Shown: positions 1 through 64,000, counted from the first letter of the stretch. The stretch: DNA of 64,000 nt from Candidatus Falkowbacteria bacterium (GCA_026396835.1 JAPLWA010000004.1:434001-498000); one strand, 5' to 3'. Notes: generated by a model from the sequence alone, not told the origin. Program-made: numbers and translations.

Positions 1-356
1 GTCTTAGAAGCGCTAACATAAACAGTTCTACCATCACGAACAGCCTCATAACCATCAACCAAGAGTGACTGAGGTGAGCCTTTAACTTTAATATTCTTGT
101 AATACCATTCAATTGGAGCCAAATGTTCTGGATTTGGAACTAACCTAAGACCGATTGCATCGCGCGATACGACCTGATTATTGCCAGAAGGGCTACCAGG
201 CGAATCTTTATTAACCGTCTGATCTTTAGCGGCAGTATCTTGAGCTGTAGCTTGAGTGCCATTAGCTTGAGTATCTAGAGTCTGAGCAAATGAAAATTTA
301 AAAACTCCTAAGCTAAAAATTAGGACAAAAATGATAATAAAGCTCTTGTATGTCAT
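1..356 (-). CDS. Secreted protein of unknown function (N-terminal part; gene runs off the window)
   Basis: An open frame starts at ATG 354-356 and continues past the window edge, giving about 118 residues. It opens with a signal peptide (MTYKSFIIIFVLIFSLGVFK...FSFAQ), followed by a low-complexity stretch rich in Thr, Gln, Ala and Asp. It then enters a conserved-looking segment containing IGLRLVPNPEHLAPIEWY and GSPQSLLVDGYEAVRDGR. This type of sequence is, to my recollection, common in secreted proteins of Patescibacteria, where it has no assigned function. The start is chosen because the signal peptide begins there and ATG is preceded by the CAT that is common in this genome. The product is probably exported and surface-attached. 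No catalytic motif is visible in the part present. Confidence 0.7.
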   Translation of the reverse strand, partial: MTYKSFIIIFVLIFSLGVFKFSFAQTLDTQANGTQATAQDTAAKDQTVNKDSPGSPSGNNQVVSRDAIGLRLVPNPEHLAPIEWYYKNIKVKGSPQSLLVDGYEAVRDGRTVYVSASK

Positions 357-452
357 ATGATGATTTATTATCTATTATTATACTAATAAACGAAAAATTC
401 GGCAAATAAAAACGACTACCCAAGGAGGAAGGCAGCCGTAAGAGGAGAAACC

Positions 453-470
453 AAATTACTTAAGTAATTT
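453..470. repeat. Perfect 18-bp palindrome
   Basis: The sequence AAATTACTTAAGTAATTT equals its own reverse complement. It lies about 100 bp upstream of the start of the secreted-protein gene (minus strand). It could be an operator for a dimeric protein or part of an RNA hairpin. There is no T-tract, so it is not a normal terminator. Confidence 0.6.
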
Positions 471-506
471 GCACTAATCTATATAGTGAGAGGGAAAACA
501 ATTGGC

Positions 507-614
507 ATGAAATGTCATTGTTGTTCGACGCTTGATTCTAATAAGAATATAAAATGCCGTTGTTTATATGGCAGCTTATTTCTTAATAGCAAGGAGCACA
601 AAAGTTTAATTTAA
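507..614 (+). CDS. Possible 35-residue Cys-rich microprotein
   Basis: ATG at 507-509 opens a 35-codon frame ending in TAA (612-614). A GAGAGGG purine run lies about 12 nt upstream and could act as a weak ribosome site. The product starts MKCHCCSTLD and has a second cluster KCRC near residue 17, giving Cys at 3, 5, 6, 17 and 19. That spacing could bind a metal ion. The C-terminal half (about residues 20-35) is ordinary and Lys-rich. Nothing beyond the cysteines and the purine run supports it, so this may be chance. Confidence 0.25.
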   Translation: MKCHCCSTLDSNKNIKCRCLYGSLFLNSKEHKSLI

Positions 615-978
615 TAAAGAACAAGTGTTAATAAACCATGTACTCTGTATACGTCTCAATGAGCTGGGCTTATTTCTTTCGGCCTTTTGCGCTCTTTCGG
701 TTTTTTGACATTGATGGCATACATTTTTTCCCTCTCTTGAATTTTTTTAACAAGAAGCAGAATAAGAAGAGATTTATGGTAGAGAATAGTTGTCAAATCA
801 TTATACATATTATCTTACTAAACATAACAGTTTTACTTTGTTTTTTTAAATAAGATGGATTATTTTGCATAAGTATAGACTTACCTACTTTCTCCCTAGA
901 AAAATGGGTTTAAATTTATAGATAATTATTTAAATTTTGAAAGTACAAATCAAAGCCAAATCTCTTCTTTCTGCTAAT

Positions 979-1004
979 AGTCAGTAAAATTTCTTTTACT
1001 GACT
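979..1004. repeat. Perfect 11-bp stem-loop downstream of mutM
   Basis: Arms AGTCAGTAAAA (979-989) and TTTTACTGACT (994-1004) enclose a 4-nt loop. It lies 83 bp past the mutM stop on the minus strand. Neither strand has a long T-run after the stem, so it may be a processing or stability element rather than a strong intrinsic terminator. Confidence 0.6.
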
Positions 1005-1087
1005 TGGAGAATTGTATCGATGAATGTTTACTTCACTAAACAGTAATAGAAGACTACCACCTAAAAAAGATTTTGTAAATAGCGCAA

Positions 1088-1945
1088 TTATTTCTGACAA
1101 TTTGGGCAAAAATGAGTACCCCTACCAGCTAAACGTATCTTTTTAATTAGTTCACCACAACTCTTACAAGGCTGACCAGAGCGACCGTAAACTTTTAAGA
1201 AAGCGACAAAATTACCTTTTTGACCAGCTCCATCTCGAAAATTACTAAAAGTTGTCCCCCGCTTTAGAATCGCTTTCTTTAAAATAAGAGGAATAGCTAA
1301 ATAAATTTTTTTCTTCTCAAGCAATGTCAAAGTCTTTACTAGACGTGTTGGTCTAAGGCCAGATTTGAATAAAACTTCGTCTACATAAATGTTACCTAAA
1401 CCAACAACTAGCTTCTGATCTAGCAAGGCAGCTTTAATCGAAGTTCTTAAACGACGATTTATTAAACTTACAAATTTCTCAAAAGTCAAAGCCTTGTCAA
1501 AAGGTTCATGACCATAAGCATTGTCAATCACAGAAAACTCATCAGCTTTGACTGCTTTTACCCAGCCAAATTTTCTTATGTCATTAAAATATAAAGTGCC
1601 TCCATTATTTAAAGTGAAAACTAAGCGCGTGAATTTGTTAGGTACCGTTGTACCAGTTGAAACAATCGGGTGTCCGCCAGCAATTAATTTCTTATTCGAT
1701 TGAAAAATAAGCTGACCCGTCATTTTTAGATGAACTACAAAAAAATGCTTACCAAAATCAATGATAAGCATCTTCGCCCGGCGACGGACATCAATAATTT
1801 TATTACCAAGCGCAGCGCGACGTAAACTCGGTAGACTAGAAACAAAAGTCTTTTTATCAAACGAAATAATTGATTTAATTGTTTTACCAACTAAAGCTTT
1901 ATTAAGATCTCTTGCAACAGTTTCCACTTCTGGCAATTCTGGCAT
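1088..1945 (-). CDS. mutM: Formamidopyrimidine-DNA glycosylase (Fpg/MutM)
   Basis: Bifunctional DNA glycosylase/AP lyase that removes oxidised purines such as 8-oxoguanine. The 285 residues match the family length. The N-terminus is PELPEVET, so the catalytic proline (Pro1 after Met removal) and Glu2 are intact. Other family markers are RRAK (Lys58), HLKMTGQL (about 72-79), RKFGW, GLGNIYVDEVLF and VYGRSGQPC. The C-terminal zinc finger is complete: Cys260, Cys263, Cys280, Cys283, with the DNA-binding Arg275 in GRGTH. The gene ends a compact minus-strand run after the PfkB gene (3-bp gap) and the htrA-like gene, suggesting co-transcription. Confidence 0.96.
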   Translation of the reverse strand: MPELPEVETVARDLNKALVGKTIKSIISFDKKTFVSSLPSLRRAALGNKIIDVRRRAKMLIIDFGKHFFVVHLKMTGQLIFQSNKKLIAGGHPIVSTGTTVPNKFTRLVFTLNNGGTLYFNDIRKFGWVKAVKADEFSVIDNAYGHEPFDKALTFEKFVSLINRRLRTSIKAALLDQKLVVGLGNIYVDEVLFKSGLRPTRLVKTLTLLEKKKIYLAIPLILKKAILKRGTTFSNFRDGAGQKGNFVAFLKVYGRSGQPCKSCGELIKKIRLAGRGTHFCPNCQK

Positions 1946-1948
1946 AAA

Positions 1949-2902
1949 TTAAAAACCAATTTTCTCTCTCGACAACAAACCATTCTGAGCGCCCAATTTA
2001 GTTACGACTGAACCAGAATTTTTCATAGCTAATTTCAAAGCTCGGCTAATATTGTTGTGATAATCAAAGGCCGCTACAAAAGTTGAGCCAAAAGCATCAC
2101 CCACACCGGTTGTGTCAATTGCCTTGTGAGTTGTGGCTTTTTCTTTATAAATCTTTTTACCGTCAAAGACAGAAGCGCCTCTGCGGCCTTCAGTGATAAT
2201 GACAATCTTAGGACCTGACTTATAAAGTTTTTTTAGCATCATTGAAACAGGTAGAACTTTTTTTGTAAGTGGCATCAATAATTCGACTGCCTCATCTTTG
2301 TTCAAAATTAGAATATCTGTTAAAGCTAAAAAGTTTTTTAGACCATTATAGCCTACTGCCAACTGCTTACGCCCTGGATTCCAAGCGATCTTTGTTTTAG
2401 TAGAAAAAACTTCTTTAAGAATTTCTCGCCAAGCACCGCTTAATGAAGTTAGATATAAACGCTTAGCATTTTCCAATTTTTTAGAAAGCTTGTGATTTAT
2501 TTTAAGAAGTCCGTTAGATGCGCGATAAGTAAATAACACATGGTCACCGGAAGCGGTTTTCAAAACCAAAGATCGGCCTGACTTACCAGCTTCGCGCTGT
2601 ACGAAACGACAATCAACTTTATGCTTTAATAAATTATTTATCATGCGCTGGCCAGCATCATCATCGCCTACGCTAACAACAGCTGCCACCTTAAAGCCAA
2701 GTTTAGCTAAAGCAATAGCAGTATTAGAAGCTCCACCGCCAAAACTATAATGCATATCTTTAATACCTACCTTTGAACCGTATTCAAAACCTACCACTCT
2801 TTCATGGAGTTTTTGATCATTGAGCATTAAGTAATCATCGACTGTAAAAAATATATCTTCGGTTGCTCCACCGATAGTTATAAAATCGTATTTTCTCAAC
2901 AT
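1949..2902 (-). CDS. PfkB-family sugar or nucleoside kinase
   Basis: ATP-dependent kinase of the ribokinase/PfkB superfamily, 317 residues. The glycine-rich substrate motif GGGASNTAIALAKLGF lies near residue 55, and the PfkB signature DTTGVGDAFG near 263-272 holds the catalytic base (about Asp269) and the anion hole. The N-terminal strand YDFITIGGATED is typical of the fold. The substrate cannot be read from sequence; adenosine kinase-like or ribokinase-like enzymes are both possible. It lies 1 bp from the htrA-like gene upstream and 3 bp from mutM downstream, so these three form a probable operon. Confidence 0.85.
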   Translation of the reverse strand: MLRKYDFITIGGATEDIFFTVDDYLMLNDQKLHERVVGFEYGSKVGIKDMHYSFGGGASNTAIALAKLGFKVAAVVSVGDDDAGQRMINNLLKHKVDCRFVQREAGKSGRSLVLKTASGDHVLFTYRASNGLLKINHKLSKKLENAKRLYLTSLSGAWREILKEVFSTKTKIAWNPGRKQLAVGYNGLKNFLALTDILILNKDEAVELLMPLTKKVLPVSMMLKKLYKSGPKIVIITEGRRGASVFDGKKIYKEKATTHKAIDTTGVGDAFGSTFVAAFDYHNNISRALKLAMKNSGSVVTKLGAQNGLLSREKIGF

Positions 2903-2903
2903 A

Positions 2904-4025
2904 TTATTTTAATTCATCAAGCGTCACAATTTTTGAAAATATTTGTGTGCCGCGTTGAACTTTAAGACCTAGCTTTTTGCCAGGGCCAAATTGGCTGATA
3001 TAAGATAATAAAGGTAAGCGTTCATCAATTTTCTTACCATCAACTTCAAAAATAATATCATCAGCCGCTAGACCTGCCTTAGCTGCTGGCGAATCAACCG
3101 TAATTGCAGCTTCACCATTTTCACCTACTATAATCAAAGCTCCGGTTGAGCGAGGCAATTTTCTGGCCTCAGCAATTTCCGGCGTAATTATTAAATAACG
3201 AACACCAAGACGTGAACGAATAATACGACCATTGTCACGAGCACTTGTAACAACAGGTTTTGCTTCATTTACCGGAATAGCAAAACCAATACTCTCGCCA
3301 CCATCATCTTTAGCCACGTTAATACCGACGACTTTACCGTCAAGATTAATTAATGGTCCGCCGGAATTTCCAAAATTTATTTGAGCGTCAGTCTGAATAA
3401 CATTTTCTAAATTTTCTGTTGTTCCATTATTACCCGAAGCCATAAGACTTCTACCTAAACCAGATACGATTCCTTTAGTGGCGCTATTGTCATAGCGACC
3501 AAGAGCATTACCGATAGCAATAACACTGGAGCCAACCTGCAAGGCGTTGCTATCCCCCATTTCTAAAAATGGCAAGTTCTTATCAAAGATTTTTAAGATA
3601 GCTAAATCATTAACCGGGTCTTTCCCGATCAACTGCGCAAAATATTGCTTACCTGAATTAAGCGTAACTTTATATTCGCTCTTACCATCAGTTCCAGCTG
3701 AAGCAACATGCTTATTGGTTATAATTAATCCATCAGCTGAGATAAGGAAGCCGGAACCGGCGCCGCGACGAACTTTTCTTTGTTCGATTCTCGTGTTGCC
3801 AGTATTCATATCAAGCACTTCAGTATCAACATTTTCAGAAATAGTAATACTAACAACTCCAGGAGCAGCGCGATTTATAGCTCGAATAGTTGCCTCTTGC
3901 TCATCAAGACGCAAAGTACCAGCTTGAGCACCTAAGCTTATAAAATTCTCAGTTAAGGCGATGCCGGCGCCTAAAGTAGCGGCTACGATGATTAGCCAAA
4001 TGGCAATGTATTTAGTAATTTTCAT
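2904..4025 (-). CDS. HtrA/DegP-like trypsin-fold serine protease with PDZ domain
   Basis: Membrane-anchored quality-control protease, 373 residues. It has one N-terminal transmembrane segment (about 5-26), a trypsin-like domain with catalytic His106 (TNKHVAS), Asp140 (VNDLAIL) and Ser221 (FGNSGGPL), and one C-terminal PDZ domain (about 275-370) with the DDIIFEVDGKKI core. The domain order matches DegS/HtrA types with a single PDZ. It should act on the outer face of the membrane on misfolded exported proteins. It is the first gene of a probable htrA-pfkB-mutM operon. A TATAAT box ends only 9 bp before the ATG, so the message may be leaderless. Confidence 0.93.
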   Translation of the reverse strand: MKITKYIAIWLIIVAATLGAGIALTENFISLGAQAGTLRLDEQEATIRAINRAAPGVVSITISENVDTEVLDMNTGNTRIEQRKVRRGAGSGFLISADGLIITNKHVASAGTDGKSEYKVTLNSGKQYFAQLIGKDPVNDLAILKIFDKNLPFLEMGDSNALQVGSSVIAIGNALGRYDNSATKGIVSGLGRSLMASGNNGTTENLENVIQTDAQINFGNSGGPLINLDGKVVGINVAKDDGGESIGFAIPVNEAKPVVTSARDNGRIIRSRLGVRYLIITPEIAEARKLPRSTGALIIVGENGEAAITVDSPAAKAGLAADDIIFEVDGKKIDERLPLLSYISQFGPGKKLGLKVQRGTQIFSKIVTLDELK

Positions 4026-4034
4026 ATGAACCTA

Positions 4035-4040
4035 ATTATA
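4035..4040 (-). promoter_or_regulatory. -10 box of the htrA-like gene
   Basis: The minus strand reads TATAAT, then 9 nt, then ATG (4025). No good -35 is seen at 17 bp. A start about 6-7 nt after the box would leave almost no 5' untranslated region. Confidence 0.5.
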
Positions 4041-4053
4041 ACAAATTTGTAAT

Positions 4054-4091
4054 AAAAAATCACCCTTTTTGCTATTAAACAAATCGGGTGA
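4054..4091 (-). terminator. Intrinsic terminator after the methyltransferase gene
   Basis: On the minus strand TCACCC (4086-4091) pairs with GGGTGA (4060-4065) across a 20-nt loop and is followed by TTTTTTA. It separates the methyltransferase from the htrA-like gene. Confidence 0.6.
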
Positions 4092-4104
4092 AATAAGCAC
4101 AAAT

Positions 4105-4761
4105 CTATCGCCAGACTTCGGCCATATATGCAAAATTGCAAATTGGATAAAATCTTACCTTAAATCCAAGTTGATCAATTATGCCTTTTATATACTTCTT
4201 AGAAAAAGCCTTAGACTCAAAACCACATTCATTGATTATCTTCGCTCCACTAACTCTTAACTTACTCCAAGCCTCTTCTTCATACATCTTCTTTCTGATA
4301 GCAATGACTGATCTTTTAGAAGAGTAAAAGTCAAAATAAAGTTTTTCGCCATAACTTAGAAGCTTTTCTACAACATAGGCAATATCATCAAAATTACAAA
4401 TTGTTCCCATATTAAGAAGAATAGAATTAAAAGGCACGTTCAATTGATCCAACTTAAGAAAGTCTGAACAAATAAAGCTTACATTATTAATTTCTTTTTT
4501 AAGAGCTGTCGACCTAGCTTCATCAACTAGTGACTCGATAATATCAACTCCAATAACCCAGGAATTATTTTTAGCTAAAACAAAAACCTCGTGACCTAAG
4601 CCACAACCAGCGGCTAAGACTATTTCGTTTTTGATTCTACTATTCAAAAACTTATATTCTTCACGCAAAAACTTGGTTCTTATTTTTGCACGCCTGGGGT
4701 TATGAGCATTTACTAACATTTGCCTGACAAGTTTGTCAGACACATTTTCATACTCTAACAT
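4105..4761 (-). CDS. Class I SAM-dependent methyltransferase, substrate unknown
   Basis: A 218-residue Rossmann-fold methyltransferase. Motif I appears as VLAAGCGLGHEVF (about 48-60), followed by the acidic strand end VIGVDIIESLVDEA that contacts the SAM ribose, and SFICSDF as motif II/III. The small size and lack of a target-recognition domain point to a small-molecule or protein substrate. It follows the LivG-like ATPase gene with a 43-bp gap and precedes a terminator, so it may be the last gene of the transporter transcript, but there is no functional link visible. Confidence 0.75.
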   Translation of the reverse strand: MLEYENVSDKLVRQMLVNAHNPRRAKIRTKFLREEYKFLNSRIKNEIVLAAGCGLGHEVFVLAKNNSWVIGVDIIESLVDEARSTALKKEINNVSFICSDFLKLDQLNVPFNSILLNMGTICNFDDIAYVVEKLLSYGEKLYFDFYSSKRSVIAIRKKMYEEEAWSKLRVSGAKIINECGFESKAFSKKYIKGIIDQLGFKVRFYPICNFAYMAEVWR

Positions 4762-4804
4762 GATATTTAATTTTTAATTTACGAAAATTTGTTATTTTAT
4801 AAAT

Positions 4805-5569
4805 TTAATGACTGCTAGTTCCAAAATAAATCTCTTGCAATCTTTTGTCCTGTTGAATATTTTCTGGCGTATCTTCTAGATATTTTTGTCCATCAACCAA
4901 CACCACAACTTTTTCAACTAAATCAAACAAAAACTTTAGGTCATGCTCAACCACCATAATTGTAAAACCATGGTCCTTGTTCAAAGTTTTTATTACTTGA
5001 GCTAGTTGCTTTCGTAAAGCCGGCGCTACGCCAGCCGTTGGTTCGTCAATCAACAATAATTTACCCTTAAATAATTTAAGGCGAGCTAATTCTAGAAGTC
5101 TGATTTGTCCGCCTGATAAAATTCCGGCTAACGAATCTTTATGAGCTAATAGATTCATTTCTTCTAAAGAAGCATCGATGATCTTTGACATTTTTTTGCG
5201 CCAACGAGGCATAAACATCCACCACCAAGGAAACTTCTCAGCTTTTTCAGCTCCAATGATAATATTGTCAGCTACAGTTAAATCCTTAAAAACTCCGGCG
5301 TGTTGAAAACTGCGCCCAATGCCCAAGAGAGCTCGTTTATTCGGCGCTAGATTCATAATATCCTTGCCGTCAAAACTTATAGTACCTGAATCAACTTGAG
5401 CAAAACCTGAGATGGCATTAAGCAAGGTTGTTTTACCGCAACCATTTGGTCCGATAATGCCGATAATTTCACCCGCCTTAACGCTTAATGAAACATCATG
5501 CAAAATAACTTGTTTACCAAATTTTACTTCTAGGTTCTCAATATTAATTATATTTGTTTCTTTGTTCAT
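4805..5569 (-). CDS. livG: LivG-like ABC transporter ATPase (branched-chain amino-acid type)
   Basis: Nucleotide-binding subunit that powers uptake by the adjacent permeases. In 254 residues it has Walker A GPNGCGKTT, Q-loop GRSFQHAG, signature LSGGQIRLLELAR, Walker B LLLIDEPTAG and H-loop VVEHDL. The long insertion between Q-loop and signature (WWWMFMPRWRKK) is typical of LivG rather than LivF. It lies 4 bp from the livM-like gene. No livF-like second ATPase is encoded in the window, so LivG may act as a homodimer or pair with a subunit encoded elsewhere. Confidence 0.88.
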   Translation of the reverse strand: MNKETNIINIENLEVKFGKQVILHDVSLSVKAGEIIGIIGPNGCGKTTLLNAISGFAQVDSGTISFDGKDIMNLAPNKRALLGIGRSFQHAGVFKDLTVADNIIIGAEKAEKFPWWWMFMPRWRKKMSKIIDASLEEMNLLAHKDSLAGILSGGQIRLLELARLKLFKGKLLLIDEPTAGVAPALRKQLAQVIKTLNKDHGFTIMVVEHDLKFLFDLVEKVVVLVDGQKYLEDTPENIQQDKRLQEIYFGTSSH

Positions 5570-5573
5570 ATGA

Positions 5574-6437
5574 TTAAATAAATCTTTTCTGTGGCATAAG
5601 TGTTTTACTAATTCCTTTGATTATTACTATCAATAATAGTGAATATAATAAATTTCTTAAATTTCCAACAATGCTTGGCGGTAAGCTGAAAAATCTTAAA
5701 GTCTCTGGTAACAAAACAATGACAATCGTGGACCAAGACAACCAACGAACCTTAGGTTTAGCGGCGACGATCGCGATAGTTGCTAATTGAATCAATAACA
5801 TCATGCCGCCAAAATTAGGATCAAGGAATCTAATACGCCAAATTGCAATTATGCCACCCAAAGCTGCAACAAAAGAAGAAATAACAATAACATAGGCGCC
5901 TAATCGTTTAGTTGAAAAACCAAATGACTCAACAATATATTTATTTTCTTTCATTGCTAAAAGAGCACGACCGAATTGAGTTTTCAAGATTATATATTCT
6001 AGTAAAATAATAAACAGCGTTAAAACAAATTGTAATAAAGCTAGTTGTCCTAAACTAGAAGCAAAGTCTGGTCGATTAATACCAGCAATGCCAAGCACGC
6101 CACCAGTTAAAGAATCCCAAGATTTTAATATTGCATCAAAAGCCAAGACGCTAGCTAGAGAAAAAACTGTAAAACTATCAGCTGATAATTTTAAGTAAGC
6201 TGTTACAAAAATTAAACTCGCCAGTACTACGATAAGCAAAGCAATTAAAACGGATAGCAGTAGAGATAAACCATGCACTTGAAGAATCACCATCGCGTAA
6301 GCACTCAAAGCAAACATGACCGGAATTCCTAGAAAGAAAATATTACTAACCACAATAGCTAAATGAGCGCCCATCGCAGGGATGGCAGTTTCAAATATTC
6401 TTGTTAATTGTGTTAACCAGTAACCCATATTAATCAA
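5574..6437 (-). CDS. livM: LivM-like ABC permease
   Basis: Integral membrane subunit of the branched-chain amino-acid/urea-type importer, 287 residues with about 8 hydrophobic segments. The segment FGRALLAMKENKYIVESFGF, about 150-170 residues in, is the EAA-like cytoplasmic loop that contacts the ATPase. This loop and the following ISSFVAALGGIIA assign it to the LivM class. It overlaps the upstream livH-like gene by 8 bp and sits 4 bp before livG, so translation is probably coupled. The transported ligand is inferred from family only. Confidence 0.82.
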   Translation of the reverse strand: MINMGYWLTQLTRIFETAIPAMGAHLAIVVSNIFFLGIPVMFALSAYAMVILQVHGLSLLLSVLIALLIVVLASLIFVTAYLKLSADSFTVFSLASVLAFDAILKSWDSLTGGVLGIAGINRPDFASSLGQLALLQFVLTLFIILLEYIILKTQFGRALLAMKENKYIVESFGFSTKRLGAYVIVISSFVAALGGIIAIWRIRFLDPNFGGMMLLIQLATIAIVAAKPKVRWLSWSTIVIVLLPETLRFFSLPPSIVGNLRNLLYSLLLIVIIKGISKTLMPQKRFI

Positions 6438-7311
6438 CTCTTACTTTATTAGTAAACAAACCGTTTGGTCGCCAAGCCAAAATAATAATTGCTAACATAA
6501 ATACAATTGCCATTTTCCAATTAGAACTTAAGCTTAAATTATCAGGCGACAAACTAATTATTAATTCAGGTACCAAGGTAACTAAATAAGATGAAATTAC
6601 TAAACCTCTAATATCAAATACGCCACCAATAAACATTGCTACAAAAGCCAATATAACAAGAGGGAAACCTGCCTGCGGCGTTAAAGCCGTATTCATAACA
6701 GTCATGATGGCAACAAAGCCTGCTAGTAACCCTGCAATCACAAAAACACTTAAACGTACAAGCGAAGAATTTATTGTGATGCTGGATGATAACGAATTAT
6801 TCTCAGCCACACTTCTTAGATCTCTGCCCCAAGGAGTTTTTTTAACTAGTAAAATAAAAAATACAGCTAAGAAAAATCCCACTACAATTGTAATTATTCC
6901 AGGAACAGTTATATAAAGATCGCCCAGAGCAATTGTTGGTAGAACTCCTCCAATAATTGATTTAGCATCAGTCTTAAATATAATCGCAATTAGAGACTCG
7001 AGTGTTATGCCAAAAGCTAGGCTTAACAATAGTCCAAACATAGCTTCTTTCTTTCTAGCCGAAGCTTCGAGTAAAAGATAAGAAGCTATGCTTAGGACCA
7101 AGGAAACTAATACACTGATCGCAATAGCGATGATTAATGGCAAATTATTTGATAGAGCAAAGTACAAACCATAAGCTGCAGCAATACCAACCGCTCCCAA
7201 AGCGAGGTGATAAATCTTACTTACGGAATAAACTAAGTACAAAGGAACTGCCAGTAACAATACTTGGGTTCCGAGGACTAAACTGTTTAATATAATCTGC
7301 CAAAAAAACAT
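6430..7311 (-). CDS. livH: LivH-like ABC permease
   Basis: Second integral membrane subunit of the importer, 293 residues with about 8 transmembrane segments. The loop TPWGRDLRSVAENNSLSSS (about 159-177) is the LivH-type coupling loop, and the C-terminal WRPNGLF is a family hallmark. It lies between the substrate-binding protein gene (3-bp gap) and livM (8-bp overlap). Together they form one transcription unit ordered binding protein, LivH, LivM, LivG. Confidence 0.84.
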   Translation of the reverse strand: MFFWQIILNSLVLGTQVLLLAVPLYLVYSVSKIYHLALGAVGIAAAYGLYFALSNNLPLIIAIAISVLVSLVLSIASYLLLEASARKKEAMFGLLLSLAFGITLESLIAIIFKTDAKSIIGGVLPTIALGDLYITVPGIITIVVGFFLAVFFILLVKKTPWGRDLRSVAENNSLSSSITINSSLVRLSVFVIAGLLAGFVAIMTVMNTALTPQAGFPLVILAFVAMFIGGVFDIRGLVISSYLVTLVPELIISLSPDNLSLSSNWKMAIVFMLAIIILAWRPNGLFTNKVRVD

Positions 7312-7314
7312 ATG

Positions 7315-8472
7315 TTATTTAACTAATTCTGGTTGGTTATTCTTAATCACGTAAACAGCCGCATCAACATTAGTAAAGCTACTATTCTTGAAGTTAAAGC
7401 TTTTACTAATATAGCCGCTGAAGTCACGAGAGACCAAGGCTTTTCTAACCGCAATAGGGTCTTCACCTAATTCAACAATCAAACTAGACATAACATCTAA
7501 ATTATCTGCTGTTGAAGCCGTAAAGTAATCTCCTAGATCACCTAAAGTACCCTTCTCTGACTCAATACTATTTTTCAAGCTCTTAAATTCCTCGCTAGAG
7601 ATTTGAGGTGCATCTACTATAATCATGCCTTCAACTGTTTTAGGGGCTAAGGCTAAAGTAGATTTGTTCATATAAGCAATCTGTCCAAAAAGTTTGTAAT
7701 TATTCCAATCCTTGATTTCGGATAACTGCTTAATCAAACTTTGACCAGGTGCGCCAGCATTAGGATTTAATAAAAGTGCATCTGGCTGAGCAGCTCTAAC
7801 TTTTTCTAAAACATTTCTAAAATCATTTCCGCTCTTAGGATATTTTTCACTAGCTACAATTTTCACATCAGGATATTTTTTAAGAGACTCCATCCAAGCA
7901 TTCTCTAGACCGATATTATAATCGTTCTGTTCACTGATGATTGCGACTTTCTTGTATTTACTCATTTCGTCGGCTAATTTTTCGCCAGTAAGGTTATCGC
8001 TATAGGCGAAGGAGAAAACATAATCATTAGCTTTCTCGATCTGCGGATTTGATGATCCAGGGCCAGCCAGTAAAACTTTGCCATCTTTAACCAAAGGAAT
8101 CATGGCCAAAGTTTCTGAAGAACAAAAACCACCAATAATAAATTTAACACCATCAATTTCGGTTAGCTTCTGGAAAGCATTAACCGCGTCATTACCAGTA
8201 CACTTACCGTCTTCATAAATTACCTCGAACTTAATTCCTTTATCTTTGTATTTCTCGTTTACTTTGACTAATTGATAATCAATAACATTCTGAACTTGCT
8301 CGCCATAAGCGCCGGCGTCGCCGCTCAAAGGAAGGATAGCTCCTAGCTTAATCACTTTCATGCTCTTGCCAGCTTCGCTTGTATCTTTATTAAAAGAACA
8401 GCCAGCTAGCACTAACACCAACAATAGTGGTAGTACATAAAGAATCCTTAGAAACTTAACTCGTTTACTCAT
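7315..8472 (-). CDS. Periplasmic-binding-protein-like lipoprotein of the Liv-type importer
   Basis: Extracytoplasmic ligand receptor of type I fold (Leu/Ile/Val-binding family). I choose the ATG at 8472 (MSKRVKFLRI), because it places a normal lipoprotein signal with lipobox VLAGC directly at the N-terminus and is preceded by the usual CAT. An in-frame ATG at 8514 would add 14 residues. With the chosen start the protein has 385 residues. Family features are IKLGAILPLSGDAGAYGEQV at the start of the mature domain and KFIIGGFCSSETLAMIPLV further on. It heads the operon and diverges from a TrmB regulator. Amino acids or related small ligands are plausible. Confidence 0.85.
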   Translation of the reverse strand: MSKRVKFLRILYVLPLLLVLVLAGCSFNKDTSEAGKSMKVIKLGAILPLSGDAGAYGEQVQNVIDYQLVKVNEKYKDKGIKFEVIYEDGKCTGNDAVNAFQKLTEIDGVKFIIGGFCSSETLAMIPLVKDGKVLLAGPGSSNPQIEKANDYVFSFAYSDNLTGEKLADEMSKYKKVAIISEQNDYNIGLENAWMESLKKYPDVKIVASEKYPKSGNDFRNVLEKVRAAQPDALLLNPNAGAPGQSLIKQLSEIKDWNNYKLFGQIAYMNKSTLALAPKTVEGMIIVDAPQISSEEFKSLKNSIESEKGTLGDLGDYFTASTADNLDVMSSLIVELGEDPIAVRKALVSRDFSGYISKSFNFKNSSFTNVDAAVYVIKNNQPELVK

Positions 8473-8597
8473 ATGTTTTAAATAAATTACGCCAACCGAT
8501 ATTTTGGTGAGCATAAAATTAATAAATAAATTATAAATTTTCTTTATTTAGCAAGAGCACAAGCAAAACTCTTTCTAAAAAATTAATTTATATTAAA

Positions 8598-8626
8598 TTA
8601 TTAAACGGCTTGACACTTATGTCAAG
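8598..8626 (-). promoter_or_regulatory. Putative promoter and operator of the Liv-type operon
   Basis: The minus strand carries TTGACA (8625-8620), 16 bp, then TAATAA (8603-8598). The -35 lies inside a perfect inverted repeat CTTGACA-4-TGTCAAG (8609-8626). That arrangement would let a dimeric regulator block RNA polymerase. The divergent TrmB-type gene is the obvious candidate. Confidence 0.5.
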
Positions 8627-8651
8627 TATGTGTCATAAAATGCGTCACCAT

Positions 8652-8670
8652 ATTGAAAATCATGTTCAAT
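8652..8670. promoter_or_regulatory. Second inverted repeat between the Liv operon and its regulator
   Basis: ATTGAA (8652-8657) and TTCAAT (8665-8670) are perfect 6-bp arms with a 7-bp spacer. It lies between the two divergent promoters, 25 bp upstream of the TrmB gene -35 box. Confidence 0.35.
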
Positions 8671-8694
8671 TTTTTGGCTTATTTTAGAACATAT

Positions 8695-8722
8695 TTGACA
8701 AATTTTACAGATATGCTATAAT
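8695..8722 (+). promoter_or_regulatory. Strong extended -10 promoter of the TrmB-type regulator gene
   Basis: TTGACA (8695-8700), 16-bp spacer ending in TGC, then TATAAT (8717-8722). Transcription should start near 8729, leaving a leader of about 25 nt before ATG 8754. Confidence 0.8.
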
Positions 8723-8753
8723 GATGACATAAATAACGTCAATTTTATCAAAT

Positions 8754-9497
8754 ATGGAAACTAATAAAATTTACTTCTCTTTAAGAGAAATTGGGTTAAA
8801 TGATAAGGAAATAGACCTTTACCTAGCTACTCTAAAAAAAGGCGAGGCTGGTATGTCAGAATTGGCCCGTTTAGCGGGCATAAAGAGAACCAGTGCTTAC
8901 CTGCTTTTCAGTAATCTCGAAAAAAAGGGTCTTTTAGGAAGCTTCAAGTCTAAAAGCGGCACAAAGTTTATTGCCAAAGATCCACGCTATTTAATTGAAA
9001 AAGCCAAGAAAGAAATCTCGGCGCTTGATGAAATCCTGCCTAGCTTAGAAGCTATGAGCAAAACTGGTATTAGTAAACCAAAGATAACCTATTATGAAGG
9101 GATTAATGACTATATAAGAGTAATAGAAGAATGTTTACTTAAACCACACACAACTATTAGACACATTGGATCCTTGTTTGAAGGACACAAATCACTCAGT
9201 AAGGATTATGATTTAAAGCACTTTGCACCAAAACGTATAAAGAGCCATATTTTCTTAAAAGCTATCTATACCCAAGAAATAAAACCACTATTTAAAAATG
9301 ACTCCCCTTATGAATTAAGAGAAGTTAAATACTTACCTACTTCGATGAAAATGAAAACTCTAACTCTAATTCACGAAAATAAAGTTATCATTTCAACTAG
9401 TAATGAAAATCTTGGAATCATGGTAATCGAAAGCAAGGAGATTGCTGATGCTGAAAAAGAAAAATTTGACTTAATTTGGGAGGCTACAAAAAAATAA
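8754..9497 (+). CDS. TrmB-family transcriptional regulator
   Basis: A 247-residue DNA-binding protein. The N-terminal winged helix (about 8-65) has LNDKEIDLYLATLKKGEAGM and SELARLAGIKRTSAYLLFSN, the typical TrmB helix-turn-helix. A helical linker follows, then a C-terminal effector domain (about 110-245) of the kind that in TrmB proteins senses small ligands. It diverges from the Liv-type importer, so control of that operon is likely. TrmB regulators are frequent in archaea and Patescibacteria. Confidence 0.85.
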   Translation: METNKIYFSLREIGLNDKEIDLYLATLKKGEAGMSELARLAGIKRTSAYLLFSNLEKKGLLGSFKSKSGTKFIAKDPRYLIEKAKKEISALDEILPSLEAMSKTGISKPKITYYEGINDYIRVIEECLLKPHTTIRHIGSLFEGHKSLSKDYDLKHFAPKRIKSHIFLKAIYTQEIKPLFKNDSPYELREVKYLPTSMKMKTLTLIHENKVIISTSNENLGIMVIESKEIADAEKEKFDLIWEATKK

Positions 9498-9526
9498 ATG
9501 CGTTATCCACTTAGTGAATAACGCAT
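9498..9526. terminator. Bidirectional terminator between convergent genes
   Basis: Perfect 9-bp arms ATGCGTTAT (9498-9506) and ATAACGCAT (9518-9526). Read on the minus strand the stem is followed by a T-rich run (TTATTTTTTT). Read on the plus strand it is followed by TATAATTTT. It serves both the TrmB gene and the gene ending at 9551. Confidence 0.75.
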
Positions 9527-9550
9527 TATAATTTTAAAGAGTTTATTCTC

Positions 9551-10939
9551 TTAAGCATTTTTTATACTTCTTAGATAACGATTAGTTTGAATCGCTGAGA
9601 GAGTCTGAAGTATTTGGTTTCTCTCTTCTGATGCCGGTAAAGACCTAATTAAGCTGCGTGCAATATTACGATACTGCTTTGCCAGCTTCATTGATTTTTC
9701 ATAAGCTCCCGAACTCATAATATAAGATCTGATTTCAACTGAAGTTTTAGCTGACAGCTCCTCTACTCCACCACAGGCTTGTGCCATGTAATAAACAGGA
9801 GCCGTGGCTTTTAGGCTTTTCCAGTCAGATAAAGAATCTTTCTTTAATGAAGAGAAATCACCTATATCATTAACCACTTGTAACGCAGAGCCAATGTTAT
9901 AGCCGATTTGATACATGATATCGCGATCGGCTTGTGTACCCTGAGAACTAACCATAGCACCCAGCCACATTGACCAGCCATACATGGTGCCGGAAAGCAA
10001 CTCACATCTTTGTTTATAATTTTCAATAAACAAATCTTCAGGCATTAAGTTGTCTTCCAGTTTTTCCGAATCTTTCAGTTGCCCCTGATAAGATGAAGCA
10101 TTGTCTGATGACAATTTTGAGATAACCGCAAGTCTTTTTTCCGAACTCACAGGTAAGCTACAGATCGCTTGAATTACAGCATCGGCAAATAACTCACCAC
10201 CAACCGTCAAAGTACAAATTCTGTCTTCTTTTATATCTAAGCGTTTATTATCAAGCAGATAATTATGCGTATATAAATGAAGATTATTCAACTCTGAGAT
10301 TGAGGCTGTCTCATAACCCAGACTTTTGTCCTCACCGCGAGCTACACGATAAGAAAGATAGGAAAGAAAAACTCTTAACTTTGGCTTCTCTTTTCGTTCG
10401 CTGTAAAGATTCTGCAAAGTAATTGGCCAAACAGAATAATCCTTTCGAGATAAAATATTATCTGCCTCTGAGCTAACTTCTTTCATTATCTCAAAGTAAC
10501 TTTTTTTTGAGCTAACTGCTGCTAATCCAGCATAGATGAATTGTTCTTTTCTATATTCATCGATGTTTCTAATAACAACATAAACCTTCTTTTCAGCACG
10601 GCCAGTTGTTTGAACTCCATTCTTGAATTTATCATAGCCCCTAACACCGCTACCTACAGGAAACTCTCCATAAAGCATCCAGCTATCCATCACCGGAGAA
10701 ACTGTTACTACTGAATCATAACCACTAATTGTCATAAACTCAGCATGGGGAGGAGTTATCGTATCGCCACTCGGCAAAATACAAACGAGATTTTTTGGGC
10801 CAGCGTATACTCCACCTTCATAATGAAAGCCGTAAAGCTGTATTTCCTTTTCAATGTTTAGTTGTAAAAACATCAATAGAAAAGGAACGATAGTTAGCAA
10901 ACTAAAAATCTTGCTTCCAGTAAACTTTTTCATTTTCAA
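9551..10939 (-). CDS. Membrane-anchored protein with a degenerate polyprenyl-synthase-like domain
   Basis: 462 residues. An N-terminal hydrophobic helix (about 10-28) anchors the protein. Residues about 30-160 have no family I recognise. The rest resembles the all-helical trans-prenyltransferase fold: NLHLYTHNYLLDN (about 222-234) sits where the first Asp-rich motif lies, and GSALQVVNDIGDF (about 347-359) with SDWKSLKATAPVYYMA sits where the second motif and the following substrate-release segment lie. The first DDxxD is missing and the second is reduced to NDIGD, so normal diphosphate chemistry is doubtful. It has its own consensus promoter. Membrane location and fold are inference; function is open. 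Confidence 0.55.
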   Translation of the reverse strand: MKMKKFTGSKIFSLLTIVPFLLMFLQLNIEKEIQLYGFHYEGGVYAGPKNLVCILPSGDTITPPHAEFMTISGYDSVVTVSPVMDSWMLYGEFPVGSGVRGYDKFKNGVQTTGRAEKKVYVVIRNIDEYRKEQFIYAGLAAVSSKKSYFEIMKEVSSEADNILSRKDYSVWPITLQNLYSERKEKPKLRVFLSYLSYRVARGEDKSLGYETASISELNNLHLYTHNYLLDNKRLDIKEDRICTLTVGGELFADAVIQAICSLPVSSEKRLAVISKLSSDNASSYQGQLKDSEKLEDNLMPEDLFIENYKQRCELLSGTMYGWSMWLGAMVSSQGTQADRDIMYQIGYNIGSALQVVNDIGDFSSLKKDSLSDWKSLKATAPVYYMAQACGGVEELSAKTSVEIRSYIMSSGAYEKSMKLAKQYRNIARSLIRSLPASEERNQILQTLSAIQTNRYLRSIKNA

Positions 10940-10988
10940 AGACCCCTATTTAAATTATTAAATTTTTTTATTTATTTTAATTAACCAT

Positions 10989-11017
10989 ATTATATAATAA
11001 ATACTATATTTTGTCAA
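10989..11017 (-). promoter_or_regulatory. Consensus promoter of the prenyl-synthase-like gene
   Basis: The minus strand reads TTGACA (11017-11012), 17 bp, TATAAT (10994-10989), a perfect sigma-70 consensus. The leader of about 40 nt ends in GGGGTCTTTGAAA directly before the ATG. Confidence 0.85.
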
Positions 11018-11115
11018 TACTTAGTTTAACCACTGAAATCCCCTATTTTTTAATGTTTTTGACAAAAGGCCTAAAAATCTATAAACTACAGAAGAACTTA
11101 CTGTTTTCCATACTT

Positions 11116-11186
11116 TCGGGGATCGTCTAATGGTAGGACTCCAGGTTTTGGTCCTGGCTATCGAGGTTCGAATCCTTGTCCCCGAG
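11116..11186 (+). tRNA. tRNA-Gln (anticodon TTG)
   Basis: A full cloverleaf can be drawn. The acceptor is TCGGGGA/TCCCCGA, with T1-A72 and G73 as expected for Gln. The D arm is GTCT-AATGGTA-GGAC. The anticodon stem is CCAGG/CCTGG with loop TTTTGGT, giving anticodon TTG. The T arm is CGAGG-TTCGAAT-CCTTG. The gene is 71 nt long. The CCA end is not encoded (GCA follows A72). A TTGACA at 11059-11064 with TAAACT 17 bp further on is a plausible promoter. Confidence 0.95.
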
Positions 11187-11300
11187 CATTATTCAAATCG
11201 TGTAATCTGACCTAACGCCCGTAGGTCTTCTATAACACACTATTTACCCTCTTGAATGTCAACCATCATTGATTCATTTTTGTCAATAGCTCAAAAGGAT

Positions 11301-11329
11301 AAAAAACAAGGCTACCCATGGGATAGCCT
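11301..11329 (-). terminator. Intrinsic terminator of the beta-CASP gene
   Basis: The minus strand folds AGGCTA-t-CCC-AT-GGGTAGCCT (11329-11309), followed by TGTTTTTT (11308-11301). It lies 22 bp past the stop of the gene ending at 11351. Confidence 0.8.
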
Positions 11330-11350
11330 CTTTAGAAGTTTATAAAATAA

Positions 11351-12928
11351 CTAATTTAATTGGAATACTAATTTGTCATTGAGCTCAGGAATAACAATAG
11401 TAGTTTTCTTCCCTAACTCAGAAGGCAGGCTTTTACTTAAGTTTTTCTTTAAAGCAATAGCGTTAGAGCCTTCTCCATGAACGATGAATAAATGTTTATC
11501 CGTAATTGAATCTTTAGGAGATTCTAAATTAGATAAAACATGTTTGGCATACCTGATTAATTCCGGCTCATCAGCATGATCTGAATAGCACAGAATGTTA
11601 ATCTCAGCCTTAACCTCGATTTCTTTGCCATGCATTTTAACAAAAGCTTCGCCATCAAAAAGTTTTCTGCCAAGAGTATTTTTTGTCATATAACCAACTA
11701 ATAGAATTATAGCCTCTGAATTGTTTAAGTTATCTTCTAATAGTTTTCTAATTGGACCAGCGTGACACATACCAGCACCAGCTAAATATATGACTGTTTT
11801 ACGCATGGCTTCATACTTTTCAATTTCAGCTTCGGTTTCAACAATTTTTAAGTACTTATTTTGACGCGGATCAAATGGATTAAAAGATATGTTGTCTGTA
11901 TTCTTAAGCGTTCCAGTCTTGGCCCACAAATCAGCATATTCTTTTACAACTTTTGAACCCATCGGAGAATAAACGCAAATGGGAACTTCTGGAATCAACT
12001 TCTTCTCCATAAGCGCCGTTAAATCGTAGATCATTTTCGGCGTTCTTAAAGAAAAACACGGAACGATGATTTGTTGATTCTTAGAATGAGCCTTGCTAAC
12101 AATGTCAACTAGTCTCTCTTCTTCAATCTTTCTCGGGGCGTGTATTTCCCCACCGTAAGTTGAATCCATAAACATGAAATCAATTTTTTCTTTTGGGTAT
12201 TTAAGAGACAAAAGCTTATCGTCTTTTCTGCCCAAGTCACCACTAAAGCAGCAGTAGCGATACTTATTTTTGTCTTTTATTCTAATAATCACAATTCCTC
12301 CACCAAGAACATGACCTGATCTGTAAAACTTCAAGTCAATGTTATCATCGATTCTTGTCCATTGGTTATAATCAATGCCGCCATTTTTTATTAAACCACT
12401 TACCAAATTTACATGCTCCATGGTATAGAGAGGCTCAAAGTGACAATGATTATTTTTACGAGCAGCCTTGTCAATCATTCTATTCTTATCACGATTTCCG
12501 CGAGACGAGAATTTATAATGCTTTGTGTTTTTAGACGCAGCTTTTTCTTTTCTTGCTTTGTTTGCAAAACGAAGGCCTTCTTCCCGTTTTATTTTTGCGC
12601 CGTCAGTCAACATTACTTTAACGAGTAAATTCTTTGATTCTCTCGTACAGAATATATCTCCCCTGAATCCATATTTAATTAGCATAGGTATTATGCCAAT
12701 GTGATCCATATGGATATGGGTCGCGACAACGGCTTTTATTTTTGCTGGATTAAAGTGTTTTAACAACTCCTGGGCTCTAATGGATGGATCCTTAGAACTA
12801 CCAGTAATATCTCCGGCATCAATTAAGAACTGTGTTACTCTTCCGCGTTGCGTAATAGTAACTAAAGTACAAGATCCAGTGATATTGTCTTTCACACCGC
12901 CGAAAAAACCAAGTTCCATTTTGAACAT
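11351..12928 (-). CDS. Metallo-beta-lactamase/beta-CASP RNase-like hydrolase with basic insertion
   Basis: 525 residues, related to the CPSF73-like/YSH1-type beta-CASP nucleases that cut RNA. The MBL motifs are present: ATHIHMDHIG (motif 2), SGHVLGGG (motif 3), FSGDLGR (motif 4), then MDSTYGG entering the beta-CASP domain and YSDHAD near the C-terminus (motif C). GAGMCHAGP replaces the usual GxGMxxGG. An insertion of roughly 40 residues after the first domain (about 120-160) is rich in Lys and Arg and could bind RNA. A GGAG lies 7 nt upstream of ATG 12928, supporting that start. A second, more canonical paralogue lies at 27430. Confidence 0.85.
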   Translation of the reverse strand: MFKMELGFFGGVKDNITGSCTLVTITQRGRVTQFLIDAGDITGSSKDPSIRAQELLKHFNPAKIKAVVATHIHMDHIGIIPMLIKYGFRGDIFCTRESKNLLVKVMLTDGAKIKREEGLRFANKARKEKAASKNTKHYKFSSRGNRDKNRMIDKAARKNNHCHFEPLYTMEHVNLVSGLIKNGGIDYNQWTRIDDNIDLKFYRSGHVLGGGIVIIRIKDKNKYRYCCFSGDLGRKDDKLLSLKYPKEKIDFMFMDSTYGGEIHAPRKIEEERLVDIVSKAHSKNQQIIVPCFSLRTPKMIYDLTALMEKKLIPEVPICVYSPMGSKVVKEYADLWAKTGTLKNTDNISFNPFDPRQNKYLKIVETEAEIEKYEAMRKTVIYLAGAGMCHAGPIRKLLEDNLNNSEAIILLVGYMTKNTLGRKLFDGEAFVKMHGKEIEVKAEINILCYSDHADEPELIRYAKHVLSNLESPKDSITDKHLFIVHGEGSNAIALKKNLSKSLPSELGKKTTIVIPELNDKLVFQLN

Positions 12929-13080
12929 TATTCGCTCCAGTTTTAGGTTTTTAACAGATTTTCAAAAATACTACTTTTATTTTTAGAACTTTATTTTTAG
13001 TTTTCCTCCTTTGTTTTAATTATTCTCTAAGATTGAATTAAACACAAGTTGATAACTTTAGATATTTAATATTTGGCTAA

Positions 13081-13119
13081 TATAAAAGCACCCCGACATA
13101 TTGTCGGAGTGCTTTTATA
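13081..13119. terminator. Terminator after the cold-shock gene (symmetrical)
   Basis: Arms with TATAAAAGCAC and GTGCTTTTATA at the base, then inner CCGAC/GTCGG, form a long stem around ATATT. It is followed by T-rich sequence on the minus strand, directly after the csp stop. Confidence 0.85.
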
Positions 13120-13130
13120 AGACTAAAGTC

Positions 13131-13328
13131 TTAAGCGCGTTGAACGTTGACGGCGTTTGGACCCTTATCAGACTGTTCTGTCTCATAAGTAACTTCATCA
13201 CCTTCGTGAAGATCGCTGTATTGGACACCAACCAAGCTGTTGCTATGGAAGAATAAGTCCTTTTCTTGACCTTCTGAGGAAATGAATCCAAAACCCTTGT
13301 CAGTCAATTTTTTGATTGTACCTTTCAT
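13131..13328 (-). CDS. Cold-shock protein (CspA family)
   Basis: 65-residue single-stranded nucleic-acid binding protein. It is one OB-fold with RNP1 KGFGFISSEG (about 11-20) and RNP2 DLFFHSN (about 24-30), full family length. It acts as an RNA chaperone in the cytoplasm. A strong promoter lies upstream and gives an 80-nt leader, a feature of many csp genes whose message folding responds to temperature. It diverges from a DEAD-box helicase gene, an arrangement fitting a shared role in RNA unwinding at low temperature. Confidence 0.96.
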   Translation of the reverse strand: MKGTIKKLTDKGFGFISSEGQEKDLFFHSNSLVGVQYSDLHEGDEVTYETEQSDKGPNAVNVQRA

Positions 13329-13416
13329 GGATTTATCAGAGTGAATAAAAGCGTAAGGTGATATATGTTTAATTGAGTCGACTAAGTCACAAACCTAATA
13401 TGCGCATTACTATTAT

Positions 13417-13445
13417 AGTATAACATAGATATTTTTAGCTGTCAA
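13417..13445 (-). promoter_or_regulatory. Promoter of the cold-shock gene
   Basis: The minus strand has TTGACA (13445-13440), 17 bp, TATACT (13422-13417). The predicted leader to ATG 13328 is about 80 nt. No Shine-Dalgarno is visible before the ATG. Confidence 0.8.
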
Positions 13446-13574
13446 TGATGAACAAAAAAGCGCTAACATTGACTTAATTATAATTATATGTCATTATTAG
13501 CATTATTAAACAGATTCGAGTCTTTATCAGCGTCATTGGAGTGGCCTTAAGAAAATCGGGTCACTCATTTTTAT

Positions 13575-14864
13575 ATGACAAACACAAAGATAACAGAGCT
13601 TCCAGCGGAAGCCAAACATAAATTTTCTGATTTAGGTATCAGCAAATCAATTCTAGAGATTCTTAAAAAGATGAATCTAGAAACACCAACCCCTATTCAA
13701 CAAAAGACTATTCCAACTGCTTTGGCTGGTTTAGATTTAATTGGCGTTGCTCAAACCGGAACTGGCAAAACATTTGCTTTCGGTATTCCAATGCTACAAA
13801 GATTAGGTTCAAGCCAGGGTCAAGGTTTAGTTATAACGCCAACTCGTGAGTTGGCTTTACAAGTTGAAGAAAGTTTAAAAAGATTGGGTCAATCCTTAGG
13901 CTTGCGTACCGCTAGTTTAATTGGTGGCGAAGCAATTGATCGTCAACTTTATAATTTAAGAAAAAAACCACATATTGTTGTTGCCACACCAGGTAGATTA
14001 ATTGATCATATTAAACGAAAAACTTTTAAACTTGATCAAGTGCATGTTTTAGTTTTAGACGAAGCTGACATGATGCTTGATTTGGGATTTGCTCCGCAGA
14101 TTCAAGAAATATTAAAACAAGTTCCAAAAGAAAGACAGACAATGTTATTCTCGGCCACCATGCCAGCAGCAATTGTTAAGATTGCGGCTAACTACATGAA
14201 ATTACCAGTCAGCATTGAAGTTGCTCCCCCAGGCACAACTGCTACACAAGTTGATCAAGAAATATTTATTATCAAAAATGAGGATAGAATTGAACACTTG
14301 AAAAAAATTCTTGTTAAATACGATGGTTCAGTTTTGGTTTTCACTAGAACTAAGCACGGCGCTAAAGCCCTTGCCCTTAAGTTACGTTCTTTCGGACAAA
14401 GAGCCATTGAAATTCATTCTAACCTCTCACTCAATCAACGCCGCGCTGCCCTCAGTGCTTTTAAGGCAAAGCGTGAGCGCATTCTAGTCGCGACCGACGT
14501 CGCCGCTCGTGGTCTTGATATAAATGGCATTGAATTAGTTGTTAACTATAATCTACCAGATAGTTCAGGCGATTATGTTCATCGTATTGGTCGTACTGGC
14601 CGTGCTGGAAAAGTTGGTAAAGCAATTAGCTTAGCTACACCAAATGAATATAAACAAATTAAAGCCATTGAGAAATTAATCAACAAAGCCATTAAGCGAA
14701 CTGAATTTGTTAAACTAACAACTGAGCCTCAACGCAGCTCTAATGATCAAAGCCGAAAAAGACAATTTAGAAAAAGCTCACCTTATAATACGCACAGATC
14801 TAATCATCCGCGAAATAGTCGATCTACTGGTCAGAAATTTACACGCCGGGGAATGTCGCGCTAA
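13575..14864 (+). CDS. DEAD-box ATP-dependent RNA helicase (RhlE/CsdA type)
   Basis: 429 residues with all core motifs in order: the Q motif region TPTPIQQKTIP, motif I AQTGTGKT, Ia PTRELAL, Ib TPGRL, II DEAD, III SAT, IV VLVFTRTK, V ATDVAARGLD and VI HRIGRTGRAG. The last 50 residues are a basic Arg/Ser-rich tail (QRSSNDQSRKRQFRK) likely to bind RNA. It unwinds short RNA duplexes in ribosome assembly or mRNA decay. The neighbouring divergent cold-shock gene suggests a cold-adaptation role. Confidence 0.95.
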   Translation: MTNTKITELPAEAKHKFSDLGISKSILEILKKMNLETPTPIQQKTIPTALAGLDLIGVAQTGTGKTFAFGIPMLQRLGSSQGQGLVITPTRELALQVEESLKRLGQSLGLRTASLIGGEAIDRQLYNLRKKPHIVVATPGRLIDHIKRKTFKLDQVHVLVLDEADMMLDLGFAPQIQEILKQVPKERQTMLFSATMPAAIVKIAANYMKLPVSIEVAPPGTTATQVDQEIFIIKNEDRIEHLKKILVKYDGSVLVFTRTKHGAKALALKLRSFGQRAIEIHSNLSLNQRRAALSAFKAKRERILVATDVAARGLDINGIELVVNYNLPDSSGDYVHRIGRTGRAGKVGKAISLATPNEYKQIKAIEKLINKAIKRTEFVKLTTEPQRSSNDQSRKRQFRKSSPYNTHRSNHPRNSRSTGQKFTRRGMSR

Positions 14865-14922
14865 ATTTACTTTTTCGTCAGCAGATACTAATATTAGTAT
14901 ATTAGATTAAACTAAGTAATAT

Positions 14923-15495
14923 ATGAAAAAAGTATTCTTAATTCATGGATTTGAAGGAACTCCAAATGGAGGTTGGCGACCATGGTTAATGAGCGAGTTA
15001 GACAAGAAAAATATATACTGTTGCGCTCTGCCTATGCCCTCACCTAAAGATCCAATTTGTTCTGAGTGGATTGAGGAGATTGCTAGCAATGTTAAAAATA
15101 ATTTTGAAGACACAATTCTTGTCGGACACAGCTTAGGATCTCCTGCTATTTTAAGATATTTAGAATCACAAGCTGATAATGCTTGCCTAGCTGGGGTTAT
15201 ACTTGTATCTGGACCATGTGAAAAGATTCTAGCAGATAAGCCGGATTCGAAGCTAAGGAAAATAGACGGATTCTTAGAATCATCATTTGATTTTAAAAAA
15301 TTGAAACTAAAGGCAAAAAAATTCATTGTCATCCACGGAGACAATGATAATAAAGTTCCTCTAGACCAGGGCCAATTTGTATCAAGAGAACTTGACTGCG
15401 AACTAATAGCCATTAAAAATGGCGGACACTTAAGTGGTGATGACGGATACACCGCACTGCCCGAAGCTTTAGAAAAAATTCTTGAAATGATCTAA
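14923..15495 (+). CDS. Alpha/beta hydrolase of the RBBP9/YdeN type
   Basis: 190-residue cytoplasmic serine hydrolase. The start FLIHGFEGTPNGGW forms the oxyanion-hole region, the nucleophile is Ser70 in GHSLG, and HGDNDNKVP (Asp140 or Asp142) and GGHLSGDDG (His169) complete the triad. The short length without a cap domain matches RBBP9/YdeN-like enzymes, whose natural substrates are largely unknown. It follows the helicase with a 58-bp gap and is closed by a strong terminator. Confidence 0.85.
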   Translation: MKKVFLIHGFEGTPNGGWRPWLMSELDKKNIYCCALPMPSPKDPICSEWIEEIASNVKNNFEDTILVGHSLGSPAILRYLESQADNACLAGVILVSGPCEKILADKPDSKLRKIDGFLESSFDFKKLKLKAKKFIVIHGDNDNKVPLDQGQFVSRELDCELIAIKNGGHLSGDDGYTALPEALEKILEMI

Positions 15496-15510
15496 AGACA
15501 TAATAAAAAG

Positions 15511-15549
15511 AGAGACGCCCGCCGATTCGGCGGACGTCTCTATTTTTTT
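15511..15549 (+). terminator. Strong intrinsic terminator
   Basis: Stem AGAGACG-c-CCGCCG, loop ATT, CGGCGG-a-CGTCTCT (15511-15541), then a run of seven T. It ends the helicase/hydrolase unit. Confidence 0.9.
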
Positions 15550-15571
15550 ATAAATCAATCATTAAAGGTAT

Positions 15572-16669
15572 TTAGTCTTTGACGCAGCGAATAGACATGC
15601 CCAGGGATTTACTAGCTGCGTTACGATATATAGTAGAATATGCTCCCAGAATAAACCTAAACCAACTAGTAGTAGACCCACCACCCTTTGTTGCATTCCA
15701 TAAATAAGCTTCACTTGTATAATTTAGATATGAACCAGTAACGTCGCGAATACCAGAAAGCAATATATTAACGTTAGACGTACCACCAACCTTTAATTGA
15801 GTAGCTTCGTTGTGCGTGCCTCGCCAATTAGCTCCGTCTGCCTCAGATTGACTCATCCCCAGATACATTTCCAAATTTTTAAACTCATTATCAGTCGGGA
15901 TATGCCAACCAATGGGACAAACTCCTCTAACATTTGCGGATGGAACAGGGCTCCAATCAGTTGCATTGGTTGCTCCATTTATATACTGAATAGCTTCAGA
16001 CCATTGGTAAAGACCGCCGTAAGTATTGCAGTTGCTGGAAAGATCGGCATAACAATATTTCTCTATAATACCATTATCTAATTGATCAACCGGCCCACCG
16101 CTTGGGCAACCAACACCAGACGAGCAAGAATTAATTCTAACTCCGGTGTTTAGATTTTGTTTCATCCAACATTGTGAACCAACTTGAACAGTATCATATT
16201 GATTACCATCAACATCAGATATCTTTTGTCCACAATTAAATAAACCATTTGGAGAATAGGAGGCTAGGCCAGCATTAATATTAGAACTAGCTGATCCTAA
16301 ACAAACAGATACAGAGAAAAATGAATTATTGCTATCAATTGAATAAGAATAATCACCAGCACCGCAACTTCCATCATTTCTTGGTGTTGGATTAGATGGT
16401 ATTTTAGCCATGTATGTTTTAGTACCATCAGGTGATACAAGACTATTACCTAGAGTAATAATAGTAGGGTAGCTATTATTATCGGCGTAATATAATTCTA
16501 GCGCAGTACTTATCTGTTTTATATCAGCAACTCTTTTAGCATCTCTTGATTTAGATCTAGCATTGCCCAAGGCAACAATTACCATGGTGGATAAAACTCC
16601 AATAATTGCTATTACTACGAGTAGTTCTATTAAAGTAAAACCTGATTTTAGTTTTTTATTTTGTGGCAT
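15572..16669 (-). CDS. Type IV pilin-like protein with FISUMP passenger domain
   Basis: 365 residues. A type III signal KSGFTLIELLVVIAIIGVL (about 8-26) gives prepilin-peptidase cleavage after Gly and the N-terminal pilin helix. A conserved stalk follows (SKSRDAKRVADIKQISTAL, then SYPTI and SNPTPRNDGSCG). From about residue 150 comes a FISUMP-like domain (Fibrobacter succinogenes major paralogous domain): VDGNQYDTVQVGSQCWMKQN, GLYQWSEAI, CPIGWHIPTDNEF and the closing GMSIRCVKD. The protein should sit in a pilus-like fibre with an exposed head, perhaps adhesive. It overlaps the upstream pilin gene by 14 bp. Confidence 0.9.
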   Translation of the reverse strand: MPQNKKLKSGFTLIELLVVIAIIGVLSTMVIVALGNARSKSRDAKRVADIKQISTALELYYADNNSYPTIITLGNSLVSPDGTKTYMAKIPSNPTPRNDGSCGAGDYSYSIDSNNSFFSVSVCLGSASSNINAGLASYSPNGLFNCGQKISDVDGNQYDTVQVGSQCWMKQNLNTGVRINSCSSGVGCPSGGPVDQLDNGIIEKYCYADLSSNCNTYGGLYQWSEAIQYINGATNATDWSPVPSANVRGVCPIGWHIPTDNEFKNLEMYLGMSQSEADGANWRGTHNEATQLKVGGTSNVNILLSGIRDVTGSYLNYTSEAYLWNATKGGGSTTSWFRFILGAYSTIYRNAASKSLGMSIRCVKD

Positions 16670-17714
16670 TGTATAAAGCTAGAATTTCAGCAGCAGATAA
16701 AGCACGATTATACATGCGAGCATCATCAATTAACCCAGGGTAGATTGAATTAGCTGTAGCCATTGACCCAGTTCCAGGGTTGACTGTTCCAGGGTTTGGT
16801 CCAGTACCAGAACCAGTAAGCGCTCCATCATAATAAAACTTAGCAGAAGCAGTTGAACCATTATAGGAATAAGTAATTGCAACAAAATGCCAAGAGTTCT
16901 TTGTAAATTGCGTCCAAGAAGTCTGAACATAGCCACCACTAGTATAAAAAGTTCCCGCGATTGGATCACCAGAGCCATAATAATGAGAAAAAATCTGAAT
17001 CCCAACACCACCATAACCAACCGCATATGTATAATAGCCACCTATATCACCCGTTACATTTATCCAACAAGAAAGCGTTATCTCATTTGAAGTCAAAATT
17101 GCAGGAAAATAATATGCATAATCATCAACACCATTAAAACTTCCAGCGTAACTACCTACCTTACCAGGCGCATAATGAGATCCGGTACCGTACCAAGTAC
17201 CATCTTTTCCGCCTCCAGAATAATCTTTGACTTTAGAGCTGCCGACACCTTCATCAAACTTCCACCAACCCACAAGCCCCGGAGCAGTACCCACACCAGA
17301 GTTAGAGGTGGAATTGATACCAGCAGGAGTTGAGCTAACGTTATTACCAAGACAAAAGTTAAGACTGTAATTTGAATTGTCAGGCGTAGAAGCGTAAGTA
17401 TAGTTATTATCACCGCAACCATTATCATTTCTAGGTGTAGGGTTATTAGGAATAGCAGCCATATAAACTTTAGTACCATCTGGTGAAGCTAGGCTATTAC
17501 CCGGCGTAATGATTGTGGGGTATGAATTATAATCAGAGTAATATAATTCTAAGGCTGTAGATATTTGTTTTATATCAGCAACTCTTTTACTATCTCTAGC
17601 TTTAGCCCTGGCATTGCCCAAGGCAATGATTGCCATGGTAGAGAGTACGCCAATAATGGCTATTACTACGAGTAGCTCGATGAGAGTGAAACCTGATTTT
17701 CTATTGGAAAACAT
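16656..17714 (-). CDS. Type IV pilin-like protein with LamG/concanavalin-like passenger domain
   Basis: 352 residues. The N-terminus KSGFTLIELLVVIAIIGVL and the stalk (KRVADIKQISTALELYY, PNNPTPRND) are nearly the same as in the downstream FISUMP pilin. The head differs: from about residue 145, PGLVGWWKFDEGVGSS, AGSFNGVDDYAYY and the closing DDARMYNRALSAAEILALY are typical of a LamG/concanavalin-like jelly-roll that often binds sugars. A TATAAT box ends 8 bp before the ATG. The two pilins are co-transcribed. Confidence 0.9.
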   Translation of the reverse strand: MFSNRKSGFTLIELLVVIAIIGVLSTMAIIALGNARAKARDSKRVADIKQISTALELYYSDYNSYPTIITPGNSLASPDGTKVYMAAIPNNPTPRNDNGCGDNNYTYASTPDNSNYSLNFCLGNNVSSTPAGINSTSNSGVGTAPGLVGWWKFDEGVGSSKVKDYSGGGKDGTWYGTGSHYAPGKVGSYAGSFNGVDDYAYYFPAILTSNEITLSCWINVTGDIGGYYTYAVGYGGVGIQIFSHYYGSGDPIAGTFYTSGGYVQTSWTQFTKNSWHFVAITYSYNGSTASAKFYYDGALTGSGTGPNPGTVNPGTGSMATANSIYPGLIDDARMYNRALSAAEILALYNATK

Positions 17715-17722
17715 ATAACTTT

Positions 17723-17728
17723 ATTATA
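17723..17728 (-). promoter_or_regulatory. -10 box of the LamG pilin gene
   Basis: TATAAT on the minus strand, 8 nt before ATG 17714, preceded directly by TG. The position predicts a leaderless or nearly leaderless transcript. Confidence 0.5.
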
Positions 17729-17756
17729 CACCATTAAACCTTAGTGATAATAACAT

Positions 17757-17802
17757 AAAAAATATGTAGGCTCGCATAATTATGCGAGCCTACATATTTT
17801 TT
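17757..17802. terminator. Long perfect palindrome acting as terminator of the DUF2207 gene
   Basis: A perfect inverted repeat of about 46 bp is centred between 17779 and 17780. Its core is TAGGCTCGCATAATTATGCG, with A-tracts and T-tracts on either side. It lies just after the stop at 17808 on the minus strand and just before the pilin promoter, so it insulates the two units. Confidence 0.85.
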
Positions 17803-17807
17803 TATTT

Positions 17808-19643
17808 CTACCAGCCTCCCCCGCCTCCGCCGCCAAAGCCGCCGCCAGAAAATCCTCCACCGCCAGAACCAGAACTAGAAGGAGTTGAGGCCATGGTTGA
17901 AGATAGTGTATTAGAAAAACTATTTATATTATTAACAAACAAACTAGCATTAAACGCGCCATTGCCAATATACCAAGAAGCTGTTGGTGTTAAGCCCATC
18001 TCTTTCATGGCTTGAGCTAATTTATAAGTTACCCCGAAAATCATGGCATAAGGCAAAACTTCCATGAAGATATTTTCTTTTTCAAAAAATGGTTGACGGT
18101 ATTTTTCAGTACCAGACACAAATAATTTATAACCCAGAGCTTGGCGATATAAATCTCTGCCATAAGCTGTTCGTTTCGGCATTAAGTATGAAAAGATCAT
18201 AAACATGGCGCCGGTCACGATTATGCCGAAATCTAGACCTAAGGATCCCCAAACTATATTTATCGCTGATATTGGAACGGCTGATAAAATTAGTCCAAAG
18301 AAAAATGAATAAAGTATACCAGCTACAATAATAATAAAACCAGTCAATTTATACTTGCCTCTAATTTTTTCTGGATTATTATAAAATAACTTTTTAGTTT
18401 TAACTAATTCATAAAGCGAATCTTTAGCTGCTTGAAGTTTAGATGAAAAACTATCTTTTAAGTCAGACACATTAACTTCGTCCCTTGAATCAAACAAAGC
18501 ATTAAATAAACTTAATTCATACTCCTGAAGTTCACTGGTCGCTTTATTGGTCTTCTTAAGTAAATAATCAGTTGAGCCGGGAATCATACCCTGCAACAAA
18601 CTACTAACCTTATCTACTAAACCATTAGTTTCTATTTTTGTTTCAGTAATAGTTAAATAACCGCGCACCGCTAAATCAACAATCGTTGCACTAACATCAA
18701 CCGTGTCAGCTTTCTCATCCATTAAAACACCTAACTCCCCTGGTCTTAAATTTGCTGGTGTTTCATATTCTGGCACAATTGCTTCATAAGAACCAAACAA
18801 AGGTAAAATAGTTTCTTTAGTTAAAGGATCATTTAAACTTTTTCTTTCATAGTATGAGTCTCTACCTTTTAACCACCATAATCTTAAGAAAACCATGATG
18901 GTTATAAACATTGCTGCCAAAAAACTGAAAAAAATATAAGTTAATGAGTTTTCATCAAATCTTTCAACTGGTCCAGCCACGCTGAGAATTGGCACAATAC
19001 CTTTAGTGAAACCCGCGGCAACGGTCATGCCTTCTGATAAATCTAATTTAGCAATGCTTTCAAAGTTAGCCTGTTGATTTTTATAAGTTGTATTACATTT
19101 ATCATTTGAGCCATAAGGACCTTGGTAACAAGAACTTTGTAGAATATCGCCGCTTGGAATTGTGACTGTGGCGCTCACCGAGTTAATCGGTACTTCCCAA
19201 GCATTGCCTGTTACATTCCAATAAATTTCATCATAAGTATCATAAGCTGAAACAACGCCAGCTACTGTATAATCAATTACATAGGTTTTTAGTCCTGAAA
19301 CTAAAACATCAGCATCACCAATCTTTATCCTAAGATTATTGTCATTCTTTATAAGCGCAAAAGTAACTGGACTAGTTCCATCTGTCACTGATTCAACTTC
19401 GATTGAACTGTAATGTGAACTTCCATCACTATTTTGATAAGTTAATGGTAGATCACGATAAATTCCATGCAAAGAATCAGTAAAATTAACGACAATAGTT
19501 TCTTTAACACTTAGATGACCATCAGTCTCAAGTTTGAGATCACTTTTAAAACTATTTATAACAAAGCCATTACTGGCTTTTACAAATGAGCCGGGCAATA
19601 GAAAAATAAACGCCAAGGCAAAAAATGAAATGATTTTTTTCAT
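17808..19643 (-). CDS. DUF2207 family membrane protein
   Basis: 611 residues. A signal peptide (about 1-23) leads into an extracytoplasmic beta-rich domain (about 25-230) with ETIVVNFTDSLHGIYRDLPL, the usual DUF2207 opening. Then come a transmembrane helix (about 232-252), a cytoplasmic helical part (about 255-425), two more helices (about 430-480) and a C-terminal tail ending in Gly-rich GGGGFSGGGFGGGGGGGW. This layout and the Gly-rich end are standard for the family, whose function is unknown. It is a single-gene unit with a terminator immediately downstream. Confidence 0.88.
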   Translation of the reverse strand: MKKIISFFALAFIFLLPGSFVKASNGFVINSFKSDLKLETDGHLSVKETIVVNFTDSLHGIYRDLPLTYQNSDGSSHYSSIEVESVTDGTSPVTFALIKNDNNLRIKIGDADVLVSGLKTYVIDYTVAGVVSAYDTYDEIYWNVTGNAWEVPINSVSATVTIPSGDILQSSCYQGPYGSNDKCNTTYKNQQANFESIAKLDLSEGMTVAAGFTKGIVPILSVAGPVERFDENSLTYIFFSFLAAMFITIMVFLRLWWLKGRDSYYERKSLNDPLTKETILPLFGSYEAIVPEYETPANLRPGELGVLMDEKADTVDVSATIVDLAVRGYLTITETKIETNGLVDKVSSLLQGMIPGSTDYLLKKTNKATSELQEYELSLFNALFDSRDEVNVSDLKDSFSSKLQAAKDSLYELVKTKKLFYNNPEKIRGKYKLTGFIIIVAGILYSFFFGLILSAVPISAINIVWGSLGLDFGIIVTGAMFMIFSYLMPKRTAYGRDLYRQALGYKLFVSGTEKYRQPFFEKENIFMEVLPYAMIFGVTYKLAQAMKEMGLTPTASWYIGNGAFNASLFVNNINSFSNTLSSTMASTPSSSGSGGGGFSGGGFGGGGGGGW

Positions 19644-19717
19644 AAATTTTATTATGCATTTATTATAGTATTTATTGACTGACTTTGGCTATACTTAAAT
19701 TATTTCTCAAATAAACA

Positions 19718-19746
19718 TTGACAAATGATAAATTATAGTGTATAAT
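19718..19746 (+). promoter_or_regulatory. Consensus promoter of the 97-residue ORF
   Basis: TTGACA (19718-19723), 17 bp, TATAAT (19741-19746), a perfect sigma-70 match. It gives a leader of about 38 nt. Confidence 0.85.
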
Positions 19747-19791
19747 CAAGTTATAATATAGCTAATTAAGCTATTTTTAAATTATACAAAT

Positions 19792-20085
19792 ATGGGTTAT
19801 GAATTTATGATTAATAAAACTGAAGTAAAAGAAAAAGCAGCCAAGCCCAATATAAATGAATCCGATGAAACACTCTTGACAAAGATGCAGGAAGTCTGTG
19901 GACCTGAACTAAAGGAATTAAACCCAACTGACTTGGAACATCTTAGAAAAGAAGGAAGAAAGGATGACCAAGAATGGTACGTAATGACTGGTGATAAATT
20001 CTTTGTTAAGCCGGACGGTAGTATGACTATAGGCGAAAAATCCAATGAGGAGACAAAGAAGAAATTCAGAGAAATCTACGGATAA
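19792..20085 (+). CDS. Small hypothetical protein, 97 residues
   Basis: I do not recognise this family. The product is acidic, soluble and rich in Glu and Lys, with segments VCGPELKELNPTDLEHLRKE and GDKFFVKPDGSMTIG. There is no signal peptide or membrane helix. It is well supported as a real gene because it lies between a perfect promoter and an intrinsic terminator as a monocistronic unit. ATG 19807 (MINKTEV) is an alternative start five codons in. Strong transcription suggests an abundant small cytoplasmic protein. Confidence 0.65.
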   Translation: MGYEFMINKTEVKEKAAKPNINESDETLLTKMQEVCGPELKELNPTDLEHLRKEGRKDDQEWYVMTGDKFFVKPDGSMTIGEKSNEETKKKFREIYG

Positions 20086-20100
20086 TTACATTTCATTAAA

Positions 20101-20126
20101 AACAGACCTATTTAGGTCTGTTTTTT
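20101..20126 (+). terminator. Intrinsic terminator
   Basis: AACAGACCT (20101-20109) and AGGTCTGTT (20114-20122) form a perfect 9-bp stem followed by six T. It ends the 97-residue ORF. Confidence 0.9.
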
Positions 20127-20168
20127 GTTTAGTTACGTTTAGTAGTATAATTAAAATAATATACATAC

Positions 20169-20696
20169 ATGAAAAAACAAACTAAGAAACACAAAATCAT
20201 AAAAGTTAATGATAAAATGCAAAGCGATTATCATTATGAATTAAGCGAAACTATTGGTAAAAATTTTCACCAAGATTTTAAGCCTGAGTTAACACCAAAA
20301 CAAATGTTGGCTCTTGGTATCTTTGGGGGTAAGTACATGACTGATTGTAAAAAGGAATTTCCTAAAGACTGGTTTACTAAAGCTAAACTAAGTGAGACAG
20401 AGCATGATGCTAATTTAAATTATTTCAAAATTAACGCCAGCCAAAGTTTAGATATTTGGAAAAAGAAAGGCTGGCTTGATACTTATAATGATCCACGTGG
20501 TTGGTTTCAGTGGTATTGTCGCTATTATTATGGTCGTCGCTTACCGGGCGAAGATGAAAGACAAATCAAACGCTGGAAAGCAATTAACCGACACATTGCT
20601 CAGATTAAAAAAAATTGCCGCCCTGGCGACATAAATTGCCGTCGCAAACAACGACAAGCAGTTTTGCATTGGGCTTACGACAGCAGAAAAATATAA
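20169..20696 (+). CDS. Conserved-looking hypothetical protein rich in aromatic and basic residues
   Basis: 175 residues, no membrane segment. The central part has ELTPKQMLALGIFGGKYMTD, DWFTKAKL and DPRGWFQWYCRYYYGRR, followed by DERQIKRWKAINRH, and the C-terminus has RKQRQAVLHWAYDSRKI. The density of Trp, Tyr and Arg suggests an RNA-binding or other nucleic-acid-binding role, but this is inference; I know no named function. A TATAAT box (20146-20151) lies 17 bp before the ATG. The gene is followed by a series of small hairpins. Confidence 0.7.
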   Translation: MKKQTKKHKIIKVNDKMQSDYHYELSETIGKNFHQDFKPELTPKQMLALGIFGGKYMTDCKKEFPKDWFTKAKLSETEHDANLNYFKINASQSLDIWKKKGWLDTYNDPRGWFQWYCRYYYGRRLPGEDERQIKRWKAINRHIAQIKKNCRPGDINCRRKQRQAVLHWAYDSRKI

Positions 20697-20752
20697 AAGG
20701 GTTGATTCAACATCAACCCTTACTCGTGTAAAACACGTGTAGCAGCGTACTG
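20697..20752. repeat. Three consecutive small hairpins
   Basis: AAGGGTTGA/TCAACCCTT (20697-20721), CGTGT-AAA-ACACG (20725-20737) and GCAG-CGTA-CTGC (20741-20752) follow one another directly after the stop codon. The first could end transcription, but no T-run follows. Together they may stabilise the 3' end of the message. Confidence 0.5.
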
Positions 20753-20777
20753 CCTTCCTAAATATTAATACATTTTC

Positions 20778-20873
20778 GGACGCCGCTTATTCTCCCTTTC
20801 GTCGTGCTTTGCAGGACGGAGTGGGACGCCGCGGCTGATTTTTATCATTTCATGATAATCAATGAGATTATCA
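20778..20873. repeat. GC-rich insert with direct repeats and an inverted repeat
   Basis: GGACGCCGC occurs twice (20778-20786 and 20824-20832), bracketing a 37-bp GC-richer stretch in an AT-rich spacer. It is followed by TGATAATC-5-GATTATCA (20853-20873), a perfect 8-bp inverted repeat. No gene is seen. The first part looks like a small inserted element and the second like an operator. Confidence 0.4.
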
Positions 20874-20968
20874 ATGATAATAGACAATGTCAATTATAGA
20901 CTTGATTAGTATGATAAAATACGTTATCATACATAGTACTTTATAATATATAATAACATTGTTTTTAT

Positions 20969-21280
20969 ATGAAAAAAATATTTATTAGCTTAATGTCATT
21001 TGTAATTTGTTTATCAATTTTCAGTGTAAGTTTAGTGCCAAATTATGTTGGCGCTAAAACAACTAAAAAAATTACTACTGCAAGCAAGAAAAAAGCTGTG
21101 TCTAAAATAAAAACTAGTATGAAGTGGACACCAGCCGCCTTAAAAGACATTGGAAGTTTTGCCTCTTTTGATTACAACAATACTATCCGTAACGCTTACA
21201 TTAAAAAAATTGAGCTATTTGCAAAAAAGAAGCACGCTACAACCGTTACCCCGGCAATCGTCTACTCTTTCAATGGTTAA
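20969..21280 (+). CDS. Small secreted Lys-rich protein
   Basis: 103 residues. A clear signal peptide (about 1-29, MKKIFISLMSFVICLSIFSV, ending in VGA) is followed by a basic stretch TTKKITTASKKKAVSKIKTS. A C-terminal segment FASFDYNNTIRNAYIKKIEL could form a helix. No family recognised. The signal peptide, Lys-rich mature region and the following terminator support a real exported gene. It may bind the cell surface or nucleic acid by charge. Confidence 0.6.
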   Translation: MKKIFISLMSFVICLSIFSVSLVPNYVGAKTTKKITTASKKKAVSKIKTSMKWTPAALKDIGSFASFDYNNTIRNAYIKKIELFAKKKHATTVTPAIVYSFNG

Positions 21281-21293
21281 TAAATTTACTATT

Positions 21294-21330
21294 AAAAAAC
21301 CGCCCCGTTATTTTACGGAGCGGTTTTTTT
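21294..21330. terminator. Bidirectional terminator between convergent genes
   Basis: A6-CCGC...CCGT pairs with ACGG...GCGG-T6 around TATTTT. It serves the secreted Lys-rich gene (plus) and the DUF5666-like gene (minus). Confidence 0.9.
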
Positions 21331-21332
21331 AA

Positions 21333-21836
21333 TTACTTAGCTGGATTAGGACTTTGCGTACCGGTTGGAGCAGGAATATTCTGGCCATTAGCGCCAGCTG
21401 GTGGCGTAGCTAATAGAGGCATAATAGTAACACCTTCAGCTGTAATAGTGCCATCACTATTAGCTGTACCATTAACTGTTACTTGTGATCCGACAGCTAA
21501 ATCGGTTTTCTGACCGGCCACTGATTTATTAATTTTTGTGCTGTCAGCTAATAAAACAATCTTCGAACTACCGTCTCGTAATTTAACAGTTATGTTTTTA
21601 TCAGTTTGACTAAGTATTTCTCCGTTAGCAAAACCTCCGGCGCCGCGAGCGCCACCCATACGATTACCTTGACCTTGACCATTAGCGCCACGAGCAGAAG
21701 CAAAAATCTGCTGCCGTTGCGCAGCTGATAAACTTTGTAGAGCTTGAGGTGTCTGCCCATACTTCATTCCCCCATAAAAAGCTCCAGCAATTAAAACAAC
21801 AGCTAGCACTATAAACCCAGTCATTTTATTTTTCAT
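21333..21836 (-). CDS. Membrane-anchored DUF5666-like protein
   Basis: 167 residues. An N-terminal transmembrane anchor (about 5-24) is followed by a Gly/Ala/Arg linker, and then a small beta domain (about 68-135) reading GEILSQTDKNITVKLRDGSS, VLLADSTKI and GSQVTVNGTANSDGTITAEG. The last pattern is typical of DUF5666-type OB-like domains. The C-terminus is Pro-rich. It is the last gene of the sigma factor/MacAB-like operon, 21 bp after the permease, and probably sits outside the membrane beside the exporter. Exact role unknown. Confidence 0.7.
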   Translation of the reverse strand: MKNKMTGFIVLAVVLIAGAFYGGMKYGQTPQALQSLSAAQRQQIFASARGANGQGQGNRMGGARGAGGFANGEILSQTDKNITVKLRDGSSKIVLLADSTKINKSVAGQKTDLAVGSQVTVNGTANSDGTITAEGVTIMPLLATPPAGANGQNIPAPTGTQSPNPAK

Positions 21837-21857
21837 ATAAAATATATTAATAATAAA

Positions 21858-23081
21858 TTATTCAAACCTTAACGCCTCGATCGGATTTAATTTAGCCGCT
21901 CGACGCGCAGGATAATAACCAAAAATAAGACCGATGCCAGCAGAAACTCCGAAAGCTAGGGCAATTGAAGATAGTGACATGGTCGCAGTGAGGCTCATTA
22001 ATTTGCCAACTATATTAGAAAGTATCCAACCAAGAATTATTCCGATAAAACCTCCTAAAAAAGTTAACATAACCGCTTCGGTTAAAAACTGAAAATTAAT
22101 GTCATAAGACGAGGCACCGATCGCTTTGCGTAAACCAATTTCACGAGTACGCTCAGTTACAGTCGTCAGCATCATGTTCATGATACCAATTCCACCAACT
22201 ACTAAAGATATTCCGGCAATCGCTGCTAATAACATTGTTAGCGTACCAGTAACACCCGAAGCAGCCGCAACAATGTCGGCTTGATTTAAAACCGTGAAAT
22301 CAGCCGCTTTAGAACCTGAAATATTATGACGCTGAGTTAATAAATTTGTAACTTGCTGTTGAACAGTTGGCATAAGCTCCGGTGTTTGTGCCTGAATACT
22401 AACAGTCGTTAGATAGTCTGTTCCAGCTAAATAATGCTGCATGGTCGGCAACGGAATAAAGACTACGTCATCTTGGTTTGAAAAACCACTTCCACCTTTG
22501 CTTTTAGTTACACCAATAACTCTAAAATCTAATTGTTTGATTTTTATAATTTGACCTATTGGATTAATACCTACGCCAAATAAATCATCTCGTGTGGTTG
22601 GGCCAATTACGGCAACTTTGGCTGAATCACGAACTTGACTATCTGAAATAAAAACACCAATATCAATCGTTATGCTTCGTACCTGAACGTAATTTGGCAC
22701 TGTTCCAATCACGCTAGTGTTAGTATTTTTACCTTTAACAATAAGTTGATAACGGCTACTTGATTCTGGTGCCACGGCTGAAGCTAAGGTTACCTGTTTA
22801 GTAATAGCGTCAGCATCTTCTTTAGTCAAAGTTTGAGCGCTACCACGGCCGCTAGAGGCTCCTGCACCAAAGCTACGCTGCGCACCTGGTGTAACAATAA
22901 TTAAGTTCGAGCCAATCGATTGAATATTGGCTTGAATCGAGCTTTGTGCGCCTTGCCCAATAGCTACTAAAGCAATAACTGAGCCAATGCCAATAACAAT
23001 GCCGAGAATAGTTAAACTAGACCGAACCTTATTAGAGACTAAGGCACTATAGCTTTCCTCAAATAGATCTTGAATTTTCAT
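21858..23081 (-). CDS. MacB-like ABC permease (FtsX superfamily)
   Basis: 407 residues. One transmembrane helix (about 21-42) is followed by a large extracytoplasmic MacB_PCD domain (about 45-265) and three C-terminal helices (about 275-400). GIGIMNMMLTTVTERTREIG and LRKAIGASSYDI mark the FtsX core. MacB permeases without a fused ATPase work as a mechanotransmission complex with a separate ATPase, which is the next gene upstream, and a membrane-fusion protein. Substrates range from peptides to lipoproteins; here they are unknown. Confidence 0.9.
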   Translation of the reverse strand: MKIQDLFEESYSALVSNKVRSSLTILGIVIGIGSVIALVAIGQGAQSSIQANIQSIGSNLIIVTPGAQRSFGAGASSGRGSAQTLTKEDADAITKQVTLASAVAPESSSRYQLIVKGKNTNTSVIGTVPNYVQVRSITIDIGVFISDSQVRDSAKVAVIGPTTRDDLFGVGINPIGQIIKIKQLDFRVIGVTKSKGGSGFSNQDDVVFIPLPTMQHYLAGTDYLTTVSIQAQTPELMPTVQQQVTNLLTQRHNISGSKAADFTVLNQADIVAAASGVTGTLTMLLAAIAGISLVVGGIGIMNMMLTTVTERTREIGLRKAIGASSYDINFQFLTEAVMLTFLGGFIGIILGWILSNIVGKLMSLTATMSLSSIALAFGVSAGIGLIFGYYPARRAAKLNPIEALRFE

Positions 23082-23144
23082 AAACTATTTACATGTTCTA
23101 ATTTTAGTAATTTACAGCCCTTAGCTAAAGACGCCGAATACTTG

Positions 23145-23170
23145 TAGTCCGAAGCCTTGGCGTAGGACTA
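23145..23170 (-). repeat. Dispersed hairpin repeat, copy 1
   Basis: On the minus strand TAGTCC (23170-23165) pairs with GGACTA (23150-23145) around TACGCCAAGGCTTC. The first three bases are the TAG stop codon of the ABC ATPase gene. Similar units occur at 42053-42078, 44181-44273 and 45366-45405. Confidence 0.7.
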
Positions 23171-23872
23171 TTCGTGCTTAGCAATTCGTTTATGATGATT
23201 TTTTTCATCACTCACAATAACTCCGTCTTTAATAATAATAATTCTGTCTGCATGCTCAGCCACATATGGCTCATGAGTAATCAGTACAACGGTTCTGCCT
23301 TCGGAATTAAGTTTTTGAAAAGTTCCTAAAACAACATCACCTGTTTTTGAGTCTAAGTTACCGGTTGGCTCGTCAGCCAAGATAATTGCTGGATCATTGA
23401 CCAAAGAGCGAGCAATAGCAACGCGCTGCATTTGTCCACCAGATAATTGGTTTGATAAATGAGTAAAACGATCTTCTTCTAAACCAGCAAGCAACAAGGC
23501 TTGTCGAGCTTTTGCTTCGCGTTCCGGCTTAGAAACTTCGGCATAAATTAAAGGCAAAACAACATTACGAATAACTGTAGCGCGAGGCAATAAATTAAAA
23601 GCTTGAAAAACAAAACCAATTTTAGTTTTTCTTATAACAGCTAATTCATTATCTGATAATTTTGATAAATCTTTATCTTCTAATAGATAAGAGCCGCTGG
23701 TTGGTGTATCTAGTGCCCCAATAATGTGCATCAAAGTTGATTTACCAGAACCAGATGGACCCATAATAGCAATAAATTCTCCTTTAGCCACGTCAAAAGA
23801 AACATTTTTCAAAACTTCAGTAACAACGCCGCCGGTACTATAAGCTTTATAAATATTTTCTAGATTTATCAT
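23168..23872 (-). CDS. MacB/LolD-type ABC ATPase
   Basis: 234 residues from ATG 23872 ([11 protein letters not shown]). A longer in-frame start at 23917 would overlap the upstream adaptor gene and adds an atypical leader. Walker [11 protein letters not shown]-loop FVFQAFNLL, signature [13 protein letters not shown], Walker [14 protein letters not shown] and H-loop LITHE are all intact. The GNLDS after Walker B is typical of MacB/LolD/FtsE-class ATPases. It drives the neighbouring MacB-like permease. The stop codon TAG is supplied by a hairpin repeat. Confidence 0.92.
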
Positions 23873-23879
23873 AAAAATA

Positions 23880-25733
23880 TTAATTTCCTCTAAAACCACC
23901 GCCAGCTGCTGCTCCACCAGTTAAACCAGGAATTCTTATGCTGCTAGAAGATGAGTTTGTTGTTGCAGCGCTTGTACCGCTAGTTACAGTTTGTGTAACA
24001 ACCTGATCACCTTCACTAAGACCACTGGTAATTTCCGTACTAGTATCATTAGCCAAACCAACTTCAACATCTTTTCTTTGTGGCTGTCCCTGAGCATCAA
24101 GCGATTGGACATAACTACCATTGTTATCACTCTTCATGGCCGAATTAGGAACCATTAAAATATCAGTTTTGGAAGCAATAATAATTGAAGCATTAACACT
24201 CATACCTGATTTAATAGCATCATTATTTGTGTCAAAAACAATTTTAACATTGTAGGTCACAACACCTTGAGCAACTGTTCCTAAAATATCAATCTCACCA
24301 ACTTTACCTGTTAAAGTAAGATCTGGTAAAGCATCAAAAGTTAAAATAACCTGCTGACCAGTTCTAACTTTGGCGACGTCAGTTTCATTCAAAGGCACAA
24401 TCGCTATTTTCTGCTGCGTTATTAAAGAAGCAATTACAGTTGAGGCACTGAGTTGGTCACCTTTTTGTACTGTCAGCGCAGCAATTTGTCCTTCGAACGG
24501 AGCTTTAATAATATTATTACTTATAGCTTCTTGCGCATTCTGAACTTGAGCTTCGGCACTGATCACCTGAGAACGAGCTGATTGAATGTCTGATGAAACC
24601 GCCGGGGCCTTAATCTTTGCTAAATTATTTTTAGCGGTTTGCAAAGCAATCGCTGATGAATCAACCTGGGCTTTTGCTGAAGAAATTTGCTGACTAGTTG
24701 ATAAACGAGTTAAAACTAAGTTATTCTGAGCCGCAACAATAGCATCTTTCAAAGATTGTGAAGCACTTTGTACGCTATTAATAGCCGTGCTCATACCCGA
24801 GGCCTGTGAGCTGGCATTATTTTTGTAAGAATCAATCTGACTCTGCGTCACGTTATTATTAGGGACAGTCGCTTGCATAACAAGAAAACAAGCCTGCAGG
24901 GAACGTAGAGTTTTATTAAATAGAGTGATTGAATTATTTACCGAGCTTTCAATATTTACATCGCTCTTATATGCTTTAGCTGTGCTCAAGCTACTTTGTG
25001 CAGTACTAACATAAGAAACCGCATCAGAATATGCTTGGCGCATTGTGTTCAAAGACGAGCTATCTTTGACACTCAGCGTTGGTTTTAAATCACTGTCATT
25101 TAATATTTTATTTTCACTATCTAGCGCACTTTGAGCCGAAGAAATTTTATCTTCTATAGTGTTGAGAACAACGTCGCGCTTATTACTTGAGCTAATTGGA
25201 TTAGTAAAAGATTGAAGATCGTCTAAAGTCTTTTGTGCTTGGTTAAGTGTTTCAGTAGCTGACTTAGTTGTATTATCAAGCTGCGTTAAAACATTTTGAT
25301 AGGAATTTTGTGCTTGAGTTAGACTATCTTGACTGGCCTTAATGTCATAACTGGTCGCACCAGCCACAACTTTATTGAAATTAGCCTGCGCACTCGATAA
25401 AGAAGCACTAGCTTGACGCAAAGAATTCTGATTATTACGTTGATCTAAAACTGCAATGACTTGGTCAGCTTTGACTAAATCACCATTTTTTACATTAAGC
25501 TGAACTAAAGCACCAGAACCCATTGGCTTAAGGTCTACTTTATTTAGTTCTGAAACCTGCCCTGAGCCAGTTATAGTCACAGAAATAGTTCCATTTTCAA
25601 CCGCAGCTGTAGTATACGAAGTTGAAGTTTTTTTAGCTTGTTGGGTGGTGTAAAAATAATAACCGCCAGCCGCTAAAACAATAACGATAAAAATAATTAA
25701 CTTTTTTCTTTTTAAGATAGTTTGCCAAAACAT
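23880..25733 (-). CDS. MacA/HlyD-like membrane-fusion protein with long coiled coil
   Basis: 617 residues, far longer than usual MacA (about 370). An N-terminal membrane helix (about 10-28) is followed by a biotinyl-lipoyl-like half domain (LKPMGSGALVQLNVKNGDLV), a very long Gln/Ser/Ala-rich helical hairpin (about 100-400), the second lipoyl half (IKAPFEGQIAALTVQKGDQL) and beta domains with a Ser/Gly-rich tail. It couples the MacB-like exporter to the exterior. In a cell without a typical outer membrane, the extended hairpin may span the cell wall or S-layer (inference). It is 5 bp from its upstream neighbour. Confidence 0.88.
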   Translation of the reverse strand: MFWQTILKRKKLIIFIVIVLAAGGYYFYTTQQAKKTSTSYTTAAVENGTISVTITGSGQVSELNKVDLKPMGSGALVQLNVKNGDLVKADQVIAVLDQRNNQNSLRQASASLSSAQANFNKVVAGATSYDIKASQDSLTQAQNSYQNVLTQLDNTTKSATETLNQAQKTLDDLQSFTNPISSSNKRDVVLNTIEDKISSAQSALDSENKILNDSDLKPTLSVKDSSSLNTMRQAYSDAVSYVSTAQSSLSTAKAYKSDVNIESSVNNSITLFNKTLRSLQACFLVMQATVPNNNVTQSQIDSYKNNASSQASGMSTAINSVQSASQSLKDAIVAAQNNLVLTRLSTSQQISSAKAQVDSSAIALQTAKNNLAKIKAPAVSSDIQSARSQVISAEAQVQNAQEAISNNIIKAPFEGQIAALTVQKGDQLSASTVIASLITQQKIAIVPLNETDVAKVRTGQQVILTFDALPDLTLTGKVGEIDILGTVAQGVVTYNVKIVFDTNNDAIKSGMSVNASIIIASKTDILMVPNSAMKSDNNGSYVQSLDAQGQPQRKDVEVGLANDTSTEITSGLSEGDQVVTQTVTSGTSAATTNSSSSSIRIPGLTGGAAAGGGFRGN

Positions 25734-25738
25734 ATTAA

Positions 25739-26290
25739 TTATTTTATTTGATTAGTAAAAGGTTGATTAATTTTTGGCATACCAGTAGGTGGCAAAGGTA
25801 GATTGCTATCACCTGGCATTGGTGGCGGTAGCTGATTAAAATCATTTCCATTAAAAATTCTAATCATTCTTGCGGTAACAGAGCCATCTTGCTCGGGTAT
25901 CCCTAGAACAACAATACGTTCATCAGCTTTAAGATCTTTCAAAATAACATTATCACGACCATTCTTAATATCAGTCTGCTCATTTGTGTTAACAATCCTT
26001 TCAATGCCAGCTACATCTTTCATGACAATTGATTTATTATCAATTTTAATAATCATACCAGCAACACCATGGCCATTAATAAAATCGTCGCCGCGCACGC
26101 CAGGCAGAAAACCCTGACGAGGTCCACCAAAATTACGATGATAATTTTCTCCCCAACCAAATGAGAAACTGGCCTTACGAAAACCGATGAACAAACCAGC
26201 CTGAAAAACGAACAGCAAAATTGCTAATGCACCTGTAACATACAAAATTACCTGAAATGTTTTAGATTTAAAAAATTCTTGAAAATTCAT
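25739..26290 (-). CDS. Membrane-anchored DUF5666-like protein
   Basis: 183 residues. A transmembrane helix (about 14-36) is followed by a Gly/Phe-rich linker and a small beta domain (about 75-145): GVAGMIIKIDNKSIVMKDVA, then DERIVVLGIPEQDGSVTARM. The end is Pro-rich. The pattern matches the DUF5666-like protein at the other end of the same operon, so the two are probably paralogues flanking the exporter genes. It lies directly after a small membrane protein gene (5-bp gap). Confidence 0.65.
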   Translation of the reverse strand: MNFQEFFKSKTFQVILYVTGALAILLFVFQAGLFIGFRKASFSFGWGENYHRNFGGPRQGFLPGVRGDDFINGHGVAGMIIKIDNKSIVMKDVAGIERIVNTNEQTDIKNGRDNVILKDLKADERIVVLGIPEQDGSVTARMIRIFNGNDFNQLPPPMPGDSNLPLPPTGMPKINQPFTNQIK

Positions 26291-26295
26291 AAAAA

Positions 26296-26712
26296 TTAAT
26301 TAATAGTTAAATGATTAAGCCGATAAAAGTTTTTGGCATTAGCTAAAACATTCTTCATAGAGACTAATAGGACCGCAGTGATTAAAAGCAGGGCTGCTAA
26401 ACTTAAAGCTGGCAATGATTCTAAAATAGATAAAATTAATTCTTTGCCATAAGATGAAATTACAGAAAAATCAGAAAAAGCTAATTTTATGTACTCGCCA
26501 AGACCAGAGTAAGAAGCCTCTGAAATAAAAGATCGAAGTACTGGAAATATGAGGAGTAGGGCCAATAAGAAAGAAGAGGAAAAAATAAAGATCTTACGAC
26601 GTAAAATATGTCGTTGTTTTTCTATAGCCACGGCGTCCATAATCTTAGTTAAAAGTAACTCAGATGGCTGACGCTCTAATATTAAAGGTGATTTTATAAA
26701 ATCATGGTCCAT
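26296..26712 (-). CDS. Small two-helix membrane protein, candidate anti-sigma factor
   Basis: 138 residues. A short N-terminal cytoplasmic part (1-40) is followed by two hydrophobic helices (about 43-62 and 95-117). It lies directly downstream of an ECF sigma factor gene, the usual place for a membrane anti-sigma factor. The classical zinc-binding HxxxCxxC motif is absent, so this is inferred from position and topology only. A terminator-like hairpin separates it from the sigma gene. Confidence 0.5.
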   Translation of the reverse strand: MDHDFIKSPLILERQPSELLLTKIMDAVAIEKQRHILRRKIFIFSSSFLLALLLIFPVLRSFISEASYSGLGEYIKLAFSDFSVISSYGKELILSILESLPALSLAALLLITAVLLVSMKNVLANAKNFYRLNHLTIN

Positions 26713-26727
26713 ATACTACTAATACGC

Positions 26728-26753
26728 AAAAAAGAATGCTTTTGGTGCATTCT
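26728..26753 (-). terminator. Terminator-like hairpin inside the sigma-factor operon
   Basis: The minus strand reads AGAATGC-7-GCATTCT (26753-26733), then TTTTTT. It lies between the sigma gene (stop 26781) and the membrane protein gene (start 26712). It may reduce downstream expression relative to sigma. Confidence 0.75.
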
Positions 26754-26780
26754 AATAAAAAACCTAATATATTAAGTGAT

Positions 26781-27323
26781 TTAGTCCTCTATTTTTCTCT
26801 TGATTAAATCAAGGGCGCGACGATAACGACTTTTGACCGTATTGATCGAAATCTTAGTTTTGTTGGCGATTTCTAAAAAGGTTAGTTGATCCTTGGTATA
26901 TAATGAAAAAATGTTAGCTGAGATTGGCGACAAAGACTCAGTCGCCTGTTGCAATTCTTCTTGCAGACCACTTTTAATAATTTCTTTTTCTAATTCATTA
27001 TTATCACTTAAATTATCAGCAAAAAATTCTCCCAGAGCTGCAAATGGTTTATCAGTCTTTTTCTTGAGCCAATCTAAGCTGGTGTTTTTAGTAATTTTAT
27101 AAAGCCAAGGACTAAAGTTTTTAGATTCATCAAATTTTTTCAAATTCTTCCAAACTTTTATGAAAACTTCTTGGGTAATATCTTCTGCTTCAACAGAACT
27201 CTTAACATAACGAAATGAAAAATTATAAACCAAACTTAAATAGCGCTGAACCAAAGCAGAAAAAGCTTGTTCATCGCCTTTTTTGGCTAAAATTATTAAC
27301 TTTTCATCATTAAATTGCTCCAT
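26781..27323 (-). CDS. ECF-type RNA polymerase sigma factor (RpoE-like)
   Basis: 180 residues. Region 2 (about 15-85) contains YNFSFRYVKSSVEAEDITQE and VFIKVWKNLKKF for -10 recognition, and FSPWLYKITKNTSLDWLKKK. Region 4 (about 120-175) contains LTFLEIANKTKISINTVKSR for -35 recognition. It heads an operon with a small membrane protein, two DUF5666-like proteins and a MacAB-like exporter, so an envelope-signal response controlling export is likely. A promoter with CATAAT ends 9 bp before the ATG. Confidence 0.92.
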   Translation of the reverse strand: MEQFNDEKLIILAKKGDEQAFSALVQRYLSLVYNFSFRYVKSSVEAEDITQEVFIKVWKNLKKFDESKNFSPWLYKITKNTSLDWLKKKTDKPFAALGEFFADNLSDNNELEKEIIKSGLQEELQQATESLSPISANIFSLYTKDQLTFLEIANKTKISINTVKSRYRRALDLIKRKIED

Positions 27324-27332
27324 ATATTGCTA

Positions 27333-27361
27333 ATTATGACCTTATAATTATGTATTGTCAA
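27333..27361 (-). promoter_or_regulatory. Promoter of the ECF sigma gene
   Basis: The minus strand has TTGACA (27361-27356), 17 bp, CATAAT (27338-27333). The ATG at 27323 follows after only 9 nt, predicting a very short or absent leader. This is a housekeeping-type promoter. Confidence 0.7.
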
Positions 27362-27388
27362 ACAATAGGTTTTTATTTCTAAATATAG

Positions 27389-27394
27389 TATAAT
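27389..27394 (+). promoter_or_regulatory. -10 box upstream of the second beta-CASP gene
   Basis: TATAAT with no clear -35. It would give a leader of about 30 nt before ATG 27430 and diverges from the sigma-factor promoter. Confidence 0.45.
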
Positions 27395-27429
27395 TCATTA
27401 ACAAATAGTCTTATAGCTAAACATTAAAC

Positions 27430-28836
27430 ATGAAAATAACATTCTTCGGCGCCGCCCAAGGCGTTACTGGATCCAAGCATTTAATTGAATCCAATGGTTT
27501 CAAAATTTTATTAGACTGCGGTCTTCACCAAGGCAAAAGACAAGAAGCCTATGAGTTAAATAAAACCCTCCCCTTTGACGCCAAAACAATTGACGCTGTG
27601 ATTTTATCGCACGCGCACGCTGATCATTGCGGTATGTTACCAATGCTGGTTAAAGCTGGTTATAAAAATAAAATTTTTACCACACCAACCACAGCCGATA
27701 TTGCTCGTTTGATTATGCTAGATTCAGCCAAGATTCAAATGAGTGACTATTTACATCTTAAAAATAACGGCATTCCAGAGAAGGATTTATTACAACCACT
27801 TTATACAACCGATGATGTTGAAATAGCTTGTAAGCATTTTGCTGAAACACCATACGCTAGAGCAAAAGCTGGTTGGCATGAATTAACAAAAGGTATTCGT
27901 TTTAAGTTTTATGATGCAGGCCATATTCTTGGTTCAGCCGTCACGGTTATTCAAAGTGATGAAGCTAATGGTACAAAAACCTTAGCTTTTACTGGTGACC
28001 TCGGCAACGTTCACGTGCCAATCTTAAATGACCCTGAATTAATTGATGAGCAAGTTGATGCCATAATTTCAGAATGTACTTATGGTAATAGAATTCATCG
28101 TCCAGTTGGCGATGTTACTAAATTATTAATCGATGTTATCAATGAAGCTGTGCAACACAAAAAGAAAATTATTGTGCCGGCTTTTGCTTTAGGTCGTACT
28201 CAAGAATTAATTTATGTGCTACATAAATTATACGATGAGAAAAAAATTCCTGTTATTCCAATATATCTTGATAGCCCCTTAGGCTCTGACGTAACCGATG
28301 CTTTTACTGAACACTATGAAGATTTTGATCATGAAACATGGCAAGATTTTATTTCTCATCATGAATCACCTTTTGCTTTTAAAAATCTTCACACCATAAC
28401 AACAACCGAAGAATCGAAAACACTTAATTCCATAACTGGACCATGCATGATTATTGCTTCGTCTGGTATGTGTGAAGGCGGCAGAATCTTACATCATCTT
28501 GAGCATAATGTCAGCAACCGTAATTCAATTATTATCATTACTGGTTATCAAGCTGAACATACTTTAGGTAGAAAGCTTTTAGAGGGCGTTAACCCAGTTA
28601 GAATTTATGATCGCTGGCATGAATTGAACGCTAAAGTCATGACGATTAATGAATTCAGCGCACACGCTGACCAAGCTGGCTTGTACAACTACATTTCCAA
28701 AATCAAAGAATTAAAAGATGTTTTCTTGGTTCACTCAGAAGAAATTCAAGCAACCACCTTTGAAAGAATTCTTAATGAACGCTTACCAAAACTAAAAGTA
28801 ATAATTCCTAAAATCGCCGAGAGTTTTGAAATATAA
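27430..28836 (+). CDS. Metallo-beta-lactamase/beta-CASP RNase-like hydrolase
   Basis: 468 residues, a canonical YSH1/CPSF-like beta-CASP protein. It opens with FFGAAQGVTGSKHLIE, then LSHAHADHCG (motif 2), DAGHILGSA (motif 3), FTGDLGN (motif 4), SECTYGN and FALGRTQELIY (beta-CASP), SSGMCEGGR and FSAHAD (motif C). All metal ligands are visible. Such enzymes process RNA. Compared with the paralogue at 11351 it lacks the basic insertion. It is followed 2 bp later by a transporter gene. Confidence 0.92.
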   Translation: MKITFFGAAQGVTGSKHLIESNGFKILLDCGLHQGKRQEAYELNKTLPFDAKTIDAVILSHAHADHCGMLPMLVKAGYKNKIFTTPTTADIARLIMLDSAKIQMSDYLHLKNNGIPEKDLLQPLYTTDDVEIACKHFAETPYARAKAGWHELTKGIRFKFYDAGHILGSAVTVIQSDEANGTKTLAFTGDLGNVHVPILNDPELIDEQVDAIISECTYGNRIHRPVGDVTKLLIDVINEAVQHKKKIIVPAFALGRTQELIYVLHKLYDEKKIPVIPIYLDSPLGSDVTDAFTEHYEDFDHETWQDFISHHESPFAFKNLHTITTTEESKTLNSITGPCMIIASSGMCEGGRILHHLEHNVSNRNSIIIITGYQAEHTLGRKLLEGVNPVRIYDRWHELNAKVMTINEFSAHADQAGLYNYISKIKELKDVFLVHSEEIQATTFERILNERLPKLKVIIPKIAESFEI

Positions 28837-28838
28837 TT

Positions 28839-29675
28839 ATGATCGGATTTTTATTGACTATTCTAGGGTCTTTTTTAAGTGAGACCTCTACTTCAATTGG
28901 CAAATCGGAAATAAAAAAGAAAAAAGAAAGCATCCTTTCTTTCATGTTTTTAAACCTATTTTTTGTTTTCATTTTGTTTCTTGGCATAGCTATTGTAAAT
29001 CCAAGTAGCTTTGTTTTTTCTTTCAAATCATTACCAACTTTTACTTTGCGCATTGTTCTGGAACTAATTCAAACCTATATTGCCGTTAAGGCAATTGCCA
29101 CAGCTGATCGTACGACTTTTAGTTTTATCAGAACGATAACCATTCCCCTGCTTTTATTAGTTGATGTTATATTAGGCTACGCCTTAAATCTAAATCAAAT
29201 TATTGGCGTTGCAATTTTATTTATTGCTTTGCTCTTAAGTTTTGTTGATCATACAATAAATAAAAAAGGCTTAGGTTTAGTTATATTTACGGCAATTAAT
29301 TCAGTTGCGACAATTTCACTTTATAAATATAACATTACTCATTTTAACTCCTTTGTCGCAGAACAATTGATTGTTACCTTTTTCGTAATTGGCGCGGCGC
29401 TCATCGCCTTAATAATTAAAGAAAAGAAAAATCCGTTTAAACTTTTATTAAAAAAACCATTCTTCTTTCAATCTTTTTTTATGGGTACCGCCGCGATCGT
29501 TGAAAGCATTGCTTATACTTTTTTGCCAGCTTCGATCGTCGTCGCGATTGTTCGCGCCTCTGGTATGATATGGTCAACGGTTTCGGGCCGTGTATATTTC
29601 AAAGAAAAACACATTCTTCATAAAGCCGCGATTGTATTAATTATTATCGTGGGCTTTGTCTTCTTGATTAAATAA
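28839..29675 (+). CDS. EamA/DMT-superfamily transporter
   Basis: 278 residues with about 10 hydrophobic helices, the normal two-repeat length for EamA transporters. Helix pairs such as AIATADRTTFSFIRTITIPL (end of repeat 1) and PASIVVAIVRASGMIWSTVS (end of repeat 2) are the duplicated EamA pattern. It probably moves a small metabolite or drug across the membrane. It is only 2 bp after the beta-CASP gene and is followed by a bidirectional terminator. Confidence 0.78.
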   Translation: MIGFLLTILGSFLSETSTSIGKSEIKKKKESILSFMFLNLFFVFILFLGIAIVNPSSFVFSFKSLPTFTLRIVLELIQTYIAVKAIATADRTTFSFIRTITIPLLLLVDVILGYALNLNQIIGVAILFIALLLSFVDHTINKKGLGLVIFTAINSVATISLYKYNITHFNSFVAEQLIVTFFVIGAALIALIIKEKKNPFKLLLKKPFFFQSFFMGTAAIVESIAYTFLPASIVVAIVRASGMIWSTVSGRVYFKEKHILHKAAIVLIIIVGFVFLIK

Positions 29676-29686
29676 TAAGGTAAATG

Positions 29687-29719
29687 AAAAAGGTAACCGT
29701 TTTGTGGTTACCCTTTTTT
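29687..29719. terminator. Bidirectional terminator
   Basis: A5-GGTAACC (29687-29698) and GGTTACCC-T6 (29706-29719) form the stem. It serves the transporter gene (plus) and the hypothetical gene ending at 29743 (minus). Confidence 0.9.
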
Positions 29720-29742
29720 AAATGTGCGTTTGAAAATAATTG

Positions 29743-30363
29743 TTAATTATCTTTTACAACCGACAGAATCATGCAGTTATCGATTGACTCGAGCAAGCTT
29801 ATGGAAATAAAACCCTCTTCTTTTGAATAAGCCGGATAGCAATCCTTGCCATCGTAAACTTTAAAGAAGCCCGTTGTCATAATTCTACCCTTGTTCAATC
29901 CATCAATATCGTTCATTTTCTTTGCATAGTTGGCATACTCTAACAAAGTAGCAGGCCTGCAGACACCTCGGCAATTGTTAAAATCCTCAAAGGATTTATG
30001 CACCTTAAACCTTCTGAGCTTTTTTCCTGTCTCGCCTGATCCTGTACCGAGTCCGCCGGGATTAAATCCGTTAAGTCGTTCTTCCGACGAGGCATTCTTA
30101 AACGGAGGGGCAACTGATTTAAAATTAGCTGAATTAATCAAATCGATTTCATCAACATCGTAATTAATTAATATTTCAGTTTCGCCGAAATCAACCACAT
30201 CACCTCTTTCTTCTTCTTTTACAACAATTGCCGGCACCTCAGTTTCATAGAAAGCCTTAAGCTTATCTAGGGGCAAGTCCCCGCTTCTCAATGCATCGAT
30301 CACCTTTTCAGCAATTTCGCGCACTTGATCTTCATCGGGTATTATTTTTGGTCCTTTTACCAT
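29743..30363 (-). CDS. Hypothetical soluble protein, 206 residues
   Basis: Not recognised. The N-terminal part (1-55) is acidic and helical (DEDQVREIAEKVIDALRSGD). Then come DVVDFGETEILINYDVDEID, a Gly-rich linker (FNPGGLGTGSGETGKKLRRF) and a C-terminal domain with CRGVCRPATLLEYANYAKKM and EEGFISISLLESI. There are four Cys and no signal peptide. A strong Shine-Dalgarno (TAGGAG) precedes the ATG by 8 nt, unlike most genes here. Its leader has a boxA-like site and a long hairpin, matching the leader of the next gene upstream, so the two may be co-regulated. Confidence 0.65.
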   Translation of the reverse strand: MVKGPKIIPDEDQVREIAEKVIDALRSGDLPLDKLKAFYETEVPAIVVKEEERGDVVDFGETEILINYDVDEIDLINSANFKSVAPPFKNASSEERLNGFNPGGLGTGSGETGKKLRRFKVHKSFEDFNNCRGVCRPATLLEYANYAKKMNDIDGLNKGRIMTTGFFKVYDGKDCYPAYSKEEGFISISLLESIDNCMILSVVKDN

Positions 30364-30394
30364 TTTTTTGTCTCCTACATTTTAGTTTGTATAA

Positions 30395-30468
30395 ATGATT
30401 ATAATTCAAAAACTCATTAAACGCTTCGTTTTTTTAAATCGCTTAATCGGCTATTGAATAATAATCAT
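30395..30468 (-). promoter_or_regulatory. Long hairpin in the leader of the 206-residue ORF
   Basis: ATGATTATAATTCAA (30395-30409) and TTGAATAATAATCAT (30454-30468) form a 15-bp stem with one mismatch around a 44-nt loop. The 5' end of the stem touches the boxA-like site. The Shine-Dalgarno lies outside, about 20 nt downstream. Confidence 0.65.
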
Positions 30469-30481
30469 ATTTCAAAGAACA
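30467..30481 (-). promoter_or_regulatory. boxA-like antitermination site
   Basis: The minus strand reads TGTTCTTTGAAATAT, close to the boxA motif of rRNA leaders (TGYTCTTTRAMA) bound by NusB/S10. It lies 10 nt after the -10 box. Confidence 0.5.
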
Positions 30482-30490
30482 TAATCCGAT

Positions 30491-30519
30491 AATCTATCAC
30501 TTTTTAGTAATTTCGTCAA
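30491..30519 (-). promoter_or_regulatory. Promoter of the 206-residue ORF
   Basis: TTGACG (30519-30514), 17 bp, TAGATT (30496-30491) on the minus strand. The same -10 and spacing occur before the gene at 30573. The leader is about 120 nt. Confidence 0.65.
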
Positions 30520-30572
30520 GGGTAAAATAAGAGGGATAGCCTTTTTTGACTACCCCACTTTTTTAAAAAAAT

Positions 30573-31106
30573 CTACCTTTCTACGCCTAAAATCACAAAT
30601 TCTTTCTCTGAGCCCATGCAAGTCATTGAAAACTTACCGTCTTTAGTTACTAAGTAGTAAATTTGATGATCAACTTTCTCGGATGATCCCATTGCTATCA
30701 CGTTATTTTTACCATAAGCCTGCTTGAAATATGCACCTTCTAGCGATGTAGCATGCCTATATTTTAACTCATCAAAGCGACCTAAATCATCAAAGATTTT
30801 CATCTTTGCGTGTACTATGCCGCACTTGTTTTCAACTCCTTCGAACAAAGTTGAAAAACTATGAAACCCAGTATCTTGACGAACCTCTTGCGTCAATTCC
30901 GGGGCCAAACTGTAGTCAATTATGACGTCATAATGAGTTTTACTCATTATAAAATCATCAACAGATTCTTTGGTTATCGGGGAATCTTTTTGTGCTATGA
31001 TCCCGATAAACTTAGCTATAACTTCAACCATACCTTCGTTCATGTCCGAAATTAATACTATCATCTTGACTATAGTATTAATTAAATTAATTACTTTTTG
31101 ATTCAA
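30573..31106 (-). CDS. Hypothetical soluble protein, 177 residues, TTG start
   Basis: Not recognised. The start codon is TTG (31104-31106), chosen because GAAGGAG lies 7 nt upstream. The N-terminus is hydrophobic and helical (LINTIVKMIVLISDMNEGMV). The C-terminal part looks beta-rich (HQIYYLVTKDGKFSMTCMGS, then KEFVILGVER). There is no lipobox or clear signal peptide. It sits 141 bp after the gene ending at 31248. It shares its promoter and leader plan, though not obvious protein similarity, with the 206-residue ORF downstream. A G-rich hairpin (about 30535-30560) follows the stop. Confidence 0.6.
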   Translation of the reverse strand: MNQKVINLINTIVKMIVLISDMNEGMVEVIAKFIGIIAQKDSPITKESVDDFIMSKTHYDVIIDYSLAPELTQEVRQDTGFHSFSTLFEGVENKCGIVHAKMKIFDDLGRFDELKYRHATSLEGAYFKQAYGKNNVIAMGSSEKVDHQIYYLVTKDGKFSMTCMGSEKEFVILGVER

Positions 31107-31124
31107 TTTTTTCTCCTTCAGATT

Positions 31125-31189
31125 TATAATTTAATAGTTAGCTAAAACACCGATCAGCCATCAGGGGCTTAATTAACTATTAAATTATA
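31125..31189 (-). promoter_or_regulatory. Long perfect hairpin in the leader of the 177-residue ORF
   Basis: A perfect 16-bp stem (31125-31140 with 31174-31189) encloses a 33-nt loop that can itself fold. The stem ends about 5 nt before the Shine-Dalgarno, so folding could affect ribosome access. Confidence 0.75.
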
Positions 31190-31202
31190 TTTTCAAAGAA
31201 CG
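31186..31202 (-). promoter_or_regulatory. boxA-like antitermination site
   Basis: The minus strand reads GCGTTCTTTGAAAATAT, sharing the core GTTCTTTGAAA with the site at 30467-30481. It lies about 10 nt after the -10 box and directly before the hairpin stem. Confidence 0.5.
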
Positions 31203-31211
31203 CAATTAAAC

Positions 31212-31240
31212 AATCTACCACCTTTTGTTAGTTTTGTAAA
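31212..31240 (-). promoter_or_regulatory. Promoter of the 177-residue ORF
   Basis: TTTACA (31240-31235), 17 bp, TAGATT (31217-31212) on the minus strand. Its -35 lies 8 bp from the stop of the upstream gene. Confidence 0.65.
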
Positions 31241-31247
31241 GACAAAG

Positions 31248-31832
31248 CTAATCTCTAACGAATCTAAGGCTTGATAAATTAAAAGGTTCAATCCCATCCA
31301 TTCCGTCCTGCCTTTGTGCTATTAACAATCCGTTATTAGTCATATAGATTTCTGAAGAAAAATCACTCAAGTTGCCAAATAACATACAATCATTATTGGC
31401 TTTGTGATTTATCATTAAGCTATAAGTTTCTAAACCATCATGCTGAGTATATTGATTTCTTTCTACGGCACATAACTTATTTTTATTTAATTTATCCGCG
31501 ATAGATTTAATTTGCGCTTCAACTGTTAAATTATTATCTCTTGTCCAAAAATATAGTTTTGACTGATAAATACTATCTTCCAGCGCACCATCAGCTAAAA
31601 CTTTAAATGATAAATTATTATCTTTAACAACTGAATTTGGTTCACAACGATTATCAAGCAGATAAACCTTGCCTTTCTCGCCTGACTTAAGCGTTAAAGA
31701 GATTTCGTAATCTTTATTTTTACATTCCAATTTTTCAATCGGCTTAGCACTTTTAGACTGAATAAACAAAAAAATAAAAATACTAGTTAGCACAGCCAAA
31801 GATATTAAAAGATATTTATTTTTCTTTATCAT
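31248..31832 (-). CDS. Membrane-anchored protein beside the RHS-CHAP gene, candidate immunity or partner protein
   Basis: 194 residues. One N-terminal membrane helix (about 8-24) exposes the rest outside the cell membrane. The outer domain is beta-rich with four Cys (LECKNKDYEI, DNRCEPNS, KLCAVERN, NDCMLFGN), possibly two disulfides. No family recognised. It follows the RHS-CHAP gene by 9 bp on the same strand. Toxin-immunity gene pairs have this order, and a membrane-anchored outer domain would be in the right place to block a wall hydrolase. That role is inference from position. Confidence 0.55.
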   Translation of the reverse strand: MIKKNKYLLISLAVLTSIFIFLFIQSKSAKPIEKLECKNKDYEISLTLKSGEKGKVYLLDNRCEPNSVVKDNNLSFKVLADGALEDSIYQSKLYFWTRDNNLTVEAQIKSIADKLNKNKLCAVERNQYTQHDGLETYSLMINHKANNDCMLFGNLSDFSSEIYMTNNGLLIAQRQDGMDGIEPFNLSSLRFVRD

Positions 31833-31841
31833 ATTGTTAGA

Positions 31842-33038
31842 TTATCTTTTTAAAAATTGACTAACCCTATTCCAAAAATTTTTGAAAAAGGATGGCTGGT
31901 TCGCTTGTGCCTTGACGGCTGGAGCAGAGTTACTAACTTTCACTGCCTCATTAACTGACGTTGGGCTAAACCAACCAGCCATTGCTGTGCCATCACTTTT
32001 TAAAATTGAGTAACCGCTACTAGTTTTCTTAACATCAAAACTTCGAACTGCTTGCTTGCTGGCATTCTGATCAATAATTTCAACATAGCCTCTGTTAGTT
32101 TTATTATCAAATTTCGCTTCAGTTACAACCATAACATGACCATACTTACCTTCAGTCCAAAATAATAGATCACCTTCGCTTGGTAAGTTGAAACTTTTAC
32201 CATTAACATGCTGTGTAAAAGTATAAGACGATTTGGCGCTAGCTAAACGATTATTAATCGTATTAACCATATTCCACATTGTTTTAGCGTCACCGACTGG
32301 TCCAATGTTTTTAATACCATAAACTTGCGACTGATACCTTTTAGCAAATTCAACGCAACTATAAGTCGTGCCAGAACTACCAACGCCATTATAATAAGCC
32401 ACTACGCCATTAAACTCCCCCATTCTCTGTCCAAAACGCCAGCCGCCATTAGGAATAGAATTGTAAATCGCGGCTGATAAACCAAAAGGATCACTATAAA
32501 CAATTGGATTATTTCTACTATAACTATAGCTATTTTGTTGCTGCGGATCAATTAAACATTCTTCGCCTAATTGCCAAAATTCTGGATCCTGACTAATAAA
32601 TCTAGCGCTTAATGAATCATAATAACGCGCATTCAAATACTGTAAATTACTAAATTGGTCATACTCCTGACCAATAAATTTTCTTTTTTCGTCATGCTTA
32701 GCTAATTTATTATCAAAACGCAGTGATCCAAAAGCATAATAATCAGTCAGTTCATTAATTTTCTGCTGCCTATCTAAGACAAGACTGGAGCTATTAATAT
32801 GATCTGGATAAATATAGTAAACCGTAGCTGAATTATCAGAGCCGTCAATCGTAGCGATAACTTGATTACCCAAAAAAATATGCTTAGTTGCTCCTTCAGG
32901 ACCAATCGAATAATTTTTAGTGGGATAAATTATTGTTTCATTAGAAGAGGCAGAATAAACAATATTTACAGAAACAACAAAGTACAAAACAAACAAGAAA
33001 ACTAAAATTAGTTTTCGAAAAAAATTATAAAAAAACAT
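31842..33038 (-). CDS. Secreted RHS-core protein with C-terminal CHAP peptidoglycan-hydrolase domain
   Basis: 398 residues. A signal peptide (about 1-29) is followed by a short RHS-associated core (about 95-190): YYAFGSLRFDN, KFIGQEYDQFSNLQYLNARY, RFISQDPEFW and the closing NPIVYSDPFG. After this comes a CHAP amidase/peptidase domain (about 195-335) with catalytic Cys in YSCVEFAKRY, EGDLLFW and His in YGHVMVV. RHS cores in polymorphic toxins end in DPxG and are followed by a variable effector domain, as here. The long YD-repeat shell is missing. The likely target is peptidoglycan of self or of a neighbouring cell. The ATG and Shine-Dalgarno lie inside a strong hairpin. Confidence 0.85.
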   Translation of the reverse strand: MFFYNFFRKLILVFLFVLYFVVSVNIVYSASSNETIIYPTKNYSIGPEGATKHIFLGNQVIATIDGSDNSATVYYIYPDHINSSSLVLDRQQKINELTDYYAFGSLRFDNKLAKHDEKRKFIGQEYDQFSNLQYLNARYYDSLSARFISQDPEFWQLGEECLIDPQQQNSYSYSRNNPIVYSDPFGLSAAIYNSIPNGGWRFGQRMGEFNGVVAYYNGVGSSGTTYSCVEFAKRYQSQVYGIKNIGPVGDAKTMWNMVNTINNRLASAKSSYTFTQHVNGKSFNLPSEGDLLFWTEGKYGHVMVVTEAKFDNKTNRGYVEIIDQNASKQAVRSFDVKKTSSGYSILKSDGTAMAGWFSPTSVNEAVKVSNSAPAVKAQANQPSFFKNFWNRVSQFLKR

Positions 33039-33116
33039 ACCCTCCTTAAATTAACCCAGCCTCCACTCTGATAAATATCAGCGCTTCGGCGGGCAAGTTA
33101 ATAAATGGAGGGTATG
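33036..33116 (-). promoter_or_regulatory. Inverted repeat covering the ribosome site and start codon of the RHS-CHAP gene
   Basis: CATACCCTCCTTAAATTAAC (33036-33055) and GTTAATAAATGGAGGGTATG (33097-33116) pair at 18 of 20 positions. On the minus strand the 3' arm contains AAGGAGGG and the ATG of the RHS-CHAP ORF, and the stem is followed by T-rich codons. Inside the loop are CTGATA/TATCAG and a CGC-TTCG-GCG tetraloop. It looks like a terminator fused to a start site. Confidence 0.8.
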
Positions 33117-33134
33117 GAGAGAAAACTTCAAGCT

Positions 33135-33749
33135 CTATGAACCAAAAACCAAACCATATAAATCATGCTCTTGATTAATCGCTGTTTTTACTTCTTTAAT
33201 AAATTTAAAATCTTTAAAATATAATTTTATATCTTGTGGCGTAACTGGATTAATCAAATCCATTAAACGCTTGTCGTGCGATGACATCAATTCTGTTGTT
33301 GGCTGCTGGAAAGGAAATTCTTCTAATAAAATTATCCTACCACCGTCTTCTAAAATACTCTTCCAACCAGCAATAGCTTTAACTCTATCCTGTAAATAAT
33401 AAAAAAGATTACAACAAATAATCGTTTGAAATTTTTTATCTACTGCTATAGCCTCCGCGTTATTTTTAATAAATGAGCCTTCACTAAATGATTGCAAACT
33501 TTCTTTGCACAAATTAATCATTCTATCAGAAAAATCATTAAGCGTAACTTCCAAATTTTTCTGAAGTAAAATTTTAGACAAATAACCAGTACCAGCCGCT
33601 AAATCTATAACTGGAGATTTTATCTGGTCTTCTAATAAATTAATAACTTCGGCTTGAGCTTTATAATGCCCTGTTTGCAACATGTGTTCATTATAATCCA
33701 AAGCCGCTTCGTCCCAGAACTCTTTAATATCTTCCGACTTATTAGACAT
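33135..33749 (-). CDS. Class I SAM-dependent methyltransferase, substrate unknown
   Basis: 204 residues. Motif I is VIDLAAGTGYLSKIL (about 48-62), followed by VTLNDFSDRMINLC, the motif II acidic region, and FQTIICCNLFYYLQDR as motif IV. The C-terminal segment ILLEEFPFQQPTTE completes the fold. It is the last gene in a compact group with the tRNA-Thr editing-like protein (5-bp gap), the deoxyribosyltransferase-like protein and a TrmB regulator. It is closed by the large hairpin at 33036-33116. Confidence 0.78.
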   Translation of the reverse strand: MSNKSEDIKEFWDEAALDYNEHMLQTGHYKAQAEVINLLEDQIKSPVIDLAAGTGYLSKILLQKNLEVTLNDFSDRMINLCKESLQSFSEGSFIKNNAEAIAVDKKFQTIICCNLFYYLQDRVKAIAGWKSILEDGGRIILLEEFPFQQPTTELMSSHDKRLMDLINPVTPQDIKLYFKDFKFIKEVKTAINQEHDLYGLVFGS

Positions 33750-33754
33750 AATAA

Positions 33755-34102
33755 TTAGAAATTAAAAAACCTGATCGCCGAGTCATCAGCCGAAACATCT
33801 AGGTGCAAAGCTTTTGTAATACCAAATGGAGCAAGATAAACTTCTTTGTTATATTTAGCTAAACCCTCGGATAATCTAATAAATAACGCTTGGGCTAACG
33901 TCGGCTCAATAACATTTTCATACAAATGCGCGAACGGAACAATAACAATCTTTAAAGACCCCGCTACATCTAATAATTTTAAAACAATTTTTTCGATTTT
34001 TTCTGAAGATTCTTCTTTATCAAAATGGCAAAAACAGACAAGCCCAGAATGAACCTCTTTATCTATATAACTATAGTCTCCCAGAAAAGTGAGGATTCTC
34101 AT
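33755..34102 (-). CDS. Standalone archaeal-type ThrRS editing-domain protein
   Basis: 115 residues. The segment VIVPFAHLYENVIEPTLAQA (about 53-72) and EVYLAPFGITKALHLDV (about 87-103) match the N-terminal editing domain of archaeal threonyl-tRNA synthetases, which removes serine wrongly attached to tRNA-Thr and shares its fold with D-aminoacyl-tRNA deacylases. The first strand MRILTFLGDYSYID also fits. The domain is full length and not fused to a synthetase. It should act in trans as a tRNA proofreading hydrolase. Being in a TrmB-led operon with a methyltransferase is unusual. Confidence 0.68.
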   Translation of the reverse strand: MRILTFLGDYSYIDKEVHSGLVCFCHFDKEESSEKIEKIVLKLLDVAGSLKIVIVPFAHLYENVIEPTLAQALFIRLSEGLAKYNKEVYLAPFGITKALHLDVSADDSAIRFFNF

Positions 34103-34111
34103 ATTCTATAA

Positions 34112-34561
34112 TTACTTTAAGCTAATCTTCTTCAGATCACCATTTAAGAAAATTGATTCTAGGCCGTAAACTTCTTCCTTAAAGCCTAGATTTTCAGAAA
34201 TAGGGTTAAGAATATAAATAGGTTTTTTATAATGAAAAGCGATCACCATTTCGGCTAAAGTATTTCCGCCAATATAGCCGGCTAAACCATTCTTAGGATA
34301 ATTCAAAACTAAAATCGCATCACTCTCTATTACTTTCTTAAAATGATTTTTTATTAGCCAAGTTTTCTTTTTATAGTTCTTGGCATCCTTAAACCAGGTC
34401 TTATATGTTTCGACTCTAAAGTCACCGTTATCCTTCATCTTCATGGCAGTATAAGGATATTTAACCTTAAAACCAAGTTTAACTAATTCTTCGCCAATTT
34501 CAAAACCTTGCTTAAAGAAAGCGGCGCTCGAGCACAAAGTAATTATTTTCTTGTTTGACAT
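34112..34561 (-). CDS. Nucleoside 2-deoxyribosyltransferase-like protein
   Basis: 149 residues with a small Rossmann-like fold. IITLCSSAAFFKQGFEIGEE opens strand 1 and helix 1. DAILVLNYPKNGLAGYIGGN followed by TLAEMVIAFHYKKPIYIL (about 80-117) is the signature region of 2-deoxyribosyltransferase and related nucleotide-processing proteins, with the Glu in TLAEM as the candidate nucleophile. Substrate uncertain; nucleotide salvage or clean-up is plausible. It is 9 bp upstream of the editing-domain gene and 12 bp downstream of the TrmB gene. Confidence 0.6.
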   Translation of the reverse strand: MSNKKIITLCSSAAFFKQGFEIGEELVKLGFKVKYPYTAMKMKDNGDFRVETYKTWFKDAKNYKKKTWLIKNHFKKVIESDAILVLNYPKNGLAGYIGGNTLAEMVIAFHYKKPIYILNPISENLGFKEEVYGLESIFLNGDLKKISLK

Positions 34562-34573
34562 ATTAAAAAATCT

Positions 34574-35344
34574 TTACTTTTTAGCGCTTAGCCACAACAT
34601 CTCAAATAGCGCTTTCATCATATTAACATTTTCTTCTGATTTTATAAGCACTGTTTCTAATGTCTCGTTCCAGGTTGTAAAAGATACGTATTCTCCCCAA
34701 ACCACAATTGTTAAATCTGGATTATATAATTTTTTAGATAGCAGTCTTGTTTCTCGATTAGCCTTGTTCTCATTCTTACTAACTTCAATACCTAATTTAC
34801 TTTCTGGTAATAATAATCTTGTTTTAATACCTCTTTTATTTTTTTCTTTATAATAGTCTCTTAAAAATTCTGGATAAAATACAAACTTTTCTGCTTCAAC
34901 ACCGAATCTTAATATTTCTTGTCCTTTCTTAAGCTCTAATGTTCTATTATATAATTCTTTAAAACCAAGTTCACCTTTTAATATTTCAACTTGTGCTCCT
35001 TTGGCGCTTTGTAAAAAATGTAATTTTTGAATATCAGTCACTAAATTATTTAATTGCGCTTTGCGCGCCACAATTGTTCTTTCTTGATCTTCTACATAGC
35101 GTTCAATGGCTTTTGGTGAACTAATAACATAATTACTTCTTTTACCATGAACATATTCATCTATCACACCAAGCTTAGATAGCTTTTCAATTGCCACCAC
35201 GGCTGTCGAACGAGGTAAGCCGCTATACTTAGCTATCTCATTAATTGTCATCGAGGGATGTGATAGTAAAATAACATATACCTCGGCTTCTGCCTTGCTT
35301 AGGCCAGAATTAACAAGTTTTTCTGTTAAATTTGTTGTTTGCAT
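34574..35344 (-). CDS. TrmB-family transcriptional regulator
   Basis: 256 residues. The winged helix (about 10-70) has GLSKAEAEVYVILLSHPSMT and INEIAKYSGLPRSTAVVAIE. A coiled linker follows (about 80-115), then a C-terminal sensor domain containing KELYNRTLELKKGQEILRFG and IKTRLLLPESKLG. It leads a four-gene minus-strand unit with the deoxyribosyltransferase-like, editing-domain and methyltransferase genes, so it probably regulates its own operon. It diverges from the membrane protein gene at 35426. Confidence 0.82.
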   Translation of the reverse strand: MQTTNLTEKLVNSGLSKAEAEVYVILLSHPSMTINEIAKYSGLPRSTAVVAIEKLSKLGVIDEYVHGKRSNYVISSPKAIERYVEDQERTIVARKAQLNNLVTDIQKLHFLQSAKGAQVEILKGELGFKELYNRTLELKKGQEILRFGVEAEKFVFYPEFLRDYYKEKNKRGIKTRLLLPESKLGIEVSKNENKANRETRLLSKKLYNPDLTIVVWGEYVSFTTWNETLETVLIKSEENVNMMKALFEMLWLSAKK

Positions 35345-35391
35345 ATACTTGTATTTAACACCAAAAGTTTTATTTTGGCAAGTAAACGCGC

Positions 35392-35397
35392 TATAAT
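35392..35397 (+). promoter_or_regulatory. -10 box for the Cys-rich membrane protein gene
   Basis: TATAAT at 35392-35397; the -35 is unclear. Transcription from about 35404 leaves a 22-nt leader to ATG 35426 and excludes the more distant upstream ATGs as starts. Confidence 0.5.
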
Positions 35398-35425
35398 ATG
35401 TATGAGCTTTATTTATAATAACATT

Positions 35426-35848
35426 ATGAAATATAATTATCTGAAGCTGAGTTTCTATCTCAGCTTGGCCGGAACATTGTTTGCCGGCTATATGAGCGGC
35501 GTAAAACTATTTACCCACACCTGTGCTTTTAATGAGACCTGCCCTTATTTTATGGGTATCCCGGCTTGTTGGCCTGGCCTAGCTATGTTCTTCATAATGT
35601 TTATCATGACTATTTTAGGTTTAAGCAAAAAAGTTTCAGAATTTGCAGTACGTAAAACATTATCATTTGTTTCCCTACTAGGAGTAATCTTTGCTGGTCG
35701 CTACGTTGTTGAAGAAATGTTTTTACTAATTAAACAAGGTTATAGCCGCTATGCTCTTGGTCTGCCAACCTGTACCTATGGATTAATTTTCTATATTATC
35801 ATTTTTTCCATTTCTATTTGTTGTTGTAAAGACTGCTGTAAAAAATAA
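35426..35848 (+). CDS. Four-helix membrane protein with conserved-looking Cys pairs
   Basis: 140 residues from ATG 35426 (MKYNYLKLSFYLSLAG). A longer frame from 35339 starts upstream of the -10 box and is rejected. There are four transmembrane helices. Two similar motifs, FMGIPACWPGLAMFF and ALGLPTCTYGLIFY, suggest an internal duplication; a further pair lies in TCAFNETC, and the C-terminus is CCCKDCCKK. The cysteines recall VKOR/DsbB-type disulfide enzymes, but the CxxC active site is not in the canonical place, so function is open. It is followed 1 bp later by another membrane protein gene. Confidence 0.6.
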   Translation: MKYNYLKLSFYLSLAGTLFAGYMSGVKLFTHTCAFNETCPYFMGIPACWPGLAMFFIMFIMTILGLSKKVSEFAVRKTLSFVSLLGVIFAGRYVVEEMFLLIKQGYSRYALGLPTCTYGLIFYIIIFSISICCCKDCCKK

Positions 35849-35849
35849 T

Positions 35850-36266
35850 ATGATCAAAAAAATCTTTGAAAAAATCGAGCATAAAATTCGCGGCGTCCTA
35901 AGCCATTACCCTACCGTCTACGCTATTATTGGCGGCGTCGGTGTAGTTTTATTTTGGCGTGGTGTTTGGCATACTATGGATTACTTAATGCTAAATGTTA
36001 AGTCAATCAGCCTTAGCTCATCAAGTATTGATTTAGCAAATGAACTTTGGTGGGATGGTCCCCTGTCTTTATTAATTGGTTTAGCCATGCTTTTACTGAC
36101 AGGCGTATTTGTCTCAAATTTTATTGGTAATGAAATCTTAATCAGCGGTTTACGCGGCGAGAAAAAACTATCAGAAAAGACAGAAGAAGAAATAGAAACC
36201 GAGGCTGATAAGATTGATGATATTGAAAAAGAATTAAAAAATATTTCAAAAAAATTAAAACAATAA
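35850..36266 (+). CDS. Two-helix membrane protein with C-terminal coiled coil
   Basis: 138 residues. Two hydrophobic helices (about 21-42 and 70-92) are separated by a short outer loop. The C-terminal 45 residues are acidic and helical (TEEEIETEADKIDDIEKELK) and should form a cytoplasmic coiled coil. No family recognised. It is translationally coupled to the Cys-rich membrane protein (1-bp gap) and followed by a terminator, so the two probably act together. Confidence 0.65.
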   Translation: MIKKIFEKIEHKIRGVLSHYPTVYAIIGGVGVVLFWRGVWHTMDYLMLNVKSISLSSSSIDLANELWWDGPLSLLIGLAMLLLTGVFVSNFIGNEILISGLRGEKKLSEKTEEEIETEADKIDDIEKELKNISKKLKQ

Positions 36267-36275
36267 TCTCTAAAC

Positions 36276-36311
36276 AAAAAAGCATCCCAACGTTTTGTCG
36301 GGATGCTTTTT
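36276..36311. terminator. Bidirectional terminator
   Basis: A5-GCATCCC (36276-36287) pairs with GGGATGC-T5 (36300-36311). It separates convergent units. Confidence 0.9.
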
Positions 36312-36330
36312 TTAATACAAAGTTTATTTT

Positions 36331-36753
36331 CTATTCAGTTAAGTTTCCAATCAAGAAGGAAGCTAGAGCAGCCTTAGCTTTGTCGCTTGAGCCATGCTGG
36401 CGTGTAAAAGCTGCTGTTCCGTCAATTCCACAAAGACCAATAATAGCCTTATCTCCTCCTGGGTGCTTACTAATCCAAGAAGTTAAATCATAGATATTCT
36501 TATCAACTACTGCCCAACAATCAGTTGTGCTCTTGTGAGCTGACACTTCTGCAAGAGAAGCTTTTACTAACTTCTTTGATTCAACTACAGGCTCTTGAGC
36601 TGGAATCTTACTACCCTGCTCTTCAATGCCCCTTTGTTCAGAAACCTCACTCTTGTCGTCGGTAATTGGCGCAGATGATTTTGTTTGCCAAATATAAAAA
36701 CCAGCAGCAACGATTACGATAACACCTAAAATTAGAGCGATTTGTTTTTTCAT
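36331..36753 (-). CDS. Membrane-anchored cytochrome b5-like heme protein
   Basis: 140 residues. A membrane helix or signal anchor (about 4-22) and a low-complexity linker precede a cytochrome b5 domain (about 64-138). The heme ligands are His97 in SKHPGGD and His120 in TRQHGSSD. CWAVVDKNIYDLTSWI is the family core. It should bind one b-type heme on the outer face of the membrane and transfer single electrons; the partner is unknown. Single-gene unit facing the terminator at 36276-36311. Confidence 0.88.
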   Translation of the reverse strand: MKKQIALILGVIVIVAAGFYIWQTKSSAPITDDKSEVSEQRGIEEQGSKIPAQEPVVESKKLVKASLAEVSAHKSTTDCWAVVDKNIYDLTSWISKHPGGDKAIIGLCGIDGTAAFTRQHGSSDKAKAALASFLIGNLTE

Positions 36754-36890
36754 ATTATATATTTTAAAACATATAAATTTATGTTTGTTACAATAGAGTA
36801 TACACTATTTTTGTAACCTTGAAAAGCCTAAGCGCTCACTAAAAAAATATTTAAAAAACCCTAGCGAATTCGGCTATAAACAAAATATCG

Positions 36891-36899
36891 TGCTATAAT
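36891..36899 (+). promoter_or_regulatory. Extended -10 promoter of the permease gene
   Basis: TGC-TATAAT (TATAAT 36894-36899) without a recognisable -35. ATG 36915 follows 15 nt later, so the leader is about 9 nt. Confidence 0.55.
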
Positions 36900-36914
36900 T
36901 AAGTAAGCTAAATT

Positions 36915-38039
36915 ATGAAAAAAACAGTCTTTACTCAAAGTGCCTCAATAATCATCGGAACAATAATTGGAGCCGGTATCTTAGGTTTGCCTTTTGCCTT
37001 TATGAAAGCTGGCTTTTTAACCGGCCTAATGGTTCTACTAATAATATCTTCTTGTGTTATTATCTTGGCTTTATTTTTAGGTGAAATAACATTACGTACT
37101 AATGGTAAACACCAAGTCAGTGGTTATGTTGGAGTTTATTTAGGCAAACATCTAAAAAATATTCAGGCTATTTTATTACTTTTCGGTATGTATGGCGCCT
37201 TATTAGCCTATACAATTGGTCAGGGCCAAATCTTATCAAATCTGTTTGGCGGCTCAAAGGTTTTATGGTCAATTATTGCCTATATATTTTTAAGTATTCT
37301 AGTTGTTAAAGGTTTGGCGCTAATTAAAAGAATAGAGTTCATAATTGGTCTTTTAATTTTAGGATTTATTTTTGTTATCGGAGTTTTATCGACGCCTCAC
37401 ATTAACATAGATTACTGGCACGGTTTTTCCTTGGCCAAGTTTTTTATACCTTATGGTGCAATTCTATTTGCTTGCTCTGGTTTAGTCGCTATTCCTGAAG
37501 CCAAAGAAATAATTAGTGCCAGCAAAGGCCAGGCACATCTTCGCTCAGCAATTTTAGTTGGTTATCTAATTCCAATTTTGATTTACATTAGCTTTACTGC
37601 AATAATCATTGCTGTAACAGGACCAGGCACCACAGAAATTGCTACAATTGGTCTAACTTCTGTTATTGGACCAGCTGCCCTACTTATTGGTAGTTTATTC
37701 TCAATTGTAGCCATGTCTTCAGGTTTTATGGCCCTAGGCAACGCTATTAAAGAAATCTATCAATACGATTATAAGCTTAAGCCTATTCTATCCATAACGC
37801 TTACTCTAGCCGTACCAATACTTATGTTTTTGCTTGGACTAAGAGATTTCTTTGGTGTTGTTAGTTTGGCCGGTGCTTTAAGCGTTGGCTTAACAGGCTT
37901 AATTGTAATAATTGTATTTTGGCGAGCTCGTAAAAATGGTAAAAGGAAACCCGAATATACCGTACCAAGTTGGCTAGCAATTCCAGCAAGTATAATTATT
38001 TCAATCATGCTAATTATTGGCTTAATCTATACTATATAA
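36915..38039 (+). CDS. Amino-acid permease (aromatic amino-acid/HAAAP-like)
   Basis: 374 residues with about 11 transmembrane helices. The N-terminal helix IIIGTIIGAGILGLPFAFMK has the broken-helix GxGILG motif of APC-superfamily transporters. The layout and the segment ACSGLVAIPEAKEIISASKG resemble the Trp/Tyr permease branch. It should import an amino acid by ion coupling, which suits an organism with poor biosynthesis. Monocistronic, with a good terminator after it. Confidence 0.82.
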   Translation: MKKTVFTQSASIIIGTIIGAGILGLPFAFMKAGFLTGLMVLLIISSCVIILALFLGEITLRTNGKHQVSGYVGVYLGKHLKNIQAILLLFGMYGALLAYTIGQGQILSNLFGGSKVLWSIIAYIFLSILVVKGLALIKRIEFIIGLLILGFIFVIGVLSTPHINIDYWHGFSLAKFFIPYGAILFACSGLVAIPEAKEIISASKGQAHLRSAILVGYLIPILIYISFTAIIIAVTGPGTTEIATIGLTSVIGPAALLIGSLFSIVAMSSGFMALGNAIKEIYQYDYKLKPILSITLTLAVPILMFLLGLRDFFGVVSLAGALSVGLTGLIVIIVFWRARKNGKRKPEYTVPSWLAIPASIIISIMLIIGLIYTI

Positions 38040-38051
38040 ATTTTGTATTAT

Positions 38052-38085
38052 AAAACCGCCCTAACATCTTGTCGGGGCGGTTTTT
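38052..38085. terminator. Bidirectional terminator
   Basis: AAAACCGCCC (38052-38061) pairs with GGGCGGTTTT (38075-38084), with T-run. It lies between the permease and the convergent pilin gene. Confidence 0.9.
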
Positions 38086-38097
38086 ATTTAACTTGAA

Positions 38098-39165
38098 TTA
38101 ATCTTTAAGACATCTAACCGAAAAACCATAGTAGCGGTGACTCCACCCATAATCAAAGGTATCAAAATCGGAGATGATTTCTCTGCTATAAGAGAAATCA
38201 TCAATGTAACGTTGAGTTGACCAATAAAGCTCACTGTAACCATGCCAAATAAAATTACCGCCGCCTCTTTGGCCTCCGGGTGTCGCAACAAATCCATAGT
38301 TATCGGTTCCATTCCAGGGAACTACTGACGTGGACTTCGCTTTTAGCTTCTTACCAGCCAAAGCATCTCCACCGGCAAAATCTGATAAAGTCTGCCAGTC
38401 AGTTTCATTTGGTATATGCCAACCAATTGGGCAAATACCCTGATGAACTAGACCAGGAGTACAAGCGTCAGTCTCGTTAGTAGGTGCGGTATCACAATCC
38501 TGAGGTAAAGCCATGGCTGTATGCCATTGATATAGCCCGCCTTCAGAAACGCAGTTAGAAGGCTCATCATCATAGCAATATTTTTGAATATCACCAGCAT
38601 CAGCATTTCTTTGGTTCTCGCTACCATTAACCCTAGAACCAACTCTCAAATTTTGTTGCATCCAACACTGAGATCCAATTTTTACTGTATCGTACTGATT
38701 ACCGTCCTTGTCAGTAATCTTACAACCGCAATCAGCAATACTCCCGTCTGGCGTTAACTTATTTATACCGGCCTTAGCTGAACCTGAATCCCCTGCTAAA
38801 CAAAAACAAATATTGTAAGAAGTAGGCGAAGTTCGTTCATAGATATAATCACTATTAGCACAACTTGCTTCTTTTCTGGGCTCTGGATTTGATGGCACCT
38901 TTTCTAAATACACAATTGAATTACTAGGATTAACTATTTGATTGCCTGCCGTAATAACAGTTGGATAAAAACCCATGGAATTAAAATACATCTGAAGCCC
39001 CACTTGGATAGTCTTAACGTCTGCTAATCTTTTAGCATCCCTAGATTTTACTCGTGGATTGGATAAAGATATTACTGCGGTAGTAGCCAAAACACCTATA
39101 ATTGCAATAACAACTAATAATTCTATAAGCGTAAATGCTGAATTGTTTTTAGATTTGAGTTTCAT
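38098..39165 (-). CDS. Type IV pilin-like protein with FISUMP passenger domain
   Basis: 355 residues from ATG 39165 (MKLKSKNNSAFTLIEL). A longer frame from 39270 overlaps dtd and puts 35 residues before the leader, so it is rejected. The signal is SAFTLIELLVVIAIIGVL, with Ala in place of the usual Gly before the cleavage point. The stalk has KSRDAKRLADVKTIQVGLQM and SNPEPRKEASC. The head (about 145-355) is FISUMP-like: KDGNQYDTVKIGSQCWMQQN, GLYQWHTAM, CPIGWHIPNETDW and FSVRCLKD. It is a close paralogue of the pilin at 15572. Confidence 0.9.
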   Translation of the reverse strand: MKLKSKNNSAFTLIELLVVIAIIGVLATTAVISLSNPRVKSRDAKRLADVKTIQVGLQMYFNSMGFYPTVITAGNQIVNPSNSIVYLEKVPSNPEPRKEASCANSDYIYERTSPTSYNICFCLAGDSGSAKAGINKLTPDGSIADCGCKITDKDGNQYDTVKIGSQCWMQQNLRVGSRVNGSENQRNADAGDIQKYCYDDEPSNCVSEGGLYQWHTAMALPQDCDTAPTNETDACTPGLVHQGICPIGWHIPNETDWQTLSDFAGGDALAGKKLKAKSTSVVPWNGTDNYGFVATPGGQRGGGNFIWHGYSELYWSTQRYIDDFSYSREIISDFDTFDYGWSHRYYGFSVRCLKD

Positions 39166-39240
39166 AATATAGTTAATTTTACTCCATAAACACCCAATCA
39201 AGCAATGGACTAATGAATTTACTAATGATATAAATATATT

Positions 39241-39678
39241 ATGCGTTGCCTTATTCAGCGTGTTAATCACGCATCAGTTAAAATAAATGAATCAGAAATT
39301 AGCCATATAAATAATGGTCTTTTGGTTTTTGTTGCCATACATGTTAATGACGCTGAAGAATCAATCTCTAAAATGGCTGAGAAGATTATAAAGCTAAGAA
39401 TTTTTGAAGACGAGACAGGAAAAATGAATAAATCAGTCTTGGATATAAACGGCGAGGTTTTAGTTGTTTCGCAATTTACTTTATACGGTGACTGCTCGAA
39501 AGGCAATCGACCAAGCTTCATTGAATCTGCGTCTCCGGATAAAGCTAAACAACACTATGACAAATTTATAAAATACTTATCAGAAAAAGATATTAAAATT
39601 CAAACTGGTCAATTCCAAGCACATATGAAAATTGAATTAACTAATGATGGACCAGTTACCGTAATAGTAGAAACTTAA
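39241..39678 (+). CDS. dtd: D-aminoacyl-tRNA deacylase
   Basis: 145 residues, full family length. It hydrolyses D-aminoacyl-tRNAs (and Gly-tRNA-Ala) to keep translation homochiral. The N-terminus MRCLIQRVNHASVKINE, the active-site segment SQFTLYGDCSKGNRPSF (about 79-95) and the cross-subunit NDGPVTVIVET at the C-terminus are the two signature motifs. It starts 75 bp from a divergent pilin gene. With the ThrRS-type editing protein at 33755 the window holds two members of the same deacylase fold. Confidence 0.96.
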   Translation: MRCLIQRVNHASVKINESEISHINNGLLVFVAIHVNDAEESISKMAEKIIKLRIFEDETGKMNKSVLDINGEVLVVSQFTLYGDCSKGNRPSFIESASPDKAKQHYDKFIKYLSEKDIKIQTGQFQAHMKIELTNDGPVTVIVET

Positions 39679-39702
39679 TAAAAATCAACTACCCTACCCC
39701 CA

Positions 39703-39733
39703 ACCCCTCCCCACGCAGAGCGTAGGGAGGGGT
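39703..39733. repeat. GC-rich hairpin
   Basis: ACCCCTCCC (39703-39711) and GGGAGGGGT (39725-39733) are perfect 9-bp arms around CACGCAGAGCGTA. It lies 25 bp after dtd in an AT-rich spacer of about 300 bp that contains no gene. Confidence 0.65.
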
Positions 39734-39792
39734 GACTTGCATTGACGTAAACACTGAAAAAGATATTTATATAGACTAAAAGGCTCAAGGGG

Positions 39793-39868
39793 TTTGGGGG
39801 CTGAATTGAGCGTCGTGATTGGCGATATAAAAGGTGAATAGAAGCAATAGCGAATTGAAGCCCCCAAA
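39793..39868. repeat. Long-loop inverted repeat with G/C-run arms
   Basis: TTTGGGGGCT (39793-39802) and AGCCCCCAAA (39859-39868) are perfect 10-bp arms around a 56-bp loop. Could be a structured RNA or a small element remnant. No ORF is inside. Confidence 0.55.
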
Positions 39869-39927
39869 ACTTTTGTTAATTTGGCAATACAAAAGTAAGT
39901 CCTAGAGGCGGCTTTAAAAAATAAAAC

Positions 39928-39961
39928 AAATAACCCTGAACCATATGGTTCAGGGTTATTT
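39928..39961. terminator. Perfect palindrome, terminator of the HU gene
   Basis: A 34-bp perfect palindrome with core CCCTGAACCATATGGTTCAG. It lies 21 bp after the HU stop on the minus strand and is flanked by T-rich or A-rich sequence. Confidence 0.85.
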
Positions 39962-39982
39962 TAAGAATGCTAACTTAGCGTC

Positions 39983-40255
39983 TTATAGAACAGCGTCCTT
40001 AGCTGCTTTTGAAAGACGGAACTTAACAACAGTCTTAGCTGCGATCTGGATTGATTCACCAGTTGCTGGGTTGCGGCCCATACGAGCAGCACGCTTAACC
40101 TTAACTAATTTACCAAAGCCAGGCAAAACAAATTCACCAGCTTTTTTAACTTCTGAATAAGCCATAGTAGCTAATTCAGTCATCACGGTGGCAACATCCT
40201 TCTTGGACATGCCTGTCTTGGAAGCCAAAGCTTCCATGAATTGAGACTTTGTCAT
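39983..40255 (-). CDS. hup: HU-family histone-like DNA-binding protein
   Basis: 90 residues, the normal HU length. It bends and compacts DNA as a dimer. The start MTKSQFMEALASKTGMSKKD and the DNA-binding beta arm GFGKLVKVKRAARMGRNPAT, with the conserved RxGRNPxTGE and the tip Pro, are present, followed by KTVVKFRLSKAAKDAV. Single gene with a palindromic terminator and an AT-rich promoter region carrying TATAAT about 50 bp upstream. Likely highly expressed. Confidence 0.96.
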   Translation of the reverse strand: MTKSQFMEALASKTGMSKKDVATVMTELATMAYSEVKKAGEFVLPGFGKLVKVKRAARMGRNPATGESIQIAAKTVVKFRLSKAAKDAVL

Positions 40256-40420
40256 AGTGACTAATTAATTATTAAAAGGCGAAAGCCTCTTATATACTTA
40301 TATTATACAGCAAATCAAAGAAAACAGCAATAAAATAAGGGGTTTTATATTTAGGGTTAAAAATGACCATATTTTAGAAGCTAATTATACTCCAAAAAGT
40401 TTCATTGCTAAAGCTAAAGA

Positions 40421-40429
40421 TGCTATAAT
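40421..40429 (+). promoter_or_regulatory. Extended -10 promoter of the pilin pair
   Basis: TGC-TATAAT (TATAAT 40424-40429). A weak TTCATT lies 17 bp upstream. The leader to ATG 40460 is about 24 nt. Confidence 0.55.
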
Positions 40430-40459
40430 ATTAGGGAAAAAAGAGCACTAAATTAACTT

Positions 40460-40882
40460 ATGATTAAGAAAAATGGCTTCACTTTTGTTGAGGTAATAAC
40501 AACCGTTGCTATCATTGGCGTTCTAGCAACTATTGCGGCGATTTCCATCCGAGCCTTACAAATGAACGGTCGTGATGCACGTCGAGTTAGCGATATAAAT
40601 GAGATAAGAAACGCACTCAGCCTCTATTATTCAAAATATAATCAGTACCCAACTTCAATTACGCCGGGCCAACGCTTTCAATTGGGTAACACTATTTTTA
40701 TGGAAAAGGTTCCATCAAATCCTACACCTAGAAATGATGGTAACTGCAATGACAGTGAATATATTTATGAAACTCAAAATAACAACATATCCTATACTAT
40801 AAACTTTTGTTTAGGAGATAATTTTGCAGATATAAGATATGGTAATAATCAAGCTGTGCCAGAAGGCATTATCCCAAACTAA
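40460..40882 (+). CDS. Type IV pilin-like protein without passenger domain
   Basis: 140 residues. The prepilin signal is KNGFTFVEVITTVAIIGVL, with the Glu5 equivalent present. The stalk has NGRDARRVSDINEIRNALSL and NQYPTSITPGQRF, then SNPTPRNDGNC. The protein stops shortly after the stalk, at the point where the other four pilins add a FISUMP or LamG head, so it may be the structural subunit or a minor pilin. It is followed 7 bp later by a LamG pilin. Confidence 0.88.
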   Translation: MIKKNGFTFVEVITTVAIIGVLATIAAISIRALQMNGRDARRVSDINEIRNALSLYYSKYNQYPTSITPGQRFQLGNTIFMEKVPSNPTPRNDGNCNDSEYIYETQNNNISYTINFCLGDNFADIRYGNNQAVPEGIIPN

Positions 40883-40889
40883 ATCTTTT

Positions 40890-42011
40890 ATGAACAATAC
40901 TCATAAACAAAATGGCTTCACTTTTATAGAGCTAGTTACGGTTGTTGCGGTTGTAGCCGCACTTATGACCTTAGCGGTTGTTAGTTTTAATAGACCACGA
41001 ATTCAAGGACGAGACAGCAAAAGAGTTAATGACATCAAAGCAATTCAAACAGCTTTAGAATTATATTACAATCGCAATAATTCTTACCCGACTTATATAA
41101 TCCCTGGCCAACTACTTGGCAGTGGCAACAATGTTTATCTTAATCCTGTGCCGACAAACCAGGCACCAAGAAATGACGGAAATTGCGGAAATAATGAGTA
41201 CACCTACTCTGCGTTAGATGATAATAAAGATTATGAAATAAATTTTTGCCTGGGTGGTGACACAGATAAAAATTCAAACGCCACAATGGGGTCCAATGTT
41301 GCTAGCAAAAACGGCATTAACGTTGCACCAGGCTTAGTTGCTTGGTGGAAATTGAATGAAAATACCGGCAATGATGCTTATGATACAACTGGAAACAATA
41401 ATATTTGCCATCATAATCCTGCCCCTGAAATAAGCGGCTTCTTCTGGGGAGATTTACCTAGTTGTAAGACTGGTCTTTGCGCACAGTTTAACGGTATAGC
41501 TAATTCATACCTTGATTGCGGACAAAGCGATGCCTATCTTGTTAATAGTGGTTCAATTTCTTTGTGGTTCAAAGCTGATAATAGTATTTCTAATAGCGAC
41601 AACCGTTTAGTTGAAATTGGTAGCGACATTAATCCAGAGCTTGATATGGTTAGCTTAATTTGGAATGGTGCAAATGTCTATCTTCAAGAAATCAAAGCTG
41701 CAGGAGAAATAGCAACCCTTAACTCTAATACGGATACCGATCTACAAACCGACACCTGGTATTACGTAGTCGGAACCTGGGATTCTACTGGAGCCAATAT
41801 TTATGTCAAAGGCGATGGAGTAAACATTGTAAATAGCGCAAGCGGAGATAGTACATTAGCACTTCCTCAGGGCCACACTATATTGAGCATCGGAAATAAT
41901 ACTTATGGTGATTTTAACAACCCTTGGAATGGCAACATTGATGATGTCAGAATATATAACCGAGCCTTGTCGGCAACAGAAATACAAGCAATCTACAACT
42001 CACTTAAATAG
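40890..42011 (+). CDS. Type IV pilin-like protein with LamG/concanavalin-like passenger domain
   Basis: 373 residues from ATG 40890 (MNNTHKQNGFTFIEL). The frame is open further upstream but only over the previous gene. The signal QNGFTFIELVTVVAVVAAL is followed by the stalk QGRDSKRVNDIKAIQTALEL and APRNDGNCGNNEY. The head (about 150-373) reads PGLVAWWKLNENTGNDAYD, QFNGIANSYLDCG, SISLWFKADN and DDVRIYNRALSATEIQAIYN, a LamG-like jelly roll similar in plan to the pilin at 16656. Probably an exposed adhesin on a pilus with its neighbour. Confidence 0.9.
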   Translation: MNNTHKQNGFTFIELVTVVAVVAALMTLAVVSFNRPRIQGRDSKRVNDIKAIQTALELYYNRNNSYPTYIIPGQLLGSGNNVYLNPVPTNQAPRNDGNCGNNEYTYSALDDNKDYEINFCLGGDTDKNSNATMGSNVASKNGINVAPGLVAWWKLNENTGNDAYDTTGNNNICHHNPAPEISGFFWGDLPSCKTGLCAQFNGIANSYLDCGQSDAYLVNSGSISLWFKADNSISNSDNRLVEIGSDINPELDMVSLIWNGANVYLQEIKAAGEIATLNSNTDTDLQTDTWYYVVGTWDSTGANIYVKGDGVNIVNSASGDSTLALPQGHTILSIGNNTYGDFNNPWNGNIDDVRIYNRALSATEIQAIYNSLK

Positions 42012-42017
42012 CCTGAT

Positions 42018-42054
42018 TATAAAACCCCGCACCATAAAGGTGCGGGGTTTTATA
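42018..42054. terminator. Bidirectional terminator, 16-bp stem
   Basis: TATAAAACCCCGCACC (42018-42033) pairs perfectly with GGTGCGGGGTTTTATA (42039-42054). It serves the pilin pair (plus) and rpmB (minus). Its right end overlaps the hairpin repeat at 42053. Confidence 0.92.
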
Positions 42055-42078
42055 GTCCGAAAAATTAATGTAGGACTA
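42053..42078 (-). repeat. Dispersed hairpin repeat, copy 2
   Basis: On the minus strand TAGTCC (42078-42073) pairs with GGACTA (42058-42053) around TACATTAATTTTTC. The first three bases are the TAG stop codon of rpmB. Confidence 0.7.
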
Positions 42079-42312
42079 GCGCTGAGCAACTAGCTTCTCT
42101 AGATCATAAACTTTACCAGCTGCGTCCCACTTCTTAAGAGTCTTGATAGCGGTTGTGCTTAAAGTAAGTTTTACCATCCGACCGGTCTTAGGATTTTTCA
42201 CCCGCTTGGTCTGAAGATTTGGCTTAAACGTGCGCTTGGTACGACGATTTGAGTGGCTCTTATTAAAGCCGCTTTGTGTTCGTTTACCGGTTAACTGACA
42301 AGATGTCGCCAT
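42076..42312 (-). CDS. rpmB: Ribosomal protein bL28
   Basis: 78 residues, basic, full length for bL28. It is a structural protein of the large ribosomal subunit. The start [20 protein letters not shown] and the family pattern [19 protein letters not shown] with TAIKTLKK near the end identify it. Zinc-binding Cys pairs found in some L28 proteins are absent. Its TAG stop codon lies in a dispersed hairpin repeat. A 59-bp spacer separates it from gpmA upstream. Confidence 0.95.
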
Positions 42313-42371
42313 AAAAATTTAGTTAAAAACAATATGCCCATTATGAGCTAAAATAAGAAACATGTCAAGCT

Positions 42372-43064
42372 TTACTTTTTAAGAAAATAACTCTTCAGTA
42401 CTCTACCAGCAGCAATGTCATAACATAGCGGCACGCCAGTTGGAATCTCAAAATTAACAATTTCCTTATCACTAATACCGTCCAAGTACTTAACCAAAGC
42501 TCTTAAGCTATTACCGTGAGCTACGACTAAGACTCTTTCCCCTCTTCTTAGGGCTGGTCTAATAGCTGACATCCAATAAGGGACTACACGTCGAACAGTA
42601 TCTTTTAATGATTCTCCATTTGGCATCAAATTTGGCTTTAAACCGCAAACCGAGGCTGGAACTTGGCCCTTGCGGCTAAGTTCATCGCCCGCAGGTGGCT
42701 TCTCGTTGTATCCGCGGCGCCATGCCATAAATTGCTCATGTCCATATTTTTGCTCGGCTGTAGCCTTATTTTTGCCTTGTAGGCCACCGTAGTGACGTTC
42801 ATTAAGCCTCCAAGAGTATTCAATAGGTAAAGACATCTGATCCATCTCCTCAAGCATTATCCAGAGCGTTTTAATAGAACGCCTTAAGACTGAGGCAAAA
42901 GTATGGTCAAAAACAAAACCATTCTTCTTAAGTATTTTACCAGCATTAGCTGCTTCGCGCCTACCTTTCTCCGACAAGCCAATATCAACCCAACCAGTAA
43001 AAACATTTTTACTGTTCCAAAGACTCTCGCCGTGGCGAACTAAAACAAGATTAGGTTGTTTCAT
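42372..43064 (-). CDS. gpmA: 2,3-bisphosphoglycerate-dependent phosphoglycerate mutase
   Basis: 230 residues. It interconverts 3- and 2-phosphoglycerate in glycolysis through a phospho-His intermediate. LVLVRHGESLWNSKNVFTGW (about 6-25) contains the nucleophile His11. LNERHYGGLQGKNKATAEQK contains the Glu and Arg of the active site, and LVVAHGNSLRALVKYLDGIS the second His. Length and all signature blocks match GpmA. A good promoter lies about 60-85 bp upstream. Confidence 0.95.
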   Translation of the reverse strand: MKQPNLVLVRHGESLWNSKNVFTGWVDIGLSEKGRREAANAGKILKKNGFVFDHTFASVLRRSIKTLWIMLEEMDQMSLPIEYSWRLNERHYGGLQGKNKATAEQKYGHEQFMAWRRGYNEKPPAGDELSRKGQVPASVCGLKPNLMPNGESLKDTVRRVVPYWMSAIRPALRRGERVLVVAHGNSLRALVKYLDGISDKEIVNFEIPTGVPLCYDIAAGRVLKSYFLKK

Positions 43065-43119
43065 AGGATTAACTTCAATTTCATTATAACACGCCTGGGC
43101 TAAATAAAAAAATTACTGG

Positions 43120-43148
43120 TTAATAGTATATTTATAATTTTTTGTCAA
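43120..43148 (-). promoter_or_regulatory. Promoter of gpmA (and possibly rpmB)
   Basis: TTGACA (43148-43143), 17 bp, TATTAA (43125-43120) on the minus strand, just downstream of the terminator at 43151-43198. The leader is about 50 nt. Confidence 0.65.
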
Positions 43149-43150
43149 AT

Positions 43151-43198
43151 AAAAAACCACCCCATTATAACTTTCGCTTAATGGGATGGAGTTTTTTT
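43151..43198. terminator. Terminator after the zinc-ribbon protein gene
   Basis: CCACCCCATTA (43157-43167) pairs with TAATGGGATGG (43179-43189) with one wobble, with A6 on one side and T7 on the other, so it can work on the minus strand directly after the stop at 43202. Confidence 0.85.
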
Positions 43199-43201
43199 CA
43201 A

Positions 43202-44140
43202 CTAGTTATTCTTGTAATCCTTTGTCCAGAACTGAATGCTACGCATAGCTTTATAAGCGTCGCCTGGATGGCCAAGGAAATATAGTTTTCCATCAGCCGG
43301 ACCAACATACCAAGCATCTTTTCCACCAGTAATGTTAATCAAAATATTTCCTCTTTGCTGATCGGCGTATTTTTGATCGATTGGCAAACGTGCCTTAGCA
43401 ACTAGTGGGTCAAAGCCAGTCAGCAATTCCTGCTTATCACTAAAGCCATCAGCATCAGTATCGGCCTTGTTAATATCAGTTCCAACTGCTTGCTCAATTT
43501 CATCAGACAATCCATCCTGATCAGTATCGGGACCATTAGCTAAATTAGCATCAGCTAAAGCGATTCTTCTTAGGTTACCAGAGGTTGCGCCGCTACCTAA
43601 AGTTAGAATCAAATTATAAATATTAGCATCAGATGAAGTTAGCTGTAATTTACATTGCTCAAGATCCTTAACTGAGCCAGCTTGTGTTTCAATATCTTTC
43701 TTATATTGTTCTGCTTTTACGTTAAGATCGTCCTGTACTTTTTTCAAGCTTTCATCAATCTGCTTAACCTCCGCTTCTTTCTTGGAAAGATTGTCAGTTA
43801 CCTTTGTTAGTTGATCTTTGGTTTGAGTAATATCTAAAAGTAATTTTGTATTGTCATTATAAATTTTAATTATCAAGCCTACAGCGCCTAAGAATAATGC
43901 AACAATTAAAAAATAGAAGAACCAGCGTTGCCAGTGACGCTTACTAACTTCTTTGGCAACAGCTTCGTGATGCTCAGCTGGTGGAATACCGGCTGGAGTT
44001 GGCATAGTATTATTTCCAAACATAGAATTAGGATTTTTATTAGCTGTTGCTTGCACAGCCGTCGTCGATTGCCCACAATAAGGACAACGTGACGTATTAT
44101 TTAAAATTAATTTTTGACAATTAGGACAACGCATATACAA
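43202..44140 (-). CDS. Membrane protein with zinc ribbon, coiled coil and calcium-binding repeats
   Basis: 312 residues. A cytoplasmic zinc ribbon MRCPNCQKLI...RCPYCGQS (two CxxC pairs, about 3-24) leads to one transmembrane helix (about 72-91), a long coiled coil (about 95-175) and an outer domain. This contains two thrombospondin type-3/EF-like calcium motifs, DTDQDGLSDEIEQAVGTD and DTDADGFSDKQELLTGFDPL (about 202-245). The C-terminus (IQFWTKDYKNN) is of unknown fold. It looks like a transmembrane connector between a cytoplasmic zinc module and an outer calcium-dependent module. Function unknown. Confidence 0.75.
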   Translation of the reverse strand: MYMRCPNCQKLILNNTSRCPYCGQSTTAVQATANKNPNSMFGNNTMPTPAGIPPAEHHEAVAKEVSKRHWQRWFFYFLIVALFLGAVGLIIKIYNDNTKLLLDITQTKDQLTKVTDNLSKKEAEVKQIDESLKKVQDDLNVKAEQYKKDIETQAGSVKDLEQCKLQLTSSDANIYNLILTLGSGATSGNLRRIALADANLANGPDTDQDGLSDEIEQAVGTDINKADTDADGFSDKQELLTGFDPLVAKARLPIDQKYADQQRGNILINITGGKDAWYVGPADGKLYFLGHPGDAYKAMRSIQFWTKDYKNN

Positions 44141-44180
44141 CTATTATATCACAGTTTAAAGTCTATAAAAACTATTTATG

Positions 44181-44273
44181 GTTCCGTAGCCCTCCTACGT
44201 TCGCCTCTGGTGTTACGGATAGCAAATCTTGGCGTAGGACTATTTATAATTCCGAAGCTTTAGCGAAGGACTA
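44181..44273 (-). repeat. Dispersed hairpin repeat, two tandem copies (copies 3 and 4)
   Basis: On the minus strand TAGTCCTTCGCTAAAGCTTC (44273 onward) then GGAATTA forms one unit, whose TAG is the stop codon of the EamA-like gene. A second unit starting TAGTCCTACGCCAAG (44242 onward) follows and reaches about 44181. Confidence 0.6.
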
Positions 44274-44693
44274 TTTTATTAAAACTGTTGCTAAAACGCC
44301 AGCAGTTACCAATACTCCGCCTAGTATATTACCCAAGGCTGGTTTTTCACCTAAAAACATAAAAGCTAAAATTATAGTTAAGGCGACACTTAGTTTATCA
44401 ATTGGTGCGACGCGTGAGGCTTCCCCTATTTGTAAGGCTTTGTAATAGAATAACCATGACAAACCAGTCGCTATGGCTGATAAGATAATAAAGATATATG
44501 AATATTTAGAAATTTTCATTACCTCATGAGCATTGCCTTGAATAAAGACAATTACCCAAGCAAAAACCACAATAATTACTGTGCGTATTGCAACTGCTAG
44601 GTTACTATCAACGCCTTTAATACCAATCTTGCCAAAGATGGCAACCAAAGAAGCAAAAAATGCTGATAAAATTGCATAGATAATCCAAGACAT
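44271..44693 (-). CDS. Half-size EamA/DMT transporter
   Basis: 140 residues with five hydrophobic helices, exactly one EamA repeat. GIKGVDSNLAVAIRTVIIVV and RVAPIDKLSVALTIILAFMF are the family segments, and FLGEKPALGNILGGVLVTAG closes the repeat. Half-size members work as dimers. It may move small solutes or drugs. It lies 3 bp after the PAP2-like phosphatase gene and its stop codon TAG is part of a hairpin repeat. Confidence 0.85.
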   Translation of the reverse strand: MSWIIYAILSAFFASLVAIFGKIGIKGVDSNLAVAIRTVIIVVFAWVIVFIQGNAHEVMKISKYSYIFIILSAIATGLSWLFYYKALQIGEASRVAPIDKLSVALTIILAFMFLGEKPALGNILGGVLVTAGVLATVLIK

Positions 44694-44696
44694 AAA

Positions 44697-45353
44697 TTAT
44701 TCAATTAAAGAATTAATTCTTTTTCTAAAATTAGTTCCGACTAACACACCAACCAAACTACCAAAAATCGCACCTGCCACAAATTCTGAAAACCAATGGA
44801 TACTCGTAGAAACAGCTAAGCCAATATAAAATGCATAGATCAGCATAATATATTTTAACACTTTATTTTTAGGATATAAATAAATCAAAGTTAGAGCAGT
44901 AGCAAAGGCCACTGTGGTATGTGATGATGGCCAACCCCAAAAAACTCCGCCACGCATAAAGCCAAATCTAAAATTATGACTAACGTCAATTAAACTATTA
45001 ACTAAATCTGGCTGCAAACGACCGGTGACTGATTTATAGGCAAAAGAAAACAATAGTCCAAGTATGCCAGCCTGGCCTAAAGCAAAGCCTAAATTTAACG
45101 ATGATTTATTTTTTCTAATAAAACCAATTGCTAAATAAATTAGCGGAACAATAATAGGCAAAAGTCCGCCCAAAGCAGCCGCCGGCAACCAGGCAAAATG
45201 AGGAACAAAACGTGTGGCCGTAAAATACCACCAATCAAAACCTGATAAAACGAAAACCGAGGTTAAGATAATAGCACTAATTTGCCACAGTAAATTACGC
45301 CCTTTAAATAAAGCAGCGATATTGGCAAAAAATTTATAGAAAAGTAGAGACAT
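44697..45353 (-). CDS. PAP2-superfamily membrane phosphatase
   Basis: 218 residues from ATG 45353 (MSLLFYKFFANI). A longer frame from 45470 overlaps the cupin gene and is rejected. There are about six membrane helices. The PAP2 motifs are visible: a weak first motif KSVTGRLQP, the second WPSSHTTVAFATAL with the catalytic His, and the third STSIHWFSEFVAGAIFG, where Glu replaces the usual Asp. It should dephosphorylate a lipid phosphate such as undecaprenyl diphosphate or phosphatidate. A hairpin repeat lies between it and the cupin gene. Confidence 0.82.
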   Translation of the reverse strand: MSLLFYKFFANIAALFKGRNLLWQISAIILTSVFVLSGFDWWYFTATRFVPHFAWLPAAALGGLLPIIVPLIYLAIGFIRKNKSSLNLGFALGQAGILGLLFSFAYKSVTGRLQPDLVNSLIDVSHNFRFGFMRGGVFWGWPSSHTTVAFATALTLIYLYPKNKVLKYIMLIYAFYIGLAVSTSIHWFSEFVAGAIFGSLVGVLVGTNFRKRINSLIE

Positions 45354-45365
45354 TGAGATTACTTG

Positions 45366-45405
45366 TAGTTCCGAAGCCCCGACATTTTGTCGGGACGTAG
45401 GACTA
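45366..45405 (-). repeat. Dispersed hairpin repeat, copy 5
   Basis: On the minus strand TAGTCCTACGTCCCGAC (45405 onward), loop, then GTCGGGGCTTCGGAACTA form a two-step stem with a GCTTCGG element. The TAG is the stop codon of the cupin gene. Confidence 0.7.
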
Positions 45406-45801
45406 CTCAGTAGTAGTGCCATCAAATTCTTCTTCGCTCGCGAGCGCTTCTTCTTTAGTGGCGCGAACAATGCCGTCTTGGTGATGAGCTGGAGAATAAA
45501 TGGTATATAATTTTAAGTCGTCAGTTGCAGAAGCATTTATAACATTATGTTGGGCACCGGCAGGAACTATAATCGCTGAGCCATCCATAACTTCGTATTC
45601 ATTGCCATCAATAATAACTTTTCCAGTCCCCTTTTCAAAACGGAAAAATTGATCATTGTCAGAATGAACTTCCATGCCAATCTCTTCATTTGGTTTTAGT
45701 GACATCAAAACCAATTGACAATGCTTAGCCGTATAAACAACCTTACGAAAATTTGTATTTTCAATTGTTTCTTTTTCAATTGGAGCAAAATATCCTTTCA
45801 T
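45403..45801 (-). CDS. Cupin-domain protein (mannose-6-phosphate isomerase-like)
   Basis: 132 residues, one cupin barrel. Motif 1 is GMEVHSDNDQFFRFEKGTGK (about 42-61), with the metal-binding His and Glu/Gln positions partly substituted. Motif 2 is VPAGAQHNVINAS, with the last His. Such single cupins bind a metal and a sugar or small acid, and similar proteins occur widely without known reactions. The acidic tail ends in EEFDGTTTE with a TAG stop supplied by a hairpin repeat. Head of a unit with the PAP2 and EamA genes. Confidence 0.85.
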   Translation of the reverse strand: MKGYFAPIEKETIENTNFRKVVYTAKHCQLVLMSLKPNEEIGMEVHSDNDQFFRFEKGTGKVIIDGNEYEVMDGSAIIVPAGAQHNVINASATDDLKLYTIYSPAHHQDGIVRATKEEALASEEEFDGTTTE

Positions 45802-45977
45802 ATGTTTAATTAAATTAATTAATAATTATATATTTCTTACCTAATTATAAGCATTTTTAAGACATTAAGCTAGTAACACTTTTTATTAGACCCAATCCTT
45901 TACAAAACCCCGACTTACTGCTTAAATAAGAGCAAAATAAAATAAACTTAAAATAACGCAAAGGAGAACCTTAACAA

Positions 45978-46550
45978 ATGGGATTAGAGAAAAAACTCAT
46001 AACAATAGGCGGAGTTGATTATGCTCTTACTATTCCTGCCTCTGAAATACAAAAAAAGGTCAAGGAAACAGGAATGGATATAATCAATAAATATCGTGAA
46101 AAAAAACACGCACCAATCATACTGGCTATTTCAAACGGTGGAGTACCCTTCGCAATAGATGCAATAAGATATCTAGACGGAGAAGGTTTTGCCAATGAAT
46201 ATGCAAGTATTGGTGTTGAAGGTTATGGCAAGACTGAAAAAGTTGGTAAAATATCAGTTTATAGCCACCCACGAGTACTATTGTTTGGTAGAGATGTAAT
46301 AATACTAGAAGACTTGATAGACACGGGGCATAGTTTAAATTTTGTCTATAAATATGTCAAAGAAAAGCAAGCAAAAAGCGTTGCTGTTTATCCTGTCTGT
46401 AAAAAGCTAAAGCATTTTGAACTTGATTTTTATATATCAGGCGTGCCATTTGAGCTGCCAGACGGATGGGCAATTGGCTACGGCATGAATGACAAAAATG
46501 GATTTGGTAGGGGCCTGTCAGGGATATACGTAAGAGTAGAAAGCAACTAA
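45978..46550 (+). CDS. Phosphoribosyltransferase-like protein
   Basis: 190 residues. PRPP-binding loop VIILEDLIDTGHSLNFVYKY (about 107-126) with the typical acidic pair and TGHS is clear. HAPIILAISNGGVPFAIDAI earlier forms the first core strand and loop. The C-terminal hood LPDGWAIGYGMNDKNGFGRG resembles the hypoxanthine/guanine transferase hood. It probably salvages a purine base. AAGGAG lies 11 nt before the ATG, one of the clear Shine-Dalgarno sites in the window. Monocistronic with a terminator. Confidence 0.82.
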   Translation: MGLEKKLITIGGVDYALTIPASEIQKKVKETGMDIINKYREKKHAPIILAISNGGVPFAIDAIRYLDGEGFANEYASIGVEGYGKTEKVGKISVYSHPRVLLFGRDVIILEDLIDTGHSLNFVYKYVKEKQAKSVAVYPVCKKLKHFELDFYISGVPFELPDGWAIGYGMNDKNGFGRGLSGIYVRVESN

Positions 46551-46562
46551 TGCTTATAAATA

Positions 46563-46600
46563 AAAACCACCAATCTGCTAACACAGAGATTGGTGGTTTT
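46563..46600. terminator. Bidirectional terminator, 14-bp stem
   Basis: AAAACCACCAATCT (46563-46576) pairs with AGATTGGTGGTTTT (46587-46600). Confidence 0.9.
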
Positions 46601-46646
46601 AAATTTGAAAAAAATTACCTTACTTTTTCATTGCCTTTGTTAGAGA

Positions 46647-47573
46647 TTACTCTAATGTTTTATAAACCTTTAATAAATCATTCGTTAAGTCTCTAGCGCT
46701 AGGATAACGATCTTTTGGATCAACCGACATTGCTTTTTCTATAATTGGCCTAATAGCATCAGGAATAGAATCTGGAAATTCAATTTTTTCATTTTGCTGC
46801 AGCTCTCTATATTTTTCCTGTCTTTCTTCGTAAGTTGTCCCGTCCTCATTAATTTCATGAGGCCACTTACCAGATAGAAATTTATAAAGATTAACTCCTA
46901 GCTCATAAATATCAACGGTCTTGTCAAATTGGTCACCTTTCTTAAAAAATTCTGGTGGCATAATAAAACGATTAACTCCGTCTTTATTTTTTACAAAATT
47001 ACTAACATACGCATCATCAAAGTCACTTAATTTAATTCCATTGTCATAAATAAGAATATTAAGGGGTGCAATATCTGCGTGAACTACATTAATCTGATGA
47101 AGCTTTTCTACTACATCACTTAAACTTATAGCGATCATTAGGGCTTCTTTAGGAGGTAGTTTAGAATTTTCTTTTAAATATTCCTCAAGATCGCCTTTCG
47201 CCCTGGGGTAAATTTTTATAAGTTGGCCGTCTTTTTCTATAATCTTTAAAGGTAAACAAGCTGCTGGATGAGAAAAATTAGAATCAAGTAAATATTTTTC
47301 CACTTCCGATCTCTCTTCTAAAGTTCGCGGTGCCAAAGGATTCTCATTAACTTCCTTTACTACTACCTCATCACCAGTGTCTTTATTATAGCCCACAAAA
47401 ACCTTTGTATCTCCGTCACTATATATCTCTTCTTTATTGAGATTAATATCCCCTCCTATAATACCAGCCACATCCTCATGACCATCTTTGACATTTAAAG
47501 ATAAGATATTATTTTTATAAAACTGGCTGAGCTTGTCTTCATAATTTTCAACAGGAAATTCCAAATTATCCAT
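46647..47573 (-). CDS. Eukaryotic-type Ser/Thr protein kinase
   Basis: 308 residues. The kinase domain covers about 55-305: DEVVVKEVNENP holds the ATP-binding Lys, VVHADIAPLNILI the catalytic loop (HxDxxxxN), KLSDFDDAYVSN the metal-binding DFG position (as DFD), and VDIYELGVNLYKFLSGKWPH the helix F region. The catalytic residues are intact. There is no membrane helix, so it is cytoplasmic. It lies 45 bp after the 1447-residue glycosyltransferase-containing protein, whose N-terminal part or tail might be a substrate (inference). Confidence 0.88.
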   Translation of the reverse strand: MDNLEFPVENYEDKLSQFYKNNILSLNVKDGHEDVAGIIGGDINLNKEEIYSDGDTKVFVGYNKDTGDEVVVKEVNENPLAPRTLEERSEVEKYLLDSNFSHPAACLPLKIIEKDGQLIKIYPRAKGDLEEYLKENSKLPPKEALMIAISLSDVVEKLHQINVVHADIAPLNILIYDNGIKLSDFDDAYVSNFVKNKDGVNRFIMPPEFFKKGDQFDKTVDIYELGVNLYKFLSGKWPHEINEDGTTYEERQEKYRELQQNEKIEFPDSIPDAIRPIIEKAMSVDPKDRYPSARDLTNDLLKVYKTLE

Positions 47574-47618
47574 AGGTCTTAATTTTGAGATGATGATTTA
47601 TTACTATAATTTCACTTT

Positions 47619-50600
47619 TTAAAGACTAGTTTTGTATTTAGCTTTAGCAAGATCTATTTTGTCTTTAGCTTTCAAAATCTCCTTGCTCTCTCTAGAAAAA
47701 TCTTTAACCTTTTCATAACTTAGAAAATCGTCAACCTGCCTATCTCCGAAAACAGCGCTATTCTTTTTTGCAAGATCAATGTAATCAACAAAGAGCTTCA
47801 GTCTTTCTTTATCAAGCTTAATTCTCTTGTTCTCCCAGCCTTTTAATATTAGAGGTTCTTTTTTGTCAGCCCTACCAGATAACATTTCATACAATTTATC
47901 AAAAGTTAGTTTTGACAAATCAACTTCTTCTTTTTTAAGAGGAGCCTTTTCTGGTTTTGGCTTAACCTCAGGCTTTGGTTTTGTTTCAGGTTCTGGCTTA
48001 GCCTCAGGCTTTGGCGTGGATTCTGGCTTCTTTTCTAGCGCTGGCTTTATTTCTGGTTCCGGTTTTTTTTCTACTGTTGATTTAAATTTGAACTTAGGCG
48101 ATTTCTTTTCTGGCTCTGATTTACTAAATTCTTCCTTACTAATCTTACTAGACTTATAGTCTCTTAACTTAACACCCATTTTCTGATACTTTTGCAAATT
48201 TTTCACCAAACGACTCATATTTTCTATGACAACATCTCCCTTATCGGAAACCTTATAATTGATACCTAAGTATCGAAGATTTTTTTTATAATACTTATTA
48301 TCCTTTCCTTTATCAAGTTGCTCCCCTCTTTCATAAACATCTAATGTGCGATTAATAACATATTCTAATTCTTTTTTTAATCTGGCTACGTCCTTTTCAT
48401 CTTCAAAATTATAAGCAGACTTATCTTTATCTAAATCAAAGGCTCTAATTTCATTATCAAAAGCACTAAAACCCTTATCCCATTGCTCAACCGGAGCTAA
48501 ACCACTTTTCCAAGCATCAATGGCCCGACGAGTTGAAGTATATAAACGAGACACTTTAGCACCAGCAAACTGTATGGCTTTAACAGCTTCATCATCACCA
48601 CCACGCGCTGATACGATAGCTTGACCCACGGCAACATCTTCACCACCGACTTTTTCTTTAAGATAACCTCCAATAGCTGAGTAAATACTAGAACGAAAAG
48701 CAAAATTAGCTCCGCTAGAAGTCATTCTATTAGTATTAATTCTTCCTTCGGTATTTAAAAATTGAAACAAGCGAGTACCAATATGAATAGCGGGGTATTT
48801 AACATAAGCCGCCGGATCCCAATCAAGCTGCCCCAACATACCATCAATTTTATTGTTGGCTTCGAACTTATCAATAAAGTTTTTGATATATTCTGGTGCA
48901 ATACCTTCGTTATCAGCGTCATTACTAACCATAATAAGATCAGGCGCAGCTTTACCGCGCTGATGATTTCGATATAATGTAGCATCACTCAAAAGCTTAC
49001 GGGCATTGCCAATCTTAGCTTCAGCAAAAGGTAATACCTTTTCTATTATTTTAATTCTTAAATTAGGGTAATTTTTTTGAAAACGCTTTATTTCAGCTAA
49101 GGTTTCATCTGGCTTAACCTCCTTGCCTTCAACGTCTTTATCGGGGCGATTTACTAAAATACAAATTTCATATTCTTTTGGATCAGCCGTCTGTTTAGTA
49201 TAATTTTCTAATGATTTATAAATATTTTTACCTTCTTGATGACCAGCTGCTGGAATACAAATTGTTAATTTAGTTGTTTTTTCCATCGGGCCAGCTTGTT
49301 TAGCCAGTTCCTCTATTTCTTGCTCATACTCTTCGCTAAACTTACTCATATAAGCCTCGGCCTCATTATAATGATCTAATTGAGCATCAGGATCTTTAAT
49401 CAAGGTTTCGGAACGATTTTTAATAAATAGTTTTTGATCTTCTTTGCTACTACCTTTTTGATTATAACCATAAGGCAAACTATTATAAGCTTTTTCCAAT
49501 GGCGTTCTAGGCATAATAGGCAAAACAATTGGCAAATCAATTGGCGCGTCAACTGGAACGTCTAAATTAGTTATAACAGTCTTTACTTCATTAACAACAT
49601 GTTCTGGAGAAGTACCCTTAAAGCCTTCGCCAACATGAGTTGCTAACATTCTTATTTTTTCTGAACCATCTGGATTTTGGCCAGTTGATTGAACAACCTC
49701 GGCATATTTTCCTAAAAATCTAGCTTTACCATCCTCATTAGCAAACAATAATTTACCAATCTCACTATCCTTATCTATAAGCGCGTTACCATTAGCGTCA
49801 ATTGGCACTTCACAAGCCGTGTTTTGTGTTTCGCTTGACAAGGAGAAGATCATCTTAAGACCACCGGACTTAATAAGTTCTTGAGCATTAACGGATTGAT
49901 TGCCATGATAAGATCCCTTAGGCATCATATGCTTAACATTAAAGACATAATTACCTTTGCTATCAATACCAGAATTACTATCACCGCCCCACCAAAGCTT
50001 TAATTCGTTTTTATCAAAAGCTTTAGTGTTATTATCAAGCCACAAAGCTCTCTTAACCTGATGAAACAAACCAGGATTTTTATTTATTATATCTTCTGGC
50101 TGAGTACCAGGCGTAGTCGTCTCAACAGCAGTGCTAACAATATTTTCTGACATGATAACATTATTATTAGCTAAAATAATCTTAGCTTCTTCCGTCAAGC
50201 TGCCATCAGGATTAAATTCAATATCACCCGCTACTATCTCATCACCATTCATTAAATTATAAGCACCACCAGACCCAGCTACTAAACTAGCTCCTTCAGG
50301 TAATTTAAAATGTCCGCCATTAATTATTTCTTCATGAATTGGCCCGTTTAGACGAGGGCTGTCTCCGCCTGCTATCCAGCGGCGTAAACCCTCAAACACC
50401 GTAGCACTTTTGCCTTCACTTTTACCATCAAAAAAGCGTTCGGTTATACCCTGTAGATTACCGTCAAACCAAGATTTAATCTCCTGAACCCCAGCGCCAA
50501 TCGTTAAGCCAGCCAAAACTGCCCATCCGGCTCGAATCGCCATTTTTTTAGTTTTCATCTTCTTAAATGATCTATTTTTTTCTTCAATCCCGCCTCCATC

Positions 50601-51962
50601 TTGAAAGAACATCTTAGTTTTAAGACCAATTAACTTAGCTAAACTGTCATCAAAATTATCACCGCTTGGTAAATTTAAATCACTCCTTTTATCTAAAGTA
50701 TTCCTTAGATCAACTTTAGCCTTAGCGCGAGTAAGATTTAAATCATATCTTTCTTGTTCAACTTTTTTAATATTAGAAAAACTAATCAAATCAATTCTTT
50801 GCGTGTCTGATATCCTAATACGGGCTTCAATCTCGGCTAAATTAGCTAAAACAAGATTTAAATCTTCTTGCGACATCTCTTTTAAACTACCATCTGCCTC
50901 ATACAAAGAAGCTTCTAAATTTTCTTTAAGATTATTAGCTAATTCAGTGTTATATCTTAATTCCTCTAGTTCAGCTCGCCTTGGCGCCATATCTTTATTA
51001 AATTTTTTACCCTGGGCTAAATCTCTATTATGTTGGCGACGTTCATCTTCTAAGCGCTTACTTTCTTTAAGCGCGGCAACCCCACCAGATAAAAGCGTAG
51101 CCGCCCCGAAAGAACCCAAAGCAAATAATTTACTACGAAGCAATCTTTGAGAAACCGCAGTAGCTATACAATAAGCTGTACCAACAGCCACGGCCACAGT
51201 AGTTTCATTAACTAAACTACCAATTTTTGTAGAAGAAATTTTATCAACTATTCTATCAATTTTATTATAATTAGCCTCAGTTCTCACGCCGGCTTTAGCC
51301 TTACCAACGATAACGTCAAACTCCAGATCCATTTCCTCAAGCTTTTGACCATGCTCAACATTAGCTTTAATTTGCTTAGCAATAATTAATAAATTATCAG
51401 CATACATACCGCCCTTACCCAAAACTGACCCCTTATTAGTCGAAGATTCCTGAAATAAACGAATTTTTTCTTCCTGAAAAGTGCTGTCATTTAGGTTGCC
51501 TGCAGCATAATCTTTTATTAAATTAGTAATGTCATCTTTTAACTCCTTTTCTTCTGCGTTATTTTCATCTAACACCTCTTTCTTTTCACCTGCTTCAGTA
51601 TGTATCATTTCGTCATACTCTGAAACAAAGCGATCAACGATTGCAGACATAGCTTCGTCGTGCTCTTCCTGGCTACCCTGCTCGGTTGCATAAATATTGC
51701 CTGATTCAAAAATTAATTTTTTAGTTCTAGCAATTTCTTCTTGACGATATTTCTCTTTAAATAGATTATGCTTAAATATTTTTTTAGAAAAATTAACAAC
51801 TCCTTCTTTGGTGAATATACTTTTAAATTTCTCAAGCACACCCGACCCCTTGAGCTCTAATTCGCCAGCTGCTGCCGAAAGAGAATCTTCAGCTGCGTCA
51901 ATCGCAGCTGCCTTAGCCCCCTCTTCGTTATCGACAATAACTACCTTAATTTTTTCATTCAT
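47619..51962 (-). CDS. Very large multidomain protein with a GT-A glycosyltransferase domain
   Basis: 1447 residues. The N-terminal part (about 1-480) is mostly helical with coiled coils (LNLVLANLAEIEARIRIS) and hydrophobic segments near 245-300 and 475-492. A region of mixed character (about 500-880) contains Gly-rich and beta stretches. A family 2 glycosyltransferase domain follows (about 890-1150): LTICIPAAGHQEGKNIYKSL, the DxD-like SNDADNEG, and GGEDVAVGQAIVSARGGDDE as the acceptor motif. A KPEP-type linker (about 1295-1340) and a helical tail end the protein. It may be a membrane-attached sugar transferase on a scaffold. No homologue is known to me. Confidence 0.7.
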   Translation of the reverse strand: MNEKIKVVIVDNEEGAKAAAIDAAEDSLSAAAGELELKGSGVLEKFKSIFTKEGVVNFSKKIFKHNLFKEKYRQEEIARTKKLIFESGNIYATEQGSQEEHDEAMSAIVDRFVSEYDEMIHTEAGEKKEVLDENNAEEKELKDDITNLIKDYAAGNLNDSTFQEEKIRLFQESSTNKGSVLGKGGMYADNLLIIAKQIKANVEHGQKLEEMDLEFDVIVGKAKAGVRTEANYNKIDRIVDKISSTKIGSLVNETTVAVAVGTAYCIATAVSQRLLRSKLFALGSFGAATLLSGGVAALKESKRLEDERRQHNRDLAQGKKFNKDMAPRRAELEELRYNTELANNLKENLEASLYEADGSLKEMSQEDLNLVLANLAEIEARIRISDTQRIDLISFSNIKKVEQERYDLNLTRAKAKVDLRNTLDKRSDLNLPSGDNFDDSLAKLIGLKTKMFFQDGGGIEEKNRSFKKMKTKKMAIRAGWAVLAGLTIGAGVQEIKSWFDGNLQGITERFFDGKSEGKSATVFEGLRRWIAGGDSPRLNGPIHEEIINGGHFKLPEGASLVAGSGGAYNLMNGDEIVAGDIEFNPDGSLTEEAKIILANNNVIMSENIVSTAVETTTPGTQPEDIINKNPGLFHQVKRALWLDNNTKAFDKNELKLWWGGDSNSGIDSKGNYVFNVKHMMPKGSYHGNQSVNAQELIKSGGLKMIFSLSSETQNTACEVPIDANGNALIDKDSEIGKLLFANEDGKARFLGKYAEVVQSTGQNPDGSEKIRMLATHVGEGFKGTSPEHVVNEVKTVITNLDVPVDAPIDLPIVLPIMPRTPLEKAYNSLPYGYNQKGSSKEDQKLFIKNRSETLIKDPDAQLDHYNEAEAYMSKFSEEYEQEIEELAKQAGPMEKTTKLTICIPAAGHQEGKNIYKSLENYTKQTADPKEYEICILVNRPDKDVEGKEVKPDETLAEIKRFQKNYPNLRIKIIEKVLPFAEAKIGNARKLLSDATLYRNHQRGKAAPDLIMVSNDADNEGIAPEYIKNFIDKFEANNKIDGMLGQLDWDPAAYVKYPAIHIGTRLFQFLNTEGRINTNRMTSSGANFAFRSSIYSAIGGYLKEKVGGEDVAVGQAIVSARGGDDEAVKAIQFAGAKVSRLYTSTRRAIDAWKSGLAPVEQWDKGFSAFDNEIRAFDLDKDKSAYNFEDEKDVARLKKELEYVINRTLDVYERGEQLDKGKDNKYYKKNLRYLGINYKVSDKGDVVIENMSRLVKNLQKYQKMGVKLRDYKSSKISKEEFSKSEPEKKSPKFKFKSTVEKKPEPEIKPALEKKPESTPKPEAKPEPETKPKPEVKPKPEKAPLKKEEVDLSKLTFDKLYEMLSGRADKKEPLILKGWENKRIKLDKERLKLFVDYIDLAKKNSAVFGDRQVDDFLSYEKVKDFSRESKEILKAKDKIDLAKAKYKTSL

Positions 51963-51971
51963 ACAATTAAG

Positions 51972-52271
51972 CTAGGCTAAATATAATTTCCTAAAATTAA
52001 ATAACTCCAGTGCTACCACGGCTTCTAAGTCAGGCACAACACTATTTAAAAATTCTTGCATTTTATCTTCATCTGGCGCATCAAGCAACTGTTCAAATTC
52101 ATCTAATTTATCTTCTGGAATATTGCCTAAAATAGCGGCGTTGATTCTATCTTCTAGTCTAGTTTGCAAGTCACTTTTTAATTGCTCAACTACCTCGGGA
52201 GCGAGAATACTTAAGTCTTTCTCTTTAAGCAACTCAATAATAAAGTCATCTAAGCTTTTATTGGCTAACAT
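51972..52271 (-). CDS. Small acidic hypothetical protein (DUF5663-like)
   Basis: 99 residues, all helical and acidic: LDDFIIELLKEKDLSILAPE and LQTRLEDRINAAILGNIPED, then FEQLLDAPDEDKMQEFL. The alternation of hydrophobic residues and the spacing recall DUF5663-type proteins of Patescibacteria, but I cannot confirm it. It lies 9 bp upstream of the large glycosyltransferase-containing protein gene on the same strand and is probably translated from the same message. It might be a chaperone or regulatory subunit for it. Confidence 0.55.
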   Translation of the reverse strand: MLANKSLDDFIIELLKEKDLSILAPEVVEQLKSDLQTRLEDRINAAILGNIPEDKLDEFEQLLDAPDEDKMQEFLNSVVPDLEAVVALELFNFRKLYLA

Positions 52272-52327
52272 AGTGAGTATTTTAATATTAATAATTAATT
52301 AATACCACTAAAAGCCTGAAAAGTAAA

Positions 52328-52354
52328 GCATAAACCACTAATCTGGTGTTATGC
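52328..52354. terminator. Possible weak terminator after the histidine kinase gene
   Basis: GCATAA (52328-52333) and TTATGC (52349-52354) with inner CCA/TGG form a hairpin 23 bp past the kinase stop. The minus strand continues TTTACTTTTC, a poor T-run. Confidence 0.45.
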
Positions 52355-52377
52355 AAATTGATGGTTTTTTAATAGTA

Positions 52378-54738
52378 TTATGACAAGGCCTTAGTCCCCT
52401 CTTTTTTAACCATACCTGACAAAGGGAAAGAAACATAGAAAGTAGTTTCTTTGTCTTTAACGGATTCAAACCAAATTTTTCCGCCACCATTCTCAACAAT
52501 TTTTTTAACCAGATACAAACCAATACCATTACCATCAGGATCTATATCTTGAGCATTACTAGCCCTAAAGAGTTTAGAAAATATCTTAGTCTTATCTTTT
52601 TCTGGCACTCCGGCGCCGTTGTTACATACACTAATAACAATATCATTAGCTTTCTTCTCGATAGCAATTTTAATCTTACCTTTTTCAGGTGTATATTTTA
52701 TAGCATTAGAAATAAAATTTTGGAAAATAATACGCAACAAGTTTTTATCAGCCGGCACGATTGGCAAATCTTTAGAATATTTTTTTACGATCTCATGACC
52801 CTTGGCAATTATTCTTGGCTTCATTTCATCCAAAACATCTTCGCAAACTTCAGTAAATTTAACCGGCGTAGGATCAATTACAAACACACCCATTTCAATA
52901 CGAGAAACATTCAACAAACTATTAATAAGCTCGTTCATTCTCTGGTTCATACCATACATTTCTGCTACAATTTCTTTTTGTTCACTAGACAATGGGCCAT
53001 AGTCACCATTTTGTAACATTTCAAGATTCCAAGAAATAGAACCAACCGGAGTTTTTAATTGATGTGAAGCTAGGGAAACAAACTCAGTTTTTTCTTGATC
53101 AATTTCCTTTTGCTGCGTAATATCACGCTCTAGGCCAACAAAAAACAAAATTTGTCCTGCCTTATCTAAAACTGGTGAAACACTAATAGCCGCAATATAC
53201 TCTTCACCATTTTTACGACGATTCTTTATTTCTCCATTAAAATTCTGTTTTTTATTTTTTATAATATCCCAAAACTTTTTATAATAAGCCTCAGTCATTG
53301 GTAGATGCCACAAAGAACCAGCTTTTTTACCAATAGATTCAGCCACAGTATAGCCAGTTATTTTTTCAACCATTTTATTGCCATACAAAACAATGCCATC
53401 AATATCAGTAATAACCACTTGGTCAGAAGCATTTTCAACAGCCAATTTAAACTTTTCCAAATCATTAACCAATAATTCAATTTTTGATTTTTCTTTTTCA
53501 ACATCTTCTAAAATATTTAAAACAGCTTGTTTCTGACCTTCTAACTCTTGAGATTTATTATTTATGTCTCTGGTTTGTTCTTTAACCTTCTTATCAACCT
53601 CAGACCTAGATTGCTTAACGGCTGACAACATTGTATTAAAACCTTTAGCCAAATCTTCGATCTCATCATTGGTTTTAACTTCTACTTTTTGATTAAAATC
53701 ACCTTGCTTAACTTTAGCAACTGCAAGCTGCAAATACTTTATTGGTTTAACAATCTTTCTTGAGATTAAAATACCAATAAATAAAAACACCAATAAGGCA
53801 ACAATAAAAATAGAGGATAAAAATAAAATTAAGTTGAATCTGTAATCTAAAATATCTTTTTGATCTACTTTGGTAATAAGGCACCAATTAGTTTCTGGTA
53901 TATAAGAATGAACAGCCACTACATCAATGTTACGATAATCTTTAGTAGCAACTATCTGAGAACCAAAGGTTTGCAAAAACCCTGAATAACCATTTTTAGT
54001 TACGTAATCCATTTCTTTTGGATCAAAACAAGCCGCACTATTAGTTGTCTCAACTTTCTGTTTTAGAATAACACTCTCGCCTAAAAATCGAGAAGGCGTA
54101 ATAAAAAATTTATCTTTATTAATTAAAAAGTTTTCTTCTGTATTACCTAAGCCATTTTCACTTTTAAATATAGAAAAAAAATCAGATGGTAAATATCTTA
54201 AAATAGAAACACCAAGTAAAGCACCATTATCATCCAGTACTGGAGCAGAAATTGTATAAGAAAATATCTTAAGAATGTTGGAAAAATAAACATCTTTAAA
54301 ATAAACACCGGTCTTCCCGTTAGTAAAATAATCTGCCGAGGCATCAATAGAACCTTCTTGAGCTTTGTCAGATGAAGCCACTATCTTACCGCTATTATCC
54401 ATTATAAAAACTTCGTATATGTTAGAATCAGCTTCCTTGGTTCTAACTAAACGCTTATCTATTTTATTTTTTATAGCCTTATATTGACTAGTGGTAGTTG
54501 GCTCTTTTAAAAAATCTCTATAGACCGAAGCGGCCGCTAAAATAACCGAAGTATTTTCTTGGTCTTGAATAAATGTTCTAATATGTTCTGCTCTAGCTCG
54601 ACCGCTAGCATGAAGATAAGAATAAATATTGTTCTTAATAACACTACTAGAATACAAATCGGCCACCAGACAGATCAACGCCGCAGTAAAGATAAAAACG
54701 GCTATGAAGCTAAAATTTATTTTATTTCTAATTTTCAT
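52378..54738 (-). CDS. Hybrid-length sensor histidine kinase: Cache, HAMP, PAS, HisKA, HATPase
   Basis: 786 residues. A membrane helix (about 9-30), a large outer Cache-like domain (about 35-295), a second helix (about 300-325), HAMP (about 330-380), a coiled coil, a PAS domain (about 425-540) with NRRKNGEEYIAAISVSPVLD, the H-box FVSLASHQLKTPVGSISWNL, N-box NFISNAIKYTPEKGKI and G-boxes DGNGIGLYLVKKI. All kinase motifs are intact. It is the last gene of a five-gene unit that starts with a single-domain response regulator and includes two hemerythrin-like proteins, so oxygen or redox state is a possible input. Confidence 0.9.
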   Translation of the reverse strand: MKIRNKINFSFIAVFIFTAALICLVADLYSSSVIKNNIYSYLHASGRARAEHIRTFIQDQENTSVILAAASVYRDFLKEPTTTSQYKAIKNKIDKRLVRTKEADSNIYEVFIMDNSGKIVASSDKAQEGSIDASADYFTNGKTGVYFKDVYFSNILKIFSYTISAPVLDDNGALLGVSILRYLPSDFFSIFKSENGLGNTEENFLINKDKFFITPSRFLGESVILKQKVETTNSAACFDPKEMDYVTKNGYSGFLQTFGSQIVATKDYRNIDVVAVHSYIPETNWCLITKVDQKDILDYRFNLILFLSSIFIVALLVFLFIGILISRKIVKPIKYLQLAVAKVKQGDFNQKVEVKTNDEIEDLAKGFNTMLSAVKQSRSEVDKKVKEQTRDINNKSQELEGQKQAVLNILEDVEKEKSKIELLVNDLEKFKLAVENASDQVVITDIDGIVLYGNKMVEKITGYTVAESIGKKAGSLWHLPMTEAYYKKFWDIIKNKKQNFNGEIKNRRKNGEEYIAAISVSPVLDKAGQILFFVGLERDITQQKEIDQEKTEFVSLASHQLKTPVGSISWNLEMLQNGDYGPLSSEQKEIVAEMYGMNQRMNELINSLLNVSRIEMGVFVIDPTPVKFTEVCEDVLDEMKPRIIAKGHEIVKKYSKDLPIVPADKNLLRIIFQNFISNAIKYTPEKGKIKIAIEKKANDIVISVCNNGAGVPEKDKTKIFSKLFRASNAQDIDPDGNGIGLYLVKKIVENGGGKIWFESVKDKETTFYVSFPLSGMVKKEGTKALS

Positions 54739-54758
54739 TTTAGATTGTTAGATAAAAA

Positions 54759-55190
54759 TTATTGATATATTTCCCAATACCCGTAAACGCCAGATTCTTC
54801 TGACTCAACTCGTAAATTTAAAGCAGAAACAACACTAGCTAACTCTTCTTTAAAAACCTCAAGCTGGCTCTCAATATCAGTCTCAGCTTTATACTTATCT
54901 AAAAAAGCCATTATTACTACACCAATTTCTTTCATTTGGTTAATAAAGTCCTCTGTCTTGGCTGTATCGATATTTCTTTCTTTCATTTTGCTTATTAGAT
55001 TAGGATAAAATACTCCGTTTTCTAATTGTAGATGTTCTGGTAAATCAATTGAAAATTTTTCTAAATTATTAATAATATTCTTGATATCAGAAGCCTCACT
55101 GGTTACTAATTCTAAGGCAGCTCCAAGATCTTTTTGTAAAACCCTATGTTGACCAATCATGGTTGGGACAATATTTTCTAAATTTTCCAT
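54759..55190 (-). CDS. Degenerate hemerythrin-like (HHE) protein
   Basis: 143 residues, four-helix bundle. MIGQHRVLQKDLGAALEL has His15 in helix A and LPEHLQLENGVFYPNL has His53 and Glu57 in helix B, matching HHE proteins. The later ligands are lost: RVESEESGVYGYW, where a His is expected at position 127, has Arg, and no His is seen near residue 90. A di-iron site is therefore unlikely to be complete. It may have become a non-oxygen-binding partner of the flanking sensors. It lies 5 bp after the Cache receptor and 20 bp before the kinase. Confidence 0.6.
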   Translation of the reverse strand: MENLENIVPTMIGQHRVLQKDLGAALELVTSEASDIKNIINNLEKFSIDLPEHLQLENGVFYPNLISKMKERNIDTAKTEDFINQMKEIGVVIMAFLDKYKAETDIESQLEVFKEELASVVSALNLRVESEESGVYGYWEIYQ

Positions 55191-55195
55191 ATAAG

Positions 55196-56491
55196 CTATT
55201 TGTTATTTCTAAGCTCTATAATTTCTTTTTTTAACTTAACCATTTCCAGTTCTCGACCAACCATTAATTTATTTAATTTTTCTGATTCAACTAAAGCTTT
55301 CTTAGAAACAGCTTCGGATTGTTCTAGTTTTTTAGTTTTTTCCTTAAACTTTTTTTCTAGATTATCTGCCATTGAGTTAAAGGCTGTGGCTAAATCACCG
55401 AAAATATCTTTTGATTTTATATCTATTTTTTTAGAAAAATCCCCGGCTGAGATATCCGTAGCAAATGATTTTAGTTTCCATAAAGGAGAAATAGAAAATA
55501 TAATTAACCTATAGATCATTAAGGCGTTTATAGCTATAGCTAAAATAATTAAAGCCAACAGGATGGCTAAAATATTTAATACTGTAGCACTAATTGTTTC
55601 CATGCCATTTTCTGTCACTAAATAAAAAGGGTATTGGCCTAATTTATTAATATTAACAATTTCGGTTTCTCCGTCCTGTTTATCATCTATCTTAAAGCCT
55701 TGTACAGGGGTTTCTTTCCTAATAAATTCCTGAACTGGATCATATTGCAATGATGAAATTTCTTTATCAAGGAATTTTTTAGAATCTTTAAGCGTTAAAC
55801 TTTCTTCAGGAGTAAGTTTGCCTAGACTCTTTAAAAACCTATCTGGTCTATTTGAAGCAATAACAATACCATATTCATCAACTAGCATTAGTGAACCCTG
55901 TTGAGCGGCTTGACTATCAACAATCGAGGTATCAATTTCTTCGCCACTAATTTTTACAACAAAAACTCCTAAAATATTACTAAGATCGTCAAAAACTGGA
56001 TAAGAAAAATAATAACCAAGTTGCTTACTGGTTTTACCTAAAAGTAAATCAACTTCCGGCACGCCCTTAATACCCTCTTTATAGTAATCACGAAAACTAT
56101 AATCTTGACCAACAAAACTTTTATCGGTTGAAACTAAGGCAACACCATTTTTATCTAAAAGATAAAGTGATAAATACTTATTGTCTTCCTTGGCATAATC
56201 AGAAAGAATATTTAATAACTCAAGTCTTTTTTCTTCGCTTGGCTTTAGAAGATAATTTTTTACTGCCGCGCTGCTACTAAGAATTTTAGAAAAGTTTTGA
56301 TTTTTTTCAAATATTTGTACGCTCTCATGCACCTGCTCTATGCTAAGTCGATTAGTGTCCTTTATTTTTTCATTAACCAAAACACTATTTAAATAAAAAT
56401 AAACTACAGCTGATACTAAAAGAGCTAAAACAATGGCTGATAATAAAATTGAACCTAGTATTTTTTTCTTTAACTTTAAATCTTTGAACAT
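55196..56491 (-). CDS. Cache-HAMP receptor without kinase domain
   Basis: 431 residues. A transmembrane helix (about 10-32), an outer dCACHE-like domain (about 35-285) with YSFRDYYKEGIKGVPEVDLL and GYYFSYPVFDDLSNILGVFV, a second helix (about 293-325), HAMP (about 328-380; WKLKSFATDISAGDFSKKID) and a short coiled coil that ends the protein. No histidine kinase, MCP or cyclase output domain follows. Signals must pass to another protein, possibly the full kinase of the operon by HAMP or coiled-coil pairing. Confidence 0.8.
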   Translation of the reverse strand: MFKDLKLKKKILGSILLSAIVLALLVSAVVYFYLNSVLVNEKIKDTNRLSIEQVHESVQIFEKNQNFSKILSSSAAVKNYLLKPSEEKRLELLNILSDYAKEDNKYLSLYLLDKNGVALVSTDKSFVGQDYSFRDYYKEGIKGVPEVDLLLGKTSKQLGYYFSYPVFDDLSNILGVFVVKISGEEIDTSIVDSQAAQQGSLMLVDEYGIVIASNRPDRFLKSLGKLTPEESLTLKDSKKFLDKEISSLQYDPVQEFIRKETPVQGFKIDDKQDGETEIVNINKLGQYPFYLVTENGMETISATVLNILAILLALIILAIAINALMIYRLIIFSISPLWKLKSFATDISAGDFSKKIDIKSKDIFGDLATAFNSMADNLEKKFKEKTKKLEQSEAVSKKALVESEKLNKLMVGRELEMVKLKKEIIELRNNK

Positions 56492-56501
56492 AAAAAATAA
56501 T

Positions 56502-56915
56502 TTATTTTAAACCATGAGAGCTAAAACATTCTTTATATTTTTGATCGACTACTAATAAATGATTTATCAGCCAATCTTCTAAAAAGTCTACTAGCTCAAA
56601 GGCAAATTCTATACTGTAATCTGAGTATTTTTCTTTTAAGGCAGTTAACTTGTCATTAAACTCCTGGTGCTTCTTAATATGTTCTTCAGCCCCATCATAA
56701 TTAAACTCCTTAAAATATTTTTCTTCTGTGCTAAAATGAAATATTTTATATTTTACAAGCGACTCAATAATATTACCAAGATGATCTTTCGGTGTATTGG
56801 TGTTAATCGCTTCTAGCAATTCATTAATAACAACAAACATTCGCTTGTGCTGATTATCAAGCTCTTCAACGCCTACACTATAAATCTCCTCCCACTCTAA
56901 TTTATTAGTGGCCAT
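56502..56915 (-). CDS. Bacteriohemerythrin
   Basis: 137 residues. All seven di-iron ligands are present: His23 (DNQHKRMF), His60 and Glu64 (HFSTEEKYF), His79 and His83 (EEHIKKHQEF), His119 and Asp124 (INHLLVVDQKY). It should bind O2 reversibly, serving as an oxygen carrier or sensor in the cytoplasm. It sits between the response regulator (36 bp) and the Cache receptor (10 bp) genes, which points to an oxygen-sensing role in the signalling unit. Confidence 0.93.
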   Translation of the reverse strand: MATNKLEWEEIYSVGVEELDNQHKRMFVVINELLEAINTNTPKDHLGNIIESLVKYKIFHFSTEEKYFKEFNYDGAEEHIKKHQEFNDKLTALKEKYSDYSIEFAFELVDFLEDWLINHLLVVDQKYKECFSSHGLK

Positions 56916-56951
56916 ATTTTTAATTATAAAAATAAGTAAAGCAAAAAACCT

Positions 56952-57332
56952 TTAGGCTACGCCTAGAATACCCTTAACCTTGCTAATTACTTCAGCTAAA
57001 GTAATATTAGATTTTGGTAAAAAATCGATAGCGCCTAAAGCTCGGGCTTTTTTCTCATCATCAGCCTGGCTAAGATTTGATAAAACAATTACCGGTAAAT
57101 CAAGCTTTTGTTTTTTTATTTCTTCAATTACTTCAAAGCCATTTACTTTAGGCATGACTAAATCACACAACAATAAATCAAAGTGGTTATTTTTAATAGC
57201 TTCTAAAGCAGCTTCGCCGTCTGGCGCGCTTTCAGCCTCAAAACCACTATTTTTTAATTTCAAAACCAAAGCCCGAGAATAGGCTTTTTCATCTTCAGCA
57301 ATCAATATTCGCTTGAGTTTTTGCTCTGTCAT
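56952..57332 (-). CDS. Single-domain response regulator (CheY-like)
   Basis: 126 residues, only a receiver domain. ILIAEDEKAY gives the acidic pocket (Glu13, Asp14), FDLLLCDLVMPKVNGFEVIE holds phospho-acceptor Asp57, VIVLSNLSQ the switch Ser/Thr position and FLPKSN the Lys. There is no DNA-binding or enzymatic output domain, so it must act by protein contact. As the first gene of the unit with hemerythrin, receptor, HHE protein and kinase, it is the likely phosphoryl target of that kinase. Confidence 0.93.
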   Translation of the reverse strand: MTEQKLKRILIAEDEKAYSRALVLKLKNSGFEAESAPDGEAALEAIKNNHFDLLLCDLVMPKVNGFEVIEEIKKQKLDLPVIVLSNLSQADDEKKARALGAIDFLPKSNITLAEVISKVKGILGVA

Positions 57333-57401
57333 ATATGACTATATTCTAACATATCCGACCTCTCAACAACACTGTTTTAGAGAAAAGTCTAGATTATAAG
57401 G

Positions 57402-59189
57402 CTACATTCGTAAAAATCCACCGGCCTGTAACTCCCATAAATGTCTATATAAACCCTTATCTTTTTTCAATAAATCTTCATGAGTTCCCTCTTCGGTTAT
57501 ACTGCCTTCATCAAGCACAATAATGCGATCCATCTTACGAATGGTTGAAAGTCGATGGGCAATAACAATGGTGGTTTTATTTTTCATTAATTCATCAAGC
57601 GCATCTTGAATTAATAACTCTGAGTGAGAATCAAGGCTTGATGTAGCTTCATCAAGAATAAGCACTGGTGCATTCTTTAGGATGGCGCGAGCAATGGCAA
57701 CACGTTGACGTTCACCGCCAGAAAGTTTAATGCCGCGCTCCCCAACTAAGGTTTCATACTTCAACGGTAACTGTTCTATAAACTCATCACAGTGCGCTAA
57801 ACGAGCAGCCGCTACAACCTCTTCATTAGTCGCCTCGCGTCTCCCATAACGAATGTTTTCTAACAATGACCGATGGAATAAAACCGGATCTTGCGGAACA
57901 ATGCTAATAGCACTGCGCAAACTAGCTAAAGTAACTTTTTGTATATCTTGCCCATCGATTGTGATTGTGCCCTGTTTCAAGTTGTACAAACGCATAATAA
58001 GTCGAACAATAGTTGATTTTCCTGCGCCTGATGGTCCAACTAAAGCAATTTTCTCTCCGCCCGTGATACTTAATGAAATGCTTTTTAAGATTGGTCGCTC
58101 TTTAGAAAAAGCAAATGAAACATTATCAAATATTATATTACTTTTTTTTACAACTAAGGATTTAGCATTTTTAGTATCTTTAACTTCATGAGGCAAATTA
58201 AGAGTAAGGACCATCTCGCTTGAGTCAGCGTATCCTTCATAAACATTTCTGATAATTCTACCAAAGTCCCAAAGACGCTGGGCTAGGCCAATAATATAAA
58301 TTTGAACCAGAACGAATGTTCCAACACTAATTAAATTCATTTGCCAAAAACGAATAGCAAAATAAAACACAAAGAATTCCACTGCCACCCAAAGAGCACC
58401 TTGAACTGCATCCATAGCATTTGATAATTGCCAAGACAAAGCTGTTGCATCAGCTTGTTTGTTTGAAACCTCTTTAAAAGAAACAGCTTCATAATCTGAG
58501 CCGACAAAAGACGACACTGCATACTGATTAGTCATAGAGTCGGCTAATAAAGCCGTCGTGGCTGAATCTGCAGCGGCTGAAGCTATATCGTATTTAACTT
58601 TCCAGCGTGAAAAGAAATAATTGCATAGCATGGTTACTACGACCCAGATAACAATAATAAAGGCAATAATTTTTTCCTGAAAATAAACAATTATAATTGT
58701 GCCGATAACTTGAACCAGTAACGGTATAAAATTAAATACAAACGTATCATAGAGTCTTTCAAAAGCTCGACTAAAACGATTGATGCGCTGAACTAGTGAG
58801 CCAGTAAAAGTATTAGAGAAAAATCCGTAAGAATGGTGTATAACATGTTCAAAGGCCATTTGCTTTAAACGCGCCATTACCTTGGACTCAAATTGGCTTA
58901 GAATCACCATACCAAAACGAAATAACAGCCAATACGCTGAATGTATTATCAAAATAGATATAATAATGCTTATTAGAGTTGGGGCTAAATCAGTTTTCAC
59001 GCCACCAGATGTAAGTGCGTCAAAAAAACGCTTATCATAAAGCGGTATAAAAACAGACAAAACAGCTGAAATAGTAAAACAAAAAACCGTGGTATAAAAT
59101 CCCAACTTTTGTAAGCGAATAGCTCTCCAAAAAGCTTTCGCCACCTCTCGGACCTTTGATCTTTCTATATCTTTGTCTATTGTATGCAT
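57402..59189 (-). CDS. ABC exporter, fused permease and ATPase (MsbA-like)
   Basis: 595 residues, half-transporter that works as a dimer. Six membrane helices (about 30-320) are followed by the ATPase domain: Walker A GPSGAGKST, Q-loop VPQDPVLF, signature LSGGERQRVAIAR, Walker B VLILDEATSSLDS and H-loop VIAHRLSTI. It exports lipids, drugs or peptides. Single gene; the signalling operon begins 70 bp beyond its 3' end, on the same strand, without a terminator that I can see. Confidence 0.93.
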   Translation of the reverse strand: MHTIDKDIERSKVREVAKAFWRAIRLQKLGFYTTVFCFTISAVLSVFIPLYDKRFFDALTSGGVKTDLAPTLISIIISILIIHSAYWLLFRFGMVILSQFESKVMARLKQMAFEHVIHHSYGFFSNTFTGSLVQRINRFSRAFERLYDTFVFNFIPLLVQVIGTIIIVYFQEKIIAFIIVIWVVVTMLCNYFFSRWKVKYDIASAAADSATTALLADSMTNQYAVSSFVGSDYEAVSFKEVSNKQADATALSWQLSNAMDAVQGALWVAVEFFVFYFAIRFWQMNLISVGTFVLVQIYIIGLAQRLWDFGRIIRNVYEGYADSSEMVLTLNLPHEVKDTKNAKSLVVKKSNIIFDNVSFAFSKERPILKSISLSITGGEKIALVGPSGAGKSTIVRLIMRLYNLKQGTITIDGQDIQKVTLASLRSAISIVPQDPVLFHRSLLENIRYGRREATNEEVVAAARLAHCDEFIEQLPLKYETLVGERGIKLSGGERQRVAIARAILKNAPVLILDEATSSLDSHSELLIQDALDELMKNKTTIVIAHRLSTIRKMDRIIVLDEGSITEEGTHEDLLKKDKGLYRHLWELQAGGFLRM

Positions 59190-59238
59190 ATTTATTCAGT
59201 ATAAAATATTTTATTATATTTAGCTAACTTTTAATAAA

Positions 59239-59270
59239 AAAGCCAGTCCCGCCAAAGCAGGACTGGCTTT
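59239..59270. terminator. Terminator after the cupredoxin gene
   Basis: AAAGCCAGTCC (59239-59249) pairs with GGACTGGCTTT (59260-59270), with A-run and T-run. It lies 17 bp past the cupredoxin stop on the minus strand. Confidence 0.88.
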
Positions 59271-59286
59271 ATACTTTAAACAATAA

Positions 59287-59844
59287 CTATTCAACTAACA
59301 AAACACCAATCTGACCTTTTTGGCGATGGTAACCATTACCGATACTGCAATAGAACTCAAAGGTGCCTTTTTTACTAGCTGTAAATTCAATAGTTTCACT
59401 TTCACCGGTCTTAAGGTCCTTAGTCTTAACATTGTAAGCTTCCAAAATTAAGTTGTGCATTCCACCTGAGTTAGTGAAAACAAACTTAACTTTATCACCT
59501 TGCTTAACTTTAATTTCATTTGGCGTGTAATAAAAACTACCACCAGTGATATTAAAGGTTAGCTCAGCTGCTTTATGATCAGCAACTCCAGCTTTTAACT
59601 GAACCAATTGATCAGCAGTTAACTCAGCTGGTACAACGGCTTGCATACCATTGCCTTTAGCTGGCATGTCTGACTTTGCTTGCTCGCCAGACTGGCCGCC
59701 CTTGTCTTCTCCCCATCTATTAGCAATAGATGAAGCATCACCTGATCTACGATCGTTGTTGAGGCGCATTATTGAAAAGCCCACAAAAACAATCGCTAGA
59801 ACAGCAACCACAACAATTAAAATGTTGTTTTTCTTGCTATCCAT
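59287..59844 (-). CDS. Membrane-anchored cupredoxin-domain protein
   Basis: 185 residues. An N-terminal membrane helix (about 6-25) and an Asp/Gly/Lys linker precede a cupredoxin beta-sandwich (about 92-185). FNITGGSFYYTPNEIKVKQG begins it. Copper ligands fit His in SGGMHNL, Cys in EFYCSIG and His in NGYHRQ; the fourth (axial) ligand is unclear, as the residue after the loop is Gln. It may store or transfer electrons or copper outside the membrane. With the cytochrome b5 and hemerythrin genes it adds to the redox proteins of this region. Confidence 0.82.
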   Translation of the reverse strand: MDSKKNNILIVVVAVLAIVFVGFSIMRLNNDRRSGDASSIANRWGEDKGGQSGEQAKSDMPAKGNGMQAVVPAELTADQLVQLKAGVADHKAAELTFNITGGSFYYTPNEIKVKQGDKVKFVFTNSGGMHNLILEAYNVKTKDLKTGESETIEFTASKKGTFEFYCSIGNGYHRQKGQIGVLLVE

Positions 59845-59942
59845 ATGTTTAAAAAATTAATAATTAGTAAAGTCAATCCGTAAAAGATATTTTCATAATT
59901 ATACAGTTAATTAAGAACCTAGTCAACGCTCTAAGCAAATAT

Positions 59943-60485
59943 CTATATTTTCTGCACAACTATTTTTGCTAAACCGTGTTGATGCGGCATTTCAAAACCT
60001 TTATGCGCCTTGTCATCAAGCGTGCCTTCAAAGCAAAATATAATATCAAAACCATTGAACATTCTAGATAATTCTTTTGGCTCAAAATAACAAGCAAATT
60101 TCTTTTCATTTTTAAAACTTGGATCATCAGTTGTAAAAACCTGCAGCAAAATATAGCCACCAACTTTAAGTTTAGTTTTAATATCTTTAATTAAATTGAT
60201 GGCCTCGTCTTTATTAAAAAAATTTAAAACATTTTGACAAATTATGACATCAAATTCATCTTGCTCAATAACATAATCTCTAATATTGATTTTTTCGACT
60301 CTAGCTTTAAAAAATTTTAATTCTTCAATTTTATTTTTAACATGATCTAACGCTTCATCTGATTTATCAATCCCTAAGATAGAAAAGCCATTTTGCGCTA
60401 AAAATAAAAGATCCTTGCCCTGGCCACAGCCAAGATCAAGGATTTTACTGTCAGGCGAAAATTTGTCGTACATTAAATTAATCAT
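59943..60485 (-). CDS. Class I SAM-dependent methyltransferase (TehB/UbiE-like fold)
   Basis: 180 residues. Motif I ILDLGCGQGKDLLFLAQNGF and FSILGIDKSDEAL are clear, followed by EFDVIICQNVLNFF as motif IV. The start ATG 60485 overlaps the Nudix gene by 8 bp, so translation is coupled. The small size resembles tellurite-resistance TehB-like methyltransferases but the substrate is unknown. It is the last gene of the glmS-headed operon in this window. Confidence 0.82.
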   Translation of the reverse strand: MINLMYDKFSPDSKILDLGCGQGKDLLFLAQNGFSILGIDKSDEALDHVKNKIEELKFFKARVEKINIRDYVIEQDEFDVIICQNVLNFFNKDEAINLIKDIKTKLKVGGYILLQVFTTDDPSFKNEKKFACYFEPKELSRMFNGFDIIFCFEGTLDDKAHKGFEMPHQHGLAKIVVQKI

Positions 60486-60912
60486 ATAGAACGGCTTCTA
60501 AATTAAATTCGGGATACAATCTAATCTTACCAGACAAAATATCTTTGATAGGCAGCCAGGTCGCTTCAAAATTAGTTGTATCAATTACATGTATTTTTTC
60601 TTTTTGATACAAACTCTTATCAACCAAATCGCCTTTGTATAAAAAAGTAATCTGATGTCCTTGCTCTCCTTTGTGAGTAAATGAATTTACTATTACTTCA
60701 ATAAACGACAAGTTTTCTAAATCACTATTAAACTCTTCTCTGATTTCTCTCCGTACGGCATCCTCGGTCTTTTCCTGAAATTCAACTCCTCCACCGACGA
60801 TTCTGCCAAAAGCCTGGTTTCTAATATCATCAAAACCCATGCCAACTAAAATATCTTGATTATTTCTAATAATAAGACACATGGCTTTTACTTCGGTTTG
60901 TCCTGGTTTCAT
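60478..60912 (-). CDS. Nudix hydrolase
   Basis: 144 residues. The Nudix box is GGGVEFQEKTEDAVRREI then REEFNSD (about 40-64), with the metal-binding REEF Glu residues in place. The start ATG overlaps the TGA stop of the amidoligase-like gene by 4 bp (ATGA), so they are coupled. It hydrolyses a nucleoside-diphosphate-X compound; the substrate is unknown. This TGA also shows that UGA is read as stop here. Confidence 0.88.
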   Translation of the reverse strand: MKPGQTEVKAMCLIIRNNQDILVGMGFDDIRNQAFGRIVGGGVEFQEKTEDAVRREIREEFNSDLENLSFIEVIVNSFTHKGEQGHQITFLYKGDLVDKSLYQKEKIHVIDTTNFEATWLPIKDILSGKIRLYPEFNLEAVLYD

Positions 60913-62714
60913 AGGTGAATAGTATGATTAATAGCTTGAGCCGTTTGAGTAATCAGCGCACGTAATTCATTTTGAATACTTGTTTCATCTATAGCCTTAG
61001 CTGCTCTTATGCTTTTTTCATCAACCGTATCAAAAGTAAGATTAAATTGTGTAAATATATTTTGAACCTTAACTGAAAAATCTTCCCAAATATTTTTCAG
61101 CTGCTCTTGAGATTTATCCGGTTTATCTGCTTCAGAAGAAAACAAAGCCGCCGCCAAAACCTGAGCCTCTGGTACAAGTCTATACAAAGTAGCATCTCTA
61201 ACTTCTAGACTTCGTATCTCAAGTCTACCCGAAGAAACGATATCACTATTATATTCGTCTAAATTAGGAGCTTCAGTAATTTTTTTACCAGCCTTATTAG
61301 CAGTCTTATCAAGATTCATTCTACTACTAGTTTTTCGATTAACTAAACGCTTAGGAGAAACAAAAGCATAAGTTAAAGCATTTACTAATACGTCGGCCTT
61401 AAGTTTAAAACGACTTTTAAAATCATAGTCATCACTAATTTTCTCGGCTAAATCAAGCGGAAAGCCGAGGTTTAGATGCATAGAAAAGTCGCCGTCGCCA
61501 CGAATCTTTCTTGACTGATCAGCTCCCTCAGTCTCAATAAAATCGCCGCGTATTAATTCATGAGCAATTAAAGTCTGAGTTTTAGCGCTATAGGAAAAAT
61601 CAGAAGCAAACTCCCAAGTTTCGTTAGTACCACCAGTTCCAGCCTGAGGAATGCCCAAATCTTTAGTTGCTTCACATAACTCCTTATCAACCTTAAAACC
61701 GTACGGAACTTCTATTTCCAAACCAACCGTAGGTAAATACATATTTTCTTCGGCTTGCTTCTCGACTTTAGCATATTGCCCTAGAATATATTTTTCTTGA
61801 GTTCCGTTAAGGAGATTAGCGCCATTACCTTTTTCTATAGCAATTAGATTATTAAAATAGTGCAACTGTAAGGCTGGTTTTATTTTTTCAGGCACATTAT
61901 TAAAAGCGTTTGCCAAATCAACGGCTTCTTTAACTTTTGCCTTAACAAAATCTTCGGAAAACTGACTAGGCTTATACACTTCTCTCTTGTTTTGAATATG
62001 CTGATCAGAGTCAAGAGGATCACTTGGCCAGTCAGTGTCGTCGGTCTCGGTTGCAATGATTTGCGTTGCTGAGCCAACTAAGCTATCCGGATAATCAAAC
62101 ATCCTTTGCTTAGCCATTAGAGCCAACTCAATATCTTCTACACATTGTCTTCGAGAATTTACACGAGACTTTTTAACATTATTAATAAAATCATCCAGCT
62201 GCTTATTTATCTCAGCCTTCTCTTTGTAGGGTAAATTTTCCAAATCATAAAAACCCAAAATATCAAAAATACGACATCTATTAGCTCCATTCGGACTATG
62301 CCAAATTAAATCCTGTCCTAAAATTTTAGATATGGAAGCAGCGGCCCCTTTTGGAAAACAATCATCTTTATCAAAAAAATGAACTTGATCATAAAAATCT
62401 TTTAGAGTGCCTATTAAATTAAAAAGCTTCTCACTAGAACTAATGTTAGCCAGTCTTACATACTCGATTAGAGCCCCTGCCAAACTTGAGTTATCATCAT
62501 ACATTGCCTGAGTCTTCATCTTGTCTATAAAAGAATCTCGATGATCTCTTGTGACATCATGCTCCAAGAACTCAGCATTAAAATAATTTACAAAATCAGA
62601 AAGAAGAGCCCTGTCTTCTGAACTTAAGTCAGGAAATTTTCTAACAGCGCTTTCCAAAGCAATTTCTTTTTTAGGTTTTTCTAAGACGAGGGTGTCTTCT
62701 GCAAGATGCTCCAT
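60909..62714 (-). CDS. Large soluble protein with an amidoligase/GCS-like region
   Basis: 601 residues, no membrane helices. The first half (about 1-330) is helical and unrecognised. The second half contains LPTVGLEIEVPYGFKVDKEL (about 325-345), DFSMHLNLGFPLDLAEKI (about 415-433) and SSGRLEIRSLEVRDATLY (about 500-520). The GxEIE opening, the HxN motif and the later RLEIR recall glutamate-cysteine ligase-fold amidoligases, where such acidic residues bind ATP-Mg. Assignment is tentative. It sits in a glmS operon with CYTH-like, Nudix and methyltransferase genes. Confidence 0.45.
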   Translation of the reverse strand: MEHLAEDTLVLEKPKKEIALESAVRKFPDLSSEDRALLSDFVNYFNAEFLEHDVTRDHRDSFIDKMKTQAMYDDNSSLAGALIEYVRLANISSSEKLFNLIGTLKDFYDQVHFFDKDDCFPKGAAASISKILGQDLIWHSPNGANRCRIFDILGFYDLENLPYKEKAEINKQLDDFINNVKKSRVNSRRQCVEDIELALMAKQRMFDYPDSLVGSATQIIATETDDTDWPSDPLDSDQHIQNKREVYKPSQFSEDFVKAKVKEAVDLANAFNNVPEKIKPALQLHYFNNLIAIEKGNGANLLNGTQEKYILGQYAKVEKQAEENMYLPTVGLEIEVPYGFKVDKELCEATKDLGIPQAGTGGTNETWEFASDFSYSAKTQTLIAHELIRGDFIETEGADQSRKIRGDGDFSMHLNLGFPLDLAEKISDDYDFKSRFKLKADVLVNALTYAFVSPKRLVNRKTSSRMNLDKTANKAGKKITEAPNLDEYNSDIVSSGRLEIRSLEVRDATLYRLVPEAQVLAAALFSSEADKPDKSQEQLKNIWEDFSVKVQNIFTQFNLTFDTVDEKSIRAAKAIDETSIQNELRALITQTAQAINHTIHL

Positions 62715-62723
62715 ATATTAATA

Positions 62724-63269
62724 TTATTTTTTAGCCTCAAATCTTTTAACAAATTCAGCCAGCTCGTTATTAGACATTAGTTTCACGTCCAATTTTTGTG
62801 CAAGTTCTTTTATCTTAAATTCTGCCTCTTCTCTCTCGCTTTCATTTTTAACCATAATTTCAAGTTCAAGATGATAACCCCAATCTTTACTATATTTCAA
62901 AGATAGCTCAACTCCGTCTAATAAATAGTTATGGCGCTGCTGAAAAGATTCTATAACATGAGTATATCCAAGTTGTTTAAATAGCTCTATAGCCACCGGG
63001 ACCGAAGCTTTATCAACCGGAAACTCTATTTCTTTAAAAGCACTTCCCTGACCTATTTTTTCAAGTTTCAAAGTAATTTTAGCAGATTTTTTTGAAATAT
63101 TATCAGAAACTTTTAAAAGCTTATCAGATAAAATAAAAAAATAAACATTTTTATTGTCCTCACCTAAATCTTTAGCTTGGGCCTTAAGAATTTCTTCAAG
63201 CTCTTTGTATTTATTTTCATCAAACATTGACCTAAACTCAATTTCAATATTTTTTTCTAAATTATCCAT
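62724..63269 (-). CDS. CYTH-like domain protein
   Basis: 181 residues. The N-terminal NIEIEFRSMFDENKYKELEE carries an ExE pair, KKSAKITLKLEKIG a basic strand, YTHVIESFQQRHNYLLDGVE the middle strands, and GYHLELEIMVKNESEREEAE the C-terminal acidic ones. Such alternating acidic and basic strands form the CYTH tunnel (triphosphatase/adenylate cyclase class IV), which binds triphosphates with metal. The exact family is uncertain and the reaction not predictable. It sits 9 bp upstream of the amidoligase-like gene. Confidence 0.6.
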   Translation of the reverse strand: MDNLEKNIEIEFRSMFDENKYKELEEILKAQAKDLGEDNKNVYFFILSDKLLKVSDNISKKSAKITLKLEKIGQGSAFKEIEFPVDKASVPVAIELFKQLGYTHVIESFQQRHNYLLDGVELSLKYSKDWGYHLELEIMVKNESEREEAEFKIKELAQKLDVKLMSNNELAEFVKRFEAKK

Positions 63270-63275
63270 ATAATA

Positions 63276-63665
63276 TTATTTTTTAGCTAACAACTTAATT
63301 TTGCCAATATACCATTCGGCGGCTAAAGCATGATTTGGCACATGCCAAGTAGCAACAGCTTGTCCTGCTGCACGAGCTGCAAAACGCGCTGCGTCAGTTT
63401 TTGCTGCTCGAGCTGCGGCGTGAGCATCAAGTGATAATTTTCTCACGTCCGCCATACCTAAGTCCATTTTCCCCTGTCCCCAGGCTCTAATTGCCTCAAT
63501 CGCCAAACGAGGACGTTTATCTTTTGAATTTTCCATTTCAAATAAATTTAAAACTCTTTCTGTTAAACGTGCTATTTTTATTGCCAGTAACTTATGTTCG
63601 CGAGAATTACGGACAACTGATTTGTAGCCTTCGAGTTCGGAAATTTCTTTAGCTTTCATAGTCAT
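63276..63665 (-). CDS. Imm5-like putative immunity protein
   Basis: 129 residues, helical and Ala-rich. RPRLAIEAIRAWGQGKMDLG and AHAAARAAKTDAARFAARAA, then ATWHVPNHALAAEWYIGKI match in pattern the family of short proteins annotated as putative immunity proteins (Imm5 type) in toxin-immunity loci. No toxin gene lies beside it; the neighbours are glmS and the CYTH-like gene. Either the family has another job, or it protects against a toxin from elsewhere. The start ATG 63665 lies 15 bp after the glmS stop. Confidence 0.6.
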   Translation of the reverse strand: MTMKAKEISELEGYKSVVRNSREHKLLAIKIARLTERVLNLFEMENSKDKRPRLAIEAIRAWGQGKMDLGMADVRKLSLDAHAAARAAKTDAARFAARAAGQAVATWHVPNHALAAEWYIGKIKLLAKK

Positions 63666-63680
63666 GCTTGGATTAAATCT

Positions 63681-64000
63681 TTATTCAACCGTCACTGATT
63701 TAGCTAAATTACGCGGCTTATCCACATCGCAGCCTCTTAAAACCGCAACCTGATAAGATAAAAGCTGCAAAGGAATAGCAGCTAAAAACGGAACTAATAT
63801 TTCATCAATCTTAGGTATTTCGATAATGGTTTCGGAAACTGACTCTAATAAAGACTTAGTCCCCTCGCTCGCAATCGCAATTATCCTTGCGCCGCGTGCT
63901 TTCATTTCTTCCATGTTGCTAATCACTTTATCAAATGATTTACCTTCAGTCGCAATAAAAATAACTGGCATGCCTTCATCAATCAAAGCAATTGGTCCGT
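63681..64000 (-). CDS. glmS: Glutamine-fructose-6-phosphate aminotransferase, C-terminal part
   Basis: The frame continues beyond the window edge; about 106 residues are visible. GPIALIDEGMPVIFIATEG and the SIS-domain end IPLQLLSYQVAVLRGCDVDK, followed by PRNLAKSVTVE at the C-terminus, are signatures of GlmS. The full enzyme converts fructose-6-phosphate and glutamine to glucosamine-6-phosphate for cell-wall sugars. It is upstream of the Imm5-like gene by 15 bp and probably heads the operon that reaches 59943. Confidence 0.95.
   Translation of the reverse strand, partial: GPIALIDEGMPVIFIATEGKSFDKVISNMEEMKARGARIIAIASEGTKSLLESVSETIIEIPKIDEILVPFLAAIPLQLLSYQVAVLRGCDVDKPRNLAKSVTVE

Follow-up and report, generated by a model that had tools for sequence, protein, structure and literature searches.

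Gene content of the locus

The window analysed here is a 64,000-nucleotide stretch of a Candidatus Falkowbacteria genome (GCA_026396835.1, JAPLWA010000004.1:434001-498000), an assembly of 1.05 Mb in six contigs. Recomputed open reading frames confirm a cassette of five genes, all on the minus strand, with the coordinates and order originally described and with gaps of 36, 10, 5 and 20 bp in the direction of transcription. The run begins with a stand-alone CheY-like response regulator (56952-57332; 126 aa), followed by a bacteriohemerythrin (56502-56915; 137 aa), a dCache-HAMP membrane receptor lacking an output domain (55196-56491; 431 aa), a half-site HHE protein (54759-55190; 143 aa) and a dCache-HAMP-PAS-HisKA-HATPase histidine kinase (52378-54738; 786 aa). 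A genome search found two hemerythrin-domain genes, and both lie in the cassette.

The cassette is flanked on its own strand by an ABC exporter gene, 69 bp upstream, and by a gene for a DUF5663 protein, 106 bp downstream; transcription could therefore extend beyond the five genes. A plastocyanin/cupredoxin-like protein is encoded upstream of the exporter (59287-59844, minus strand). No clear Shine-Dalgarno sequence was seen within 20 bases before the starts at 54738, 55190, 56491, 56915 and 57332. A promoter-like site at 57366-57338, close before the regulator, is given no weight, as the promoter pattern occurs as often as expected by chance.

The domain assignments of the original prediction were borne out. 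The kinase contains dCache_1, HAMP, PAS, HisKA and HATPase domains in Pfam, with the phospho-acceptor H559, an N box at 674 and a G box at 736. The regulator matches Response_reg (6.5e-25) and has the phospho-acceptor D57 together with E13/D14, S85 and K107, but no output domain of its own. With a HisKA kinase and complete receiver residues, the pair belongs to the two-component systems. In the receptor Pfam finds dCache_1 and HAMP only. The bacteriohemerythrin matches Pfam Hemerythrin (8e-15), scores 122.9 bits against an NCBIfam cut-off of 84, and carries all seven diiron ligands (H23, H60, E64, H79, H83, H119 and D124, in the arrangement H-HxxxE-HxxxH-HxxxxD), which places it in its family by both score and residues.

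Conservation in relatives

The order receptor, HHE protein, kinase recurs in five further Patescibacteria-like contigs (L069, L070, L071, L072 and L099, of which L069, L071 and L072 were also retrieved as L097, L032 and L098, respectively), and each triad has the HHE gene as its middle member. By family, three of the six triads belong to f25, two to f1 and one is unplaced, related species among them not being independent, and the L070 contig ends within the kinase gene. The gene order on which the original prediction was to stand or fall is thus conserved for these three genes, and the recurrence of the triad supports the view that the cassette is one signalling unit rather than a chance set.

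The five-gene set as a whole did not fare as well, since the complete set was seen in the window genome only. Among the triads, the bacteriohemerythrin and a leading regulator were seen in the window alone; L069, L071 and L072 have two regulators after the kinase, and the window has none there. As such, the proposal of a single signalling complex is supported for the receptor and the HHE protein, whose association with the kinase is conserved, while the hemerythrin and the regulator are variable. Named relatives carrying the HHE gene include Parcubacteria, Lloydbacteria, Falkowbacteria and Paceibacterota metagenome-assembled genomes, and HHE genes were not found in congeneric genomes.

The output-less receptor and its tail

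The predicted structure of the receptor (mean pLDDT 78.5) has a Cache domain that resembles DctB sensor domains and a continuous helix at 363-428 after the HAMP domain. Conservation among five triad receptors peaks in the last 30 residues, which hold 12 of the 27 invariant columns. This C-terminal tail (55196-55276, minus strand; from residue 406, LNKLMVGRELEMVKLKKEIIELRNNK) gave a profile with matches in 21 of 61 relative genomes. Among the loci fetched for those matches, 17 receptors have the tail no more than 60 residues from the C-terminus; a kinase gene directly follows six of them and lies within three genes downstream of ten, and PilB or PilC is encoded in the same run as five. An output-less tail receptor ahead of a kinase is thus a regular arrangement within the order, of which the window's 'split receptor' is one case among many. 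We propose that the tail may serve as a docking or coupling element on the kinase or the HHE protein. Searches with the tail gave nothing below E 0.1 in the PDB and nothing at E 0.5 among plasmid records. The L069 receptor (L069:6213-6974, plus strand) is only 253 aa long, shows no Cache domain and begins immediately behind pilC, which reflects either a true deletion or an assembly joint.

The half-site HHE protein

The small protein between receptor and kinase matches Pfam Hemerythrin (9.3e-8; 33.0 bits against a gathering threshold of 25.3) and carries H15, H53, E57 and E131, but its diiron ligand set is incomplete: the helix-C histidine is absent and R127 occupies the position of the fourth-helix histidine. 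Set against known hemerythrin sites, we take the protein to keep the histidines of helices A and B along with the two bridging carboxylates, and to have lost the helix-C histidine, with arginine in place of the helix-D histidine. The original prediction was right that late ligands are missing. Its description of the protein as degenerate does not stand, because Q14, H15, H53, E57, R127, E131 and E132 are invariant across 13 homologues, the window protein included. Decay of the gene was ruled out on the same seven residues. An HPt-like role was also discarded, as we read no evident HPt motif at the conserved histidine and a relay step between kinase and receiver would be superfluous.

The predicted structure is a four-helix bundle (pLDDT 93.7). 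Foldseek alone returned no PDB match under E 0.001, and a second structural comparison gave NMB1532 (Z 12.9), Rsd (Z 11.6, over 130 residues at 3.2 A) and DcrH-Hr (Z 11.5) among many designed bundles, such Z values being ordinary for bundles. The protein could in principle be a metal-free, Rsd/AlgQ-like bundle that binds a sigma factor or another protein, in which case the cassette would adjust transcription and this subunit would have no oxygen chemistry. Rsd is among its structural neighbours, the NCBIfam sigma D regulator model matches 9 of the 13 homologues (best 2.1e-8), and Pfam Rsd_AlgQ matches seven. However, comparable Z values are common among helical bundles, and the window protein itself falls below the family cut-offs (27.6 against 35 in Pfam, 26.8 against 139 in NCBIfam). 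Furthermore, Hemerythrin is the stronger Pfam family, matching all 13 homologues at E 0.01, and the invariant His15, His53, Glu57 and Glu131 would be needless in a mere scaffold. We consider an Rsd-type role quite improbable.

By its sequence matches, namely Hemerythrin in every homologue and Rsd scores below cut-off in the window protein, the half-site protein is assigned to the HHE superfamily but to neither of the two functional families, its similarity to Rsd notwithstanding. It has the four-helix bundle in common with Rsd/AlgQ and resembles them in sequence across the second half, where an L..R...E segment is shared, but it keeps the hemerythrin-type histidines and glutamates and is encoded in a two-component operon. 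With YtfE/RIC and other HHE proteins it shares the HHE fold, the H...HxxxE pattern in helices A and B and the final glutamate, and differs in the absent helix-C histidine and the helix-D histidine replaced by arginine.

Six orphan half-site HHE genes were also found (L052/L073, L055, L059/L075, L074, L076 and L101), with unrelated neighbours such as radical SAM, NUDIX and P-type ATPase genes. The family thus also works outside the triad. It offers a natural experiment on how a diiron protein may turn into an adaptor.

The bacteriohemerythrin and possible oxygen sensing

With its full ligand set, the bacteriohemerythrin would be expected from its family to bind O2. Oxygen sensing in the form originally proposed was weakened, since the intact hemerythrin lies outside the conserved core; what remains in its favour is the family and a single parallel case. 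In that case, locus L045, the closest relative found (68% identity) stands in the order PilC, pilins, bacteriohemerythrin, related kinase and regulator, the kinase directly after the hemerythrin. A tail receptor gene in convergent orientation is also present there, and its Cache region shares 57% identity with the Cache region of the window kinase.

Another possibility is that the bacteriohemerythrin serves in oxygen protection, as a scavenger of O2 or iron with no signalling role, so that only the receptor, the HHE protein, the kinase and the regulator form a unit. Its absence from the other five triads would fit this, as would the genes of this kind elsewhere in the order, most of which lie away from kinases, with stand-alone copies being common. 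Against this, the window gene sits inside the run with gaps of 36 and 10 bp, and its closest relative found adjoins a related kinase in a pilus operon. A scavenging role is somewhat unlikely on this evidence, and a place for the bacteriohemerythrin in oxygen input to the cassette is preferred.

Ancestry of the kinase and regulator

The regulator and the kinase have close relatives at pilus loci of the same genome. The window regulator and the regulator directly upstream of pilB are sisters with 59% identity (support 97/93), and the PilB-upstream regulator of L069 joins them (97/94). Similarly, the kinase core groups with that of the kinase in the genome's own pilus operon (100/100; 71% identity). 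The PAS domain tells a different story, with 36% identity to the own pilus-operon kinase versus 54-62% to cassette and pilus-operon kinases elsewhere, and relatedness switches near residue 545. On these identities and the core tree, on which the reading is based because the PAS tree is poorly resolved with long branches, the kinase is a mosaic. The DHp helix HQLKTP(V/I)GSISWN(L/A)EML is common to the window kinase and its own pilus-operon counterpart, whereas the others have HQLRTPLS..W. The two cores share 72% nucleotide identity and third positions agree in 59% of same-residue codons, which indicates that the core is not a very recent copy. Judged by sequence, the cassette resembles a duplicate of the kinase and regulator pair from the pilus operon of the same genome, combined with a different sensory half.

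The own pilus-operon kinase has FAD_binding_6 and NAD_binding_1 domains fused to PAS-PAS-HisKA-HATPase (L134:807-3065, minus strand; contig C4 of the window genome, G000, at about 529806-532064). Redox may feed pilus control through this reductase-like N-terminus, which would be an independent hint in the same direction.

Probable link to type IV pili

Pilus genes lie upstream of the triad in all four relatives with informative flanks. PilB/PilC genes are directly upstream on the same strand in L069 and L070, and pilins in L070, L072 and L099; L071 is uninformative because a single other gene precedes the triad on a short contig. In L100 the HHE gene is a member of a gene cluster that also contains PilC, PilM and pilins. 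This link was not preselected, because the loci came from searches with the tail and the HHE protein. Type IV pilus ATPase genes occur in 41 of 41 relatives and a regulator adjoins only 4 of the 30 best-scoring PilB genes, so that the association of regulator and PilB concerns a subset of pilus loci. In the pilus cluster of L100, genes for two SpoIIAA-like (STAS-type) proteins (L100:7977-8762, minus strand) separate the half-site HHE gene from a tail receptor of HAMP-PAS-PAS architecture.

Paralogy and gene order together suggest that the output of the cassette is likely to be type IV pili, which the original prediction overlooked and which is the main addition made here. The same complex could instead have a non-pilus output, with the regulator controlling another protein or acting as a phosphate sink and the likeness to the pilus pair reflecting only the duplication from which the kinase core and the regulator arose. 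The window cassette itself has no adjoining pilus genes, the regulator is without an output domain of its own, and duplicated two-component pairs often diverge in output. However, the triad is linked to pilus genes in four other contigs, and the DHp specificity region is common to the window kinase and the own pilus kinase. In addition, there are few other regulators in the genome: four exceed the family cut-off, and the three besides that of the cassette are at two pilus loci. A non-pilus output is therefore unlikely, and control of pili is taken forward as the preferred reading.

Proposed mechanism

The cassette may be a two-component phosphorelay that couples oxygen or redox state and a periplasmic ligand to the control of type IV pili, and thereby to attachment or movement by means of pili, a reading whose chances we regard as evenly balanced. 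Oxygen or redox would enter through the hemerythrin-fold proteins, while the Cache domains would receive a small ligand from the periplasm. O2 would bind at the diiron site of the bacteriohemerythrin, as its family suggests. The output-less receptor would sense the outside ligand, and the change would travel along the predicted continuous helix to the conserved tail. The half-site HHE protein could act as an adaptor between the receptor tail and the kinase; as arginine takes one of the ligand positions for the second metal, it may hold a single metal or be locked. The kinase would integrate these signals with those of its own Cache and PAS domains and, given its catalytic residues, would phosphorylate the regulator. 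The target of the regulator would most likely be the type IV pilus machine, either the assembly motor PilB or its localisation, so that pilus extension or polarity is adjusted in a manner comparable to PilG in Pil-Chp, as paralogy and gene order suggest.

More tentatively, Patescibacteria could possess a class of phosphorelay for pilus control that has not been described before and whose output-less receptor acts via a conserved C-terminal coiled-coil tail and a hemerythrin-fold adaptor with arginine at a second-metal ligand position to drive a separate kinase and CheY-like regulator, resulting in pili guided by oxygen or redox. Cultivated Patescibacteria live attached to other microbes. In Saccharibacteria such attachment is driven by type IV pili (PMC12206443), and that article makes no mention of two-component regulators, kinases or CheY. 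If a pilus-tied set of receptor, adaptor, kinase and regulator is true, the decisions underlying pilus extension would become testable, including their oxygen or redox input.

Comparison with known systems

No description of the five-gene set was found in the literature searched, which mostly excluded subscription journals, and nothing there combined hemerythrin with Patescibacteria or CPR bacteria. The building blocks are ordinary, the core is conserved and the combination is unusual.

Among the closest known systems is Pil-Chp of Pseudomonas aeruginosa (PilJ-ChpA-PilG/PilH), in which a receptor, a kinase and a CheY-like regulator act on pilus extension, the regulators PilG and PilH acting on PilB (PMC12632253). 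Regulators related to that of the cassette are encoded beside PilB, and paralogy and gene order suggest a similar action on the pilus machinery. The cassette differs in its HisKA/HATPase kinase, which is not of the CheA type as in ChpA, and in its added hemerythrin-fold proteins. It contains no CheW, MCP signalling domain or methylation enzymes, and with a HisKA kinase and a receptor of dCache and HAMP only, in place of a CheA-type kinase and an MCP signalling domain, it falls outside Pil-Chp.

There are also precedents for the hemerythrin fold in signal transduction. Fusions of hemerythrin domains with chemoreceptors and with GGDEF proteins have been described (PMC4919030), and in methanotrophs bacteriohemerythrin genes adjoin chemotaxis and kinase genes (PMC12607906). 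The DcrH chemoreceptor, Bhr-GGDEF and bacteriohemerythrins with PAS or kinase parts (PMC4919030, PMC12607906) share with the cassette the use of this fold in signalling, but those are mostly fused polypeptides, whereas the cassette has separate small proteins, one of them with a half-site.
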